Below are positions 1-52,422 of a stretch of DNA of 52,422 bases, in pieces (within the stretch, counting starts at the first letter, position 1; each line of letters starts with the position of its first letter). Both the position numbers and the translations under genes were made by a program. The notes under the pieces were generated by a model. It had not been told where the DNA came from. It did no database searches and was given only the letters and a program-made list of their open reading frames with translations. Source of the DNA: Coriobacteriia bacterium (GTDB taxonomy: Bacteria > Actinomycetota > Coriobacteriia > Anaerosomatales > Anaerosomataceae); NCBI GenBank assembly GCA_026416035.1, contig JAOAFY010000004.1:1-52422 (forward strand), given 5' to 3'.

Positions 1-1933
1 GGTTCGCGCCGCCGTAGAGCATCGGGTCGGAGACCTCGGTGAGCAGCACCGCGATCTGGCCGGTGTTGCGGACGTCGATGGTGTAGGCGAGCGTGTCGCC
101 TGCGTGCGCGACCGTCGGGCTCACCGACTTGTAGACCTCGATGGAGCCGGGGCGCTGCTGGTTGACGAAGTCGGCGCCCTCGATGGCGGTGCCGCTCCCG
201 ATCTGGAACGGCCCGAGCTGCGGCCCTTCAGGCCAGACGCGCAGGTACTCGCTTTGCTCGGCCTCCTCGACGGTGTAGGAGCCGGGGATGAGGCCGGCGA
301 ACCGGTACGACCCGTCCTCGCCCGTCGTGGCCTGGGCGTAGAGCACGCCGGAGCGGAACAGCTTGATGAGCCAGCCCGAGCCGGGCGCGTCGCCTCGCCC
401 GTCGCCGTCGGTGTCGATGTACTTGTGCCCCGCAATCGAGCCGGGGTCGTGCCGCCAGGAGTTGGTCGCGGGGCCCGTGAGCGTCTCGGGCCCGAGCACG
501 GGCGAGAGCGGCACGGCCTCTGCGCCCGCCTGGGCGTAGAACCGCCACCAGGCGATGGTCGTGCCGTAGGGCAGCACGGCCTGGGCGGTGAAGACGCCGG
601 GTGCGGCTGAAGGCGCGAGCGCAAGCTCGTAGGTCGCCGCGCCCACGGCGTAGCGCACGAAGTAGCCCGCCGCCGCCGGCATCTCGCCCGACAGCGCGAG
701 CGAGAACGTCTTGGTGACGCCCGTGCGTCGATCTCCGACCAGGATCGGCCGAGACTGCGTGCACTCCGAACCCTCAGGGCCGGTGACGGAGCCGGACGAC
801 GAGACGCAAATCACGCCGGAAAGGTCGGTCGTGAGCTCCCAACCCGCCGGGACAGCCTCAGACAGGCGGTAGTCTCCAGGCGGGAGAGCATCGAAGCCAA
901 ACGTGCCGTCGGCCGCCGACGTGGCCGTCAAAGAGAACGGGTGTGTGCTGTCGAGGTAGGAGAGAGTGAACACGAATCCTGCGAGAGGACCTTCTCCCGT
1001 TTCGCGCTGACCGTTCCCGTTCTTGTCCTCGAACTTCAAGCCATACACGCGCCCCGTCGGTGCGGCCTCTCGGCCCACCGGCATGGAGACGGTCTTCTCG
1101 CCGATGGTGCTGCCGTTCCACTCGTAAAGTCTCGCCTGCGCGCTGGAGCCTGTGTAGCCTGACGCGCCCTTGATGCCTGCCTTCGCCATCCACTCCCAGG
1201 TCACCGCCAGGTGCCCTTCGAAGTACACGTAGCCGACCTTGCCCTTCGGGATCACGAACGACGGCGCTTCAGGCAGACGAGTCATCAGGTAGGCATCGCC
1301 CTCGATCTTCTTGTCATGATCCGTCGGCGAGAACGTGCCGGACGGGCCATCCTGGACCTCCCATCGCCAGCCGCGTGTCTCATCGCACGCGATGGCGTTC
1401 TTCTGGCTCCAGTAGTGGTCCATCTTGAACGCCATCGACGGCACCGCTATCGGGCCGTTCGTCTTGTTCGTGATGGTGAGCCGGTATGGGACCCACTCCC
1501 CCTCGACGTAGCCCTTGACGTCGCCCGTCGTCCACTTGGCCTGCGGAGACCGCGTCCAGCCTTCGAAGGTCACGCTTCCGGCGTCGGCGTACACGGTCGC
1601 AGACATCGCTTCAGGCGCGGGTGCCGCTGCCGAAGCACGCTTTGGGAGGACGGGCGCGGGCGCCGTCGGCGCATCGGGCTTCGCTGCGACATCCGGTTCG
1701 ACGGGAGCGGACGCCTCCGCTTCAGGAGCAGCCGGAGCCGCAGCGAAACCCTGAGCCTCTTCATCGACAGGCTGAGCAGGCGGCCCGGTCGACTCTGAGG
1801 ACGACGGTTCGGCCGCCACATCCTCGGCATACACGGCGATCGCCGGGCTGATCATGGCGATCGCGAGCAGGATGGCAAGCATCGCCGCGAATGCTCTCCC
1901 GGCACCGCCGCCATCGGTCTTCCAGTGCATCAT
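1..1933 (-). CDS. Secreted SdrD/Cna-B-type surface protein, C-terminus beyond window
   Basis: An open frame runs from ATG 1933 off the left edge, so about 644 residues are visible and the C-terminus is missing. It opens with a signal peptide (hydrophobic stretch at about residues 13-33), then a Pro/Ala/Glu-rich linker to about residue 105. Two or more prealbumin-like Cna-B/SdrD-type repeats follow, seen as GRVYGLKFEDKNGNG and AGHKYIDTDGDGRGD, each with a DGxF/YxFxxLxPGxYxxxE pattern. The last visible part (SVSPTVAHAGDTLAYTIDVRNTG) is the start of a DUF11-like adhesive repeat. Such proteins are wall- or membrane-attached stalks or adhesins. The ribosome site AGGAAGGGG lies 8 bases upstream of the start. 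An anchor motif cannot be checked because the end is missing. Confidence 0.85.
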   Translation of the reverse strand, partial: MMHWKTDGGGAGRAFAAMLAILLAIAMISPAIAVYAEDVAAEPSSSESTGPPAQPVDEEAQGFAAAPAAPEAEASAPVEPDVAAKPDAPTAPAPVLPKRASAAAPAPEAMSATVYADAGSVTFEGWTRSPQAKWTTGDVKGYVEGEWVPYRLTITNKTNGPIAVPSMAFKMDHYWSQKNAIACDETRGWRWEVQDGPSGTFSPTDHDKKIEGDAYLMTRLPEAPSFVIPKGKVGYVYFEGHLAVTWEWMAKAGIKGASGYTGSSAQARLYEWNGSTIGEKTVSMPVGREAAPTGRVYGLKFEDKNGNGQRETGEGPLAGFVFTLSYLDSTHPFSLTATSAADGTFGFDALPPGDYRLSEAVPAGWELTTDLSGVICVSSSGSVTGPEGSECTQSRPILVGDRRTGVTKTFSLALSGEMPAAAGYFVRYAVGAATYELALAPSAAPGVFTAQAVLPYGTTIAWWRFYAQAGAEAVPLSPVLGPETLTGPATNSWRHDPGSIAGHKYIDTDGDGRGDAPGSGWLIKLFRSGVLYAQATTGEDGSYRFAGLIPGSYTVEEAEQSEYLRVWPEGPQLGPFQIGSGTAIEGADFVNQQRPGSIEVYKSVSPTVAHAGDTLAYTIDVRNTGQIAVLLTEVSDPMLYGGAN

Positions 1934-1991
1934 GAGGACCACCCCTTCCTCTGCTGCTGCGGTGACAGCAGCGATACACGCGCAGAAAGCA

Positions 1992-2067
1992 GAGACCGGC
2001 CCCTGACAGGGCCGGTCTCACCATTGACTCGCGCGCGCCGCATGGTGACCGGGTGGCCGGCGCGCGC
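1992..2067 (-). promoter_or_regulatory. Two-hairpin 5' leader of the surface-protein gene
   Basis: Two strong inverted repeats lie between the predicted transcription start and the surface-protein ATG. The first pairs 2031-2040 with 2058-2067 (10 bp, 17-base loop). The second pairs 1992-2002 with 2009-2019 (11 bp, 6-base loop). Only a weak T-rich stretch follows the second, so it may be an attenuator or the terminator of lon rather than a classical intrinsic terminator. I could not match it to a known riboswitch consensus. Confidence 0.5.
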
Positions 2068-2077
2068 TCAGACGTCT

Positions 2078-2106
2078 CCCTTACAACCCCGCTCTGCACA
2101 TGTCAA
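2078..2106 (-). promoter_or_regulatory. Predicted sigma70-type promoter of the surface-protein gene
   Basis: A perfect -35 TTGACA (plus-strand complement at 2101-2106) is separated by exactly 17 bases from a -10-like TAAGGG (2078-2083). It lies downstream of lon and about 145 bases upstream of the surface-protein start, so the transcript would carry the hairpin leader. The -10 is a poor match. Confidence 0.5.
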
Positions 2107-2164
2107 CAAACAGACACTGCAGGAGTTGTGTTCCCCGTCACAATGCGCGCCAAACGCATATCCT

Positions 2165-4519
2165 TCAACTCGCACGATGACGCCGCTCGTCGCGCTTCAG
2201 AGCGTGCTCGAGCACATCGCTCATCCGCTCGACGGGCACGATCTCCATCTCGCTGCGCGCATGCTCAGGGACGAGCTCGAGGTCGCGCAGGTTCTCCTTA
2301 GGGACGAGGACCGTCTTGATGCCTGCTCGATGGGCGGCAAGCAGCTTCTCTTTGAGACCTCCGATCGGCAGGACACGGCCGCGCAAGGTGATCTCGCCCG
2401 TCATCGCGACGTCACGACGAGTTGGGCGTCCGGTGAGCGCAGAGACCAGCGCCGTGGCCATCGTGATGCCTGCCGACGGCCCGTCCTTCGGAATCGCCGC
2501 AGCGGGCACGTGGATGTGGATGTCGAGCTTCTCGTTGAACTCCGGGTCGACCCCGAGCGTGCCGGCCTTGCTCCTGATGTAGCTCACGGCAGCCTGTGCC
2601 GACTCGCGCATGACTTCGCCCAGCTGGCCCGTCAAGATGAGCTTGCCGCTCCCCTTCATGGTGGTGGCCTCGACGAAGATGACGTCGCCGCCGACCTCCG
2701 TCCACACGAGGCCCGTGGCCACGCCCACCTCGTCGCGCTTCTCCGCGAGGCCGAACGAGAACTTCGGCGGACCGAGGAACCCGTGCACGTTCCTCGCAGT
2801 CACCGACGTCTTCTCGCTGCGCCCCTCCACGACTTTGCGGGCGACCTGACGGCAAATCGTGGCGATGGACCGCTCGAGGTTCCGGACGCCCGCTTCTCGC
2901 GTATAGCGGCGGACGATCTCGCGCACCGCGGAGTCGGAGATCGTGATGAGCGCCCGGTCGAGTCCGTGCTCCTTCACCTGCTTCGGGACGAGGTAGCGCT
3001 TTGCGATCTGCAGCTTCTCCTCCTCGGTGTAGCCGGGGAAGTGAATGACTTCCATACGGTCGCGGAGCGCGGGCGGGATGGTGTCGAGCAGGTTCGCAGT
3101 GGTGATGAACATGACGTCGGACAGGTCGAAGGGCGCCTCGAGGTAGTGGTCTTGGAACGCGTTGTTCTGCTCGGGATCCAGTACCTCCAGCAGAGCAGCG
3201 GTCGGGTCCCCCCGGAAGTCCACGCCGACCTTGTCTATCTCGTCCATCATGAAGACCGGGTTGCGTGTGCCGACCTGGCTGATCGATTGGATGATGCGGC
3301 CTGGCAGCGCACCCACGTAGGTCCGACGGTGGCCGCGGATCTCCGCCTCGTCGCGCACGCCTCCGAGAGACATCCGCACGAACTTCCTGTTCAAGGCGCG
3401 CGCGATGGACTTGCCGATGGAGGTCTTGCCGACCCCCGGAGGACCCACGAAACACAGGATGGGGCCACGCATGTGATCGGTGAGCTTGTGGACGGCGAGG
3501 TACTCGAGCACGCGCTCCTTGACCTTCTCGAGCCCGTAGTGGTCCTCGTCTAGGATCCTTTGGGCTTCGACCAGGTCGAGCTTCTCCTCGTCGACGACCT
3601 GCCACGGGAGCCCGACGAGCCAGTCGAGGTAGGTGCGGATGACGGCAGTCTCGGCAGCCGCCTGCGGCATCTTCTCAAGCCGACCGAGCTCCTTGAGCGC
3701 CTTCTCCTTCACGGCTTCCGGCATCCCCGCCGCCTCGATCTTCTGCTTGTACTCCTCGATCTCGGCCTGCATCTCGTCGTACTGGCCCAGCTCCTGCTGG
3801 ATGGCCTTGAGCTGCTCGCGCAGGAAGTACTCCCGTTGCGTCTTGGTCATCGACTCCTTGACGCGGCTTTGGATACGAGAACCGAGTTCGAGGATCTCCA
3901 ACTCCTTGCGGAGGAACTCCGCTGCAATCGTCAGGCGCTCTTTTGGGTCGATCGCCTCGAGGATCTGCTGCTTCTCTTCCGTCTTGAGGCTCAGGTGGAA
4001 GGCGATGAAGTCGGCGAGGCGGCCCGGCTCCTCGATGGAGCCAGCGGCCATCAGGACTTCTTGGGGGATCGGCTTGCCGAGCTGCGCGGCCCTCTCGAAG
4101 TCGGTGACGAGGTTGCGCATCAGCGCCTGCGTCTCGAGATCGGCCTCCCCCGCTTCGATGATGGGCTCGACGCGCACCATCATGAACGGATCGACGCTCA
4201 GGTACTCGACGATCCTCACGCGCTGCAGACCCTCGACGAGGGCCTTCGCGGTCCCGTCAGGAAGCTTGAGCTCCTGCAGCACGTTCACGACGCACCCGAC
4301 GTCGTGGATGTCCTCCGGCTCCGGCTCCTGAGTCTCCGCCGCACGCTGCGTGGCGAGAGCCACCAGGTGGTTCGCGCGCATCGCCTGTTCGAGAGCATTG
4401 ATCGACCGCTCACGACCCACGAACAGCGGCACGACCAGATTCGGGAAGAGCACCAGGTCGCGCAGCGGGATGAGCGGAAGCGTCTCAGGTATGGTGCGCT
4501 GGTCGTCCTTCTCCGACAT
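2165..4519 (-). CDS. lon: ATP-dependent protease Lon
   Basis: A 784-residue protein, the same length as E. coli Lon. The N-terminal LON substrate-binding domain starts with [13 protein letters not shown]. It is followed by a coiled-coil region and an AAA+ module with Walker [10 protein letters not shown] (near residue 350) and Walker B FMMDEIDK. The C-terminal serine protease domain carries the Ser-Lys dyad ([10 protein letters not shown], and the Lys in [16 protein letters not shown]). It degrades misfolded and regulatory proteins in the cytoplasm. The frame stays open 22 codons further upstream, but the start at 4519 is preferred because AAAGGA sits 8-9 bases before it and the protein then begins like other Lons. 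A promoter lies just upstream, and a secreted-protein gene is divergently transcribed. Confidence 0.97.
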
Positions 4520-4556
4520 GCCGCACGTCCTTTCGTCAGCCCTTTCGCGTCGTGAG

Positions 4557-4585
4557 ATAATCCTTTCCCAGAACTTCTGCGTCAA
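4557..4585 (-). promoter_or_regulatory. Predicted lon promoter
   Basis: TTGACG (complement at 4580-4585), a 17-base spacer and GATTAT (complement at 4557-4562) form a good housekeeping-type promoter about 38 bases upstream of the lon start. No CIRCE or HAIR heat-shock repeat was seen in this short divergent interval. Confidence 0.55.
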
Positions 4586-4615
4586 ACGCTCGGCGCCTGC
4601 ACTGACGGGGTCTGG

Positions 4616-6586
4616 ATGTCCGCGCTCCGCACGAAACCCTCCATACGGCTTGGACGGGCACTGTCGGTCGTCGCCGCCTTTGCGGCCGTCGTCTTCTCGC
4701 TGCCGTGCCAGTCCCCGTCATTGGCGGCCCCTGCAGAGCAGAAGGTGACGCTCTCGGTACGGCACGCACGGCCGGCGTATACGGCGGATTCGACCTTCAC
4801 GGTCGACGTCGTCGCGGATCTCGCCGCACCCGCAGGATACTTCGAGGCGCGCATCAGGATCACGTCGCCATCCGGTAGGCTGCTGTATCAGAAGACAGAG
4901 GTGCGTCACCGCGTCCCCGCCGGTCGGACGAGCATCTCGTTCTCTCGCTCGCTCGCAGACCTTGGCGTCCGCCAAGGACGCTACCCAGTCGAGGTCCGCG
5001 TGCTCGCCTCCGGCGCAGCACCCACCGTCGCGAAGTCGCGCCTGCTCGTCTTGGGCGATGCGGCGCGAACGCGCGTGCCCGTCGTCCTGGCCGTGCACGT
5101 CACTTCGCCGCCCTCGACGGACCCAGACGGCCGGTTCGCCATCGACCCAGCGCTGTACCCACGTCCGCGCTCCGACGTCGAGCGCCTTCTCGACACGGCT
5201 GCACGGCACCCCGCAGCTCCAATCGCGCTCGCCGTGGCGCCAGTCTTGGTTGAGGAGTGGCTGCGCGCCGCCGACGGGTACGACGTGCTGGATCCCGGCG
5301 GAGTGCGCGCAGTCCCGCCCGAGGACCCCACCGCTATCGGCGCCGACGCCCTCGTGCGCGGGCTTCGGGAGGCGGTAGGCGCTCGGCGCATCGAGGTGCT
5401 CGACGTGCCGTACGCAGAGCCCGACCTCCGTCAGCTTGCGAGCATCGGAGCGATCGAGGACCTCCGCGAGCACTGGTCGTTGACAGACGCGGTCTTGGCA
5501 CGGGCCATCGGCTCCTCGCCTGCCAGCGGGACGGCCCTGCTCGGAGAAGCGCCTCCGGATGAGGCCCTCGCCGAAACGCGTAGGCGCGGCTGCCGGTTCG
5601 TCCTCGTTTCGCCCGGCAGACTGCTCACCGAAGACACCACGGCGTCGCCGGGCGCGTACCGGGTAGGCCACGGACTCGTCGCACTGGCGCCGTCTGCGGC
5701 TCTCGCCGATGCGGCGCACGCGGATGACCCCGATTCCTTCTACGACGTGCTGTTCGATCGGGCGGTATCAGACGAGCCGACCACACCGCTCGTGGCGCTG
5801 TTCGAGCTCGGGGCCGGTGCGACGCACACCGCGGCAGACGTCGAGCGCGCCGCAACGTGGATCGAAGCGGCTCCGTGGGTGATACGCACCAGCGCCGCCG
5901 ACGCCGCCTCGACCTCTCCGAACCGAGGCGCTCGATCGTCGTCGGCGACGGCCGACAGAGCCGCACCCCAGGGGTTCTGGGACGACGTCTGGCGCGCCCG
6001 GACGCACTCCCGCGCCCTGTCTGCCGCGCTGGGTCACGACGACCCGGCAGCGACTGCGGTCCGCAGGGACTCGTTGATCGCCGAAAGCGCTCTGTGGGCC
6101 GGCCCTGACCGCGCCTACGCCTTCGCGGAGCGTGCGCTGGCCTACGCACGTGCCGCGACTGAGTCTGCGCGACGCTACCTGGACGCGATCGCGATCGACG
6201 CGAAAGACGTGACGCTGCCGGACGTCTCTGGCGACGTCCCGATATCCATCGTGAACCGCTCGGACAAGCCCTTGCGCCTCGGCATCCAAGTCCACGCAGC
6301 ACGTGGATCTGTTCGGCAAGTCCCGAGCCAGGTCGTGGCGCAACCCGGAGAGAACGTCGTCACCGTGAATGTGGACGTCCGAGGGGAGCTGCGCGACACC
6401 GTGAAGGTCTCCCTGACGGCAGGCGACCTTCAGGTCGCGTCCACGCAGATCGGCGTCCGGGCATCCTACCTGGATCGCGTGGTCGCTGTCGGCGGCGTCG
6501 TGCTGTTCTTGTCGGCGTTGCTCGCATACATCCGCCGACGCGCCAAACGTGCGGATGCTGGTACCATTGCCTCTGGTGCACCCTGA
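4616..6586 (+). CDS. Large membrane-anchored extracytoplasmic protein of unknown function
   Basis: A 656-residue protein with an N-terminal signal peptide (basic start, hydrophobic stretch at about 18-38 ending near SLAAPA) and one C-terminal transmembrane helix (about 625-645) followed by a basic tail (YIRRRAKRA). The bulk is therefore outside the membrane. An early beta-rich segment, residues 40-130, resembles an Ig-like or macroglobulin-like sandwich. The middle has a polysaccharide-deacetylase-like rhythm ([22 protein letters not shown]) but no complete deacetylase motif. A late segment ([17 protein letters not shown]) looks like another Ig-like domain. The layout recalls the large secreted DUF6049-type proteins of Actinobacteria, but I cannot confirm membership. 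Only 23 bases separate it from the next gene. Confidence 0.8.
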
Positions 6587-6609
6587 CGGGTGGAGGATCC
6601 GGCGAACGG

Positions 6610-7767
6610 ATGGTGATGCGGGTGCGCACCGTCGTGCTCGATACCAATGTGCTTTTGAGCGATCCGGAGACGCTTCTTGCGTTTCCAGACGCCGAGGTGA
6701 TCGTCCCTGACGTCGTGCTCGTCGAAATCGACCGGCTCAAGACGCAGCGAGTCGACCCTGACCTGCGCTTCAAGGGTCGGGAAGTCAGCAGGATGCTGTT
6801 CGAGCTCTCCGAGGGCGGGAGCCTCACCGACGGCGTGGACATGCCTGAAGGGGGACGAATCCGAGTGGTGGGGCTGGATCCCGAAGCCCAGATGCCTGAG
6901 GGACTCAGCACGAAGAACGCTGATGACCGCATCCTCGCCGTGGCCCTCCAGCTATGTTCCTCTGGCTGCGAGGACCTGACGCTGGTGACCAACGACCTGA
7001 ACATGCTTATCAAGGCCCAAACCCTGGGCGTGAAGGTCGAGCGGCGCCCCGACGTAGAAGCCGGCTTCGCCCGCAAGTACATCATCCGGCCGTTCCAACG
7101 CTACCGGGTGCCTATCACGATACTCGCGGTCGCTTTGGGCGTGTTCGCAGGAGTGCTGGTCCTGGCGTTCTACACGACGAGCCTCACTGGACGCGGCCAG
7201 ACGGCCGGGGTGCCGTCCGAGTTCCGCGATCTGCTCAGCGCCGAGCAGCGTGCGCTGCTCGATGGCCTTATGCGGCTGCAGTCCGTCCCGAACGACGCAG
7301 ATGCGATGAAGTCGGTCGCGGACGCCTACTACAACCTGCGCGACCAGACCGGGAACGTGCAGTTCGCCCAGAAGGCGATCGCCTACTACGAACGGTACCT
7401 CAAGATCCGCCCGGACGACGTCGACGTCAGGACCGACATGGCGGCGATGCTGTTCTACGCCGGTTCGACCGACCGGGCGATCCAGGAGGCCACGAGGGTG
7501 CTCGAGGCCAAGCCCGACCACATCCAGGCGAACTTCAACCTGGGTATCTTCTACTGGCGCGGCCGGTCGGACTACAAAGCGGGCGCGCTGCAGTTCAAGA
7601 AGGTCATCGACCTCACCTCCGCGAGCAGCGATGCGCACGCAACACTCATCAAGCAGCAAGCACAGGCCAACCTGCAAAGCATCGTGAAGGAAGCGGAGGC
7701 CGCTGGCCAGCCGCTCGACCTGAAGTCACTCGGCATCGATACCACGACTGGAGGAACCGTGCAGTGA
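6610..7767 (+). CDS. PIN-domain / transmembrane / TPR fusion protein
   Basis: A 385-residue protein in three parts. Residues 1-155 are a PIN nuclease domain like the N-terminal domain of PhoH/YlaK proteins, with the acidic residues in VVLDTNVLLSDP, VLVEIDRLK, NADDRILAVAL and LVTNDLNM. A single transmembrane helix follows (about 165-192, PITILAVALGVFAGVLVLAF). The last 180 residues hold TPR-like helical repeats (YYNLRDQTGN, AIAYYERYLKIRPDD, EATRVLEAKPDHIQANFNLG). By the inside-positive rule the PIN domain would be cytoplasmic and the TPRs outside. PIN domains are Mg2+-dependent RNases. A membrane-tethered PIN with extracytoplasmic TPRs is unusual. A GGAGG lies 14 bases upstream of the ATG; an ATG at 6616 is an alternative start. 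Its stop overlaps the trxB start (GTGA). Confidence 0.82.
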   Translation: MVMRVRTVVLDTNVLLSDPETLLAFPDAEVIVPDVVLVEIDRLKTQRVDPDLRFKGREVSRMLFELSEGGSLTDGVDMPEGGRIRVVGLDPEAQMPEGLSTKNADDRILAVALQLCSSGCEDLTLVTNDLNMLIKAQTLGVKVERRPDVEAGFARKYIIRPFQRYRVPITILAVALGVFAGVLVLAFYTTSLTGRGQTAGVPSEFRDLLSAEQRALLDGLMRLQSVPNDADAMKSVADAYYNLRDQTGNVQFAQKAIAYYERYLKIRPDDVDVRTDMAAMLFYAGSTDRAIQEATRVLEAKPDHIQANFNLGIFYWRGRSDYKAGALQFKKVIDLTSASSDAHATLIKQQAQANLQSIVKEAEAAGQPLDLKSLGIDTTTGGTVQ

Positions 7768-8714
7768 CGGCCACAGAGACGAACGACATCGCCATCGTCG
7801 GCGGCGGACCGGCCGGGCTCACCGCTGCTCTGTACGCAGCGCGTGCACGCACCCGCACGGTCGTGTTCGAGAGCGGATTGCCAGGCGGGCAGATAGTCAC
7901 GACCGAACGTGTCGAGAACTACCCAGGCTTCCCCGAAGGCATCTCGGGACCAGAGATCGGCGAGCTGATGCGCCAGCAGGCGGAGCGTTTCGGCGCGGAG
8001 TTCCGGACTTTCACGCCGATCGAGCGGATCGAGCCGTACGACCTGGACTTCGTGCTCACAACAGGCGACGGCGACAAAGTCCTCGCCCACGCCGTCATCC
8101 TCGCGACCGGCGCCGTTCCCAAGCGGCTCGGCGTGCCTGGCGAAGACGAGTACACCGGGCGCGGCGTGTCGTGGTGCGCCACCTGCGACGGAGCCTTCTT
8201 CCGCGACAAGGTCGTAGCGGTCATCGGCGGAGGTGATGCGGCGGTCGAGGAGGCGCTGTTCCTCACCAAGTTCGCCTCGAAGGTCTACCTCGTGCATCGA
8301 CGTGACGAGCTTAGAGCTACCAGGTGCATCCAAGAGCAGTGCTTCGCCAACGAGAAGATCGAGGTGCGCTGGAGCCGGGTCGTCACGGAAATCATCGGGG
8401 AGGGCGGGAAGGTCGCCGCGATCCGTCTCGCATCCACCAAGGGCGAGCCGGAAGAGGTGCTGCGGGTGGACGGGGTATTCGAGTTCGTCGGTGTCGAGCC
8501 GCAAAGCGAGCTCGTGAAAGACCTCTGCGACCTCGACGAGCGCGGCTACGTGAAGGTAGACCACAACGGGCTCACATCGTATCCTGGCCTGTACGCGGCC
8601 GGAGACGTGACCGACTCGGAGCTCAAGCAGGTGATCACTGCCGCCGCCAAAGGCGCGTCCGCGGCATTCGAGGCCGTCAAATGGATCGACGAGCGGCTGT
8701 GCCGGGTCTCGTAG
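7764..8714 (+). CDS. trxB: Thioredoxin reductase (NADPH, FAD)
   Basis: A 316-residue flavoprotein of the low-molecular-weight thioredoxin reductase class. It has the N-terminal FAD-binding GxGxxG (IVGGGPAGLTAA), the redox-active WCATCDGAFF, the NAD(P)-binding IGGGDAAVEEALFL and the C-terminal FAD motif GLYAAGDVTD. It transfers electrons from NAD(P)H to thioredoxin. The start is GTG 7764, in a GTGA overlap with the preceding stop and 9 bases after GGAGG. trxA follows 16 bases downstream, so the pair is cotranscribed. Confidence 0.96.
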   Translation: MTATETNDIAIVGGGPAGLTAALYAARARTRTVVFESGLPGGQIVTTERVENYPGFPEGISGPEIGELMRQQAERFGAEFRTFTPIERIEPYDLDFVLTTGDGDKVLAHAVILATGAVPKRLGVPGEDEYTGRGVSWCATCDGAFFRDKVVAVIGGGDAAVEEALFLTKFASKVYLVHRRDELRATRCIQEQCFANEKIEVRWSRVVTEIIGEGGKVAAIRLASTKGEPEEVLRVDGVFEFVGVEPQSELVKDLCDLDERGYVKVDHNGLTSYPGLYAAGDVTDSELKQVITAAAKGASAAFEAVKWIDERLCRVS

Positions 8715-8730
8715 GGAGAGGAGAAGCGCG

Positions 8731-9057
8731 ATGAGCGACCTGATCAAGCAGGTGACCGACGACAGCTTCGAGTCCGACGTGGTCGCGAGCACGATCCCCG
8801 TCGTTTTGGACTTCTGGGCTCCCTGGTGCGGACCGTGCCGTATGATGGAGCCGGTTCTCGAAGAGCTTGCATCCGAAGCCGAAGGCAAGATCCGGGTCGC
8901 CAAGCTCAACGTGGACGACAATCCCAAGACGGCCCAGCGGTTCGACATCCTCTCGATCCCTACGCTGCTCGTCTTCAAGGACGGCTCGGTCGTCAAGAAG
9001 CTCGTCGGCGCCATGCCCAAGAAACGCCTGGTCGACGAGCTCGCAGCGTGGCTCTAG
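8731..9057 (+). CDS. trxA: Thioredoxin
   Basis: A 108-residue classical thioredoxin with the active site WCGPC in FWAPWCGPCRMM and the cis-Pro loop SIPTLLVFKDG. It is the substrate of TrxB, encoded just upstream, and a general cytoplasmic disulfide reductase. It sits at usual family length and has a GGAGAGGAG-type ribosome site. It forms part of a run that continues into the nickel-related genes. Confidence 0.97.
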   Translation: MSDLIKQVTDDSFESDVVASTIPVVLDFWAPWCGPCRMMEPVLEELASEAEGKIRVAKLNVDDNPKTAQRFDILSIPTLLVFKDGSVVKKLVGAMPKKRLVDELAAWL

Positions 9058-9070
9058 ACGAGGAGGCGTG

Positions 9071-9499
9071 GTGCGCGTCCTCGTCGTCGACGGCATGGGC
9101 GGGCGTATCGGCCAGGAGGTCGTCGTCCGCTTAAGGCAGGTCTTCGGGGAGCGCATCGAGGTGCTCGCCGTGGGCACCAACTCCACCGCGACCACGGCGA
9201 TGCTCAAAGCTGGCGCGAACCGCGGCGCGACGGGCGAGAACGCGATGCGCGTGACCGTACGCGAAGCCGACGTGGTGATCGGTCCGCTCTCGCTCGTCGT
9301 GCCCGACTCCATGATGGGCGAGGTTACGCCAGGCATGGCTCAGGCGCTCGCGTCGTCGAGCGCGCGCAAGGTGATGCTCCCCCTGACGAATCCCAGGATC
9401 GACCTGGTCGGGGTCACGAAGACCCCTCTTCCTCATCTGCTGGACGAGGCGGTGTCGATCGTCTCGTCGATGCTCGGGAAGGAGGTCGGCGATGTGTGA
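9071..9499 (+). CDS. DUF3842-like Rossmann-type protein
   Basis: A 142-residue protein beginning VRVLVVDGMGGRIGQEVV, a glycine-rich nucleotide-binding-like start. It matches what I know of the DUF3842 family, whose function is unestablished. Members often lie next to CooT-type nickel-binding proteins, as here. The GTG at 9071 is chosen because AGGAGG sits 4 bases before it and the glycine-rich strand then falls at the N-terminus. The end overlaps the cooT-like gene by 8 bases, so translation is probably coupled. Confidence 0.75.
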   Translation: MRVLVVDGMGGRIGQEVVVRLRQVFGERIEVLAVGTNSTATTAMLKAGANRGATGENAMRVTVREADVVIGPLSLVVPDSMMGEVTPGMAQALASSSARKVMLPLTNPRIDLVGVTKTPLPHLLDEAVSIVSSMLGKEVGDV

Positions 9500-9686
9500 A
9501 GCGCGCGTGGTCATCAAAGATGCGTCCGGCAACGAGCTGGACACCGTCGAGGACGTGACGACCATCGTCCCCGACGAAGGCGGGCTGAAGCTCTTCGATC
9601 TGTACGGCGGTCACCGGACGGTGTCCGCGACGTTCGCGGAAGTGCGGCTGCTCGACCACACCGTCGTCCTGACGGCGACAGAGTGA
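9492..9686 (+). CDS. cooT: CooT-family nickel-binding protein
   Basis: A 64-residue protein starting MCEARVVIKDASG, with a small all-beta pattern throughout. CooT of Rhodospirillum rubrum is a short nickel-binding protein for CO dehydrogenase whose N-terminal Cys2 binds Ni(II) at a dimer interface; Cys2 is present here. The nearby nickel/cobalt importer and Hyp genes support a role in nickel handling. No CO dehydrogenase gene is visible in the window, so the final target is unknown. AAGGAGG precedes the ATG. Confidence 0.75.
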   Translation: MCEARVVIKDASGNELDTVEDVTTIVPDEGGLKLFDLYGGHRTVSATFAEVRLLDHTVVLTATE

Positions 9687-9719
9687 GGGTGCTGCCAGCG
9701 CTGGCGAAAGGAGGGTCGC

Positions 9720-9965
9720 ATGTGTGAAGGAGGCATCAACACCGGCCAAGTCAAGATGGCCGTCGCCATGGTCGACGACTCGCTTGCACTCGCTCAGAAG
9801 TGGCTTGAGCAGCTGCACCGCCTCGCCGATCAGGGCAGGCGCAGCGCCTCGAGCGCTGAGTTCGCCCAGGTGTCCGTCGCCCTTGGCGAGGCGCGGCAGA
9901 AGCTCGAAGACGCGGTGGCGAAGCTCGCCGTCGCAGACGACGGCGTCACGGTAGAGCGCCTCTAG
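9720..9965 (+). CDS. Small helical protein with an MCEGG start, unknown function
   Basis: An 81-residue protein, almost entirely amphipathic helix (SLALAQKWLEQLHRLADQG, LGEARQKLEDAVAKLAV) after a short MCEGGINTG start. A GAAAGGAGGG ribosome site precedes it. I do not recognise a family. It shares only the first three residues (MCE) with CooT, 33 bases upstream, so a second N-terminal Cys metal site is possible but unproven. Position, strand and spacing place it in the nickel gene cluster. Confidence 0.6.
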   Translation: MCEGGINTGQVKMAVAMVDDSLALAQKWLEQLHRLADQGRRSASSAEFAQVSVALGEARQKLEDAVAKLAVADDGVTVERL

Positions 9966-10056
9966 GCGCTCGTCTGCTATCGGCCCCCAGGGAGGGAGCC
10001 TTGCGAGCCCTGAAGGGTCGCACGACGACTGGCTTGACGACGAAGGAGTGGTCATC

Positions 10057-10992
10057 GTGCACATCCCGGATGGCATGCTCGACACCAAGACGTGGGTGAC
10101 CGCCTGGCTCGGTTCGGCGGGGGTCCTCGCATATGCGGTCAAGCGCGTGCGTGACGTCCTCAGCGATTCGAAGGTGGTCCTGATGTCGGTGCTCGCAGCG
10201 CTCATCTTCGCGCTGCAGATGCTCAACTTCCCCGTGGCCGGCGGCACCTCTGGGCACTTCGCAGGCGGTGCCGCCGCCGCTATCCTGCTCGGCCCCTGGC
10301 AGGCGTTGCTCGTGATGGCAGGCGTGCTCGGCGTCCAGGCGCTGTTCTTCGCCGACGGCGGCATCACCGCGTACGGCGCCAACGTCTTGAACATGGGCGT
10401 CGTGGCAGTCTTCACCGGATGGGCTATCTACCGCGCTGTCGCTGGCCGCAACCCCTCTGCGCCGCGCAGGAGCGCCGCCGCCTTCGTGGCTGCGTGGGCC
10501 GGATGCCTTCTGGCAGCGATCGCCGCAGCGGTTGAGCTGTGGATGTCCGGCCGCGCTCCCCTCGTCCCCGTGGTTGGAGCGATGGGGTTCTGGCACGCGC
10601 TGATCGGGATCGGAGAAGGGCTCATCACCGCCGGGCTCGTCACCTACCTTGCCAAGACGCGTCCAGACCTGCTCGATGCCGATGCCTCTGCCAGCGTCGG
10701 CTCCGTGCGACCTGTCGCGGTGGCGCTCGGCGTCGCAGCGCTTCTCGCCGCAGGGCTCTCGTTCCTCGCGTCAGCACACCCTGACGGCCTGGAGTACGTC
10801 TACTTCGAGCAAGGGATAGGCAAGGCGTTCCACGAGCTTGCGTTGCTGAGGAGCCCCATGCCGGACTACGTGATGCCCGGCGTGCCCGACGAGACGATCG
10901 CCGGCGTCCTCGCAGGCATCGTCGGCGTCGTCATCACCGGCGCTTTGCTGTACTCGACGGTGCGCGCGGCCGCGCGGCGTCGCGCGGCCTAG
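10057..10992 (+). CDS. cbiM: ECF nickel/cobalt importer substrate component CbiM with fused CbiN-like segment
   Basis: A 311-residue membrane protein. The start is GTG 10057, not the upstream GTG 10048, because CbiM needs the mature N-terminus Met-His-Ile (here MHIPDGML) whose His2 and N-terminal amine bind the metal. GAAGGAG lies 9 bases before it. About six hydrophobic helices include the conserved GGTSGHFAGG region. The C-terminal PDGLE motif, between two further helices, is the CbiN/NikN-like part fused in the same chain. It forms the substrate-specific core of an energy-coupling-factor transporter with CbiQ and CbiO. Nickel rather than cobalt is inferred from the neighbouring CooT and Hyp genes. 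Confidence 0.93.
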   Translation: MHIPDGMLDTKTWVTAWLGSAGVLAYAVKRVRDVLSDSKVVLMSVLAALIFALQMLNFPVAGGTSGHFAGGAAAAILLGPWQALLVMAGVLGVQALFFADGGITAYGANVLNMGVVAVFTGWAIYRAVAGRNPSAPRRSAAAFVAAWAGCLLAAIAAAVELWMSGRAPLVPVVGAMGFWHALIGIGEGLITAGLVTYLAKTRPDLLDADASASVGSVRPVAVALGVAALLAAGLSFLASAHPDGLEYVYFEQGIGKAFHELALLRSPMPDYVMPGVPDETIAGVLAGIVGVVITGALLYSTVRAAARRRAA

Positions 10993-11015
10993 ATCGCCCG
11001 CGAACGGAGCGGCGG

Positions 11016-11888
11016 ATGCACGGCACGGACGGACTCCACGATCACGAGCACCAGCATGCGGACGGAACGGTCCACGCCCACGAGCATCACCACGGGCGCG
11101 GATACGATCCGGCGTACCAGGTGCACGAGCATGCGCACGCAGATGCGTTCGAGACGCTCGCGCACATCTCGTCGCCCCTGTCCCGCATCGACGCGAGGGC
11201 GAAGCTCGCCGCGGCGCTCCTCGTGGTGCTCGCCATCGTGCTGTCTCCGCCGCTCCGGCCCGCAGAGGCCGCATTCACCGTGGCGTGCCTCGGCGCGTGT
11301 GTGGCGTTGGGACGCCTGCCTCTGCGGCGGCTCCTAGCTCGTTCGGCAGCAGTCCTGCCGTTCGCGGCGCCGATAGCGCTCGTCGCGCCGCTCCAGGCAT
11401 CGGGCGGCTCGCTGAACACGGGTGGGTTGTTCGGCAGTGCCGCTGCTTCCGGCTGGATCGCGGCCTACGCGATCGTCTCGAAGGCGTGGCTGTCCGCGGC
11501 GACGATGACGCTGGTCGTCGCAACGACCGAGGTGCCCGAGCTGCTTGCGGGTCTGCGCGCTCTCGGCGTCCCTCGTGTGATGACGACGCTGCTCTCCTTC
11601 ATCGCACGCTACGCGACTACGCTCGGAGGCCAAATCCGTGCGACGCGCATCGCGATCGCGAGCCGGGCGCCACGTCTGGGGAGAGCACGCCTGGCTCTCT
11701 TGTACGGCCACCTGGCTGGGGCGATGGTGGTGCGCGCGCTCGACAGAGGAGAGCGCGTGCACGCGGCGATGCTCAGCCGCGGTTTCGACGGCTCGCTGCC
11801 CGTCAGGCGTCCTTCGCGGTTCGGCGCGCCCGAAGCGCTGCTCGTGCTGTGCGCCGTCCTGATGGCCGCTGCCATCTGTCTGTACTGA
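11016..11888 (+). CDS. cbiQ: ECF transporter transmembrane component CbiQ with His-rich N-terminus
   Basis: A 290-residue CbiQ/EcfT protein: several membrane helices and the two cytoplasmic coupling motifs of the T component near IASRAPRLG and AAMLSRGF. The first 47 residues are an added histidine-rich stretch (HDHEHQHADGTVHAHEHHHG) that is not part of the usual CbiQ fold and probably buffers or sequesters Ni(II)/Co(II). It lies 23 bases after cbiM and 9 bases before cbiO. The Ni versus Co choice cannot be read from this component. Confidence 0.9.
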   Translation: MHGTDGLHDHEHQHADGTVHAHEHHHGRGYDPAYQVHEHAHADAFETLAHISSPLSRIDARAKLAAALLVVLAIVLSPPLRPAEAAFTVACLGACVALGRLPLRRLLARSAAVLPFAAPIALVAPLQASGGSLNTGGLFGSAAASGWIAAYAIVSKAWLSAATMTLVVATTEVPELLAGLRALGVPRVMTTLLSFIARYATTLGGQIRATRIAIASRAPRLGRARLALLYGHLAGAMVVRALDRGERVHAAMLSRGFDGSLPVRRPSRFGAPEALLVLCAVLMAAAICLY

Positions 11889-11897
11889 AAGGGAGCG

Positions 11898-12638
11898 ATG
11901 GAGACCCATCCCATACTCGAATTCACGGGCGTGAGCTACGCCTACCCTGACGGGACGCAGGCGCTTCGCGAGGTCGACCTCGCCATCCGAGCCGGAGAGC
12001 GGGTCGCCCTGCTCGGCCCCAACGGTGCGGGCAAGTCAACGCTCATGCTGCACGCCAACGGCGTCTTGAGGGCGAGCACGGGAACCGTCGCGGTGGCCGG
12101 AGTGCCCGTGACCGACGCCACGGTGTGCGACGCTCGACGGCGCGTGGGTCTCGTGTTCCAGGACCCGGACGATCAGCTCTTCATGACGAGCGTGTTCGAG
12201 GACGTGGCATTCGGACCGCTGATGGCCGGGCTGGACGCGCACGAGGTCGAGCATCGCGTGCACGAGGCGCTGCACGCCGTGGGACTCGCCGACCTCGCAA
12301 GCAAGAGCAGCCACCGTTTGAGCTTCGGCCAGAAGAAGCGTGTGGCGCTGGCGACGGTGCTCTCCATGCGCCCGGACGTGCTCGTACTGGACGAGCCGAC
12401 CTCCAACCTCGATCCCCGCTCTCGGCGCCAGATGCTCGACCTGCTCACATCGCTGGATGCGACCCTGCTCGTCGCGACGCACGACATGGACCTGGCCTGG
12501 GACCTTGCGGACCGAGCCGTCATCATCGACGACGGGAGAGTAGCCGCCGACGGTCCTGCGCGCGAGGTGCTCACCGACCGAGCGCTGCTCGAAGGGCACG
12601 GGCTCGAAGTGCCGCACGCGGCACGGTGCAGCTCCTGA
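11898..12638 (+). CDS. cbiO: ECF transporter ATPase CbiO
   Basis: A 246-residue ABC ATPase with Walker A GPNGAGKS, Q-loop VFQDPDDQLF (the DPDDQ form typical of EcfA/CbiO), a signature-like motif RLSFGQKK, Walker B LVLDEPTSN and H-loop ATHDMDL. It energises metal uptake through CbiM and CbiQ, encoded immediately upstream on the same transcript. A single ATPase gene implies a homodimer. AAAGGGAG precedes the ATG. Confidence 0.95.
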   Translation: METHPILEFTGVSYAYPDGTQALREVDLAIRAGERVALLGPNGAGKSTLMLHANGVLRASTGTVAVAGVPVTDATVCDARRRVGLVFQDPDDQLFMTSVFEDVAFGPLMAGLDAHEVEHRVHEALHAVGLADLASKSSHRLSFGQKKRVALATVLSMRPDVLVLDEPTSNLDPRSRRQMLDLLTSLDATLLVATHDMDLAWDLADRAVIIDDGRVAADGPAREVLTDRALLEGHGLEVPHAARCSS

Positions 12639-12644
12639 TACAAT
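12639..12644 (+). promoter_or_regulatory. Candidate -10 box for leaderless transcription of the zinc-ribbon gene
   Basis: TACAAT ends 7 bases before the ATG at 12652, and no purine-rich ribosome site is present in that gap. This is the layout of a leaderless actinobacterial promoter. It would let the zinc-ribbon gene and the hyp genes be transcribed apart from the cbi genes. No clear -35 is visible. Confidence 0.4.
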
Positions 12645-12651
12645 CCTGGCG

Positions 12652-13290
12652 ATGAGACGACCTCGGCCTCCCAAGAAGCACAAGACGGTGTTCGCTCCGG
12701 TGAACGGCGCTGCTCCGGAGTACTTCGAGTGCCCCGCGTGCGGCTTCTTGTCCGGAGACCCCGCATTCCTCTCGCCCGAGATGCCGTGCCCGCTGTGCGG
12801 CGCCGTCGGCGGCGAGCGTCGCCGCTGGCCGGCCGACCGGATCCGTCGCCTCGATGCACGGATCCGCCGGTACCAGGCCGACGGGGAGTCCGAAGTCGTC
12901 GTGATCCTCGCGATGACGCTGCTCGAGACCATCCTCGAGGACCTGCTCGACCGCATGCTCGCAGCCCATGGCGCCGATCTGAAAGTGCGCCGCATGGTGA
13001 TGGACACGCAGCGCGCCATCGGCATACGGCTGGGCAAGCTCTTCCCGGCACTGGCCGGCGAGGAGTTCGAAGATGCCGCATCGGAGCTCGGTTACGCCGA
13101 CTTCCCTAAGAGGTGGCGCCGGCTGCGAGAGGCGCGCAACGCGTTCATCCACGACTCCCCGTTCACTGGCCCGCAGGAGCATCTCGACCCGCGGGCGGCC
13201 GACGAGGCGATGGCGTTGCTCGACCAGGCCTACCGCCTGTTCGTCTTGATGAACAACCGTTTCGTGGCCGACGGCGACCATGACGGGTGA
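12652..13290 (+). CDS. Zinc-ribbon protein of unknown function between cbiO and hypF
   Basis: A 212-residue protein. Residues 24-48 form a CPAC...CPLC double knuckle, a likely zinc ribbon. The rest is mainly helical, with a long acidic helix (EVVVILAMTLLETILEDLLDR) and a conserved-looking RWRRLREARNAFIHD segment that resembles the RxxxxxH element of HEPN-like or RiboL-PSP-type helical domains. I cannot assign a family. It overlaps hypF by 11 bases, so the two are translationally coupled. HypA is also a small zinc protein that works with the Hyp set, but this is not HypA: it is too long and lacks the MHE N-terminus. Confidence 0.7.
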   Translation: MRRPRPPKKHKTVFAPVNGAAPEYFECPACGFLSGDPAFLSPEMPCPLCGAVGGERRRWPADRIRRLDARIRRYQADGESEVVVILAMTLLETILEDLLDRMLAAHGADLKVRRMVMDTQRAIGIRLGKLFPALAGEEFEDAASELGYADFPKRWRRLREARNAFIHDSPFTGPQEHLDPRAADEAMALLDQAYRLFVLMNNRFVADGDHDG

Positions 13291-15697
13291 TGGATCGCGC
13301 CACGCCCGGCTCATCCACCTGACCGGCATCGTACAAGGCGTCGGGTTCCGTCCGTTCGTCTACAACCTGGCCCGACGGCTCGGCGTCAACGGATGGGTGC
13401 GCAACTCCTCCGACGGAGTGTGGATCCATGCCGAGGCAGACGAAGCGGCGCTCGACCGGTTCGAGAACGCGCTCGTGGCCGAAGCGCCGGCCATGGCCCG
13501 CATCGCCGGACTCGCGTCGCACGCCGTGACGCCCGAGCACATCGAAGGCTTCGTGATTGTGCCGTCCCACGTCGATGCGCGGGCCCGTACCCTGGTCTCG
13601 CCCGACATCGCGACGTGCCCCGCGTGCCTGGCGGAGATGTCCGATCCTGCGGACCGCCGTTACCGCTACCCGTTCATCAACTGCACGAACTGCGGGCCGA
13701 GGTTCACGGTGATCGCCGACATCCCGTACGACCGTCCGCTCACCTCGATGGCCGTATTCGAGATGTGCCCCGAGTGTGCCGCGGAATACGCCGATCCCGC
13801 CGACCGCCGCTTCCACGCACAGCCCGATGCCTGCTTCGTCTGCGGCCCTCGGCTCTACCTGAACCCGGGTGCCGGCGGGCCAGCTATCGATCCGGACTGG
13901 CTGTGGTCGCCGGCGGTCGAGACCGATCCCCGACCCCACCGCGATCTCCACGCAGAGCGCACTCGTTCGGACGCGCTGCTGGCCCATGCGGCGTCCCTGC
14001 TGCGCTCCGGCGCCATCCTGGCCGTCAAGGGGCTGGGGGGCTTCCAGTTGGCGTGCGACGCCACGAACGAGGCTGCGGTGGCTCGGCTGCGCGAGCGCAA
14101 GCGCAGGTACGGCAAGCCGCTCGCGGTGATGGTCCGCTCGCTTGCGGATGCACGCGCGTGGTGCGAGGTCTCCGACGCAGAGGCGTCGCTCCTCTCATCG
14201 CCCGCCGCTCCGATCGTGCTGCTCCGCGAGCGTCACGATCCGGATCGGTCCATCCCCCCGCCGGCTCCATCCATCGCCCCGCGGCTGCGGGAGATCGGCC
14301 TGATGCTTCCGTACACACCGCTGCACCGCCTCCTGCTTGACGAGGCCGGCGTCCCGCTCGTGATGACTTCCGGCAACGTGAGCGAGGAGCCCATCTGCAC
14401 CGACAACGCCGAGGCACTGCAACGCCTCGCCGGCATCGCCGATGCGTTCCTGATGCACGACCGCGACATCCTCGCTCGATACGACGATTCGGTGGCACGC
14501 GTGGGGCCTCGCGGCACGGAGCTCATACGGCGCGCCCGCGGGTACGCCCCGTTCCCGCTCGCAGCGCCGGGCCATTCGGCAGTCGACATCCTCGCCTGCG
14601 GACCCGAGCAGAAGAACACAGTGACGCTGCTCTCGGGCGATCACGCGTTCGTTACGCAGCACGTCGGCGACATGGAGAACGCCGAGACCCTGTCGGCCTT
14701 CGAGCGCGTGATTGCCGACTACGAGCGCCTGTTCCGCGTGACGCCAACCGTCGTCGCCCACGACCTGCATCCGGAGTACCTGCCCACGAAGCACGCGCGT
14801 TCGCTTGGTCTGCCTGCAGTGGGCGTGCAGCACCACCACGCGCACGTCGCGAGCGTCCTGGGCGAGCACGGCGAGGAAGGTCCGGTGATCGGGCTCGCCT
14901 TCGACGGGACCGGGTACGGCACGGACGGCGCCATCTGGGGTGGCGAGGTGCTCATCGCGGATCTGGGCCGGTTCGAACGGTTCGCACACCTCGAGTACGT
15001 CCCGCTCCCCGGCGGCGAGGCCGCCATTCGACGCCCAGCTCGCATGGCCCTCGGCGTGCTCGCCGCGTTCGGGCTCGTCGAGCACCCTGGTGCCGTCTGG
15101 CTGCGCAAACGCCTGCGCCCTCACGAGGAAGACACCGTGCTGCGCATGGTCGAGCGGGGAATCAACACCCCGCTCACGTCGTCCGCAGGACGTCTGTTCG
15201 ACGCGGTCGCCGCACTCGCTGGCGTGCGGGACGACGCGCTGTACGAAGGACAAGCTGCGATCGAGCTCGAAGCCGTCGCAGATGAGCGAGATACGGGTGC
15301 GTACCCGGCGGGATGGTCGGCCGGCGTGATGCGGACCGAGCCGCTCGTGCGCGCCGTGCTCGACGACCTCGCTGACGGCGCTGGCTCGTCGCTCGTCTCG
15401 ATGCGCTTCCATCGGGGATTGGCGCTGGCTATAGTTGACGCGTGCGAGCGAGCACGAGCGCTCACCGGCCTCGGGACGGTCGCCGTGTCGGGCGGCGTGT
15501 TCATGAACCGGATCCTCGCCCGTCTGGTGCTCCACGAGCTGGACGCACGGGGATTCCGCGTGCTCACGCACATCGCCCTGCCCGTCAACGACGGCGGGGT
15601 CTCGTTCGGTCAGGCAGTCGTCGCCTGGGCGCAGCTCCGGGCTATCGAAGGAGGAGGACCGCATGTGCCTCGGGATACCGGCCAGAATCGTCGGTGA
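13280..15697 (+). CDS. hypF: Carbamoyltransferase HypF
   Basis: An 805-residue protein with the full HypF layout: acylphosphatase domain (GIVQGVGFRPFVYNLARRLG), two zinc fingers (CPACLAEM...CTNCGPRF and CPECAAEY...CFVCGPRL), a YrdC-like domain (LAVKGLGGFQLACDA, KRRYGKPLAVMV) and a Kae1-like C-terminal domain with the HHHAHVASVL metal site. It makes the carbamoyl group, from carbamoyl phosphate and ATP, that becomes the CN ligands of the [NiFe] centre on HypE. It starts the hypFCDE set, and its end overlaps hypC by 35 bases. Confidence 0.97.
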   Translation: MTGDGSRHARLIHLTGIVQGVGFRPFVYNLARRLGVNGWVRNSSDGVWIHAEADEAALDRFENALVAEAPAMARIAGLASHAVTPEHIEGFVIVPSHVDARARTLVSPDIATCPACLAEMSDPADRRYRYPFINCTNCGPRFTVIADIPYDRPLTSMAVFEMCPECAAEYADPADRRFHAQPDACFVCGPRLYLNPGAGGPAIDPDWLWSPAVETDPRPHRDLHAERTRSDALLAHAASLLRSGAILAVKGLGGFQLACDATNEAAVARLRERKRRYGKPLAVMVRSLADARAWCEVSDAEASLLSSPAAPIVLLRERHDPDRSIPPPAPSIAPRLREIGLMLPYTPLHRLLLDEAGVPLVMTSGNVSEEPICTDNAEALQRLAGIADAFLMHDRDILARYDDSVARVGPRGTELIRRARGYAPFPLAAPGHSAVDILACGPEQKNTVTLLSGDHAFVTQHVGDMENAETLSAFERVIADYERLFRVTPTVVAHDLHPEYLPTKHARSLGLPAVGVQHHHAHVASVLGEHGEEGPVIGLAFDGTGYGTDGAIWGGEVLIADLGRFERFAHLEYVPLPGGEAAIRRPARMALGVLAAFGLVEHPGAVWLRKRLRPHEEDTVLRMVERGINTPLTSSAGRLFDAVAALAGVRDDALYEGQAAIELEAVADERDTGAYPAGWSAGVMRTEPLVRAVLDDLADGAGSSLVSMRFHRGLALAIVDACERARALTGLGTVAVSGGVFMNRILARLVLHELDARGFRVLTHIALPVNDGGVSFGQAVVAWAQLRAIEGGGPHVPRDTGQNRR

Positions 15698-15923
15698 GCC
15701 GAACGAGAACGGCATGGCCCAGGTCGAGATCCTGGGCGTGACCCGCTGGGTCAGCACGCACATGGTGCCTGATGCGAAGGTCGGGGACCACGTGCTCGTG
15801 CACGCGGGGTTCGCCCTCGAGGTCATCTCCGAGCAGTTCGCCCTCGAGACCCTCGAGTTGCTGCGCGAGGCCGGCATCGTCGAAGACGAGGCCTCCGCGC
15901 TCGAAGCGGAGCCGACACCGTGA
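15663..15923 (+). CDS. hypC: Hydrogenase maturation chaperone HypC
   Basis: An 86-residue protein beginning MCLGIPARIVG, whose Cys2 is the essential residue that binds the iron-ligand intermediate with HypD. An OB-like core follows, and a GGAGGA ribosome site sits inside the end of hypF. HypC shuttles the Fe(CN)2CO unit to the hydrogenase large subunit, which is not in this window. It overlaps hypD by 4 bases. Confidence 0.95.
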   Translation: MCLGIPARIVGEPNENGMAQVEILGVTRWVSTHMVPDAKVGDHVLVHAGFALEVISEQFALETLELLREAGIVEDEASALEAEPTP

Positions 15924-17020
15924 GCGCGGACCTCTCAGCAGCGTTCCGCGACCCGGCGCTCGCCGACGGCGTCGTCCGGCGCATACACGCAGCAGCTACG
16001 CGACCGATGAAGATCATGGAGGTGTGCGGCACGCACACCATGTCCATAGCCAAGAACGGCATACGCGGCCTGATGCCACAAGCCATAACGCTGCTGTCCG
16101 GCCCAGGCTGTCCAGTGTGCGTCACGGGCAACGCGGACATCGACCTCGCCATAGAGATCGCCCGGCAGCCGGGTGTGGTGCTGGCGACCTTCGGCGACAT
16201 GATGAAGGTGCCCGGCTCGTACTCGTCGCTTGCCCGCGAGAAGGCCGATGGGCGCGACGTCCGCGTGGTCTATTCGCCCCTCGACGCGCTGAGCATCGCC
16301 GAACGGGAGCCCGACCGTGAGGTCGTGTTCCTCGGCGTGGGCTTCGAGACCACGGCGCCGACCATCGCCATCACCGTCCAGGAAGCCGCGCGCCGCGGCC
16401 TCGGCAACTTCTCAGTGCTTTCGCTTCACAAGACCGTGCCGATCGCCCTTGAAGCGCTCGTGAACGACCCCTCGGTCGAGATCGACGGGTTCATCCTTCC
16501 GGGACACGTATCGGTGGTGATCGGGACCAGACCGTACGAACCGCTCGCCTCACGATACGGCGTGCCCGGCGTGATCACCGGCTTCGAGCCGCTCGACATC
16601 TTGCAGGGCATCCTCATGCTCGCGGAGCAGCTTCGCGACGGTCGCGCCGCAATCGAGGTCGCGTACACGCGCGCGGTCTCGCCCGAGGGCAATCCCCACG
16701 CGATTGCGGCAATCGCCGACGTCTTCGAGCCAGCCGACGCGGAGTGGCGTGGCATCGGAGTCATCCCCGGCACCGGGCTTTCCATCCGTACTCGCTACGC
16801 CGCATTCGACGCAGCGAAGAGGTTCCCGGTGCAACCGCCGGAGCCCCGGCAGCCTAAGGGCTGCCAGTGCGGGGACGTGCTGCGAGGTGCCGTGCTGCCG
16901 TACGACTGCAAACTGTTCGGCACGGGCTGCACGCCGGAACACCCCATTGGACCGTGCATGGTCTCCTCGGAGGGTTCCTGCGCGGCGTACTACCGGTACA
17001 CGGACCACGGCCGAGGCTGA
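15920..17020 (+). CDS. hypD: Hydrogenase maturation protein HypD
   Basis: A 366-residue iron-sulfur protein with the HypD motifs EVCGTHTM, SGPGCPVCVT and GFETTAPT. The C-terminal cysteine cluster region (CQCGDVLRG...DCKLFGTGCTPEHPIGPCMVSSEGSC) holds the [4Fe-4S] cluster. With HypC it is the scaffold for building the Fe(CN)2CO unit. Length is close to the family norm. The start overlaps hypC (ATGA-type junction). Confidence 0.97.
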   Translation: MSADLSAAFRDPALADGVVRRIHAAATRPMKIMEVCGTHTMSIAKNGIRGLMPQAITLLSGPGCPVCVTGNADIDLAIEIARQPGVVLATFGDMMKVPGSYSSLAREKADGRDVRVVYSPLDALSIAEREPDREVVFLGVGFETTAPTIAITVQEAARRGLGNFSVLSLHKTVPIALEALVNDPSVEIDGFILPGHVSVVIGTRPYEPLASRYGVPGVITGFEPLDILQGILMLAEQLRDGRAAIEVAYTRAVSPEGNPHAIAAIADVFEPADAEWRGIGVIPGTGLSIRTRYAAFDAAKRFPVQPPEPRQPKGCQCGDVLRGAVLPYDCKLFGTGCTPEHPIGPCMVSSEGSCAAYYRYTDHGRG

Positions 17021-17045
17021 GGACGGCCCCGAGAAAGGACGCCAC

Positions 17046-18056
17046 ATGCAGCAGGACCGCATTCTGCTCGCCCACGGCAGCGGCGGCACGATGATGCGAG
17101 ACCTGATCGAAGAGGTCTTCGTCGCAGACTTCGGCGATGCGGCACTCGAGCGCCTGGACGATGCAGCGGTGGTCGAGGCGCCGGCGAAACGGCTGGCCTT
17201 CTCGACCGACACCTACGTCGTCACGCCGCTCGAGTTCCCCGGTGGCGACATCGGACGGCTGGCCGTGTGCGGCACCGTGAACGACGTCGCGACGGCAGGT
17301 GCAGTCCCCCTGTACCTCTCCGTGGGATTCGTGCTCGAGGAGGGTCTTCCGCTCGACCTTCTCAGGCGCATCCTCGCGTCCATGCGCGACGCGGCGGCCG
17401 AAGCGGGGGTGAGGATCGTAACCGGAGACACGAAGGTCGTCGAGAGAGGGCACGGCGACGGCATGTACGTCAACACAGCAGGCGTCGGGGTCGTGCGCGA
17501 CGGGGTCGACCTGTCGGGCTCGTACTGCCGGCCCGGAGACGTCGTGCTCCTGTCTGGCACCATCGGCGACCACGGCATCGCCGTCGTGTCCGTCCGAGAA
17601 GGCCTCGCGTTCTCGACGGAGGTGATCTCGGACGCCGCTCCGCTCGGTGCGCTCGTGCACGCGGTGCTCGATGCCGCGCCCGCCACCCGCTGCTTCCGCG
17701 ACCCGACCCGTGGCGGGCTCGCATCGACCTTGAACGAGCTTGCCCGCGCATCCGGCGTCGGCATCGTCGTCGACGAGGCGAAGGTGCCCGTGCGAGAGCA
17801 GGTGCGCGGCGCGTGCGAGATGCTCGGCTACGACGTGTACCAGGTCGCGAACGAAGGCAAGATGGTCGCCGTCGTGCCGCCCGAGCAAGCGGAGGCAGCG
17901 CTTGAGGCCATGCGCCAGGCACCGTACGGCGCCGACGCCGCCGCGATCGGGACGGTCACGGAGGGTCCTGCTGGCCGCGTGCACGTCCAGACGCCGTTCG
18001 GCGCCACCCGCGTCATGGACATGCTCGTCGGGGAGCAGCTTCCCCGGATCTGCTGA
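17046..18056 (+). CDS. hypE: Carbamoyl dehydratase HypE
   Basis: A 336-residue PurM/ThiL-like ATPase. It opens with ILLAHGSGGTMM and carries DTKVVERG and DPTRGGLASTLNE. It ends with PRIC, the conserved C-terminal Pro-Arg-x-Cys on which HypF builds the thiocarbamate that HypE dehydrates to thiocyanate. ATG 17046 has GAAAGGA 6 bases before it. It is the last of the hyp genes here; hypA and hypB are absent. Confidence 0.97.
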   Translation: MQQDRILLAHGSGGTMMRDLIEEVFVADFGDAALERLDDAAVVEAPAKRLAFSTDTYVVTPLEFPGGDIGRLAVCGTVNDVATAGAVPLYLSVGFVLEEGLPLDLLRRILASMRDAAAEAGVRIVTGDTKVVERGHGDGMYVNTAGVGVVRDGVDLSGSYCRPGDVVLLSGTIGDHGIAVVSVREGLAFSTEVISDAAPLGALVHAVLDAAPATRCFRDPTRGGLASTLNELARASGVGIVVDEAKVPVREQVRGACEMLGYDVYQVANEGKMVAVVPPEQAEAALEAMRQAPYGADAAAIGTVTEGPAGRVHVQTPFGATRVMDMLVGEQLPRIC

Positions 18057-19009
18057 TGGCGGCGCAGCGCGCGCATCCCGCGGTCGCCGTCGAGCGGTCC
18101 GCCTCCGCAAGCGGGCTCGCGCGCGTCGCGCTCGCTGCGACCACCTGGGGCACCATACCCGTCTTCGTCCGCATGGTGCATGCACATCCCGTCGTCATCG
18201 TCTTCTGGCGCGTGATGTTCGCCTCCCTGGTCGCCTTCGCCAACCTCGCTCTCACGCGACGCCTCGGCTCGCTCAAGACGCTGTCTCGACGACGATTCGC
18301 CGCGCTGCTCGCGATGGGCTGCCTGCTCGCGCTGAACTGGGCGCTGTACCTCGGTTCGCTCAAGCTGACCACGGTCGCGGTCGCGGTGCTGCTCGCCTAC
18401 CTCGGTCCGGTGCTCGTGGCGGTGCTCACTCCGGTGCTCGGCTCCGAGGGATTCGACCGGAGGCTTCTGGTGCCGATGGGTTTCGCGCTTGCCGGCGTCG
18501 TGGCGATCGTCGGGCCGCGGGACCTCGGCATCAGAAGCCACCGCGAGTGGCTGGGGGCCGCCATGGCGCTCGCATCGGCGTTCACCTACGCCGGCCTGGT
18601 GCTCAATGCCAAGCGCCTCTTGCGTGGCATCCCGACCGGCGTGTACATGCTTGGCGAGTACGTAGGCGCTGCAGCCGTGCTGCTGCCCGCTGCCCTGCTC
18701 CTGAAGGGGCCGTCGACTCTCAGCGACTGGGTGGGCGTGGCCGCGCTCGGCGTGGTGGACACGGGCCTGACGGGAATGCTCTTCTTGTCGGGGCTTCGCA
18801 GCGTGAGAGCCGACCATGCGGCCATGCTGACGTACGCCGAGCCGGTGAGCGCCGTGCTGTTCTCGGCAGCGTTGCTGGGCGAGACGATCACGGCATGGAC
18901 GGCTCTCGGCGGAGCGCTGGTGGTCGCGAGCGGAATCATGGTGGCACGCATGCAGCCGCAGCCGGCGTTCGAAGCACCAGAGGCGATCCAGAAGCAAGAG
19001 GGGCGATAA
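18056..19009 (+). CDS. EamA-family (DMT) transporter
   Basis: A 317-residue protein with about ten hydrophobic helices in two EamA halves. The first half is marked by LAATTWGTIPVFVRMVHAHPVVIVFWR, and the second by YAEPVSAVLFSAALLGETIT, a classic drug/metabolite transporter signature. The substrate cannot be deduced. It starts within the hypE stop (TGATG), so it belongs to the same transcript, although a role in hydrogenase maturation is not expected. Confidence 0.88.
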   Translation: MAAQRAHPAVAVERSASASGLARVALAATTWGTIPVFVRMVHAHPVVIVFWRVMFASLVAFANLALTRRLGSLKTLSRRRFAALLAMGCLLALNWALYLGSLKLTTVAVAVLLAYLGPVLVAVLTPVLGSEGFDRRLLVPMGFALAGVVAIVGPRDLGIRSHREWLGAAMALASAFTYAGLVLNAKRLLRGIPTGVYMLGEYVGAAAVLLPAALLLKGPSTLSDWVGVAALGVVDTGLTGMLFLSGLRSVRADHAAMLTYAEPVSAVLFSAALLGETITAWTALGGALVVASGIMVARMQPQPAFEAPEAIQKQEGR

Positions 19010-19018
19010 GGAGGCACC

Positions 19019-20668
19019 ATGGGGTCGCTCGACAGGCTGATCGAGGCCGACGCGATCGGGCGCCTGCTCGCTCGCGACGCAAGCCTGTTCACCGATGACG
19101 TCGACACGCGCATCGCAATCGGCCAGCGGCTCGGTTGGCTGGATCTGGCGAGCAAAGCATCTGCGCGATTCCCGTTGCTCAAGAACCTCGCAGACGCCCT
19201 TCGCCAAGAAGGCGCGACCGACGTCGTGCTTCTCGGCATGGGCGGCTCCTCGCTCGCGCCGCTCGTGCTCGCGCGGGTCCTCGGCAACGCCCCTGGTCAC
19301 CCTCGCCTGCACGTGCTCGACTCCACGTCCCCGATCGCGGTCTCCGCGATGCTGCAGACGCTCGATCCCGCAAGCACCTTCGTCATCGTCGCGAGCAAGT
19401 CCGGCACGACGGTCGAGCCGCTGGCGCTCTACGCGATCTTCCGTGCATGGCTCGATGACGCGCTGGGCCGCCCCGCAGCGGGGCGCCGTCTGATCGTCAT
19501 CACCGACCCCGGATCGCCGCTCGAGAAGCTCCGCCAGAAGGAGACGATGCGGCTGACGCTGTCGGCGCCGCCGACCGTCGGAGGACGGTACTCTGCGCTC
19601 TCGCTGTTCGGCCTGGCACCTGCGGCGCTCATCGGCATCGACGTGGAGGGGCTGGTGGGACGAGCAGCGGCGATGGAGTCTGCGTGCAGGAACGAGCCTC
19701 GGCACAACCCGGCAGCCTTGCTTGCCGCGTGGATGGCAGACGGGCTCGATGCTGGCCGAGACAAGCTCACGATCGTCACCTCTCCTGCCCTCAGACCCTT
19801 CGGGCTGTGGGTAGAGCAGCTCGTCGCGGAGTCTCTCGGGAAGCAGGGCACCGGCATCGTGCCTGTGCTCGCGACCGCCCCGCCCGACCCAGACGTCTTG
19901 GGCGCCGACCGGCTCGTAGCAGTGGTGCGCTTGCGCGACGACGCGATCACCCAGCGGTGGAGCAGTGAGGCCGCGGCCGCGGCCGACATCACGGAGGTGA
20001 TGCTTGGCGATGGCCTCGACTTGGGCGCGGAGTTCGTGCGGTGGGAGTACGCGACGGCGCTCACCGGGTTCCTGATCGGCGTCAACCCCTTCGACGAGCC
20101 GAACGTCGCCGAGGCGAAGCGCGCCACCTCCGATATCCTCGCCGGCCGCTCCGCCGCACCGCGTGCCTGCTGCGACCTGGACGGCACCTGGGTCACCTTC
20201 GCCGGTGCCGCGCACACCCCGGAGTCCGTCCCGGCCACACGCGTCGAGGCCCTTCGTGCGTGGCTTGCGCACGCTGGCCAGGGGGATTACCTGGCTCTGC
20301 TCGTGTATGCTCCTGACGACCCCGCGTACCGAGAACCGCTCGAGCGGGCTGCGCAGGACCTGGAGCAGGCCACGCGCCTGCCGGTGTGCCTCGAGACAGG
20401 GCCGCGGTACCTGCACTCGACCGGGCAGCTGCACAAGGGCGGCCCGAACACCGGCGTGTTCTTGCTCGTGACCTCACGCGACCGCACAGACTTCTTGGTC
20501 CCGGGGGAACGCTACACCCTTGCCGCGCTGCACCGTGCACAGGCGGAGGGCGACCTCGTGACACTGGCGGCCCGCGATCGGCGCGTGGTCCGCATCGACC
20601 TGCCGACGGGCTCGCCGGACGCGTTCGCATCGCTTGCGGCCGACATCGCCGCAGCAACCCAGACGTAG
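19019..20668 (+). CDS. pgi: Glucose-6-phosphate isomerase
   Basis: A 549-residue sugar-phosphate isomerase. Motifs include LLGMGGSSLAPLVL, IVASKSGTTVEP (phosphate-binding SIS-type loop) and, near the end, LHKGGPNTGVFLL with the catalytic-region Gly/Lys. It resembles the Pgi part of the bifunctional transaldolase-Pgi proteins of actinobacteria, but here as a stand-alone chain. It interconverts glucose 6-phosphate and fructose 6-phosphate. AAGGAGG lies upstream of ATG 19019, 9 bases after the transporter stop, and a strong hairpin follows. Confidence 0.9.
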   Translation: MGSLDRLIEADAIGRLLARDASLFTDDVDTRIAIGQRLGWLDLASKASARFPLLKNLADALRQEGATDVVLLGMGGSSLAPLVLARVLGNAPGHPRLHVLDSTSPIAVSAMLQTLDPASTFVIVASKSGTTVEPLALYAIFRAWLDDALGRPAAGRRLIVITDPGSPLEKLRQKETMRLTLSAPPTVGGRYSALSLFGLAPAALIGIDVEGLVGRAAAMESACRNEPRHNPAALLAAWMADGLDAGRDKLTIVTSPALRPFGLWVEQLVAESLGKQGTGIVPVLATAPPDPDVLGADRLVAVVRLRDDAITQRWSSEAAAAADITEVMLGDGLDLGAEFVRWEYATALTGFLIGVNPFDEPNVAEAKRATSDILAGRSAAPRACCDLDGTWVTFAGAAHTPESVPATRVEALRAWLAHAGQGDYLALLVYAPDDPAYREPLERAAQDLEQATRLPVCLETGPRYLHSTGQLHKGGPNTGVFLLVTSRDRTDFLVPGERYTLAALHRAQAEGDLVTLAARDRRVVRIDLPTGSPDAFASLAADIAAATQT

Positions 20669-20670
20669 GA

Positions 20671-20707
20671 GCGCCGGCCCCCCGATGCTCTTCGGGAGGG
20701 CCGGCGC
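20671..20707. terminator. Bidirectional hairpin between pgi and the acetate permease gene
   Basis: A 10-bp perfect stem (20671-20680 with 20698-20707) encloses a loop that itself can pair. It lies 2 bases after the pgi stop and 45 bases after the convergent symporter gene, so it can serve both transcripts. No long T tract follows on either strand. Confidence 0.7.
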
Positions 20708-20751
20708 CCGGACTCCAGCGGATTCCCTGGGGGGTGGAACCCGCGGATCCG

Positions 20752-22587
20752 CTAGTGGTTCTTCGTACCCAGAAGACCGCCGATCTTGTCGAGGCCAAGG
20801 TCGCGCTCGTGGCGCTCGTGAGCGGTTCCGTGGATACGCATCCAGATCTCGTCGACGTTCTTCGGGAGCTGGCCGTCCAGCTTGCTCACCACGATGATCG
20901 TGAGCAGCGCAAGCGGGAAGGTGAACAGCACCGGGAACGTCAGCGACCCGAGGAACCCGATCGCGCCTTCCTTCGGGATCTTGCCGAGCGTCTGCAAGAT
21001 GTTCAGGAAGATGAAGGCGATGGAGCTGCCGAGACCGACAAAGATGCCAGCCGTGGCGCCGCGCTCAGTGGTGCCCTTCCACCAGATGCCGGTGAGCAGC
21101 ATCGGAACGAAGGCGGACGCGCCGATCGAGAACGCCCACGTCACCATCATCGCGATGAGGGCCGGATACGCCTGATCGAGCCCGAACTTCGGGATGGCCA
21201 GGCCGATCAGCAGGGCCAGCGTCGCGAAGAACAAGACCGAGACCTTGCCGACGAGCACGCGCTTCGCCTCGCTCGCGTTCGGGTTGATGTACTTCTCATA
21301 CACGTCGTGCCCGACCGCCGATGCGGCAGCTATCAGCAGGCCGCCGATCGTGGAGAACATCGCGGCGAACGCTCCGGCTGACACGATTCCGAGCAGCGCC
21401 TGTCCGCCGAGGATGTTCGCGAGCGTCGGCATGACCTGGTCAGGTTTGACGAGGTGGCCGTGCACGTTGGCCGCGGCTATCGTGCCGCCGCTGGCCAGGT
21501 GCTCCTTGATGACGCCGAGGCCAGCGAGACCAGCGATCGGCGCCATGATGTAGAACGTCCCGATGAAGACGAGCACCCAGAACGTCGAGCGTCGCGCCGC
21601 GGATCCGGACGGGTTCGTGTAGTACCGGTTCAAGATGTGTGGTAGACCGGCCGTCCCGAGAACGAGCGCGAGCACCATCGAGAACTGGTCGAACTTGTTG
21701 TAGCGGTGGCCGGGTTCGCGGAAGAGCATCGCCCGCAGCTCGTGCAGCTTGTTCTTGGACGGCAAGGCCACCGGGATCTTGCCCTCGGACTTCGCCGCGA
21801 CGAACTCCTCGACCTTGGCATACTCCTCGGGCGTCATGATGGTCTTCGCAGCCTCAAGCGGAGTCTTGCCGGTCTTGGGGTTCGGCTTGGTCAGCTCGGC
21901 AACGGTCATGGCCTTGGTGTCGACGATCGGTTCCTTCGATGCGTCGGCCAGCGCCTTCGGGTAGTTGAAGCCGTTCCCGAACGCGAACGCGACGACCATG
22001 AACATCGCGAACCACAGCCACCAGAACTGGAAGATCTGGTTCAGAGTCGTGCCCTTCATGCCGCCCATGCCGACGTACAGAGCCATGATGGCAGCGACGA
22101 CCACGACGCCGGATGTGTACGGGTCCATGCCGAGGATGCCTTTGCCCACCAAGACCTGCCACGTCGTGCCCGCGCCGAACATCTGCGGCGCCATGTAGAA
22201 GAGCGAGGTGAGCAGGACGGCGAGCACGGTGATCAGGCGGATTCGGTCGCTTCCGAAGCGCCCGTAGGCGAAGTCCGCGACCGTGTACTCACCGAATCGG
22301 CGCAGGGCCGATGCGATGAAGAGGACCACGACCATGAAGCCGCCGGCGAAGCCTGCCGCGTACCACACGCCATCGAGCCCTGAAGCGTATACCGCACCGG
22401 CCACGCCAAGGAACGACGCTGCTGACAGGTAGTCGCCCGAGATCGCCGACGCGTTCGAGAACGACCCGACCTTGCGGCCGGCGAGGTAGAAGTCGGCGGT
22501 GGTGCGGGTGAACCTGCGCGAGAAGACAGAAAGCGCGATCGTGAACAGGATCAGAAGGACGACGAGCGCGATTGCCAGGGTGTTCAT
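20752..22587 (-). CDS. actP: Cation/acetate symporter (ActP-like, SSS family)
   Basis: A 611-residue sodium:solute symporter with about 13 membrane helices. ActP-like features are ADFYLAGRKVGSFSNASAISGDYLSAASFLG near the start and the helical pattern of the SSS core. It is longer than E. coli ActP (549) because of a hydrophilic insert at about residues 215-305 (KPNPKTGKTPLEAAKTIMT and following). Acetate or another short monocarboxylate is the probable substrate. The small DUF485 gene lies 3 bases upstream, the usual partner arrangement. AAGGAGG is 8 bases before the ATG. Confidence 0.88.
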   Translation of the reverse strand: MNTLAIALVVLLILFTIALSVFSRRFTRTTADFYLAGRKVGSFSNASAISGDYLSAASFLGVAGAVYASGLDGVWYAAGFAGGFMVVVLFIASALRRFGEYTVADFAYGRFGSDRIRLITVLAVLLTSLFYMAPQMFGAGTTWQVLVGKGILGMDPYTSGVVVVAAIMALYVGMGGMKGTTLNQIFQFWWLWFAMFMVVAFAFGNGFNYPKALADASKEPIVDTKAMTVAELTKPNPKTGKTPLEAAKTIMTPEEYAKVEEFVAAKSEGKIPVALPSKNKLHELRAMLFREPGHRYNKFDQFSMVLALVLGTAGLPHILNRYYTNPSGSAARRSTFWVLVFIGTFYIMAPIAGLAGLGVIKEHLASGGTIAAANVHGHLVKPDQVMPTLANILGGQALLGIVSAGAFAAMFSTIGGLLIAAASAVGHDVYEKYINPNASEAKRVLVGKVSVLFFATLALLIGLAIPKFGLDQAYPALIAMMVTWAFSIGASAFVPMLLTGIWWKGTTERGATAGIFVGLGSSIAFIFLNILQTLGKIPKEGAIGFLGSLTFPVLFTFPLALLTIIVVSKLDGQLPKNVDEIWMRIHGTAHERHERDLGLDKIGGLLGTKNH

Positions 22588-22590
22588 CGC

Positions 22591-22962
22591 TCACGCCTCC
22601 TTCTCGGCGAGCTCGCGGGCGGCGATCTCGTCTGCCATGTGCGCGAGCTTCTCATCCAACTTGTCCGCCTGCTTCGAGTACGTCCACGCCATCACCCACA
22701 GGAAGACGTAGTACAGCAGGGAGACGAACAGGTAGTTGGCCGTGAACCCGCCCCAGATCGGCTTGGCGTACCACGCTTCCCACCACACCGACGATGCGGG
22801 GATGGCCAGCGTCACGGCGAAGAATATCGCCCCGTAGGTGAACGAGAGCTTGCGCTGCTCGCGGAAGACGGCGTCCACGCTCTCGATGGTGTCGACGTGT
22901 TCGCCGTGGCGCACGTGGGCGACCTTTGGGGCACCGGTCGCGCGTGCTGTCGTGTCCGTCAT
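22591..22962 (-). CDS. DUF485-type small membrane protein
   Basis: A 123-residue protein with two membrane helices (GAIFFAVTLAIPASSVW region and NYLFVSLLYYVFLWVMAW), matching the DUF485 family usually encoded before ActP-like symporters. The C-terminus is a charged coiled-coil-like helix. ATG 22962 is chosen because AAGGAGG lies 8 bases before it; a GTG at 22971 would sit directly on the ribosome site. Its biochemical role is unknown, but a subunit or stability factor for the symporter is plausible. Confidence 0.85.
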   Translation of the reverse strand: MTDTTARATGAPKVAHVRHGEHVDTIESVDAVFREQRKLSFTYGAIFFAVTLAIPASSVWWEAWYAKPIWGGFTANYLFVSLLYYVFLWVMAWTYSKQADKLDEKLAHMADEIAARELAEKEA

Positions 22963-22990
22963 CGTGTGCACCTCCTTCGCTGCACGCGGC

Positions 22991-23485
22991 CTACTCGGCC
23001 TTCACCACAAGGACAGGGATTGGCGAGCCCTTGACCACGGTCTCTGCGACGCTCCCGAGCGCGATGCGCTTGAGCCCCGTCCGACCGGTGTCGCCGCAGA
23101 CGATCATGTCCGCTCCCCACTCGGCGGCCGTGGCGACGATCCGCTTGGCGACGCCGCCCTTGACGACCTCGACCTCGCACTCGACCCCGTTGCGCTCGCA
23201 CATCGTCTTGGCGATGACGAGTCCCTTGACGGACGGGTGGACGCCTTCGAAGACCTCCTCGTCCATGACCTCCTCGGGGTACTCGAGCGCCTCGAGGCCG
23301 GTGTCCACGAAGATCGCCTTGACCTTCGCGCCGAAGGTCTTTGCGAGGATGACGGCGTACTCGGTCGCCGCGATCGCGGGTTCCGAACCGTCGGTCGGCA
23401 GCAGGATCTTGTCGATCTCGTGGCAGACCTCCTGGATGTCGCCGAGCTTGATGTCCTCGGCCGACCCCTTGATGCAGACCTTCAT
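22991..23485 (-). CDS. Universal stress protein
   Basis: A 164-residue UspA-fold protein: KILLPTDGSEPAIAATEYAVILA at the start of the domain and the ATP-binding-type GDTGRTGLKRIALGSVAETVV at the end (G-x2-G-x9-G pattern partly kept). It carries a 25-residue N-terminal extension (MKVCIKGSAEDIKLGDIQEV) not typical of short Usps. ATG 23485 has AGGAGG 8 bases upstream. It is the first gene of a three-gene run with the DUF485 and symporter genes, suggesting a stress- or energy-linked role in monocarboxylate uptake. Confidence 0.88.
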   Translation of the reverse strand: MKVCIKGSAEDIKLGDIQEVCHEIDKILLPTDGSEPAIAATEYAVILAKTFGAKVKAIFVDTGLEALEYPEEVMDEEVFEGVHPSVKGLVIAKTMCERNGVECEVEVVKGGVAKRIVATAAEWGADMIVCGDTGRTGLKRIALGSVAETVVKGSPIPVLVVKAE

Positions 23486-23510
23486 CCGGTTCACCTCCTC
23501 CTTCCGGACC

Positions 23511-23525
23511 GGCGCACGGTGCGCC
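23511..23525 (-). repeat. 15-bp palindrome in the leader of the stress-protein operon
   Basis: GGCGCA and TGCGCC are separated by three bases, just upstream of the ribosome site of the universal stress gene. It may be an operator or a small leader hairpin. The rest of the 23486-23700 gap shows no gene and no convincing promoter. Confidence 0.3.
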
Positions 23526-23700
23526 GTCCACGGAAGCACCGTACCCCGCGCGGAGAAGTGCGGATGGCCGTGCGCGGCGTGCGGCGAGGGTGCGTCGGCA
23601 GATGGACAGTGTGCGACGGTGAGCGGATTGGACGACCGAAGCGCACGCGCGCAGCGCCGCTCGACCGCAGGCTCGAACCGTCTACCGGGCGTATCCGGCG

Positions 23701-24165
23701 TCAGAGATGCCGCGACAGGCGGACGATCCTCGCACTCGGACCTTGAGCGGCCAGTTCGAGCAGGCCGACGGTCGGACCGAGAGGAGACCGCGGACGGGAC
23801 GGTGATCCAGGGTTGACCAGGAGGACGTCGTCGGTCCGCTCCACGACCGGCACGTGCGTGTGGCCGCAGACGAGGACGGTTCCCGGTTGGACCGCATGCG
23901 CGCGAAGGGCGGCTTGCACGGTGTGGGCGACGATCACGCTTGCTCCTCCGTGCTCGAACCTGGCAACCTCCCCGAGCATCGCCGCGAGCCCCGGCGGATC
24001 CACGTTGCCGGCGACGGCGATCACCGGGGCGATATCCTCGAGACCGCGTAGCACCTCGATCGAACCGACGTCACCAGCGTGCAGGATGCGCTCGCACGAG
24101 CGGAAGACCCGCGCGACCCCTGGCGGGAGCGAGCCGTGCGTGTCGGAAATCAGACCGATCAGCAC
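23701..24165 (-). CDS. YfcE/MJ0936-type metallophosphoesterase
   Basis: A 154-residue calcineurin-like phosphoesterase with the metal motifs GLISDTHG, HAGDVG, VAGNVD, VAHT and VCGHTHVP in order. Enzymes of this size class hydrolyse phosphodiesters with Mn2+ or Ni2+; the true substrate is unknown. It uses GTG 24165, one base after the LytTR regulator stop, with only a weak ribosome site, so translation is probably coupled. Confidence 0.92.
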   Translation of the reverse strand: MLIGLISDTHGSLPPGVARVFRSCERILHAGDVGSIEVLRGLEDIAPVIAVAGNVDPPGLAAMLGEVARFEHGGASVIVAHTVQAALRAHAVQPGTVLVCGHTHVPVVERTDDVLLVNPGSPSRPRSPLGPTVGLLELAAQGPSARIVRLSRHL

Positions 24166-24166
24166 C

Positions 24167-24880
24167 TTACAGACCGAGCGCCTTCTTGAGCGCTGGGACG
24201 CGCCGGCGAGACGCCGGCACCTGCGTCCCCGCCGTGTCCTTCAGGGTGAGCAGCATCGTCCCGCCATACATTGGAACGACCTCCCGCACCTGAGCGAGAT
24301 TCACGACGAACCTGCGGTGCACGCGGAAGAAGCCCTGCGGCTCGAGCCGCGATTCGAGCTGCGACAGAGACATGGTCGACAAGAACCGCTCTCCGTCCGT
24401 GAAGATGTACGAGTAGTCGTCCTTGGCCATCACGTAGTAGATGTCGCTCACGCCGATGAGAAGCTTGCGTCCACCCTTCTCGACTGGGATACGCTCCACG
24501 CGCGCCGGCGCCTCCTCAGCCGGCCGGAGCCGTGCGATGGCCGCCTGGAGGCGCTTCAGTTCGACGGGCTTGACGAGGTAGTCGACGGCTGCCACCTCGA
24601 ACGCCTTGACGGCGTGCTCGCTGTGAGCGGTGACGAACACGACCGCCGGGGGACGCTCCGCCTGCCCGAGAGCTTCGGCCAGCTGCATGCCAGAGACGCC
24701 CGGCATGTCGATGTCCAGGAAGACGACGTCGTACGGGATCGCGCGGATGAGCTGCATGGCCTCTTGCGCGTTCGAGGCTTCCCCGATGACCTCGACGCCG
24801 CCCGCCTCCTCGAGCAGGTACCTGAGCTCGGAGCGCGCAGGCGCCTCGTCGTCCACAACGAGCGCCTTGATCAGACCCAT
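24167..24880 (-). CDS. LytTR-family response regulator
   Basis: A 237-residue regulator. Residues 1-120 are a receiver domain with acidic DD (VVDDEAPARSE), the phospho-acceptor Asp in VVFLDIDMPG and Lys in YLVKPVE. Residues 135-237 are a LytTR DNA-binding domain (YYVMAKDDYSYIFT, FFRVHRRFVVNL). It pairs with the LytS-type kinase encoded 3 bases upstream. Such pairs control nearby transport genes in many bacteria, so the ActP-type operon just downstream is a plausible target. Confidence 0.94.
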   Translation of the reverse strand: MGLIKALVVDDEAPARSELRYLLEEAGGVEVIGEASNAQEAMQLIRAIPYDVVFLDIDMPGVSGMQLAEALGQAERPPAVVFVTAHSEHAVKAFEVAAVDYLVKPVELKRLQAAIARLRPAEEAPARVERIPVEKGGRKLLIGVSDIYYVMAKDDYSYIFTDGERFLSTMSLSQLESRLEPQGFFRVHRRFVVNLAQVREVVPMYGGTMLLTLKDTAGTQVPASRRRVPALKKALGL

Positions 24881-24883
24881 GCG

Positions 24884-26164
24884 CTACCCTCCGCTTCTCG
24901 GGACGAGGCGCGCAGTGACCGTGGTCCCTGCACCCTCGGTGCTCTCGATCTGAAGCCCGCTGTCGGGGCCGAAGTGTCCTCGGACCCTATCGTGCACGTT
25001 CTTCAAGGCGATGCCAAGACCGCGTCCGACACCTGACTCCAGCACACGCGCAAGCTCCTCTGCAGGCATGCCCGCCCCGTCGTCGCGCACCGTGATTGCG
25101 AGCGCTCCGTCGTCGCGCCTGACAGACAGCCAGATCGTCAGCGGACGGTCCGGCAGCAGCGCATGCTGGACACAGTTCTCGACCAACGGCTGGATGATGA
25201 AGGCAGGAACCATCACGCCCGCAAGCTCGGAGTCGACGTCCTCGACGATGCGTATCCGCTCGCCGAACCGCGCCTGCTCGAACCGCATGTAGCTGCGCGC
25301 GTACTCCAGCTCTCGCTCGAGCGGCACCAGGTCCTCGTTCTCCTCGAGAGTCCTGCGATAGAACCGCGCGAACTCGCGGAGCAGCTCCCGTGCTCTCGGC
25401 GGATCGGTCCGGATGAGCGCGGCGATCGTGTTGATCGTGTTGAACAGGAAGTGCGGGTTGATCTGCGCTTGCAGCGCCTTGAGCTCCATCCTGCAGGCCA
25501 GTTCGGTCTGTCGCTCGAGCTCTGAGAGCTCCAGCTGCGTCGACAGAAGACGCGCGAGGCCTTCGACCATGGTGACCTGCGTCTCGTTCAGCAAACGGGC
25601 CGTCGTGTAGTAGAACTTGAGCGTGCCGACGACCTCTCCACGCACGTGCAACGGGACGACGATCGCCGCCCGCAGGTAGCACCCTTTGACCGGGCAACCG
25701 ATCTCCTCACGGGTGGCGAGGATGCGGTGCTCGTCCGAGACGATGGCCTCCTTCGTCGCCCTCGTCATGATGGGGCCGCCCGAGTGATGATGGTCCTCAC
25801 CGAGCCCGGCGAAGCCGAGGACCGTCTCCGTGTCGGTGATCGCCACCGCCGCTGCGTCGCTTTGCTCGAGCGCCAGCCGGCAGACTGCCTGGGCGGTCTC
25901 AGCGTCCAATCCGCGACGCATGTACGCCAGGCTGCGCGATGCGATCTCGAGGATCTGGTGCGACTGCATGGCGCGGATGTGGTCTGGGCGCGTCAGGACC
26001 CTCGCGACCACCGAGCCGACTGCGATGAGCACCAGCCCCGCGACGGCGACGACCGCTACGGTGCGAGGGACGGCCCCGAGCACCGACGCGACGGCGACCA
26101 CGCCGATGGCCGAGGTGGCGATGAACAGCGCAGCGTCGATGATCAGCGCACGCCTGAGCTGCAT
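24884..26164 (-). CDS. LytS-type sensor histidine kinase
   Basis: A 426-residue kinase. Two membrane helices fill residues 5-65, then a GAF-like domain (about 75-210, with CPVKGCYLRAAIVVPLHV) that may bind a small ligand or cofactor. Next is the His_kinase phosphoacceptor block LQAQINPHFLFNTINTIAALI and a HATPase domain (QPLVENCVQHAL, VRDDGAGMP). It signals to the LytTR regulator next to it. ATG 26164 overlaps the acetyltransferase stop by one base and has GGAAGGAG 10 bases upstream. Confidence 0.92.
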   Translation of the reverse strand: MQLRRALIIDAALFIATSAIGVVAVASVLGAVPRTVAVVAVAGLVLIAVGSVVARVLTRPDHIRAMQSHQILEIASRSLAYMRRGLDAETAQAVCRLALEQSDAAAVAITDTETVLGFAGLGEDHHHSGGPIMTRATKEAIVSDEHRILATREEIGCPVKGCYLRAAIVVPLHVRGEVVGTLKFYYTTARLLNETQVTMVEGLARLLSTQLELSELERQTELACRMELKALQAQINPHFLFNTINTIAALIRTDPPRARELLREFARFYRRTLEENEDLVPLERELEYARSYMRFEQARFGERIRIVEDVDSELAGVMVPAFIIQPLVENCVQHALLPDRPLTIWLSVRRDDGALAITVRDDGAGMPAEELARVLESGVGRGLGIALKNVHDRVRGHFGPDSGLQIESTEGAGTTVTARLVPRSGG

Positions 26165-27012
26165 CACCTGAGGACTCCTTCCGTATCCACCTCGCCGAAC
26201 GCCAGGAGGTGCTTGCGGCTGCCGACCGTCTCGAAGCCGAAGCGTCGATACAGACGCTGCGCCTCGTCGTTGTGCGCCTGCGTGTACAGCATGGCCCGCC
26301 GCACCCCCTGCCTGGCGAAGTACCGAAGGGCGTCCCCGAGCAAGGCTCGCCCGATGCCCTGGCCGCGTCGAGCAGGGATGACGGCAAGCCGGCCGATCAC
26401 CCCGTGACCCCGGTCGATCCGGCACATAGCGTACCCTACGACGGAGTCGCCGTGCCGTGCGACCACCGTCCGGTCCGTCCGCAGGCACTCGCCCATGAGC
26501 CGCGCATCGTAGCGCCAGAAGTCGCTGAAGCTCAGGATGTCGACGGCGAGCAGCGGTTCGAGGACGGCTTCATCGCCGAGGTGAAAGACGATGCCTGGCG
26601 GGGGTTCCGCCTCAGCACAAGACGAGCACGCCGCACCCATGGCCACCCCCGTGTGCACCACGCGCATGCCTGCGCGCAAGAACGGGTCGAGCGCCTCATC
26701 GGGCACGAAGGGGCTCACGACGTCGTCGAATGCGTGCGCACGAGCCACAGCCCTGAGGGCCGCCATGTGCGACGGCACGCTGCGCTCGTTGCACCACAGC
26801 GCATCGACGGCGACCAACGGCAGGTGGTCTCGCCACCGCGAGAGAATCGCGACGTCGCCCGCATCGCTGACCTGGACCGACCACGGCGCTGTCTGCCACG
26901 CGGCACGTAGCTCCTCTGGCGTCCCGAAGATGCCGTCCTGGCGTGCGAGCGCCCAGACCCGCGCAAGGTCGCCCTCGCCGGCTGCACGAAAGGCGTGCGA
27001 TCGCACGCTCAC
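26164..27012 (-). CDS. GNAT-family N-acetyltransferase
   Basis: A 282-residue protein. The C-terminal 130 residues hold the GNAT core with the acetyl-CoA motif RLAVIPARRGQGIGRALL and YTQAHNDEAQRLYRRFGF. The N-terminal half, residues 1-150, looks like a degenerate second GNAT fold. GTG 27012 overlaps the permease stop (GTGA). The substrate is unknown. It sits in a run of overlapping genes from the glycosyltransferase to the phosphoesterase. Confidence 0.88.
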   Translation of the reverse strand: MSVRSHAFRAAGEGDLARVWALARQDGIFGTPEELRAAWQTAPWSVQVSDAGDVAILSRWRDHLPLVAVDALWCNERSVPSHMAALRAVARAHAFDDVVSPFVPDEALDPFLRAGMRVVHTGVAMGAACSSCAEAEPPPGIVFHLGDEAVLEPLLAVDILSFSDFWRYDARLMGECLRTDRTVVARHGDSVVGYAMCRIDRGHGVIGRLAVIPARRGQGIGRALLGDALRYFARQGVRRAMLYTQAHNDEAQRLYRRFGFETVGSRKHLLAFGEVDTEGVLR

Positions 27013-27788
27013 AGGCGCGCCAACTCCCCCACGGCAAGCCACGCGGCCGCACACGCCAGCAGGATGGCGAACGCGTAGCGCACGGCGGTCTCGCTCGCGA
27101 CGGTCGTCAGACGAGCGCCTGCCGCGGCGCCCGGAACGACTCCCAGCACGAGTCCTGCGGCGATGGAAAGGTCCACGTGGCCGAGGGCGTAGTGGGCGAC
27201 GCTTCCTGGTATTGCCAGCATGGCGACTGCAAGGAGGCTCGTGCCGATGGCGCGCTTCAGGCCGTACCCGAGCCACCGTGCGAGCAGCGGGACGATCACG
27301 AAGCCCCCGCCAAGCCCGAGGAAGCCCGAGTACAAGCCCGCCGCCACGCCGACCGCTGCGAGCTCCGGCACCGACGGCGGCCCCGGGCGCTCCCGCACCC
27401 GCTCCGGCGCAGTGCCGCTCCGTGCCGCCCACGACAGCACGTCGGCGGCCACGTACAGCATCAGTGCGGCGGTCGCGAGCATGACGATGGCCCCGCCCGC
27501 TGCCGCACTCGCAGCAGCCCCGGCCACGGCTGCCAGCGAACCGACGGCCGCGATCGTGACGGAGGCACGGACGTCGACCAGCCCGCGGCGCAGGTAGGCC
27601 AACGCACCCGTGACCGCACCCGGCACGATCACCGGAAGCGGCGTCCCGACGGCTACCAGCGCAGGTGCGCCGAGCAACAGGCGGATCGCCGGAGTCGTCA
27701 CGATACCGCCTCCGATGCCGAACGCCCCCGACAGCACGCCGGAGACGGCTCCGATCGCGAACGAGAGCAGGACAGCCGAGAGGCTCAT
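27009..27788 (-). CDS. TauE/SafE-family (TSUP) membrane protein
   Basis: A 259-residue protein with about eight hydrophobic helices and the glycine-rich TSUP repeats SGVLSGAFGIGGGIVTTPAIRLL and YSGFLGLGGGFVIVPLLAR. The family exports or imports sulfur- or carbon-containing anions such as sulfite or sulfoacetate. Its ATG overlaps the glycosyltransferase stop. No sulfur enzyme is next to it, so the substrate remains open. Confidence 0.9.
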   Translation of the reverse strand: MSLSAVLLSFAIGAVSGVLSGAFGIGGGIVTTPAIRLLLGAPALVAVGTPLPVIVPGAVTGALAYLRRGLVDVRASVTIAAVGSLAAVAGAAASAAAGGAIVMLATAALMLYVAADVLSWAARSGTAPERVRERPGPPSVPELAAVGVAAGLYSGFLGLGGGFVIVPLLARWLGYGLKRAIGTSLLAVAMLAIPGSVAHYALGHVDLSIAAGLVLGVVPGAAAGARLTTVASETAVRYAFAILLACAAAWLAVGELARL

Positions 27789-29029
27789 CGCTCCGATGGC
27801 ACCACCGGGAATCTGCCCGTGATAGCGCTCCTGTCGATACGGCGCTCACCCGTGAACAGCGTCTTGAGGGGGATGTCCTCCCAGAGCCGGTCCATCAGCA
27901 TCGGCCAGCGCCGCTGGAAGGAGAAGTAGCGTTCGCAGTGGTCGCGCGCATACTCGTTCGCACGCCGGACGCCCCTGCGGGCGACGTCGAGGTACGCCCC
28001 GGGTTCCTTGCCAGCGAGCGCGCGGAACAGCGCGGTCAGGCGCGCACGCCACACCACCGAACCCTCCACGAACGGTCCGGGGTAAGGCATCAGGGAGGAC
28101 GGCGTGACCTGCCGCAGATCCACCTGCGACTTGGAGAACTCGAGCTTGCGGTGCTCGTACACGAACCTGAACACGTCCTGCCTGAACGCCTCAGCCTCGC
28201 TGGGCACCCTAGGAGGTTGGTGGATGACGGACCACTCGCCGTCGAGAAACACGTCCCCGCCATGCATCCGCACGTTGATGACGTAATCGATGTCTTCTCC
28301 CCGCGCCACCCACGGGTCGAACGGCACCGTGCAGTAGAGGTCGCGGTGGATGGCGAGGCACCCGCCCATCGCCACCGTGCTGGGAGTGATGCGCGGCGGA
28401 CGCCCGACCGCTGCAAGCGCCTCGGTGAAGGCGTCATCCTGACGCCAGAACATGTCGTACCAGGGCGCATCGCCTGCGAACTGGTACCTCCCCTGCTCGT
28501 CGGTGTAGTAGCCGCTCTTCGCCAGCACGATCCTGCCCTTGCCGGTCTGCTCGCCGATCCCTTCCATCGCCCGAGAGAGGAACGCTGGGTCTGTCACGAC
28601 CTGGTCGTCATCGACGAACACTGCGACATCGCACCCGAGAGTCGCCGCCACCATCAGGCCCACGTTGCGCACAGCGCCGTAGCTCCCGAGGGTCACGCCG
28701 TCCAGCACGTCGGCAAACTCGAGCTGCTCAAGCCTCCGATGAAGCGAACCCATCTCGGCCGGACCGACCACGAGCGCATCGAGCCCCGGGAAGTCCGCCA
28801 TGATCTCACGCACCCGGTCCTCCGCCTCGTGCTCGACCGAGGCGTGCGTCGCCGCGACGATCAGCACGACGCGCCCGAGCCCCTCGACCGCTTCGAGAGA
28901 CCGGAGGCACTCAGGCAGGGTGCCGTCTTCGTCCACCGGTGTGGGGTGGTCGTAGCGGAACGGACCGTCGTCCGAGCTCCTTGGCCTGCGCCGAGTCCAG
29001 AAGGTCGGTATGATCACGCACGGTTGCAA
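27785..29029 (-). CDS. Family 2-like glycosyltransferase
   Basis: A 414-residue cytoplasmic enzyme beginning QPCVIIPTFWTR, a GT-A nucleotide-sugar-binding start, with the DxD-like metal motif in VAVFVDDDQVV and the acceptor-side motif ARGEDIDYVIN (ED). No membrane helix was seen. The start is the TTG at 29029 with AAGGAAGGTG 4 bases upstream; a GTG at 29017 is an alternative. Sugar donor and acceptor are unknown. Confidence 0.85.
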   Translation of the reverse strand: MQPCVIIPTFWTRRRPRSSDDGPFRYDHPTPVDEDGTLPECLRSLEAVEGLGRVVLIVAATHASVEHEAEDRVREIMADFPGLDALVVGPAEMGSLHRRLEQLEFADVLDGVTLGSYGAVRNVGLMVAATLGCDVAVFVDDDQVVTDPAFLSRAMEGIGEQTGKGRIVLAKSGYYTDEQGRYQFAGDAPWYDMFWRQDDAFTEALAAVGRPPRITPSTVAMGGCLAIHRDLYCTVPFDPWVARGEDIDYVINVRMHGGDVFLDGEWSVIHQPPRVPSEAEAFRQDVFRFVYEHRKLEFSKSQVDLRQVTPSSLMPYPGPFVEGSVVWRARLTALFRALAGKEPGAYLDVARRGVRRANEYARDHCERYFSFQRRWPMLMDRLWEDIPLKTLFTGERRIDRSAITGRFPVVPSER

Positions 29030-29101
29030 GCGGCACCTTCCTTTGCGTCACGCTGGTGCGATACGCACCATGATACCGCTCAGACGGCGCGACGGCGCCT
29101 G

Positions 29102-29752
29102 TCAGACGGCTTCCTCGACCGTCTCCGGCCGCACCAGGCAACGCTGCACGGCTTCACGGATGACCGCGTACGGCCTCGACCCGATGAGAAGCTCGTTGCA
29201 GATGAGGGCAGACGGCGTCCCGCGTATTCCCAGGTGCAACGCGAGGTGCCGGAACTGGTGCAGCCGCTCGTCGTACCGGCCGCTTTCCCACACCTCGGAC
29301 ATCTCCGCCCTTTCAAGGCCGTGCCGCTCGCCGACCGCGGCAAGCACCTCCCGGTCGCCGATGTCCCGACCGTGCACGAAGTACTCCCGGAAGATGTCCA
29401 GGTGCAGCGGCCAGAACTCGGCCTCTCCTCGGTCGCGACCCATCTCGGCCAACGCCATCGCGTCGTGCGTCTTCGGAACCAGGTCTGGCAGCACCATGCG
29501 CTCGCCCTCCTTCTCGGCGAGCTCGATCAGCCGCGACTCCACGCGCGGCGAGTGGCCGAGCCCGTCGCGCGATGCCGACAGCCCCTCTCGCGGCATGTCC
29601 GGCCTCAGCTCGAAGGGCACGGCGAACAGATCGACAGGCATCTCGTCTCGGAGCCGCAGGAACCTGAACTGGTCCACGAAGCAGAACGGTCAAGCGTAGT
29701 CGTAGAACTCCAGGATGCGGGGGACGACTTCGGGTGCTCTATGCTCGGCCAT
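29102..29752 (-). CDS. Putative selenocysteine-containing DsbA/FrnE-like thiol oxidoreductase
   Basis: A 216-residue DsbA/FrnE-like thioredoxin-fold protein if the in-frame UGA at 29690-29692 is read as selenocysteine (residue 21). The N-terminus is MAEHRAPEVVPRILEFYDYA, then U-P-F-C, so UGA stands exactly at the first Cys of the CxxC active site (DYACPFC expected). After it the frame is intact for 195 residues, with the family pattern PFELRPDMP and the cis-Pro loop IRGTPSALIC. A bSECIS-like hairpin follows the UGA. ATG 29752 has GAGAGGAG 5 bases upstream and lies 11 bases after the radical SAM stop. Automatic annotation would start at GTG 29677 and lose the active site. A plain nonsense mutation or sequencing error is the alternative. 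Confidence 0.8.
29655..29678 (-). promoter_or_regulatory. bSECIS-like hairpin downstream of the UGA codon
   Basis: Starting 12 bases after the UGA, an 8-pair stem (C-G, G-C, U-G, G-C, G-C, A-U, C-G, C-G) with two single-U bulges on the 3' side closes a 6-base AGUUCA loop. The loop begins 20 bases after UGA and has G as its second base. Distance, loop G and bulged U agree with bacterial SECIS elements bound by SelB. The pairing was worked out by hand. Confidence 0.65.
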
Positions 29753-29763
29753 CGCGGCTCCTC

Positions 29764-30774
29764 TCACTCCACCAGCTCCAGCGGCTCGCCGCAGCGGGCG
29801 CACGCCCCATCACGGGTCGCCCGTTCGAGCACGCGGTAGCCGTCCCGCTCGATCGCGCGAGCGCCGCAGCGCGGGCACACGGTGTCCTCCCCGCCCGGCT
29901 CGGCGACGTTGCCGAGGTAGACGAATGCGAGACCCTCTTCGGCGCCGATCGCCTTGAAGCGCCTGAGCGTGTCGATCGGCGTCGGCGGCAGGTGCGCGAG
30001 CTCGAGGTACGGGAAGAACCGCGTCACGTGCCACGGCGTCTTCGGCCCGAGGAAGTCGCGTATCCAGCGCGCGATGTCCCGCGCACTGTCGTCCGAGTCA
30101 TTGATCGACGGCACCACGTTCGTGACGACCTCCACGTGCATCCCCCAGCGCTCCTTCGCGCGGACCGCCCCTTCGAGCACGGGCGTCGCCGAGCGCACCT
30201 TGCACAGGCGGCGGTAGGTCTCGTCGTCGGCGCCCTTGACGTCCACGCGCCACACGTCGATGTACGGGCCGAGGTAGTCCAATCCCGCTGCCGTGATGTA
30301 GCCGTTCGTCACCATGACCGTGTAGAGCCCGTCGCTCCGCGCCATGGCAGCAGTGTCCCGCACGAACTCAGCCCAGATCACCGGCTCGTTGTAGGTGAAG
30401 GCGATCCCTTCGCACACCTCCGCTCGGGCGAGGGCGATCACGTCGTCGGGCGACAGCCGCCGTATGCCGCCGTCTTCCAGACGAGCGCGGCTGATCGTCC
30501 AATTCTGGCAGTGCAGACAGCGCATCGTGCACCCCACGCTGCCGAGCGAAAGAGCGCGCGTCCCTGGGCGGTAGTGGAACACGGGCTTCTTCTCAATCGG
30601 ATCGACCGCGATGGACGAGACTGCGCCGTAGCTCGCTGCGACGAGCCGTCCGCCTTCATTGCGTCGCACGCCGCACACGCCGCTCGAACCCGCGGGGATC
30701 CGGCACGCATGTGGACACAGGAGGCACTGCGCCGCGCCGCCTTCGACTTGCTCCCAAAGGTCGGCCTCGCGCAC
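29764..30774 (-). CDS. AmmeMemoRadiSam-type radical SAM enzyme
   Basis: A 336-residue radical SAM protein with the cluster motif CTMRCLHC (CxxxCxxC) near residue 104. Two CxxC knuckles precede it (CLLCPHACRI, SGVCGVRRN) and a zinc-ribbon pair closes it (CPRCGARA, CARCGEPLE). This is the layout of the AmmeMemoRadiSam/PflA-like activating-enzyme subfamily, whose substrate is undefined. Its usual AMMECR1 and Memo partners are absent here. GTG 30774 has AGGAG 6 bases upstream, 12 bases after the hydrogenase-like gene. Confidence 0.9.
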   Translation of the reverse strand: MREADLWEQVEGGAAQCLLCPHACRIPAGSSGVCGVRRNEGGRLVAASYGAVSSIAVDPIEKKPVFHYRPGTRALSLGSVGCTMRCLHCQNWTISRARLEDGGIRRLSPDDVIALARAEVCEGIAFTYNEPVIWAEFVRDTAAMARSDGLYTVMVTNGYITAAGLDYLGPYIDVWRVDVKGADDETYRRLCKVRSATPVLEGAVRAKERWGMHVEVVTNVVPSINDSDDSARDIARWIRDFLGPKTPWHVTRFFPYLELAHLPPTPIDTLRRFKAIGAEEGLAFVYLGNVAEPGGEDTVCPRCGARAIERDGYRVLERATRDGACARCGEPLELVE

Positions 30775-30786
30775 GTGACGCTCCTC

Positions 30787-32583
30787 CTATCCTGACGAAG
30801 CGATCCTTACCTGGTCACAGCCGTGCTTCTGGGCCTCACGCAGCGCCCGCTCCGCTGCCTCGACGAGCTCGTCGCCGGACACGATGCCCTGATGGGCGGA
30901 TGCGACTCCAGCGCACACGGTCGCCTGCACCTCACCTGTATACCCTGACTGTGCTTCGAAGCGGCTCTCCGCGACCAGCGCTCGCAGCTTCTCCGCAACC
31001 GCGAATGCAGCGGTCTTGCCGATCCCAGGCAGCAAGAGGGCGAACTGGTCACCGCCGATCCGCGCCAGTGCATCGGTGGACCGGATGCTCGCCGAGAGAA
31101 GCTCGGCGATCCGCCGGAGCATCTCGTCTGCGGCTTCTTCTCCCAACCGGTCGTTCAGCGCTCCGAACTCATCAATGTCGAGCATCACGAGCGAGAGGTG
31201 CCCGCCGTATCGCGACAAGCGGGCGACCTCCATCTCAAGACGCTCCTGAAATGCCCGGCCGTTCCACACGCCGGTCAGCTCGTCGATGGTCGTCAGGGCG
31301 CGGACCGCCTCCTGCGCGCTGCGAAGCCGCTTGCGCTGCAACGGGAAGCACATCTCCCAGCTGGACTCGCCGCGGAAGATGGCTTCTGCGTGCTCGACGC
31401 ACGTCCGATGCCCGCACGCCCCGCAATCCAGCACGGCCGCCCGAGACGCAAAGCCGCCTTCGGCGAGAACGGCGTCGAGAGCCGCGTCCGACGGCCGTGG
31501 AACGTGGACCGGCTCTGGACGGAACGAGCGGATGGTGTCTACACGCGGCAGCACTTCAATCAGAGTGCGCGTGCTGACGGCTGCCACTCCCGGTGCTCCT
31601 CGCGAGGTGCGGTCGAGGTTCCGCTTCGCGAACAGCGACATCCCCGGGTTGACCGCCGGACCGTCGATGCATCCTTCGCAGTTCAGGGCGTCGATGAGCT
31701 TCGGAGCGGTCTCTCCGGCCGCGATCGCCTTCAGAACGCGATCCAGCGCTGAAAGGCCACGCACCACGTGCACGTCGCCGTCCAGTGAGCACTGCCGTGC
31801 GAACGTCTCTCGCGGGAACCCATCCGTGAGCGACACCTGCTTCAGCAGCCGTGGCCGAGGCGCAGGGCTTGCACTCGCCGCCCTCACCGCACCGGCACGC
31901 TCGCACGCGATGATCATCTGCTTCAGCTCGAGGAAGTCGATCGCCGCATCGACAGACCCGCCGACCTCCGGGTCGAACACTTCGTCCTTCCGAGCGTAGC
32001 AAGGTCCGATGTACACCACGGCAGCGTCGTGGTCGTAGAGCTGCCTGATCAGGCGCGCCTGAGCGATGTATGGCGGCACGATCGGCGCGAGGGCCGACAC
32101 CAGCGACGGATGGAACTTCTGGACGAATCTGACCACGACAGGGCACGTCGACCGTATCAGGAACAGCGCCGAGTCCCGTGCGAGCGCCCGCTCGTACTCG
32201 AGCGCGACCATCTCCTCGCCAAGCGCCGTCGTCTCCACCGATGCGAACCCGAGACCTGCCAGCGCCCGTTCGACCGCAAGAGGCGTCATCGGATGCAGAG
32301 CGGCGATGAACTCCGACGCGAGCAGCGCGACCACCGTCCGGCGCGATCTCAGCAGGTCCCACACCGCGGCCGTGTCGTCTCTGACCGAGTGCGCCCCTGC
32401 TCCGCATTCCGTGACGCACAGGCCGCAGGCCACGCACTTCTCCTCGATGACCTCGGAACGCCCGTCCAGCACGCGGATCGCGCGCACAGGGCATACGCGC
32501 ACGCACCCCCAGCACTCGTGGCACGTCACGCCGTCATGACGGATGAGGGGTCCGCGCGGACCTGCCTCGGTCGCTTCAGCCAT
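30787..32583 (-). CDS. [FeFe]-hydrogenase-like redox sensor fused to a degenerate GGDEF domain
   Basis: A 598-residue protein. Residues 19-70 are a two-[4Fe-4S] ferredoxin (CHECWGCVRVCP, CVACGLCVTEC). Residues 80-380 are an H-cluster-type domain: STCPVVV, GPCYARKDE and NCEGCIDGP take the places of TSCCPAW, MPCTAKKxE and the CxxxC motif. The proton-relay Cys is Thr, the Lys is Arg, and the last pair is spaced CxxC, so catalysis is unlikely. Around residue 410 a CGACGHRTC iron-sulfur motif follows. The last 170 residues are a GGDEF-like domain with GGDQF (510-514) and an RxxD motif (501-504). H2 or redox sensing linked to c-di-GMP is inferred. ATG 32583 is chosen; 32598 is possible. It overlaps the QueT stop by 8 bases. 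Confidence 0.85.
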   Translation of the reverse strand: MAEATEAGPRGPLIRHDGVTCHECWGCVRVCPVRAIRVLDGRSEVIEEKCVACGLCVTECGAGAHSVRDDTAAVWDLLRSRRTVVALLASEFIAALHPMTPLAVERALAGLGFASVETTALGEEMVALEYERALARDSALFLIRSTCPVVVRFVQKFHPSLVSALAPIVPPYIAQARLIRQLYDHDAAVVYIGPCYARKDEVFDPEVGGSVDAAIDFLELKQMIIACERAGAVRAASASPAPRPRLLKQVSLTDGFPRETFARQCSLDGDVHVVRGLSALDRVLKAIAAGETAPKLIDALNCEGCIDGPAVNPGMSLFAKRNLDRTSRGAPGVAAVSTRTLIEVLPRVDTIRSFRPEPVHVPRPSDAALDAVLAEGGFASRAAVLDCGACGHRTCVEHAEAIFRGESSWEMCFPLQRKRLRSAQEAVRALTTIDELTGVWNGRAFQERLEMEVARLSRYGGHLSLVMLDIDEFGALNDRLGEEAADEMLRRIAELLSASIRSTDALARIGGDQFALLLPGIGKTAAFAVAEKLRALVAESRFEAQSGYTGEVQATVCAGVASAHQGIVSGDELVEAAERALREAQKHGCDQVRIASSG

Positions 32584-33238
32584 GGCCTCCCCGTCCATGC
32601 CCCAACGCCGGATCCTCGTCGCCCCCAACGATACGCGCTGCCCCGGACAGCCGCAACGCGAGAGCAAGAGGACCTCCTACCAGGTACACGACCGCAGCCT
32701 CGCCAGCGGCAATCGTGACGGCCCCGAACAAGAACATCCACACCCACGATTCATCGACGCGGATGCCGAACACCACCTGATCGTACATGCCGGTCGCTGC
32801 GAGCACGATCGGCAGGTACGCCGCCACGATCAGCGCGTTGGCGACCACGGGGCCGAGCAGCGCGATGCCTGGCCTGCGTCTGTGCCTGAACGTCCACACT
32901 GCGCCCAGGAAGGTCGCGAGCGAGCCGAAGAACACGTCCAGGAGCGCGCTCGCACCGAACTGCGCCACCATAGCGCCATTCGCCACGGCACACCCTATGG
33001 CAAGCCCCGGTATCGCGGCCGGAGTGAACAACGCGAGCACGGTCAGCGCTTCGGACAGCCGCAGCTGGACGGGCCCGTACGTCAGCGGGTTCTGGATGAA
33101 CGGGATGGTTGCAGCAGCGTACAGCGCCGCGATGAGCCCTGCTTGCGTCACGTATCGGGACCGCCGAGCGATCAGGCCTGCGGCCGGCTGCCCGCCGCCA
33201 TCAGACGTGTCAGCGCGATTCCTCTTGGACCCGCTCAT
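32576..33238 (-). CDS. queT: QueT-type ECF transporter substrate component
   Basis: A 220-residue membrane protein with about six helices and the QueT motif VQLRLSEALTVLALFTPAAIPG. QueT is the S component that imports queuosine precursors with a shared EcfAAT module, which is not encoded here. A 30-residue soluble N-terminus precedes the first helix. It overlaps the histidine kinase by 4 bases and the hydrogenase-like gene by 8, so it is embedded in a longer transcript and has no preQ1 riboswitch of its own. Confidence 0.82.
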   Translation of the reverse strand: MSGSKRNRADTSDGGGQPAAGLIARRSRYVTQAGLIAALYAAATIPFIQNPLTYGPVQLRLSEALTVLALFTPAAIPGLAIGCAVANGAMVAQFGASALLDVFFGSLATFLGAVWTFRHRRRPGIALLGPVVANALIVAAYLPIVLAATGMYDQVVFGIRVDESWVWMFLFGAVTIAAGEAAVVYLVGGPLALALRLSGAARIVGGDEDPALGHGRGGHG

Positions 33239-34749
33239 TCGCCCGGACCTTTCTGCTTGTTCCTCGGAAGCGAGATGATGAAGGTGGTACCCGAACCCAG
33301 TTTGCTCCTCGCCCAGATCATCCCGCCGCTCGTGTCGACGATGTGCTTGGCGATCGACAGCCCCAGACCGAAGCCCCCGGTCTCCTTGGAGCGAGACGCA
33401 TCGCTTCGGTAGAAGCGCTCGAAGATGTTCGGCAGGTCTTCTTCAGGGATTCCGATGCCGGTATCGCTCACCTCGATGATCACGCGGTCCTTGTGGCGCC
33501 TCGTCGAGACCTCGACGCGGCCGCCTGCGGGCGTGTACTTGCATGCATTGTCCACCAGGATCCCGAGCGCTTCTTCGATGCGGTCCGGATCTCCCCACAG
33601 CGTCAGCGGGCCCTCGTCCGGCCCCGAGAACTCGAGGTTCTTGTCCATGTAGCGGGTGGCCGCATTTGCGAGCACCTCACGCGCCACCGCATTCACGTCG
33701 TACCGGACGTTCTTGAACTCGAGCAGCTCTTCGCTCCGGATCATGGCGAGCAGATCGGCGCAGAGCTTGGCCATCCGCCGGGACTCGCGGTCGATCGCCG
33801 CGATAGCCTCGTCACGCATCTCGGGATCGCCGGCGCCCCACGCTCTGAGTATGTTCACGTAGCCCCGGATGCCCGCGACGGGAGTCGCCAGCTCGTGCGA
33901 GGCGTCCGCGACGAAGCGGGTCTGCGCATCGGCACGCTTCTTCAGCCGGTCGATGAGCGCGTTGAGCGAGCGTGCGAGGTCCGAGATCTCGTGCTCGCCG
34001 GTCTCGGGAAGCCTGACGTCGAGCTGGCCCGCGTCGATCGAGTCCGCGGCCCGGCGGATCTCCTCGACGAGCGACAAGACCCACCCCATCACGATCTGCA
34101 TCATCAGGATGGCGAGCGCAAGGGCGATCGCCCCGACTGCGATCATCGGTTGCCGGGCCCCATCAAGCACCCGCTCCTCGCGCACCGGGTCGTACGCGAT
34201 CTCCACCACACCGGCCGCATCGCCCGGAAGATCGACGGGGACCGCTGCCAGGAAGGTCCCCAAGTCCGCCTTCCTCAAGAACCCGACGAGGATCCCTGCC
34301 CGGCCTGCCTGTCCCAGCACCATGTTCCGCTGCGCGAGCGCACGCCGTCCGCCGTCCCAATCAGGCATTTGCTTCCCGGGGTCGCTTTCCCAGAGGAGTC
34401 TGAGATCGCCACCCGGCGTCTCGCGGAGCCACAACGCGGCCCGAGCGCCGTCTACCGCCCGGACAGGCCCCGACAGGACCTCGGGCATCTGCTCCAGCGC
34501 GACTCGACGGGCATCGGCCGAAGCCGCTTCGGGCGATGCCACACCGCGGACCGACAGCACAGCCTTCGTGACGGCTCGGCCAGCCGCATCGCTGACACTG
34601 GACGCGAGACGGGCACACGCCATCGATGATGCATCCGTCATGCTCTCGGCGACGACGAAGTAGGTGACGAGCGTCACGCTGCCGACCAGCAGGACGGCGA
34701 AGACCGCGGCGAGATAGAGGACCCGAGCTCGTATCGACTTCAGACGCAT
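33235..34749 (-). CDS. Sensor histidine kinase (HAMP, HisKA, HATPase)
   Basis: A 504-residue membrane kinase: helix at 8-30, extracytoplasmic sensor region to about 200, second helix at about 202-222, HAMP, then HisKA with FVADASHELATPVAG (phosphorylatable His) and a HATPase domain with N, G1 (DTGIGIPEEDL), F (IFERFYR) and G2 (GFGLGLSIAKH) boxes. The sensed signal is unknown. Its ATG is directly adjacent to the stop of the OmpR-type regulator, its likely partner. Confidence 0.95.
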   Translation of the reverse strand: MRLKSIRARVLYLAAVFAVLLVGSVTLVTYFVVAESMTDASSMACARLASSVSDAAGRAVTKAVLSVRGVASPEAASADARRVALEQMPEVLSGPVRAVDGARAALWLRETPGGDLRLLWESDPGKQMPDWDGGRRALAQRNMVLGQAGRAGILVGFLRKADLGTFLAAVPVDLPGDAAGVVEIAYDPVREERVLDGARQPMIAVGAIALALAILMMQIVMGWVLSLVEEIRRAADSIDAGQLDVRLPETGEHEISDLARSLNALIDRLKKRADAQTRFVADASHELATPVAGIRGYVNILRAWGAGDPEMRDEAIAAIDRESRRMAKLCADLLAMIRSEELLEFKNVRYDVNAVAREVLANAATRYMDKNLEFSGPDEGPLTLWGDPDRIEEALGILVDNACKYTPAGGRVEVSTRRHKDRVIIEVSDTGIGIPEEDLPNIFERFYRSDASRSKETGGFGLGLSIAKHIVDTSGGMIWARSKLGSGTTFIISLPRNKQKGPGE

Positions 34750-35427
34750 CTAGCCGCGAGCGAAGAAGTACCCGACTCCGCGGATCGTCTGGATGATCTT
34801 CGCTTCCTTGTCGCGGATCTTCGTGCGCAGATGACACACGAAGACCTCGATGACGTTGCTCTCGGAGGTCGGCTGGCCTCCCCATACAGCAGAGAAGATC
34901 TCGTCACGAGACACCACCCGGCCCGCATTGGCGACCAGGTAGGCGAGCAGGTCGAACTCTTTGCTCGTCAAGTTGAGCGGCTGGCCATCGAGGGTGGCCT
35001 GGCGCTTCTCGAGGTCGACGGCCACGCCTGAAGCCTCGTACCGCGATTCCGGGCGCGCTTTGGTGCGCTTGAGCAGAGCACGCACCCGCGAAAGCAGCTC
35101 TGGGATCTCGAACGGCTTGCGGAGGTAGTCGTCCGCCCCTGCCTCGAACCCGATCACCACGTCGTGCGTCTCCGCCCGCGCGGTGAGCATCAGGATCGGG
35201 ACGTCCAGCCCCTTCTTGCGGATGAACCTCGCCACGTCGAGGCCGTCGACGCCAGGCAGCATCAGGTCGAGGATCACGAGGTCGACGTCGTGCTCGGCGA
35301 GCAGGTCCATCGCGGCCGAACCGTCGCCCGCCCGCAGCACGTCATAGCCGGCGTGCTCGAGCTCCAGCTCGACGAACCGGGCGATGGTCTGGTCGTCCTC
35401 GACGATCAGGATGGTGGCGTCCGCCAT
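34750..35427 (-). CDS. OmpR/PhoB-family response regulator
   Basis: A 225-residue regulator with a receiver domain (ILIVEDDQTIARF, LVILDLMLPGVDGLD with the phospho-acceptor Asp, DDYLRKPFEIPEL) and a C-terminal winged-helix domain (residues about 130-225, SNVIEVFVCHLRTKI, IQTIRGVGYFF). It is the partner of the kinase encoded immediately downstream. ATG 35427 is chosen, with GAGGAGG a few bases before it, over a longer reading from 35460. Confidence 0.96.
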   Translation of the reverse strand: MADATILIVEDDQTIARFVELELEHAGYDVLRAGDGSAAMDLLAEHDVDLVILDLMLPGVDGLDVARFIRKKGLDVPILMLTARAETHDVVIGFEAGADDYLRKPFEIPELLSRVRALLKRTKARPESRYEASGVAVDLEKRQATLDGQPLNLTSKEFDLLAYLVANAGRVVSRDEIFSAVWGGQPTSESNVIEVFVCHLRTKIRDKEAKIIQTIRGVGYFFARG

Positions 35428-35467
35428 CGACTCCTCCTCGAGCAGTGTGACGCTCCGCACGCCAATA

Positions 35468-36493
35468 CTAGCGCGGAAGCAGCAGCTCCGCTATCTGCAC
35501 CGCGTTGAGCGCCGCCCCCTTGCGCAGTTGGTCGGCGACCACCCACATCTGGATCCCGTGCTCGACGCTGCCATCACGCCGGATGCGCCCCACGAACACG
35601 TCGTCGGTCCCTTCGAGCATAGCGGGCATCGGATACGCGCTCTGAACGGGGTCGTCGAGCACCGTGACGCCTGGTGCTGCGGCCAGCGCGGCCCGCGCCT
35701 CATCGACGTCGACCGGGCCGTCGAACTCCACCGTGATGGCTTCGGAGTGGCAGCGCAGCACGGGCACCCGCACGCAGGTCGCTGCAACGGCGATGTCGGG
35801 CCTGCCCATGATCTTCTGCGTCTCGACGACCATCTTCCACTCTTCCTTCGTCGACCCGTCGTCGAGGAACACGTCGATCTGCGGTATGCAGTTGAACGCG
35901 ATCCGGTGCGCAAAGCGGACCGGCTCCACTGGACGACCTGCCAGGAAGTCCTTCGTCTGTTCGTACAGTTCGTCCATGGCGGCCTGCCCAGCCCCGCTCG
36001 CAGCCTGGTACGTCGCTACCACCACGCGCCTGATGCGGGCGAGCCGCTCCAGCGGCGCGAGCGCCACGACCATCTGTATGGTGGAGCAGTTCGGGTTGGC
36101 GATCACGCCCGAGTGCTCGAAAGCCGCCTCGGCATTGACTTCGGGAACCACCAGGGGCACGTCCGGCTCCATACGGAATGCCGAGGAGTTGTCGATCATC
36201 ACTGCGCCGGAAGAGACGACTGCCTCACGGAATCGCTTGCTCACCGACGCCCCCGCTGAGAACAGCGCGATGTCGACCCCCTCGAACGAATCGTTTGTCA
36301 GTTCCTCGACCTCGATCGTCCGTCCGCCGAAGGGGATGCGCTTCCCAGCCGAGCGGGCCGATGCGAGCGCCTTCACCCCGCGCAGCGGGAACCTCCGCTG
36401 CTCCAGGACCTTGAGCATCTCGACGCCGACCGCCCCCGTTGCTCCTGCGACCGCGACGACCGGCTCGGCAGGCATTCGCTTCGCCCAAGCCAT
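35468..36493 (-). CDS. asd: Aspartate-semialdehyde dehydrogenase
   Basis: A 341-residue enzyme with the NADP-binding AVAGATGAVGVEML, the catalytic Cys in NPNCSTIQ, and the substrate-binding ATYQAASGAGQAAMDEL. It reduces aspartyl phosphate to the semialdehyde, the branch point to lysine/diaminopimelate, threonine and methionine. It follows lysC with no gap (stop TAG at 36494-36496, ATG 36493), forming a two-step operon. A 40-base gap precedes the regulator gene. Confidence 0.97.
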   Translation of the reverse strand: MAWAKRMPAEPVVAVAGATGAVGVEMLKVLEQRRFPLRGVKALASARSAGKRIPFGGRTIEVEELTNDSFEGVDIALFSAGASVSKRFREAVVSSGAVMIDNSSAFRMEPDVPLVVPEVNAEAAFEHSGVIANPNCSTIQMVVALAPLERLARIRRVVVATYQAASGAGQAAMDELYEQTKDFLAGRPVEPVRFAHRIAFNCIPQIDVFLDDGSTKEEWKMVVETQKIMGRPDIAVAATCVRVPVLRCHSEAITVEFDGPVDVDEARAALAAAPGVTVLDDPVQSAYPMPAMLEGTDDVFVGRIRRDGSVEHGIQMWVVADQLRKGAALNAVQIAELLLPR

Positions 36494-37753
36494 CTAGTCA
36501 TCCTCCCCGCAGCCCGGAGCCACCTCTGCGGTGATCATGTCGGCATCGAGCCCGAATCCGCTATGGAGCGCCTTGACCGCACGCTCCACCTTGTCTGCCT
36601 CGATCACGCATGAGATCCGTATCGAAGAGGTGGAGATCATGTCGATGTTGACGCCGGCATCCGCGAGCACGCTGAACATCTTGGCTGCGACACCCGGATG
36701 CGTCTTCATCCCGGCGCCGACCAGCGACACCTTCGCGATGGACTCGTCGACCGCCCACGTGCGCGCTCCAAGCTCCTGCACGACGTCCTCAACTGCACGG
36801 CGCGCGCGCACGAGATCGGTCTTCGGGACGGTGAACGAGATGTCCGTCAACCCTTGCTCTGAGACGTTCTGGATGATCATGTCGACGTTGACGTGCGCCT
36901 CGGCCATCTTGGTGAAGACGGCAGCCGCGACGCCCGGCCGGTCAGGCACGTCGCGGATCGTCACCTTGGCCTCGGACGTGTCGTGCGCGACACCGGAGAT
37001 GATCGCTTGCTCCATGGTCTCATCGGCCTCCTTGACGACGGTGCCGGGGGTGTCGTTGAACGAGGATCGGCAGTGGATGACCACACCGTGATTGCGCGCG
37101 AATTCGACGCTGCGAAGCTGCAGGACTCCTGCCCCGCTCGCGGCGAGCTCGAGCATCTCCTCGTAGGAAATCACGTCGATCTTGCGTGCTTCTGGAACGA
37201 TGCGGGGATCGGCCGAGAACACCCCGGTGACGTCGGTGTAGATCTCGCACACGTCCGCCCCGATGCCGGCCGCGACCGCGACTGCCGTCGTGTCGGACCC
37301 TCCCCTGCCGAGGGTGGTGATCTGCCCGTCTTCGGTGACGCCCTGGAATCCCGCGACGATGACGATCTTGCCCTCTTCAAGCGCGTCACGCACCCTGTCC
37401 GCTTGCACCTTCTGGATCTTGGCCTTGCCGTGGACCGGGTCGGTGACGATGCCGACCTGCTGTCCGGTGAACGACACCGCATCGTGACCTTCGGCGTGAA
37501 TGGCCATCGCAAGCAGAGCGATCGACACCTGCTCGCCGGTTGCAAGCAGCATGTCCATCTCGCGCTCGGGCGGCTCAGCGCAGATGCTGTGGGCCAACTC
37601 GACAAGCTCGTCCGTCACGTGACCCATCGCAGACACGACCGCGACGACGTCGTCTCCGGACAGCTTCCGAGCGATGATCCGCCGCGCTACGGAGCGGATC
37701 CGCTCGGGCGTCCCCACCGACGTGCCACCGTACTTCTGGACGACGAGCGCCAT
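36494..37753 (-). CDS. lysC: Aspartate kinase
   Basis: A 419-residue aspartokinase: N-terminal kinase domain (VQKYGGTSVG, GRGGSDTTAVAVAAGI) and two C-terminal ACT domains (about 265-340 and 345-410) for allosteric control by lysine and/or threonine. It phosphorylates aspartate at the head of the aspartate-family pathway. ATG 37753 is preferred because the protein then starts MALVVQKYGG as in the family and has GGGGG upstream; the frame stays open further. A separate alternative start within the gene, giving a beta subunit, was not assessed. Confidence 0.96.
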   Translation of the reverse strand: MALVVQKYGGTSVGTPERIRSVARRIIARKLSGDDVVAVVSAMGHVTDELVELAHSICAEPPEREMDMLLATGEQVSIALLAMAIHAEGHDAVSFTGQQVGIVTDPVHGKAKIQKVQADRVRDALEEGKIVIVAGFQGVTEDGQITTLGRGGSDTTAVAVAAGIGADVCEIYTDVTGVFSADPRIVPEARKIDVISYEEMLELAASGAGVLQLRSVEFARNHGVVIHCRSSFNDTPGTVVKEADETMEQAIISGVAHDTSEAKVTIRDVPDRPGVAAAVFTKMAEAHVNVDMIIQNVSEQGLTDISFTVPKTDLVRARRAVEDVVQELGARTWAVDESIAKVSLVGAGMKTHPGVAAKMFSVLADAGVNIDMISTSSIRISCVIEADKVERAVKALHSGFGLDADMITAEVAPGCGEDD

Positions 37754-37796
37754 CCCTGGACCCCCGAGGATTCGGACCGATTCAAGGTTGGCGGAT

Positions 37797-37802
37797 AGTG
37801 TA
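37797..37802 (-). promoter_or_regulatory. Candidate -10 box for lysC-asd
   Basis: TACACT (complement at 37797-37802) lies about 45 bases before the lysC ATG in the 62-base gap after the HD-GYP gene. No good -35 is visible at 17 bases, so the call rests on the -10 alone. Confidence 0.35.
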
Positions 37803-37815
37803 CCAGCACCAGCGG

Positions 37816-40365
37816 TCATGCGCTGGACTGCCCGATTGCATCGAGCGCGATGCTCTCGGCGGTCGCCCGCATCCGGGGTGGGAGCTGCTGCACCGCCTCG
37901 GACACGAACTGGCTGGCAAGCCCGGTTCCAGTCGCGTCCTTGACCGCCCCCAGCACGACGGAGAGCGCCTGTTGCAGGTCGGCTCCCGCATTCCCTTCGC
38001 CGTCGACCGCAGCAACCAAGTGACCGGATCGAAGCGCGTACGGAAGACCGCATTCCGTAAGCCTCGCGTTCGCCTCCCGCTCGACGTTGGCCGCGAGCCG
38101 CGGGCCTCCGAGACGACGGAAGGCCGCAATCACACCGTCACACACCGCAGAGAGCGCCGCCTGCTCCTGCTCGGGCACCGCTTCACTGGGGAAGCCCCCT
38201 CCCTCGTCGACCTGAAGCTCCTCTTCGGCTGCAGACTCCAAGACCCCGATGAATGCATCGACCAGCCGTGGGTCGAACTGCGTGCCGGCGCAGCGTCTGA
38301 GCTCAGCGATGGCTTCGTGCACTGAACGGCCCCTGCGATACGGCCTGTCTGACGTCATCGCTTCGTACGAATCCGCGACCGTGAGGATCCGAGCGAGCAG
38401 AGGTATCTCCTCGCCACGCAGTCCAGCCGGGTAGCCGTTCCCGTCGAAGTGTTCGTGGTGATGCCGCACCACGGGCAGGATCGGCCACGGGAATGAGACC
38501 GGCTTGAGGATGTTCGCCCCGATGAGCGGATGGTGGCGCATCTGCCCCATCTCTTCGTCGGAGAGCCGTCCGGGTTTCAGCAAGATGTCCTCGGAGATCC
38601 CGATCTTCCCTATGTCGTGGAGGTATGACGCCATCTCGAGCGCGTCTTTCTGCTCGGTAGACAACCCTACGCGTTCTGCGATGGCGAGCGCGTAGGTGGC
38701 GACGCGCTCCGAATGCCCGCGGGTGTAGGGGTCCTTCGCGTCGATGGCCGCTGCAAGCGCGCGCACCGTCGACAAGTAGGCGTCCTGCAACGAGGCGTAG
38801 AGATCGATGTTGCCGACGGCGATCGTGGCGTGGTTGGCAATCGTCGAAAGGAGCCGGATGTCCTCGCTGGTGAACCGTGCATCCGCATCGGTGGTGCCCA
38901 CGGCCAGCGCTCCGATGACGCCGTCCGCCGAGTGCAGCGGCACGCACGCTGCTGCAGCCGCCCCCGTAGTCGGCTCATGGCGCTGGTCGTCCGGACCTGC
39001 TGGCGGATTGAACAGCAGCGGCCGACCCTCCCTGACCACCCATTCGGCCATGGATCCACCGCGAGCGAGCAGGCTGGCTCTCGCGTCTCGCACCCCGCGC
39101 CACGCACGGACCGTGAGCTCCTGCGTCTCCTTGTCGACGAGCGCCACGTACCCGATGTCGGCCCCGAAGATCCGCAACGTCGAGTCCAGCACGGCATCGA
39201 GCAGCACGTCCAAGTCGAGCGTCGAACCGAGCACCCTGCTCATCTCATACAGCGTGGCGAGCTCGAGCACCTTCCGGGTCAGGCCTTCGGTCCGTTCACG
39301 CAGCGATTCGGTCATCTTGGCAAGGTTGTCGGACAGCGCGGCGACCTCGTTCTCACCCTGGACCGTGAAGTGGACAGCATAGTCGCCTGAAGCGACGCGC
39401 TCGACCGCCTCCGACAGCTCGCCGATCGGTGCGCCGACGCGCCTGGCTAGGTACCAGCCAAGCCCGAACAGCGATGCCACGGCGACCGCAGTCCATAAGA
39501 CGATCAGCAGCGTCGTGGACGCCCGCATGCTGTCGACGAGCGTGGTCGGCGCGATGCCCACCACCCACAGACGCGCTCGCAACGGGTCATCCGCAAGCTC
39601 GATGGCCCGTACCACCGCACGATACCTGGCACGCGGTTGGACGATGCTCCACGACCGACCCTCTTCTGGCAGCTCCTGGATCCCGGTTCGCAGCGCACTG
39701 ACCAGCTCGTCGTCCTCATCGCTGGTCGTGGCGGCCCGCACCGCCAGAGATCTCCCCCGCCTGTCGACGATGGCCACGGCTCCTCCCCGAGCAAGGCGAA
39801 GCCCTGTCAACACCTCGTCGTCGACACGCTCCGCCGTGACGAGCGTCGCCGCGGAGAATCTGCCGGTTCGTACGGGCCGGAGGTAGCAGACGTACTGCTC
39901 GCCGCCGAGTTCGACGAATGTGGCGAAGGACACGTTCATCCGCGCATACCGCACCACGGCATCCGGCAGCGGTTTCTCGCCGCTCTTCACTCCCGCCTCG
40001 CCGACGGCAGCCACCGCACGCCCCTGATCGTCCAGCACGATGATCTCGTCCGCAGCGAGAGTGCCGGACAAAGCAGCCAGTCGGCCCAGGATGCGCCGCG
40101 TTTCGCGCTGCGAGACAGCAGTCTCCAGAGCCTCATCGTTGGCCGCGACGGTCGCGACCCTGCCCAGATTCAGCACTCTTTGGGTGAAGAAGCTCGTCGC
40201 CTCGGCAGCGTTGCTGTCCGCTTGGTCGTCCACCCATCGCTCGCTGATGCTCCCGACGACCGTCACGCCGAGCACGACAGCTAGCACGCCGACGACCATA
40301 AGCGCGCCGAGAAGCGGGTAGACGATCTCGTTGTGCAAGCGTCTCTTGCTCGGCCGGTTCGTCAT
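37816..40365 (-). CDS. Membrane HD-GYP cyclic-di-GMP phosphodiesterase with HAMP and GAF domains
   Basis: An 849-residue protein: helix near residues 15-38, a large extracytoplasmic dCache-like sensor (about 40-280), second helix (285-310), HAMP (311-365), coiled coil, GAF (about 385-535) and an HD-GYP domain (about 545-720) with HSERVATYALAI, HDIGKIGISEDILLKPG, HHHEHFDGNGYPAGL and the GYP-region RGEEIPLLARIL. All metal-binding His/Asp positions that I can see are intact, so c-di-GMP hydrolysis is expected. The C-terminal 130 residues are helical and unassigned. It starts 9 bases after the PstS-like gene, so the two are cotranscribed. Confidence 0.92.
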   Translation of the reverse strand: MTNRPSKRRLHNEIVYPLLGALMVVGVLAVVLGVTVVGSISERWVDDQADSNAAEATSFFTQRVLNLGRVATVAANDEALETAVSQRETRRILGRLAALSGTLAADEIIVLDDQGRAVAAVGEAGVKSGEKPLPDAVVRYARMNVSFATFVELGGEQYVCYLRPVRTGRFSAATLVTAERVDDEVLTGLRLARGGAVAIVDRRGRSLAVRAATTSDEDDELVSALRTGIQELPEEGRSWSIVQPRARYRAVVRAIELADDPLRARLWVVGIAPTTLVDSMRASTTLLIVLWTAVAVASLFGLGWYLARRVGAPIGELSEAVERVASGDYAVHFTVQGENEVAALSDNLAKMTESLRERTEGLTRKVLELATLYEMSRVLGSTLDLDVLLDAVLDSTLRIFGADIGYVALVDKETQELTVRAWRGVRDARASLLARGGSMAEWVVREGRPLLFNPPAGPDDQRHEPTTGAAAAACVPLHSADGVIGALAVGTTDADARFTSEDIRLLSTIANHATIAVGNIDLYASLQDAYLSTVRALAAAIDAKDPYTRGHSERVATYALAIAERVGLSTEQKDALEMASYLHDIGKIGISEDILLKPGRLSDEEMGQMRHHPLIGANILKPVSFPWPILPVVRHHHEHFDGNGYPAGLRGEEIPLLARILTVADSYEAMTSDRPYRRGRSVHEAIAELRRCAGTQFDPRLVDAFIGVLESAAEEELQVDEGGGFPSEAVPEQEQAALSAVCDGVIAAFRRLGGPRLAANVEREANARLTECGLPYALRSGHLVAAVDGEGNAGADLQQALSVVLGAVKDATGTGLASQFVSEAVQQLPPRMRATAESIALDAIGQSSA

Positions 40366-40374
40366 CTGATGACC

Positions 40375-41211
40375 TCAGCGCACAGCAGCATATCCGTTGC
40401 GATCCATCAAGTCTTTGGCCTCGGAGCTGGCAGCCCACCGTGCGAAGCGCTTCACCGCGTCGCCACAGTCACGTCTTGTCACGAACCCGAGCGGGCGCAC
40501 GATCCGATACGTCCCGGAACGGACGCTCTCGACGCTGGGCATCACGCCGTCGACGACGAGCACGCGCGCTTTCGTGCGCTGCGAGACGGCCGTGCCCAAG
40601 GAGAAGTAGCCGATGGCTCCCGGCGTGGATGTGAGCGCCTCGATCAGGTCTGGCTCGTATGCAAGGACGGTGGCGCTGTCGGTCACCTCGAGCGAGGGTC
40701 CGAGCACAAATCTGCGGAAAACGATCTTCGCTGACTCGTCTTCGTTGCGGTCGAGCACGATGATCGGCAGGTCAGGGCCGCCGAGCTCGGCCCAGTTCGA
40801 GTATCTCCCTGCGTAGATGCCCCTGATCTGCTCAGAGGTCAGAGCCTCGATCCCCACGCTCGGATGCACGGCTACCACCAAGCCGTCGGTGCACAGGAGC
40901 GTGTAGTCTAACCCGAGCGCCCTCTCTTCGGGCGTCAGCTCACGCGACACGAGTCCGATGTCGAGATCGCCCGCCGCCACGCCCTTGATGCCGCCGGACG
41001 AGTGCCAGCCCGGAAGGAACTCGAACTCGACCCCTGGTTCACCGTAGGCATCGGCAAGGATGCGCGCGAGCGGGACGACCGTCCCCGAGCCAGAGACCCT
41101 CAGAGTCACAGGCTCGCGCGTCTCGCGCTCGGCACGCGGCGAGCACGCTCCGAGCAAGACGACTGCGGCCAGCACAGCAAGCGCGGTACTGATCCTGCGT
41201 GAATGGGACAT
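40375..41211 (-). CDS. PstS-like substrate-binding lipoprotein
   Basis: A 278-residue lipoprotein: signal peptide with lipobox LLGAC (Cys near residue 23), then a PBP-like-2 domain opening with VTLRVSGSGTVVPLARILADAY and containing WHSSGGIKGVAAGDLDIGLVSREL, the phosphate-binding-protein pattern. The expected ligand is phosphate or a similar anion. No pstC, pstA or pstB genes are adjacent; instead an HD-GYP sensor follows 9 bases later, suggesting that the binding protein feeds a signal rather than a transporter. ATG 41211 has GGAG 5 bases upstream. Confidence 0.88.
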   Translation of the reverse strand: MSHSRRISTALAVLAAVVLLGACSPRAERETREPVTLRVSGSGTVVPLARILADAYGEPGVEFEFLPGWHSSGGIKGVAAGDLDIGLVSRELTPEERALGLDYTLLCTDGLVVAVHPSVGIEALTSEQIRGIYAGRYSNWAELGGPDLPIIVLDRNEDESAKIVFRRFVLGPSLEVTDSATVLAYEPDLIEALTSTPGAIGYFSLGTAVSQRTKARVLVVDGVMPSVESVRSGTYRIVRPLGFVTRRDCGDAVKRFARWAASSEAKDLMDRNGYAAVR

Positions 41212-41246
41212 GCGGCTCCATCCGGAACGCGGTGCCGACGTCTCAG

Positions 41247-41252
41247 ATTCTA
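41247..41252 (-). promoter_or_regulatory. Candidate -10 box for the PstS-like/HD-GYP operon
   Basis: TAGAAT (complement at 41247-41252) lies about 36 bases before the ATG. The expected -35 position falls in the por terminator stem and does not match TTGACA. Confidence 0.4.
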
Positions 41253-41259
41253 GCACCAA

Positions 41260-41294
41260 GGCGGCCCCGCCCGGAGACTTCGGACGGGGCCGCC
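41260..41294 (-). terminator. Hairpin terminator after porB
   Basis: A 10-bp perfect stem (41260-41269 with 41285-41294) follows the porB stop by about 26 bases and precedes the next promoter. No long T tract follows, so it may work with Rho or as a mRNA 3' stabiliser. Confidence 0.65.
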
Positions 41295-41320
41295 TCGATC
41301 GGTCCAGCGAGCCGAATGCT

Positions 41321-42253
41321 CTAGCCGCACGCAAAGCGCTGTTGCAGCTGCTCCCACTTGCGGTCGACCTCTGCCTGGATCTCGGCGAGGAGGTGCTCGT
41401 TGCCGGGAGCGAAGAGGTGCTTGAACCTGCCCTGCGGCTTCAAGAACTCCTCAACGGGTTTGCGATTCACTACCTTGACGGTCTGCCGCCAAACACCGTC
41501 CTCGACCTCGTACAGGGGCCAGAAGCCGGTCTGCACGGCAAGCTTGGCGATTTCCACCGTCTTGTCGAACGGGATGCGCCAACCACGCGGGCACGGAGCG
41601 AACACGTTGAGGAAGGCCGGCCCCTCGACGGCGAACGCCTTTGCTGCCTTGTCGGTCAGGTCCTTCCAGTGACTGATGGACGCCTGGGCGACGTATGGGA
41701 TGTCGTGAGCGGCCATGATCTGCGTGAGGTCCTTGCGGCGCTGCTGCTTGCCGGCCTGAGCAGGACCCACCTGGGCCGTGGTCGCCCAAGCCCCTCTCGG
41801 TGTGGCGGAAGAGCGCTGGATGCCCGTGTTCATGTACGCGCCGTTGTCGTAGCAGACGTACACCATGTCATGCCCGCGCTCCATCGCGCCTGACAGCGAC
41901 TGCAGCCCGATGTCGTAGGTGCCGCCGTCGCCACCGAATGCGACGAACTTCACTCGCTTCTCAGCCGGGATCTTGCCAGCACGCTTGAGCGCCTTGAAGG
42001 CCGACTCGACACCCGAGATGGTCGCCGCGGCGTTCTCGAACGCGTTGTGGATGTACGAGGACCGCCACGAGGTGTACGGGTAGATCGAAGTAGAGACCTC
42101 CAGACAGCCGGTCGCACACCCGACGACCACCGGGTCTTCTCCCGCACCGAGCAGCACCTGCCGCACGGCGATGGAGGCCCCGCAGCCGGCGCACAGGCGA
42201 TGCCCGCCAGCGAGGCGGTCCTCCCGATGCGTCAGTTCTTTCAGTGTCGCCAT
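41321..42253 (-). CDS. porB: Pyruvate:ferredoxin oxidoreductase, beta subunit
   Basis: A 310-residue thiamine-diphosphate subunit. Cluster-binding cysteines are in HRLCAGCGAS and GCATGCLE. The ThDP/Mg2+ motif is FGGDGGTYDIG with YDNGAYMNTGIQ. It decarboxylates the 2-oxoacid and passes electrons through its [4Fe-4S] cluster to PorD and ferredoxin. Pyruvate is the preferred substrate by similarity; a branched-chain oxoacid cannot be ruled out. AGGAGG lies upstream of ATG 42253. Last gene of porGDAB. Confidence 0.93.
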   Translation of the reverse strand: MATLKELTHREDRLAGGHRLCAGCGASIAVRQVLLGAGEDPVVVGCATGCLEVSTSIYPYTSWRSSYIHNAFENAAATISGVESAFKALKRAGKIPAEKRVKFVAFGGDGGTYDIGLQSLSGAMERGHDMVYVCYDNGAYMNTGIQRSSATPRGAWATTAQVGPAQAGKQQRRKDLTQIMAAHDIPYVAQASISHWKDLTDKAAKAFAVEGPAFLNVFAPCPRGWRIPFDKTVEIAKLAVQTGFWPLYEVEDGVWRQTVKVVNRKPVEEFLKPQGRFKHLFAPGNEHLLAEIQAEVDRKWEQLQQRFACG

Positions 42254-42262
42254 CTGCGCCTC

Positions 42263-43450
42263 CTATCGTGCGCCGAGGTAGACGGGGCCGCCGGGAACGG
42301 ACGCCCCGCCTGCGATGTCAGCCAGATCGCCGAACACCGACTCGACCAGGTCGAGCCGGACGTCGCTGCCTCCAAGGCCGTACACGTAGCCCACCACCGG
42401 CGGTCGCTCGCTCCGGTCGTAAAGCGCCGAGCGTGTCTCGAGGTACAAAGGCCCGCCTTCCGCCCCGAAGGAATCGGCGCGGTCCATCACGGCGACCGCT
42501 TTCATCCCAGCAAGCAGCTCAGCCAACTCCGCGTACGGGAATGGGCGGAAGCAGCGTACCTTCACGACGCCCACCTTCTGACCCTTCGAGCGGAGATTGC
42601 GCGCCACGTGCCGCACGTTGCCAGCCGTCGAGCCGATGACAACGACGGCGACCTCTGCGTCTTCCATGCCCCAGGTTTCGAGGACGCCGAACGGGCGTCC
42701 CGACAAGGCCGAGTACTCCTCTCCCACGCGCTTCACGACCGCGCGGGAACGCTCTATGGCATCGTGCTGGGCCTTCTTGAACTCGAGATACGGCCCGCCG
42801 AGGCCGGCGAATGCGCCGTGGCTCACGGGGTTCTCGACATCGAGCAGCGCCCGCTCCGCCTCACGCTCTCCGACGAACGAGGCGACACTCGCGTCGTCCA
42901 GCAGCTCGACGCGGTCGATCGAGTGGGTGGTGATGAAGCCGTCGAGGCAGCTCATGACCGGAAGCAAGACGTCCCGGTCTTCCGCGATGCGCACCGCCAT
43001 GATGGTGTTGTCGTACGCTTCCTGGGCCGTCTCCGCGAACAGCATGATCCAACCCGAGTCGCGCGCACCCATCACGTCGGAGTGGTCACAGTGGATGTTG
43101 ATCGGGGCCGACAGCGCCCGGTTGGCGTTGACCATCACGATCGGCAACCGCATGCCGCTCGCGATGTACAGCTCCTCCCACATCAGCGCGAGCCCCTGAG
43201 AGGCGGTGGCCGTCATCACACGCGCGCCAGCTGCCGATGCGCCGATGCAGGCGCTCATCGCGGAGTGCTCGGATTCGACCGTGACGTACTCGGTGTGCAC
43301 CTTGCCCTTCGCGACGAACGCCGCGAACTCTTCGACTATCGTGGTCTGAGGGGTGATCGGGTATGCCGCTACCACGTCCGGCTTGCACTGGCGCATTGCC
43401 TCTGCGACGACCGTGTTGCCCGTCGCGGCGACGACCTTCTGCTCGGCCAC
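42263..43450 (-). CDS. porA: Pyruvate:ferredoxin oxidoreductase, alpha subunit
   Basis: A 395-residue alpha subunit beginning VAATGNTVVAEAMRQC, with the ThDP pyrimidine-side residues AAYPITPQTTIVE and VESEHSAMSACIGA. It partners PorB to make acetyl-CoA from pyruvate and CoA. GTG 43450 has GAGGTG 7 bases upstream, one base after the porD stop. Length is that of archaeal and actinobacterial four-subunit enzymes rather than the fused form. Confidence 0.94.
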   Translation of the reverse strand: MAEQKVVAATGNTVVAEAMRQCKPDVVAAYPITPQTTIVEEFAAFVAKGKVHTEYVTVESEHSAMSACIGASAAGARVMTATASQGLALMWEELYIASGMRLPIVMVNANRALSAPINIHCDHSDVMGARDSGWIMLFAETAQEAYDNTIMAVRIAEDRDVLLPVMSCLDGFITTHSIDRVELLDDASVASFVGEREAERALLDVENPVSHGAFAGLGGPYLEFKKAQHDAIERSRAVVKRVGEEYSALSGRPFGVLETWGMEDAEVAVVVIGSTAGNVRHVARNLRSKGQKVGVVKVRCFRPFPYAELAELLAGMKAVAVMDRADSFGAEGGPLYLETRSALYDRSERPPVVGYVYGLGGSDVRLDLVESVFGDLADIAGGASVPGGPVYLGAR

Positions 43451-43451
43451 G

Positions 43452-43772
43452 TCACTTCACCTCCGGGAGGTCGCAGCCCTCAGGCACCATGGTGATGGCG
43501 TCTACCGGGCACTCGTTCGCGCACACACCGCATCCCTTGCAGTGCGCGAGGTCGAAGGCGGTCACCTTCTCGTCCGCGACGATGACCGCGGTGTCGGGAC
43601 ACACGATCCAGCACAGCAGGCACTGCGTGCACTTGGCGTCGTCACGCTCGGGCCGCTGGCTCCGCCACCCGCCCGTCACGTACTCGTCGGAGTTGCCCGA
43701 AGCGGGGATGACCGCACCGAGCGGGAACTCGTCGGACTTCCACTCGCCGATCCGCGAGATGTCCCACTTCAT
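43452..43772 (-). CDS. porD: Pyruvate:ferredoxin oxidoreductase, delta (ferredoxin) subunit
   Basis: A 106-residue ferredoxin-type subunit with two [4Fe-4S] motifs, CTQCLLCWIVCP and CKGCGVCANECP, near the C-terminus. It takes electrons from PorB to external ferredoxin. ATG 43772 overlaps the porG stop by 4 bases. Confidence 0.95.
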   Translation of the reverse strand: MKWDISRIGEWKSDEFPLGAVIPASGNSDEYVTGGWRSQRPERDDAKCTQCLLCWIVCPDTAVIVADEKVTAFDLAHCKGCGVCANECPVDAITMVPEGCDLPEVK

Positions 43773-44347
43773 CCAACGCTCACCTCCTCGAACGCGCGCT
43801 TGACCGAGGCGATGTTCGCGTCGATCACGTCCTGCGAGAACTTCTTGCCGAAGGTCTTGGTGAGGTGCTGGATGATCTCGTCCAGCGTGAACAGGCCCGT
43901 GACCTTCGCGAGCGCTCCGACCATCGGCGTGTTGGGGATGTCGCGCTTCAGGGTGTCGAGCGAGATCCCCGACGCGTCGACTGAGGCCACCCGCACCTGC
44001 CGCCCCTGCAGCCCCAGCTCGGCACGCAGCGCATCCGGCGTCTTGCAGGTGTTGACGATGATCGCTCCACCGTCCCGCAGGCCTTCGGTCACGTCCACGA
44101 TCGACAGGAGCGTCTCGTCGAGGACCACGACCACGTTCGGGTGCTCGATGTTGCAGTGGATCTCGATCGGCTCAGGCGAAATGCGCGTGAACGCCTTGAT
44201 GGGGGCGCCCATCCGTTCGGGACCGTACTCGGGCATCGCCTGCATGTACTGGTCGGCCTCGAGAGCGGTCTCTGCGACGAGCTTGGCCGCCGTCACGGCC
44301 CCTTGCCCCGCTCGCGCATGCCAACGGATCTCCGTCAGCTGCTCCAT
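43769..44347 (-). CDS. porG: Pyruvate:ferredoxin oxidoreductase, gamma subunit
   Basis: A 192-residue gamma subunit opening EIRWHARAGQGAVTAAKLVAE, with a CoA-contact region. It is the first gene of the operon, preceded by a leader hairpin. ATG 44347 is preferred over 44374 because GAAGGGGAG lies just before it and the protein then starts as in the family. Confidence 0.93.
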   Translation of the reverse strand: MEQLTEIRWHARAGQGAVTAAKLVAETALEADQYMQAMPEYGPERMGAPIKAFTRISPEPIEIHCNIEHPNVVVVLDETLLSIVDVTEGLRDGGAIIVNTCKTPDALRAELGLQGRQVRVASVDASGISLDTLKRDIPNTPMVGALAKVTGLFTLDEIIQHLTKTFGKKFSQDVIDANIASVKRAFEEVSVG

Positions 44348-44374
44348 GGTCTCCCCTTCCTCATCGGCAGTCAC

Positions 44375-44429
44375 ACCCGGTCTTGCGACGTGCGCACTTG
44401 GGGGATGACGACCGGGTCGTTACAGAATA
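44375..44429 (-). promoter_or_regulatory. Candidate promoter and leader inverted repeat of the por operon
   Basis: TATTCT (complement at 44424-44429) is a possible -10. About 7 bases downstream starts an 8-bp inverted repeat (44375-44382 with 44410-44417) with a 27-base loop. The stem would sit at the very 5' end of the transcript, so it could stabilise the mRNA or bind a regulator. No -35 is clear. Confidence 0.35.
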
Positions 44430-44505
44430 CGAGGGCTTGAGTCCTGAACGGGCGTTTCTCGCAGCCCAGCGGGCATTCCCGTCGGTGAACGGCAACCAGT
44501 ATCTG

Positions 44506-45111
44506 TCACTCACCGATGTCTCGCCTGCCTTCGAGCGCACGGCTGAGGGTCACTTCGTCTGCGTATTCGAGGTCGCCCCCCACCGGGAGTCCAGAGGCGA
44601 TGCGCGTCACCCGCACGCCGAGCGGCCGCAGCAGCCTCGCGATGTACAAAGCGGTCGTCTCTCCTTCGACGTTCGGGTTCGTCGCGACGATGACCTCTTT
44701 GACCTCGCCGCCGGATACGCGTTCGACGAGCTCGCGCATCTTGAGCTGGTCCGGACCGATCCCGTCCATGGGCGCGATGGCGCCGTGCAGAACGTGGTAC
44801 AGCCCCGTGAACCCGCCGGAGCGCTCGATGGCGACGACGTCTCGCGGCTCCTCGACGACGCACAGCACCGAGCGGTCGCGCTTCTCGCTCGCGCATACCT
44901 CGCACAGGTCGCCTTCTGCCAGGTTGTAGCACTGGGAGCAGAACCGCACCGAGCGCTTCACGTCGAGGATCGCGTCGGCAAGACGCCTCGCTCCCTCCTC
45001 GTCCGTGCGCAGGATGTGGAACGCGAGCCGCTGCGCGGACTTCGGGCCGATGCCTGGAAGCCGTTGCAGCTCGTCGATGAGCCGCGCGATCGCAGGAGCG
45101 TACAGCGACAT
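44506..45111 (-). CDS. recR: Recombination mediator RecR
   Basis: A 201-residue protein with the helix-hairpin-helix [20 protein letters not shown], zinc finger ([16 protein letters not shown]) and Toprim domain ([27 protein letters not shown]). It loads RecA on gapped DNA with RecF/RecO. It overlaps ybaB by one base (TGATG), in the common dnaX-ybaB-recR order. Confidence 0.97.
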
Positions 45112-45425
45112 CAGCGAAGACCCGGTATCTTCAAGCCGCCCGTGACGGCTTCCATCCGCTTCGCGGCGGCTTCCTGCGCTTGCCGGAGGGCTTCGTTCAC
45201 GGCCGCCATCACGAGATCTTCCAACATGCCCACGTCTTCGGGGTCTACCGCTGCCGGATCGATGTGGAGCGACTCAAGGACGAGCGAGCCGCTCACCACT
45301 GCCGTCACGGCCCCGCCGCCGACCGAGACCTCGATGCGCTCGGCAGCGATCTCCTCCTGTGCACGCGCAAGCTCTGCCTGCATGCGCTGGGCCTGCTTCA
45401 TGAGGCTGCCCATGTCTGGTCTCAT
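45111..45425 (-). CDS. ybaB: YbaB/EbfC-family nucleoid-associated protein
   Basis: A 104-residue protein: an N-terminal helical stretch ([19 protein letters not shown]), a beta core ([24 protein letters not shown]) and a C-terminal helix. It binds DNA as a dimer and is encoded between dnaX and recR in many bacteria. It overlaps both neighbours (ATGA with dnaX, TGATG with recR). Confidence 0.95.
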
Positions 45426-47233
45426 GTCCGTCCCTTCTTCGCCTTCGGGCCGTCGTCTCCGCTAAGCGGGCGCTCCTCGACCAACGATGCTCCGAGTTCC
45501 GCCACGAGCCGCGCCTCGAGCTCGTCCACGTCCGAGGCGGCCTCCTGCACCGGTCCAGCTCCATCGGGATGAGCGTCCACGGCAAGCTCAGCCGCTTCGC
45601 TGGGACCCTGCTCGGCAGGCGTGGAAGCCGGTGCCGAGACCCCGTCGCGCCCGAGCCGGTACTCGATGGGCGGAGACACCCCGAGAACCTTCTCGAGCGT
45701 CGACTTCAGGAGCGCAAGCGTCTCCGGTTCACGGGCGTACTCCATCGAGAAGCCTCGGTCACGAGGGAACTCGACCACGAGCGCGTCCCCAACGACCTCG
45801 ACCTCCGTCGCGTCGAAGTGGTGCGAGCGGGCCGGCTTCCGCTTGCGCATCTCGGCGATCACGGCTGGCCACGAGCGCTTGACCGCCTTGCGGTCGAGCG
45901 GCCCCGCTCCGGCCTGCGTCGTGGCTGCCGCGGGTTCCGCGTCGGCCGCTGGAGCAGCCGCTTGCACGGCTTCGGGATCGGCGGACGCTGCGGCCGCGGA
46001 GCGAGGCGCACGGGGGCGCTTCTCGCCTTCACGCGGTGCAGCGCCATGCTGCTTCGACGGCGACGGCTGCATCGGTGCTCCGCCACGGAGCGCATCTTCG
46101 AGCGCTTCGATGCGCTGCACCAGCGCCTCGACCGTCACGTCCGCCTCTGGCTTCGCGAGCCGCGTCAAGGCGACCTCCAGTGCGAGACGCACGTCCGCAG
46201 TCTGCCTCATCGTGCTGCCCAGGTCGTCGAGCACGTCGAGCATGCGCACGATCCTGGCGTGCCCGAGCTCGTTCGCCTGACGCCTGAGGCGTCCGAGGTC
46301 TTCGGCTCTGACGTCCAAAGCGGGTCCAGGATCGTCAAGCACCTTCACGACCAGCAGGTCGCGTGCGTGCCGCGCCAGCGCGAGCGAGAACTCAGCGAGA
46401 TCCGTTCCTCGCTCCACCAGAGCAGCCACGGCACCGAAGAGGGCTCCCAGATCCGAAGCGATGAGGAAGTCGACGACTTCGAACAGCTCCTCAGACCCGA
46501 CCGCTCCGAGCAGACCCTCCGCATCTGCCAGAGTGATCGGCCCCGTCACGAACGAGGCCAGCTGCTCCAGCGCGGTGATGGCGTCTCGCATGCCGCCGCG
46601 CGCGTGCCGAGCGACGAGCGTCAGGACCGCGTCCTCTACCTCGACCCCCTCCGCGTCCGCGATGTGCCGAAGCCTGGCAGCGATCTCGTCTACGGAAAGC
46701 CGGCGGAACTCGAACGTCTGGCAGCGCGAGTGGATGGTCTCGGGGACCTTGTGGGGATGCGTCGTGCACAGCACGAACACCACGTGGGCCGGCGGTTCTT
46801 CGAGCGTCTTGAGCAGCGCGTTGAACGCAGAACTCGACAGCATGTGGACCTCGTCTATGATGTAGACCTTGTAGCGGCCGCGAGCAGGCGCGAAGTTGAC
46901 GCGACCGATGATCTCCTCGCGGACCGCATCCACGCCGGTGCGCGACGCGGCATCGAGCTCGTACACGTCGGGATGGGTGCCGTCCGCTATCTCGCGGCAG
47001 TCCTCGCAGGTGTCGTCGGGCTGACCGGTGGGACCAGCCTGGCAATTGAGCGCCTTCGCGAGCAGCCGCGCGGTCGTCGTCTTGCCCGTGCCCCGCGGAC
47101 CGGCGAACAGGTAGGCGTGAGCGAAGACGCCCTCGTCGACCGCATTGCGGATCGTGCGCTCGACGTGCGCCTGACCGACGACGTCATCGAACGTCTGGGG
47201 CCGGTATTTGCGGTACCAGGACTGATGGGCCAC
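45422..47233 (-). CDS. dnaX: DNA polymerase III subunit gamma/tau
   Basis: A 603-residue clamp-loader ATPase: YRKYRPQTFDDVVGQ start, Walker A AGPRGTGKTTTARLLAKALNC, a zinc module (C near 64, then CEDC), Walker B YIIDEVHMLS and the sensor CTTHPHKVPETIHSRC. The C-terminal 250 residues are Ala/Pro-rich tau-like sequence. GTG 47233 is chosen, with GGAGAGGTG about 7 bases upstream, because the protein then starts at the conserved part. I did not see an obvious slippery heptamer for a gamma form. Confidence 0.96.
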   Translation of the reverse strand: MAHQSWYRKYRPQTFDDVVGQAHVERTIRNAVDEGVFAHAYLFAGPRGTGKTTTARLLAKALNCQAGPTGQPDDTCEDCREIADGTHPDVYELDAASRTGVDAVREEIIGRVNFAPARGRYKVYIIDEVHMLSSSAFNALLKTLEEPPAHVVFVLCTTHPHKVPETIHSRCQTFEFRRLSVDEIAARLRHIADAEGVEVEDAVLTLVARHARGGMRDAITALEQLASFVTGPITLADAEGLLGAVGSEELFEVVDFLIASDLGALFGAVAALVERGTDLAEFSLALARHARDLLVVKVLDDPGPALDVRAEDLGRLRRQANELGHARIVRMLDVLDDLGSTMRQTADVRLALEVALTRLAKPEADVTVEALVQRIEALEDALRGGAPMQPSPSKQHGAAPREGEKRPRAPRSAAAASADPEAVQAAAPAADAEPAAATTQAGAGPLDRKAVKRSWPAVIAEMRKRKPARSHHFDATEVEVVGDALVVEFPRDRGFSMEYAREPETLALLKSTLEKVLGVSPPIEYRLGRDGVSAPASTPAEQGPSEAAELAVDAHPDGAGPVQEAASDVDELEARLVAELGASLVEERPLSGDDGPKAKKGRT

Positions 47234-47300
47234 GGCTGGGCACCTCTCCGATCCTCGCCAACGGACGCGGCCGCGGCCACCTCCGCGGCGCTCGGCGCGT

Positions 47301-47409
47301 GCCCTCACGACGCGCCCCGGACACCCGGCAGAGGCCGCTTATGGCTGCTTCCTCCCGGACCTGACCAGGTTCGCGACGTGCCGCCGCCCGGGACGCGACG
47401 TGAGGGCGC
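47301..47409 (-). ncRNA. ffs: Small signal recognition particle RNA
   Basis: About 109 bases. The minus strand carries the universal SRP domain IV core, with the tetraloop-side GGTCAGGTCC and GGAAGCAGCC-like motifs (here GGAGGAAGCAGCC), and the ends pair through gccctcacg/cgtgagggc (47401-47407 region with 47301-47309). It binds Ffh to target nascent membrane proteins. A -10-like TATACT (complement at 47422-47427) lies just upstream. Its location before dnaX is common. Confidence 0.93.
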
Positions 47410-47421
47410 GCTGCACCCGCC

Positions 47422-47427
47422 AGTATA
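47422..47427 (-). promoter_or_regulatory. -10 box of the SRP RNA
   Basis: TATACT lies about 13 bases before the predicted 5' end of the RNA. No good -35 is seen at 17 bases. Confidence 0.5.
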
Positions 47428-47434
47428 CCGCGCC

Positions 47435-47827
47435 CTACGACGGGAGCGGGTCTGACGACGAACCCTCGAGGACCTCTTGGATCCTCCGCAGAAGCACGTC
47501 GATGTCGACAGGTTTCGTGATGTAGTCGTCGCACCCTGCCTGAAGCGCCTTCACGCGGTCGCCCTTCATCGAGTGGGCAGTCAGGGCGAGCACCGGGATG
47601 GACGAGAACCTCTCGTCGGCCTTGATGCGGCGCGTGGCCTCATAGCCGTCGATCTTGGGCAGCTGGACATCCATCAAGATGATGTCGGGCCGGTGCTCAG
47701 GCACGGCCTCCACCGCGGCCTCGCCGTCCTCGGCGACGACGACTTCGTACCCGCTCTTCTCGAGAAGGAATGTGATGAGGTAGCGGTTCTGCGGGTTGTC
47801 TTCCACGAGCAGGACTTTGCGCTTCAT
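47435..47827 (-). CDS. Single-domain CheY/DivK-like response regulator
   Basis: A 130-residue receiver with no output domain: KVLLVEDNPQNRYLITFLL, phospho-acceptor Asp in PDIILMDVQLPKIDG, Thr in VLALTAHSM and Lys in YITKPVD. Such proteins relay phosphate between kinases or act by protein contact. ATG 47827 follows GAGGGG. No kinase gene is adjacent. Confidence 0.92.
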   Translation of the reverse strand: MKRKVLLVEDNPQNRYLITFLLEKSGYEVVVAEDGEAAVEAVPEHRPDIILMDVQLPKIDGYEATRRIKADERFSSIPVLALTAHSMKGDRVKALQAGCDDYITKPVDIDVLLRRIQEVLEGSSSDPLPS

Positions 47828-47926
47828 AGGCCCCTCGCTAATCTTCCAAGATACAGTACCACCTTCCGGCCGTACCGTCTGCATCGCGCGACGAACGGTA
47901 TGCTCGTCTCGGCGGAGGGAGCTTGC

Positions 47927-48709
47927 GTGAGTGGCCGGATGAGAAGCGCGCTGCACGGCCTCGCCCTGCTGACGGGCGCAGGGCTGCTCGCGGTGGCGGC
48001 CTGGGCGGCCACCCCCTACGGACCGGACGAGCGGGCGCTCGACGCCCTGCGAACCTCTGACGGCATCTCGGTGGAGCGGACCGGGTGGGGATGGGAGTTC
48101 GCCCCGTCGGCTTCCATGCCAGCCACGGCCGTCGTCGTGTACCCCGGCGGTCACGTCGACCCGCGCTCCTACGCTCCGCTTGCGCGCAGCCTTGCACAAG
48201 CCGGGTATCGAGCGATCGTCATCAAGATGCCTCTGTCCCTGGCGGTGATGGCTCCGAACGCCGCCGACCGTGCCGTCCGGGCGCACCCCGAGATCCGCCG
48301 CTGGGCGATCGTCGGACACTCGCTCGGCGGAGCGATGGCCGCGGCTCACGCGGCCCGGCGGCCGGGACGCTACTCGGCCCTCGTGCTCCTCGCCGCCTAC
48401 CCGCCGGAGTCGGTCGACCTCTCTCGGCAGCGCATGGCGGTCGCGGCGTTCGCAGGCAGCGAAGACACCGTCCTCAACCGGGCGCGGTTCGATGCGATGC
48501 GTGGACGGCTGCCGCAAGAGAGCGTCATCGCCACCGTCGAGGGAGCCAACCACGCCCAGTGGGGCGCCTACGGCCGTCAGCGAGGCGACGGCGACGCGCA
48601 CATCGCTCCTGAGGTCCAGACGGCGATCGCAGTCGATGCCGTCAGGCGGGTCCTGGGCGACCTGCCGCCGCTTGAAGAGCCGGCCACCCCTGGACCTGAC
48701 ACCCGCTAG
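47927..48709 (+). CDS. Secreted alpha/beta-hydrolase-like protein
   Basis: A 260-residue protein with an N-terminal hydrophobic stretch (residues 10-28, LALLTGAGLLAVAAWAA) that is a signal peptide or anchor. It has the nucleophile elbow GHSLGGAM (Ser) and a late His in EGANHAQWGAYG, as in the alpha/beta-hydrolase 5 family. Substrate unknown. GTG 47927 is chosen because GGAGGGAG lies 6 bases upstream; ATG 47939 is an alternative. Confidence 0.85.
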   Translation: MSGRMRSALHGLALLTGAGLLAVAAWAATPYGPDERALDALRTSDGISVERTGWGWEFAPSASMPATAVVVYPGGHVDPRSYAPLARSLAQAGYRAIVIKMPLSLAVMAPNAADRAVRAHPEIRRWAIVGHSLGGAMAAAHAARRPGRYSALVLLAAYPPESVDLSRQRMAVAAFAGSEDTVLNRARFDAMRGRLPQESVIATVEGANHAQWGAYGRQRGDGDAHIAPEVQTAIAVDAVRRVLGDLPPLEEPATPGPDTR

Positions 48710-48788
48710 CGGCACGGACGCCCGCCCGCTCCGGCGGAGCCAGCAGGAAACCGCAGGCTGCAGCCTGTCGACCCGGATGCGGGTGGCG

Positions 48789-48794
48789 TACCAT
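48789..48794 (+). promoter_or_regulatory. Candidate -10 of a leaderless promoter
   Basis: TACCAT ends 6 bases before GTG 48801, and there is no ribosome site, as expected for a leaderless actinobacterial transcript of the ABC ATPase gene. No -35 is convincing. Confidence 0.3.
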
Positions 48795-48800
48795 GGGCAC

Positions 48801-49580
48801 GTGAACTCCCCGCTTGTCGAGATACGGCACGCCGACGTCGTCCGCGACGGGAGGACGATCCTTTCGATCGAACGCTTCGTCGTGGCCCGCGGCGAGCGCA
48901 TCGCCGTGCTGGGCCCGAACGGCGCAGGCAAGTCCACGCTGCTCAGGCTGCTCGCGCGCGACGTTCTGCCCGTGTTCTCGGAGCGGACGGCCGTGCTGGT
49001 TGGAGGACGCCCGCTCGTCCCGCTGTTCGAAGTGCGATCCTTGCTGGGCGTCGTCTCAGACGCGCTGCAGTCCGACTACGACCGCGCCGTGACGGTCGAA
49101 GATGTCGTGCTGTCGGGGTTCTTCGGCTCCATCGGTCTGTACCGGGCTGACGAGGTGTCGACGCCCATGCGACGTCGGGCTCGGACCGCGATGCGCGATC
49201 TGGGGATCGAACACCTGCGTGACCGAACGATGGACACGCTTTCCACCGGCGAGGCACGCCGTGCCCTCATCGCCCGGGCGCTGGTGAATGACCCTGCGGC
49301 GCTCGTGCTCGATGAGCCCTGCCACGGGCTCGACCCGAGCGCTGCGTGGCACTTCCGCCAGACGCTGCGCATGCTCACGCGCTCTGACCGGGCGATCGTG
49401 CTCGTGACGCACCACGTCGAGGACATCGTCCCAGAAGTGCATCGGGTCGTGCTGATGAAGGACGGCCGCATCGTAGCCGACGGGCCGAAGCACGAGATCA
49501 TGACGAGCGGACGGCTGTCCGACCTGTTCGGGTTCCCGATGGTGCTGGAGGAGCGCGCAGGCGTCTACCGGGCGTGGTAG
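48801..49580 (+). CDS. Solo ABC transporter ATP-binding protein
   Basis: A 259-residue ABC ATPase of the ModF/PhnL-like or YbiT-like single-domain type: Walker A GPNGAGKS, a signature-like TLSTGEARRALIARAL, Walker B ALVLDEPCHGLDPS and H-loop VTHHVEDI. No permease or binding protein is next to it. The start is GTG 48801, with a possible longer reading from 48777. Its end overlaps the convergent psuG by 16 bases. The substrate is unknown. Confidence 0.85.
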   Translation: MNSPLVEIRHADVVRDGRTILSIERFVVARGERIAVLGPNGAGKSTLLRLLARDVLPVFSERTAVLVGGRPLVPLFEVRSLLGVVSDALQSDYDRAVTVEDVVLSGFFGSIGLYRADEVSTPMRRRARTAMRDLGIEHLRDRTMDTLSTGEARRALIARALVNDPAALVLDEPCHGLDPSAAWHFRQTLRMLTRSDRAIVLVTHHVEDIVPEVHRVVLMKDGRIVADGPKHEIMTSGRLSDLFGFPMVLEERAGVYRAW

Positions 49581-50479
49581 GCCACGGCGATGCGTGCCGC
49601 GAGTCGCACGTTGCTCAGTACGAGCTCCAAGTTCGCGCGCTCGCTCGCGCCCCCCGTCAACTCGTGGATCCGTCTGAGAAGGAACGGCGTGATTGCCTTG
49701 CCGGAGATGCCCGCGTTGTCCGCCTCGGCAAGCGCCTGAGCGACGACGGCCTCGACCGTCTGCGCCGGGATCTCGAACGCTGGATCGATAGGATTCGCGA
49801 CGACCTCCCCGCCGGCCAGGCCAAGCTCATCGCGTACCCGCAAGACTCGAGCGACCGCCGCCGCATCCTCCACCCGGGCACTGACCGGGAAGCCGCTCGT
49901 GCGGGCGTAGAACGCCGGGAACTCGTCGGTCCTGTACCCAAGCACCGGCACGCCATACGTCTCGAGGCGTTCGAGGGTCGCTCCGATGTCGAGCACCGAC
50001 TTCGCGCCCGCACAGACCACCGCCACCCGCGTCCGCGCCAACTCCTCGAGGTCAGCGGAGACGTCCATCGAGATCTGCGCTCCCCTGTGGACGCCTCCGA
50101 TGCCTCCCGTCGCGAAGATGCGTATCCCGGCGCGTGCTGCGACGGCCATGGTCGCGGCAACCGTCGTCGCACCGGTGAGCTTGAAAGCAACAAGCGTCCC
50201 TAGGTCCCGCGTGCTCGCCTTCTCGACCTTCGGGTCTGAGGCGAGCCGCTCGATCTCGTCACGGGTGAGTCCGACACGCACCACCCCATCGATGACTGCG
50301 ATGGTGGCAGGCACCGCGCCTGCATCGCGCGCCGCCTGCTCGGAGCGGAATGCGCACGATAGATTCGCGGGGTACGGGAACCCGTGCGCGATGATGGTGG
50401 ACTCGAGCGCTACGACAGGCGCGCCCTCTTCGACGGCCTGCGCGACTTCCTCTGAGACACAGACGATTCCGCTCACCAC
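49565..50479 (-). CDS. psuG: Pseudouridine-5'-phosphate glycosidase
   Basis: A 304-residue PsuG/IndA-family enzyme with VVALESTIIAHGFPYPAN at the start, the KASTRDL loop and GGIGGVHRGAQ...MDVSADLEEL at the active site. It splits pseudouridine 5'-phosphate to uracil and ribose 5-phosphate. It overlaps the PfkB kinase by 7 bases (ATGGTGA), so the two steps of pseudouridine breakdown are coupled. Confidence 0.94.
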   Translation of the reverse strand: MVSGIVCVSEEVAQAVEEGAPVVALESTIIAHGFPYPANLSCAFRSEQAARDAGAVPATIAVIDGVVRVGLTRDEIERLASDPKVEKASTRDLGTLVAFKLTGATTVAATMAVAARAGIRIFATGGIGGVHRGAQISMDVSADLEELARTRVAVVCAGAKSVLDIGATLERLETYGVPVLGYRTDEFPAFYARTSGFPVSARVEDAAAVARVLRVRDELGLAGGEVVANPIDPAFEIPAQTVEAVVAQALAEADNAGISGKAITPFLLRRIHELTGGASERANLELVLSNVRLAARIAVAYHAR

Positions 50480-51387
50480 ACGACCTCCGCAGCTCTATCC
50501 AGCACAGCAGCCAGCTCGATGCGCTCGCTCACGGTACGCTCGCTTTCGAGGGCGAATGCCGCCATCGCGGCAGCGAACGCCAGCGTCTGCTGCACCGGGA
50601 ACCCAGCCACGGTCCCGTACGCTATGCCAGCCATGAATGCATCCCCCGCACCGGTGGCGTTCACCGGCCTGACCGGCAACGCCGAAAACCGGAGCCGCTC
50701 CGACCTTTCGGCGTACAGCCCTCCGGATTCCCCGTCCGTCACGACGACGCGCCGCACCCCTGCCCGCAGCATCGCTTCGGCAGCCGCGGCGAGGTCGCCC
50801 CCCGGCGTGCCCGCGATCTCCGCCGCTTCGTCGACGTTCGCCTTCAGCGTGTGCAGACCTGCGAGGCATCCGCGCAGCCGCCGCGCCTTGGCCACTGACA
50901 CGGCGTCGACCAGCACCGGCCGATCCCGCCACTGCTCGCAGACCCACTGGATGGTCTGCTCTGGCAGGTTCGCGTCGAGCACGAGCGCGTCGGCACCGTC
51001 GGCGGCGGACCTGAAGGTGCTCACTGCCTCGGGCGTGAGCCGGTCCATCGCGCGCATGTCCGAGACTGCCGCCACCGGTTGGCCGTTCGGGTCGACGACG
51101 CATACGTACCGGGGGCACGGCAGGCCCGCGGCGGGAGCCACACGAACGTCGATGCCGGCGTGGCGGCACTCGGCGACGAGAGCCTCGGCATCGACGCCTT
51201 CACCGACTGCCGTCACCAGACGTACGTCGCACCCGAGCCTGGCAAGGTTCTCGGCCACGTTCCGCCCGACTCCTCCCGGCCCGATGCGCACCGTCCCCGG
51301 TGCAGAGTCGCCTGCGACGACGGGTTCACCCGCTAGTCCGAAGACGTCCGTGTTCGCACCACCGATGACGGCGATCGTGAGCGGCAC
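50473..51387 (-). CDS. psuK: PfkB-family kinase, probable pseudouridine kinase
   Basis: A 304-residue ribokinase-like protein with the N-terminal GGANTDVFG, GGVGRNVAENLARLG and the C-terminal signature PVNATGAGDAFMAGIAYG (catalytic Asp). PfkB kinases vary in substrate; pseudouridine is inferred from psuG next door. GTG 51387 has GGAGG 4 bases upstream. Confidence 0.9.
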   Translation of the reverse strand: MPLTIAVIGGANTDVFGLAGEPVVAGDSAPGTVRIGPGGVGRNVAENLARLGCDVRLVTAVGEGVDAEALVAECRHAGIDVRVAPAAGLPCPRYVCVVDPNGQPVAAVSDMRAMDRLTPEAVSTFRSAADGADALVLDANLPEQTIQWVCEQWRDRPVLVDAVSVAKARRLRGCLAGLHTLKANVDEAAEIAGTPGGDLAAAAEAMLRAGVRRVVVTDGESGGLYAERSERLRFSALPVRPVNATGAGDAFMAGIAYGTVAGFPVQQTLAFAAAMAAFALESERTVSERIELAAVLDRAAEVVW

Positions 51388-51441
51388 CCGGCCTCCTTCC
51401 CAGCCGCTTCCATGATATTTCCCGTGGCTGACATCAACGCA

Positions 51442-51469
51442 GCGGGGCGGCCCGTGTGGGCCGCCCCGC
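51442..51469 (-). terminator. Hairpin terminator after the cold-shock gene
   Basis: A 12-bp perfect stem (51442-51453 with 51458-51469) with a 4-base loop follows the cold-shock stop by 23 bases. There is only a weak T-rich tail. It also lies upstream of psuK and would separate the two units. Confidence 0.75.
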
Positions 51470-51492
51470 CGATGTCCAGTCGCTGGAAAGGA

Positions 51493-51696
51493 CTAGAGCT
51501 TGCGGACGTTCGCCGCCTGCTTCTTGCCGTTCTGGCCGTCGGCGATCTCGAACTCCACCGCCTGACCCTCGTCGAGGCTCTTGAAGCCCTCGCCCTGGAT
51601 GGCGCTGAAGTGGACGAACACGTCGTCACCGCCGTCGTGCGAGATGAAGCCGTAGCCCTTGTCCGGATTGAACCACTTGACCGTTCCCTGTGCCAT
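51493..51696 (-). CDS. cspA: Cold-shock protein
   Basis: A 67-residue CspA-type OB fold with the RNA-binding motifs [12 protein letters not shown] (RNP1) and DVFVHFSAI (RNP2). It is an RNA chaperone. ATG 51696 follows AAGGAA by 8 bases. The mRNA leader is about 100 bases, as is typical of cold-shock genes. Confidence 0.97.
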
Positions 51697-51805
51697 GCAA
51701 ACCATTCCTTCCGCCCCGCAGGGCAAAACAAAGCGACGTGACGCTTCCCGCGACACGCGGGTGTCACGCCGCGAATCCGTGGGCCTTCCATCCGGCCCGC
51801 AGTGC

Positions 51806-51811
51806 ACTATA
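51806..51811 (-). promoter_or_regulatory. -10 box of the cold-shock gene
   Basis: TATAGT (complement at 51806-51811) is a near-consensus -10, about 110 bases before the ATG. The -35 is not conserved at 17 bases. The long leader 51697-51800 holds no gene. Confidence 0.45.
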
Positions 51812-51843
51812 CGCGACCTGCGCGCCGAATGCACGCTTTTTCT

Positions 51844-52422
51844 TCACTCGATTCCGAGAAGCGTCGCGGCATTGGTCCAGCAGATACGTTCCAGCTCGTC
51901 GTCGCTGAGGCCGCACGAGCACAAGGAGGCAAGGGCCGAAGCCGCATCGGTCCACGGCCCATCGCTCGCGAAGAGCACCCGATCCGCGCCGTGTGCGCGG
52001 ATCATCTCACGCAGCGCAACCGGCTCAAGCTCCTCCGTCGCGTGGGACGTGTCGAGGAACACGGAAACACCGGCCAATGCCTCCATCACCCGGTCCCACC
52101 GCCGATACCCGCCCATGTGAGCAAGCACGAAGGTGGTGCGAGGGTGCTGACGTGCGAGCCGGGCGAAGACCTCTGGCTCTCCCGATACGGTTTCGAAGTT
52201 GGGATCCTCTCCTGCGTGGAACAGCACGACCAGACCGCGTCGCGCACACTCCTCGTACACCGCGTGCATCCGCTCGTCCTCGGGATGGAACGCCTGGAAC
52301 TCGGGGTGGAGCTTGATGCCGCTCAAGCCGAGCGCTGCGATCCTGGCCACCTCCGCGAGCGGATCGTCCATCGCAGGGTGCAGCGCGCCCAGGGCTCGTA
52401 TGCGCTGAGAGAGGCGCTGTGC
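51844..52422 (-). CDS. Amidohydrolase-2-family protein, N-terminus beyond window
   Basis: The frame is open to the right edge, so only the C-terminal 192 residues are visible. They form a TIM-barrel with ALGLSGIKLHPEFQAF (metal-side Lys/His), FVLAHMGGY, FLDTSHAT and VLFASDGPW (catalytic Asp region). It resembles the 2-amino-3-carboxymuconate semialdehyde decarboxylase/TatD-like group of amidohydrolases. Substrate unknown. Confidence 0.85.
   Translation of the reverse strand, partial: AQRLSQRIRALGALHPAMDDPLAEVARIAALGLSGIKLHPEFQAFHPEDERMHAVYEECARRGLVVLFHAGEDPNFETVSGEPEVFARLARQHPRTTFVLAHMGGYRRWDRVMEALAGVSVFLDTSHATEELEPVALREMIRAHGADRVLFASDGPWTDAASALASLCSCGLSDDELERICWTNAATLLGIE

Follow-up and report, generated by a model that had tools for sequence, protein, structure and literature searches.

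The in-frame UGA at codon 21 of a DsbA/FrnE-like protein from an Anaerosomatales bacterium almost certainly encodes selenocysteine (Sec). We read the sequence this way because UGA and Cys exchange at this position among homologues, the genome carries Sec machinery, a conserved hairpin follows the UGA, selection acts on the sequence past it, and the predicted fold is that of a redox enzyme family with its catalytic residue at this site.

An in-frame UGA in the active site of a DsbA/FrnE-like protein

The gene lies on the minus strand of the window, the whole stretch of 52,422 nucleotides that was analysed (Table 1). Translation from 29752 to 29102 gave 216 residues, the only internal stop being a UGA at codon 21 in the context FYDYA-U-PFC. 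This bears out the claim of an earlier sequence-only reading of this DNA that a UGA stands at residue 21 of DYA-U-PFC in a frame otherwise open over 216 codons. That reading had also proposed a ribosome site at ATG 29752, where an AGGAG motif was found, and a cis-Pro loop GTPS, of which G-T179-P180 was located in both the translation and the alignment. Its expectation that standard annotation would start at GTG 29677 was likewise correct: under standard stops the ORF starts there and encodes 191 aa, without the first strand and without both active-site residues.

Table 1. Coordinates of the Sec gene, its features and its neighbours in the window.
Feature	Position	Strand	Evidence or detail
DsbA/FrnE-like protein, predicted to contain Sec	29102..29752	-	ATG 29752-29750, stop UGA 29104-29102; 216 residues
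UGA codon 21, almost certainly read as selenocysteine; first residue of U-P-F-C active site	29690..29692	-	UGA/Cys column and Sec machinery
Cys24, resolving Cys of UxxC, invariant	29681..29683	-	alignment of homologues
Thr179-cisPro180 loop, thioredoxin fold, invariant	29213..29218	-	alignment of homologues
Cys185, invariant in Anaerosomatales clade	29198..29200	-	alignment of homologues
Cys205, invariant in Anaerosomatales clade	29138..29140	-	alignment of homologues
AGGAG ribosome-binding motif, 5 bases 5' of ATG 29752	29758..29762	-	sequence
SECIS-like element (UGA and hairpin)	29657..29692	-	template scan and pair 18-34 change
Radical SAM enzyme, AmmeMemoRadiSam type, upstream neighbour	29764..30774	-	TIGR04337, E 6.6e-91
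Glycosyltransferase-2-like protein, downstream neighbour	27785..29029	-	PF13641, E 6e-4, weak, under curated cut-off

The assignment to the DsbA/FrnE group made in the sequence-only reading holds by both profile and fold. The Sec protein matched the DSBA family of Pfam (PF01323, E 5.1e-22), and both the T-P180 cis-Pro loop and a UxxC motif in place of CxxC are present. When the family profile was compared with the PDB, FrnE of Deinococcus radiodurans came first among natural proteins (E 1e-17), the sole row above it being a designed repeat protein. By fold, the AlphaFold model (pLDDT 93.7) came closest to the same FrnE (5cp1/5co3, TM 0.81), followed by SCO1869, a DsbA-like oxidoreductase from another member of the Actinomycetota, Streptomyces coelicolor (3gl5, TM 0.80, 24% identity). 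FrnE (DR_0659) thus resembles the Sec protein as its best natural profile and fold match, with a CP(W/F)C active site and a predicted cytoplasmic location, but it has Cys in place of Sec, carries its own C-terminal CX4C regenerating pair where the Sec protein has C185 and C205, and shares only 22% identity. No CX4C motif was found in the alignment of Anaerosomatales homologues. The motif is not a strict requirement of FrnE proteins, since those of S. roseofulvus and D. maricopensis are also without it (PMC8945050). Judging by the sequence in which strands and helices follow one another, C185 and C205 would lie at the pole opposite the active site. Inspection of the sequence and alignment revealed no visible hydrophobic segment before the first strand, and a cytoplasmic location is presumed.

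No NCBIfam model reached its cut-off for the Sec protein. The only match was the Rcas_1661 family of thioredoxin-like (seleno)lipoproteins (NF041057, DsbG-like), which shares a Sec-containing thioredoxin fold but consists of lipoproteins of a different family; it scored only 25 bits where 190 are required, and was rejected as the family of this protein.

Homologues in the order and the gene neighbourhood

Homologues were found in 40 of 69 Anaerosomatales genomes. One genome (G044) was matched in C-terminal fragments only and was excluded from the site count, leaving 39 homologues. A single-protein query against the genome contigs gave no match, and it was the alignment query that produced matches. 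By the names on the matching contigs, the group belongs to Coriobacteriia, Anaerosomatales; one of them is Coriobacteriaceae bacterium EMTCatB1, of the same genus.

The neighbourhood of the gene raises the question of its function. The upstream radical SAM gene ends 11 nt ahead of ATG 29752. A gene of this type is directly upstream in 37 of the 39 loci, and a glycosyltransferase-like gene follows downstream wherever the contig is long enough to show it. Such an arrangement would suit a protein that, while still containing Sec, serves as a redox partner dedicated to the AmmeMemoRadiSam-type enzyme instead of acting as a general disulfide reductase. We consider this improbable. In all 20 sampled genomes without a Sec or Cys homologue the radical SAM and glycosyltransferase-like genes are adjacent to each other, indicating that their order does not depend on the gene; the slot between them is either occupied or cleanly empty. 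Moreover, two loci have the homologue without the radical SAM gene, and none of the examined homologues outside Anaerosomatales stands beside one. The MEMO1-type component B (TIGR04336) gave no match in the genome (1.58 Mb, an assembly 92% complete), which makes the radical SAM gene an orphan here; a complete AmmeMemoRadiSam system was rejected for the same reason. A similarly improbable reading is that the Anaerosomatales form is a functionally distinct Sec oxidoreductase which serves this orphan enzyme, its extra C185/C205 pair acting as a relay or a structural disulfide.

Elsewhere in the window, positions 30787-32667 encode a fusion of ferredoxin, iron-hydrogenase-like, FeS and GGDEF diguanylate cyclase domains, and a c-di-GMP-II riboswitch is located at 2001-2088.

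Exchange of UGA and Cys at residue 21

The sequence-only reading had singled out Cys or UGA as the residues to look for at position 21 of homologues, and the alignment column contained nothing else: 21 of the 39 Anaerosomatales homologues have UGA and 18 have Cys (referred to below as Sec forms and Cys forms). The same reading had judged a chance stop at this codon unlikely, in agreement with this column and with the finding of the same UGA in three other species of the genus. These three congeneric species come from separate assemblies and are 74-85% identical, and a sequencing error or a chance UGA was rejected on these grounds. For the part of the gene 3' of the UGA, dN/dS among the four congeneric species keeping it was ~0.07-0.17, indicating purifying selection.

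In a phylogenetic tree the Anaerosomatales sequences grouped in a single clade (100/99), within which UGA and Cys were exchanged several times; the directions of these changes are tentative, as the tree was rooted at its midpoint. One Cys form (L022) is nested among Sec forms; this position, together with its retention of the hairpin described below, is consistent with a recent change from Sec to Cys. At least some of the Cys lineages look like Sec-to-Cys conversions in which the hairpin decayed afterwards.

A conserved hairpin 3' of the UGA

In each of the 21 Sec forms a common hairpin occupies nt 16-36, numbered from the U of UGA. The consensus stem GUCGACC / GGU-U-CGAC has a single bulged base in its 3' strand, and the loop is (A/G)GUUC(C/A), in which G24, U25, U26 and C27 are invariant among the 21. 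A hairpin just 3' of the UGA with a G in its small apical loop, as in bacterial SECIS elements, is thus present in every Sec form. In the gene studied here the stem is GGACC (29675-29671), the loop AGUUCA (29670-29665) and the 3' strand GG-U-UCC (29664-29659); in its genus the two outer pairs are mostly unformed and the stem is shorter. Across the seven stem pairs 90% of the alignment cells pair, whereas slid versions reach no more than 45%. In four sequences, all belonging to the window's own genus, pair 18-34 is G-C instead of C-G; this compensatory flip within one clade is probably a single event.

We scanned the genes with a template requiring at least 6 bp and, in the loop, G24 and U25. 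It detected the hairpin in 21/21 Sec forms and 2/18 Cys forms, and at 4.1% of control codons in the same genes, a rate that serves as a guide and not as a p-value since the template was drawn after the hairpin had been seen and the related sequences are not independent. The two hairpin-bearing Cys forms (L022 and L082) both belong to family f7, and their retention of the hairpin would fit a recent Sec-to-Cys conversion. Synonymous conservation over codons +1 to +11 was 0.80 in Sec forms versus 0.45 elsewhere, and 0.66 versus 0.49 in Cys forms; this stretch is thus above average in the Cys forms too, which partly reflects protein constraint or shared ancestry. Two further features separate the forms. 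Residue +8 is Phe in all 21 Sec forms, where the loop codon UUC forces it, and A, F, H, N, P, S or V in Cys forms. For the Ala immediately before residue 21, 16/16 Sec forms but 2/17 Cys forms use GCT, a codon that makes up ~14% of the Ala codons in the remainder of the Sec-form genes.

These observations bear on whether the UGA is a true stop, in which case the gene would be a pseudogene or would yield no more than the 191 residues encoded from GTG 29677. Standard annotation would call precisely that ORF, but its product would have neither the first strand nor either active-site residue, and a stop would not account for the conservation of the residues 5' of the UGA (FYDYA), for the purifying selection measured in four species that retain the UGA, or for a hairpin that follows only UGA forms and one Cys family. 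We therefore regard a true stop as very unlikely.

Sec-decoding machinery

The sequence-only reading had proposed looking for selA, selB, selC and selD, and all of the corresponding genes were found in the genome. selB, selA and selD lie close together on one contig (C18), each above its curated cut-off, and a tRNA-Sec with anticodon UCA is on another (C100). The selD gene (L070; G000 contig C18, 6395-7312) is itself a Sec gene with a UGA in SGUAAK, UxxK being the known Sec site of selD (PMC13188914). That the UGA is read as some other residue, through stop-codon reassignment or general readthrough, would explain the frame being open past it but is very unlikely, because UGA still serves as the stop codon of both the Sec gene and the radical SAM gene before it, homologues lacking the UGA all have Cys at the site, and the genome has a dedicated tRNA-Sec and SelB.

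Homologues beyond Anaerosomatales

Among the 396 Actinomycetota genomes sampled, families f40, f46, f48, f54 and f68 contained FrnE-like homologues (for example L145-L157, L163 and L164) in which the codon of the first active-site Cys is likewise UGA, in contexts such as SDYI-U-PFC or PWC. In the alignment, C185 and C205 were absent from these other Actinomycetota Sec homologues, and with the strict Anaerosomatales hairpin template 2/16 of the Sec homologues of other families reached 6 bp.

Separately, a second, distant DsbA-fold ORF with a UGA at its active site (DVL-U-AWC) was observed in a related genome (L142; G019 contig C134, 9244-9873).

Proposed mechanism and significance

Under the Sec reading, selenocysteine would be inserted at UGA codon 21 as directed by the hairpin immediately 3' of it, bound by SelB with Sec-tRNA(Sec). 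The selenolate of Sec21 would then act as the nucleophile that attacks a substrate disulfide, and Cys24 would resolve the resulting mixed selenenylsulfide, leaving an oxidised U-C pair for a cellular thiol system to recharge. The net role is most likely that of a disulfide reductase or isomerase, a direction suggested by the predicted cytoplasmic location and by analogy with studied FrnE proteins; the studied Cys FrnE behind this analogy has a C-terminal CX4C that the Sec protein lacks. For FrnE of D. radiodurans, a role as disulfide reductase in the cytoplasm has been proposed, and the mutant shows sensitivity to cadmium and diamide (PMC8945050).

The Anaerosomatales gene is an unannotated new lineage of a kind of Sec DsbA-like protein known since 2005. 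COG2761 is the FrnE group. The 2005 description, from the Sargasso Sea, covered Sec DsbA-like proteins that carry UxxC and were placed in COG2761 (PMC1088965); a 2006 study gave their number in bacterial genomes (PMC1794560), and a 2026 review lists a DsbA-like protein form 1 with PF01323 and UxxC (PMC13188914). The nine marine sequences of the Sargasso Sea set, possibly akin to the Anaerosomatales lineage, are alike in Pfam family, UxxC motif and bacterial SECIS; a synteny of its own and the additional pair C185/C205 set the Anaerosomatales lineage apart. A search for literature joining a selenoprotein with FrnE, AmmeMemoRadiSam or Coriobacteriia found nothing relevant.

The finding leaves knowledge of Sec decoding itself unchanged. 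It points to a selenoprotein that is easily missed across a whole order, and apparently also in several further Actinomycetota families, since in the absence of an NCBIfam model at cut-off standard annotation is likely to cut such genes. Together, the single synteny slot, the repeated exchange of UGA and Cys and the persistence of the hairpin in one Cys family make this lineage a natural experiment on Sec/Cys exchange.
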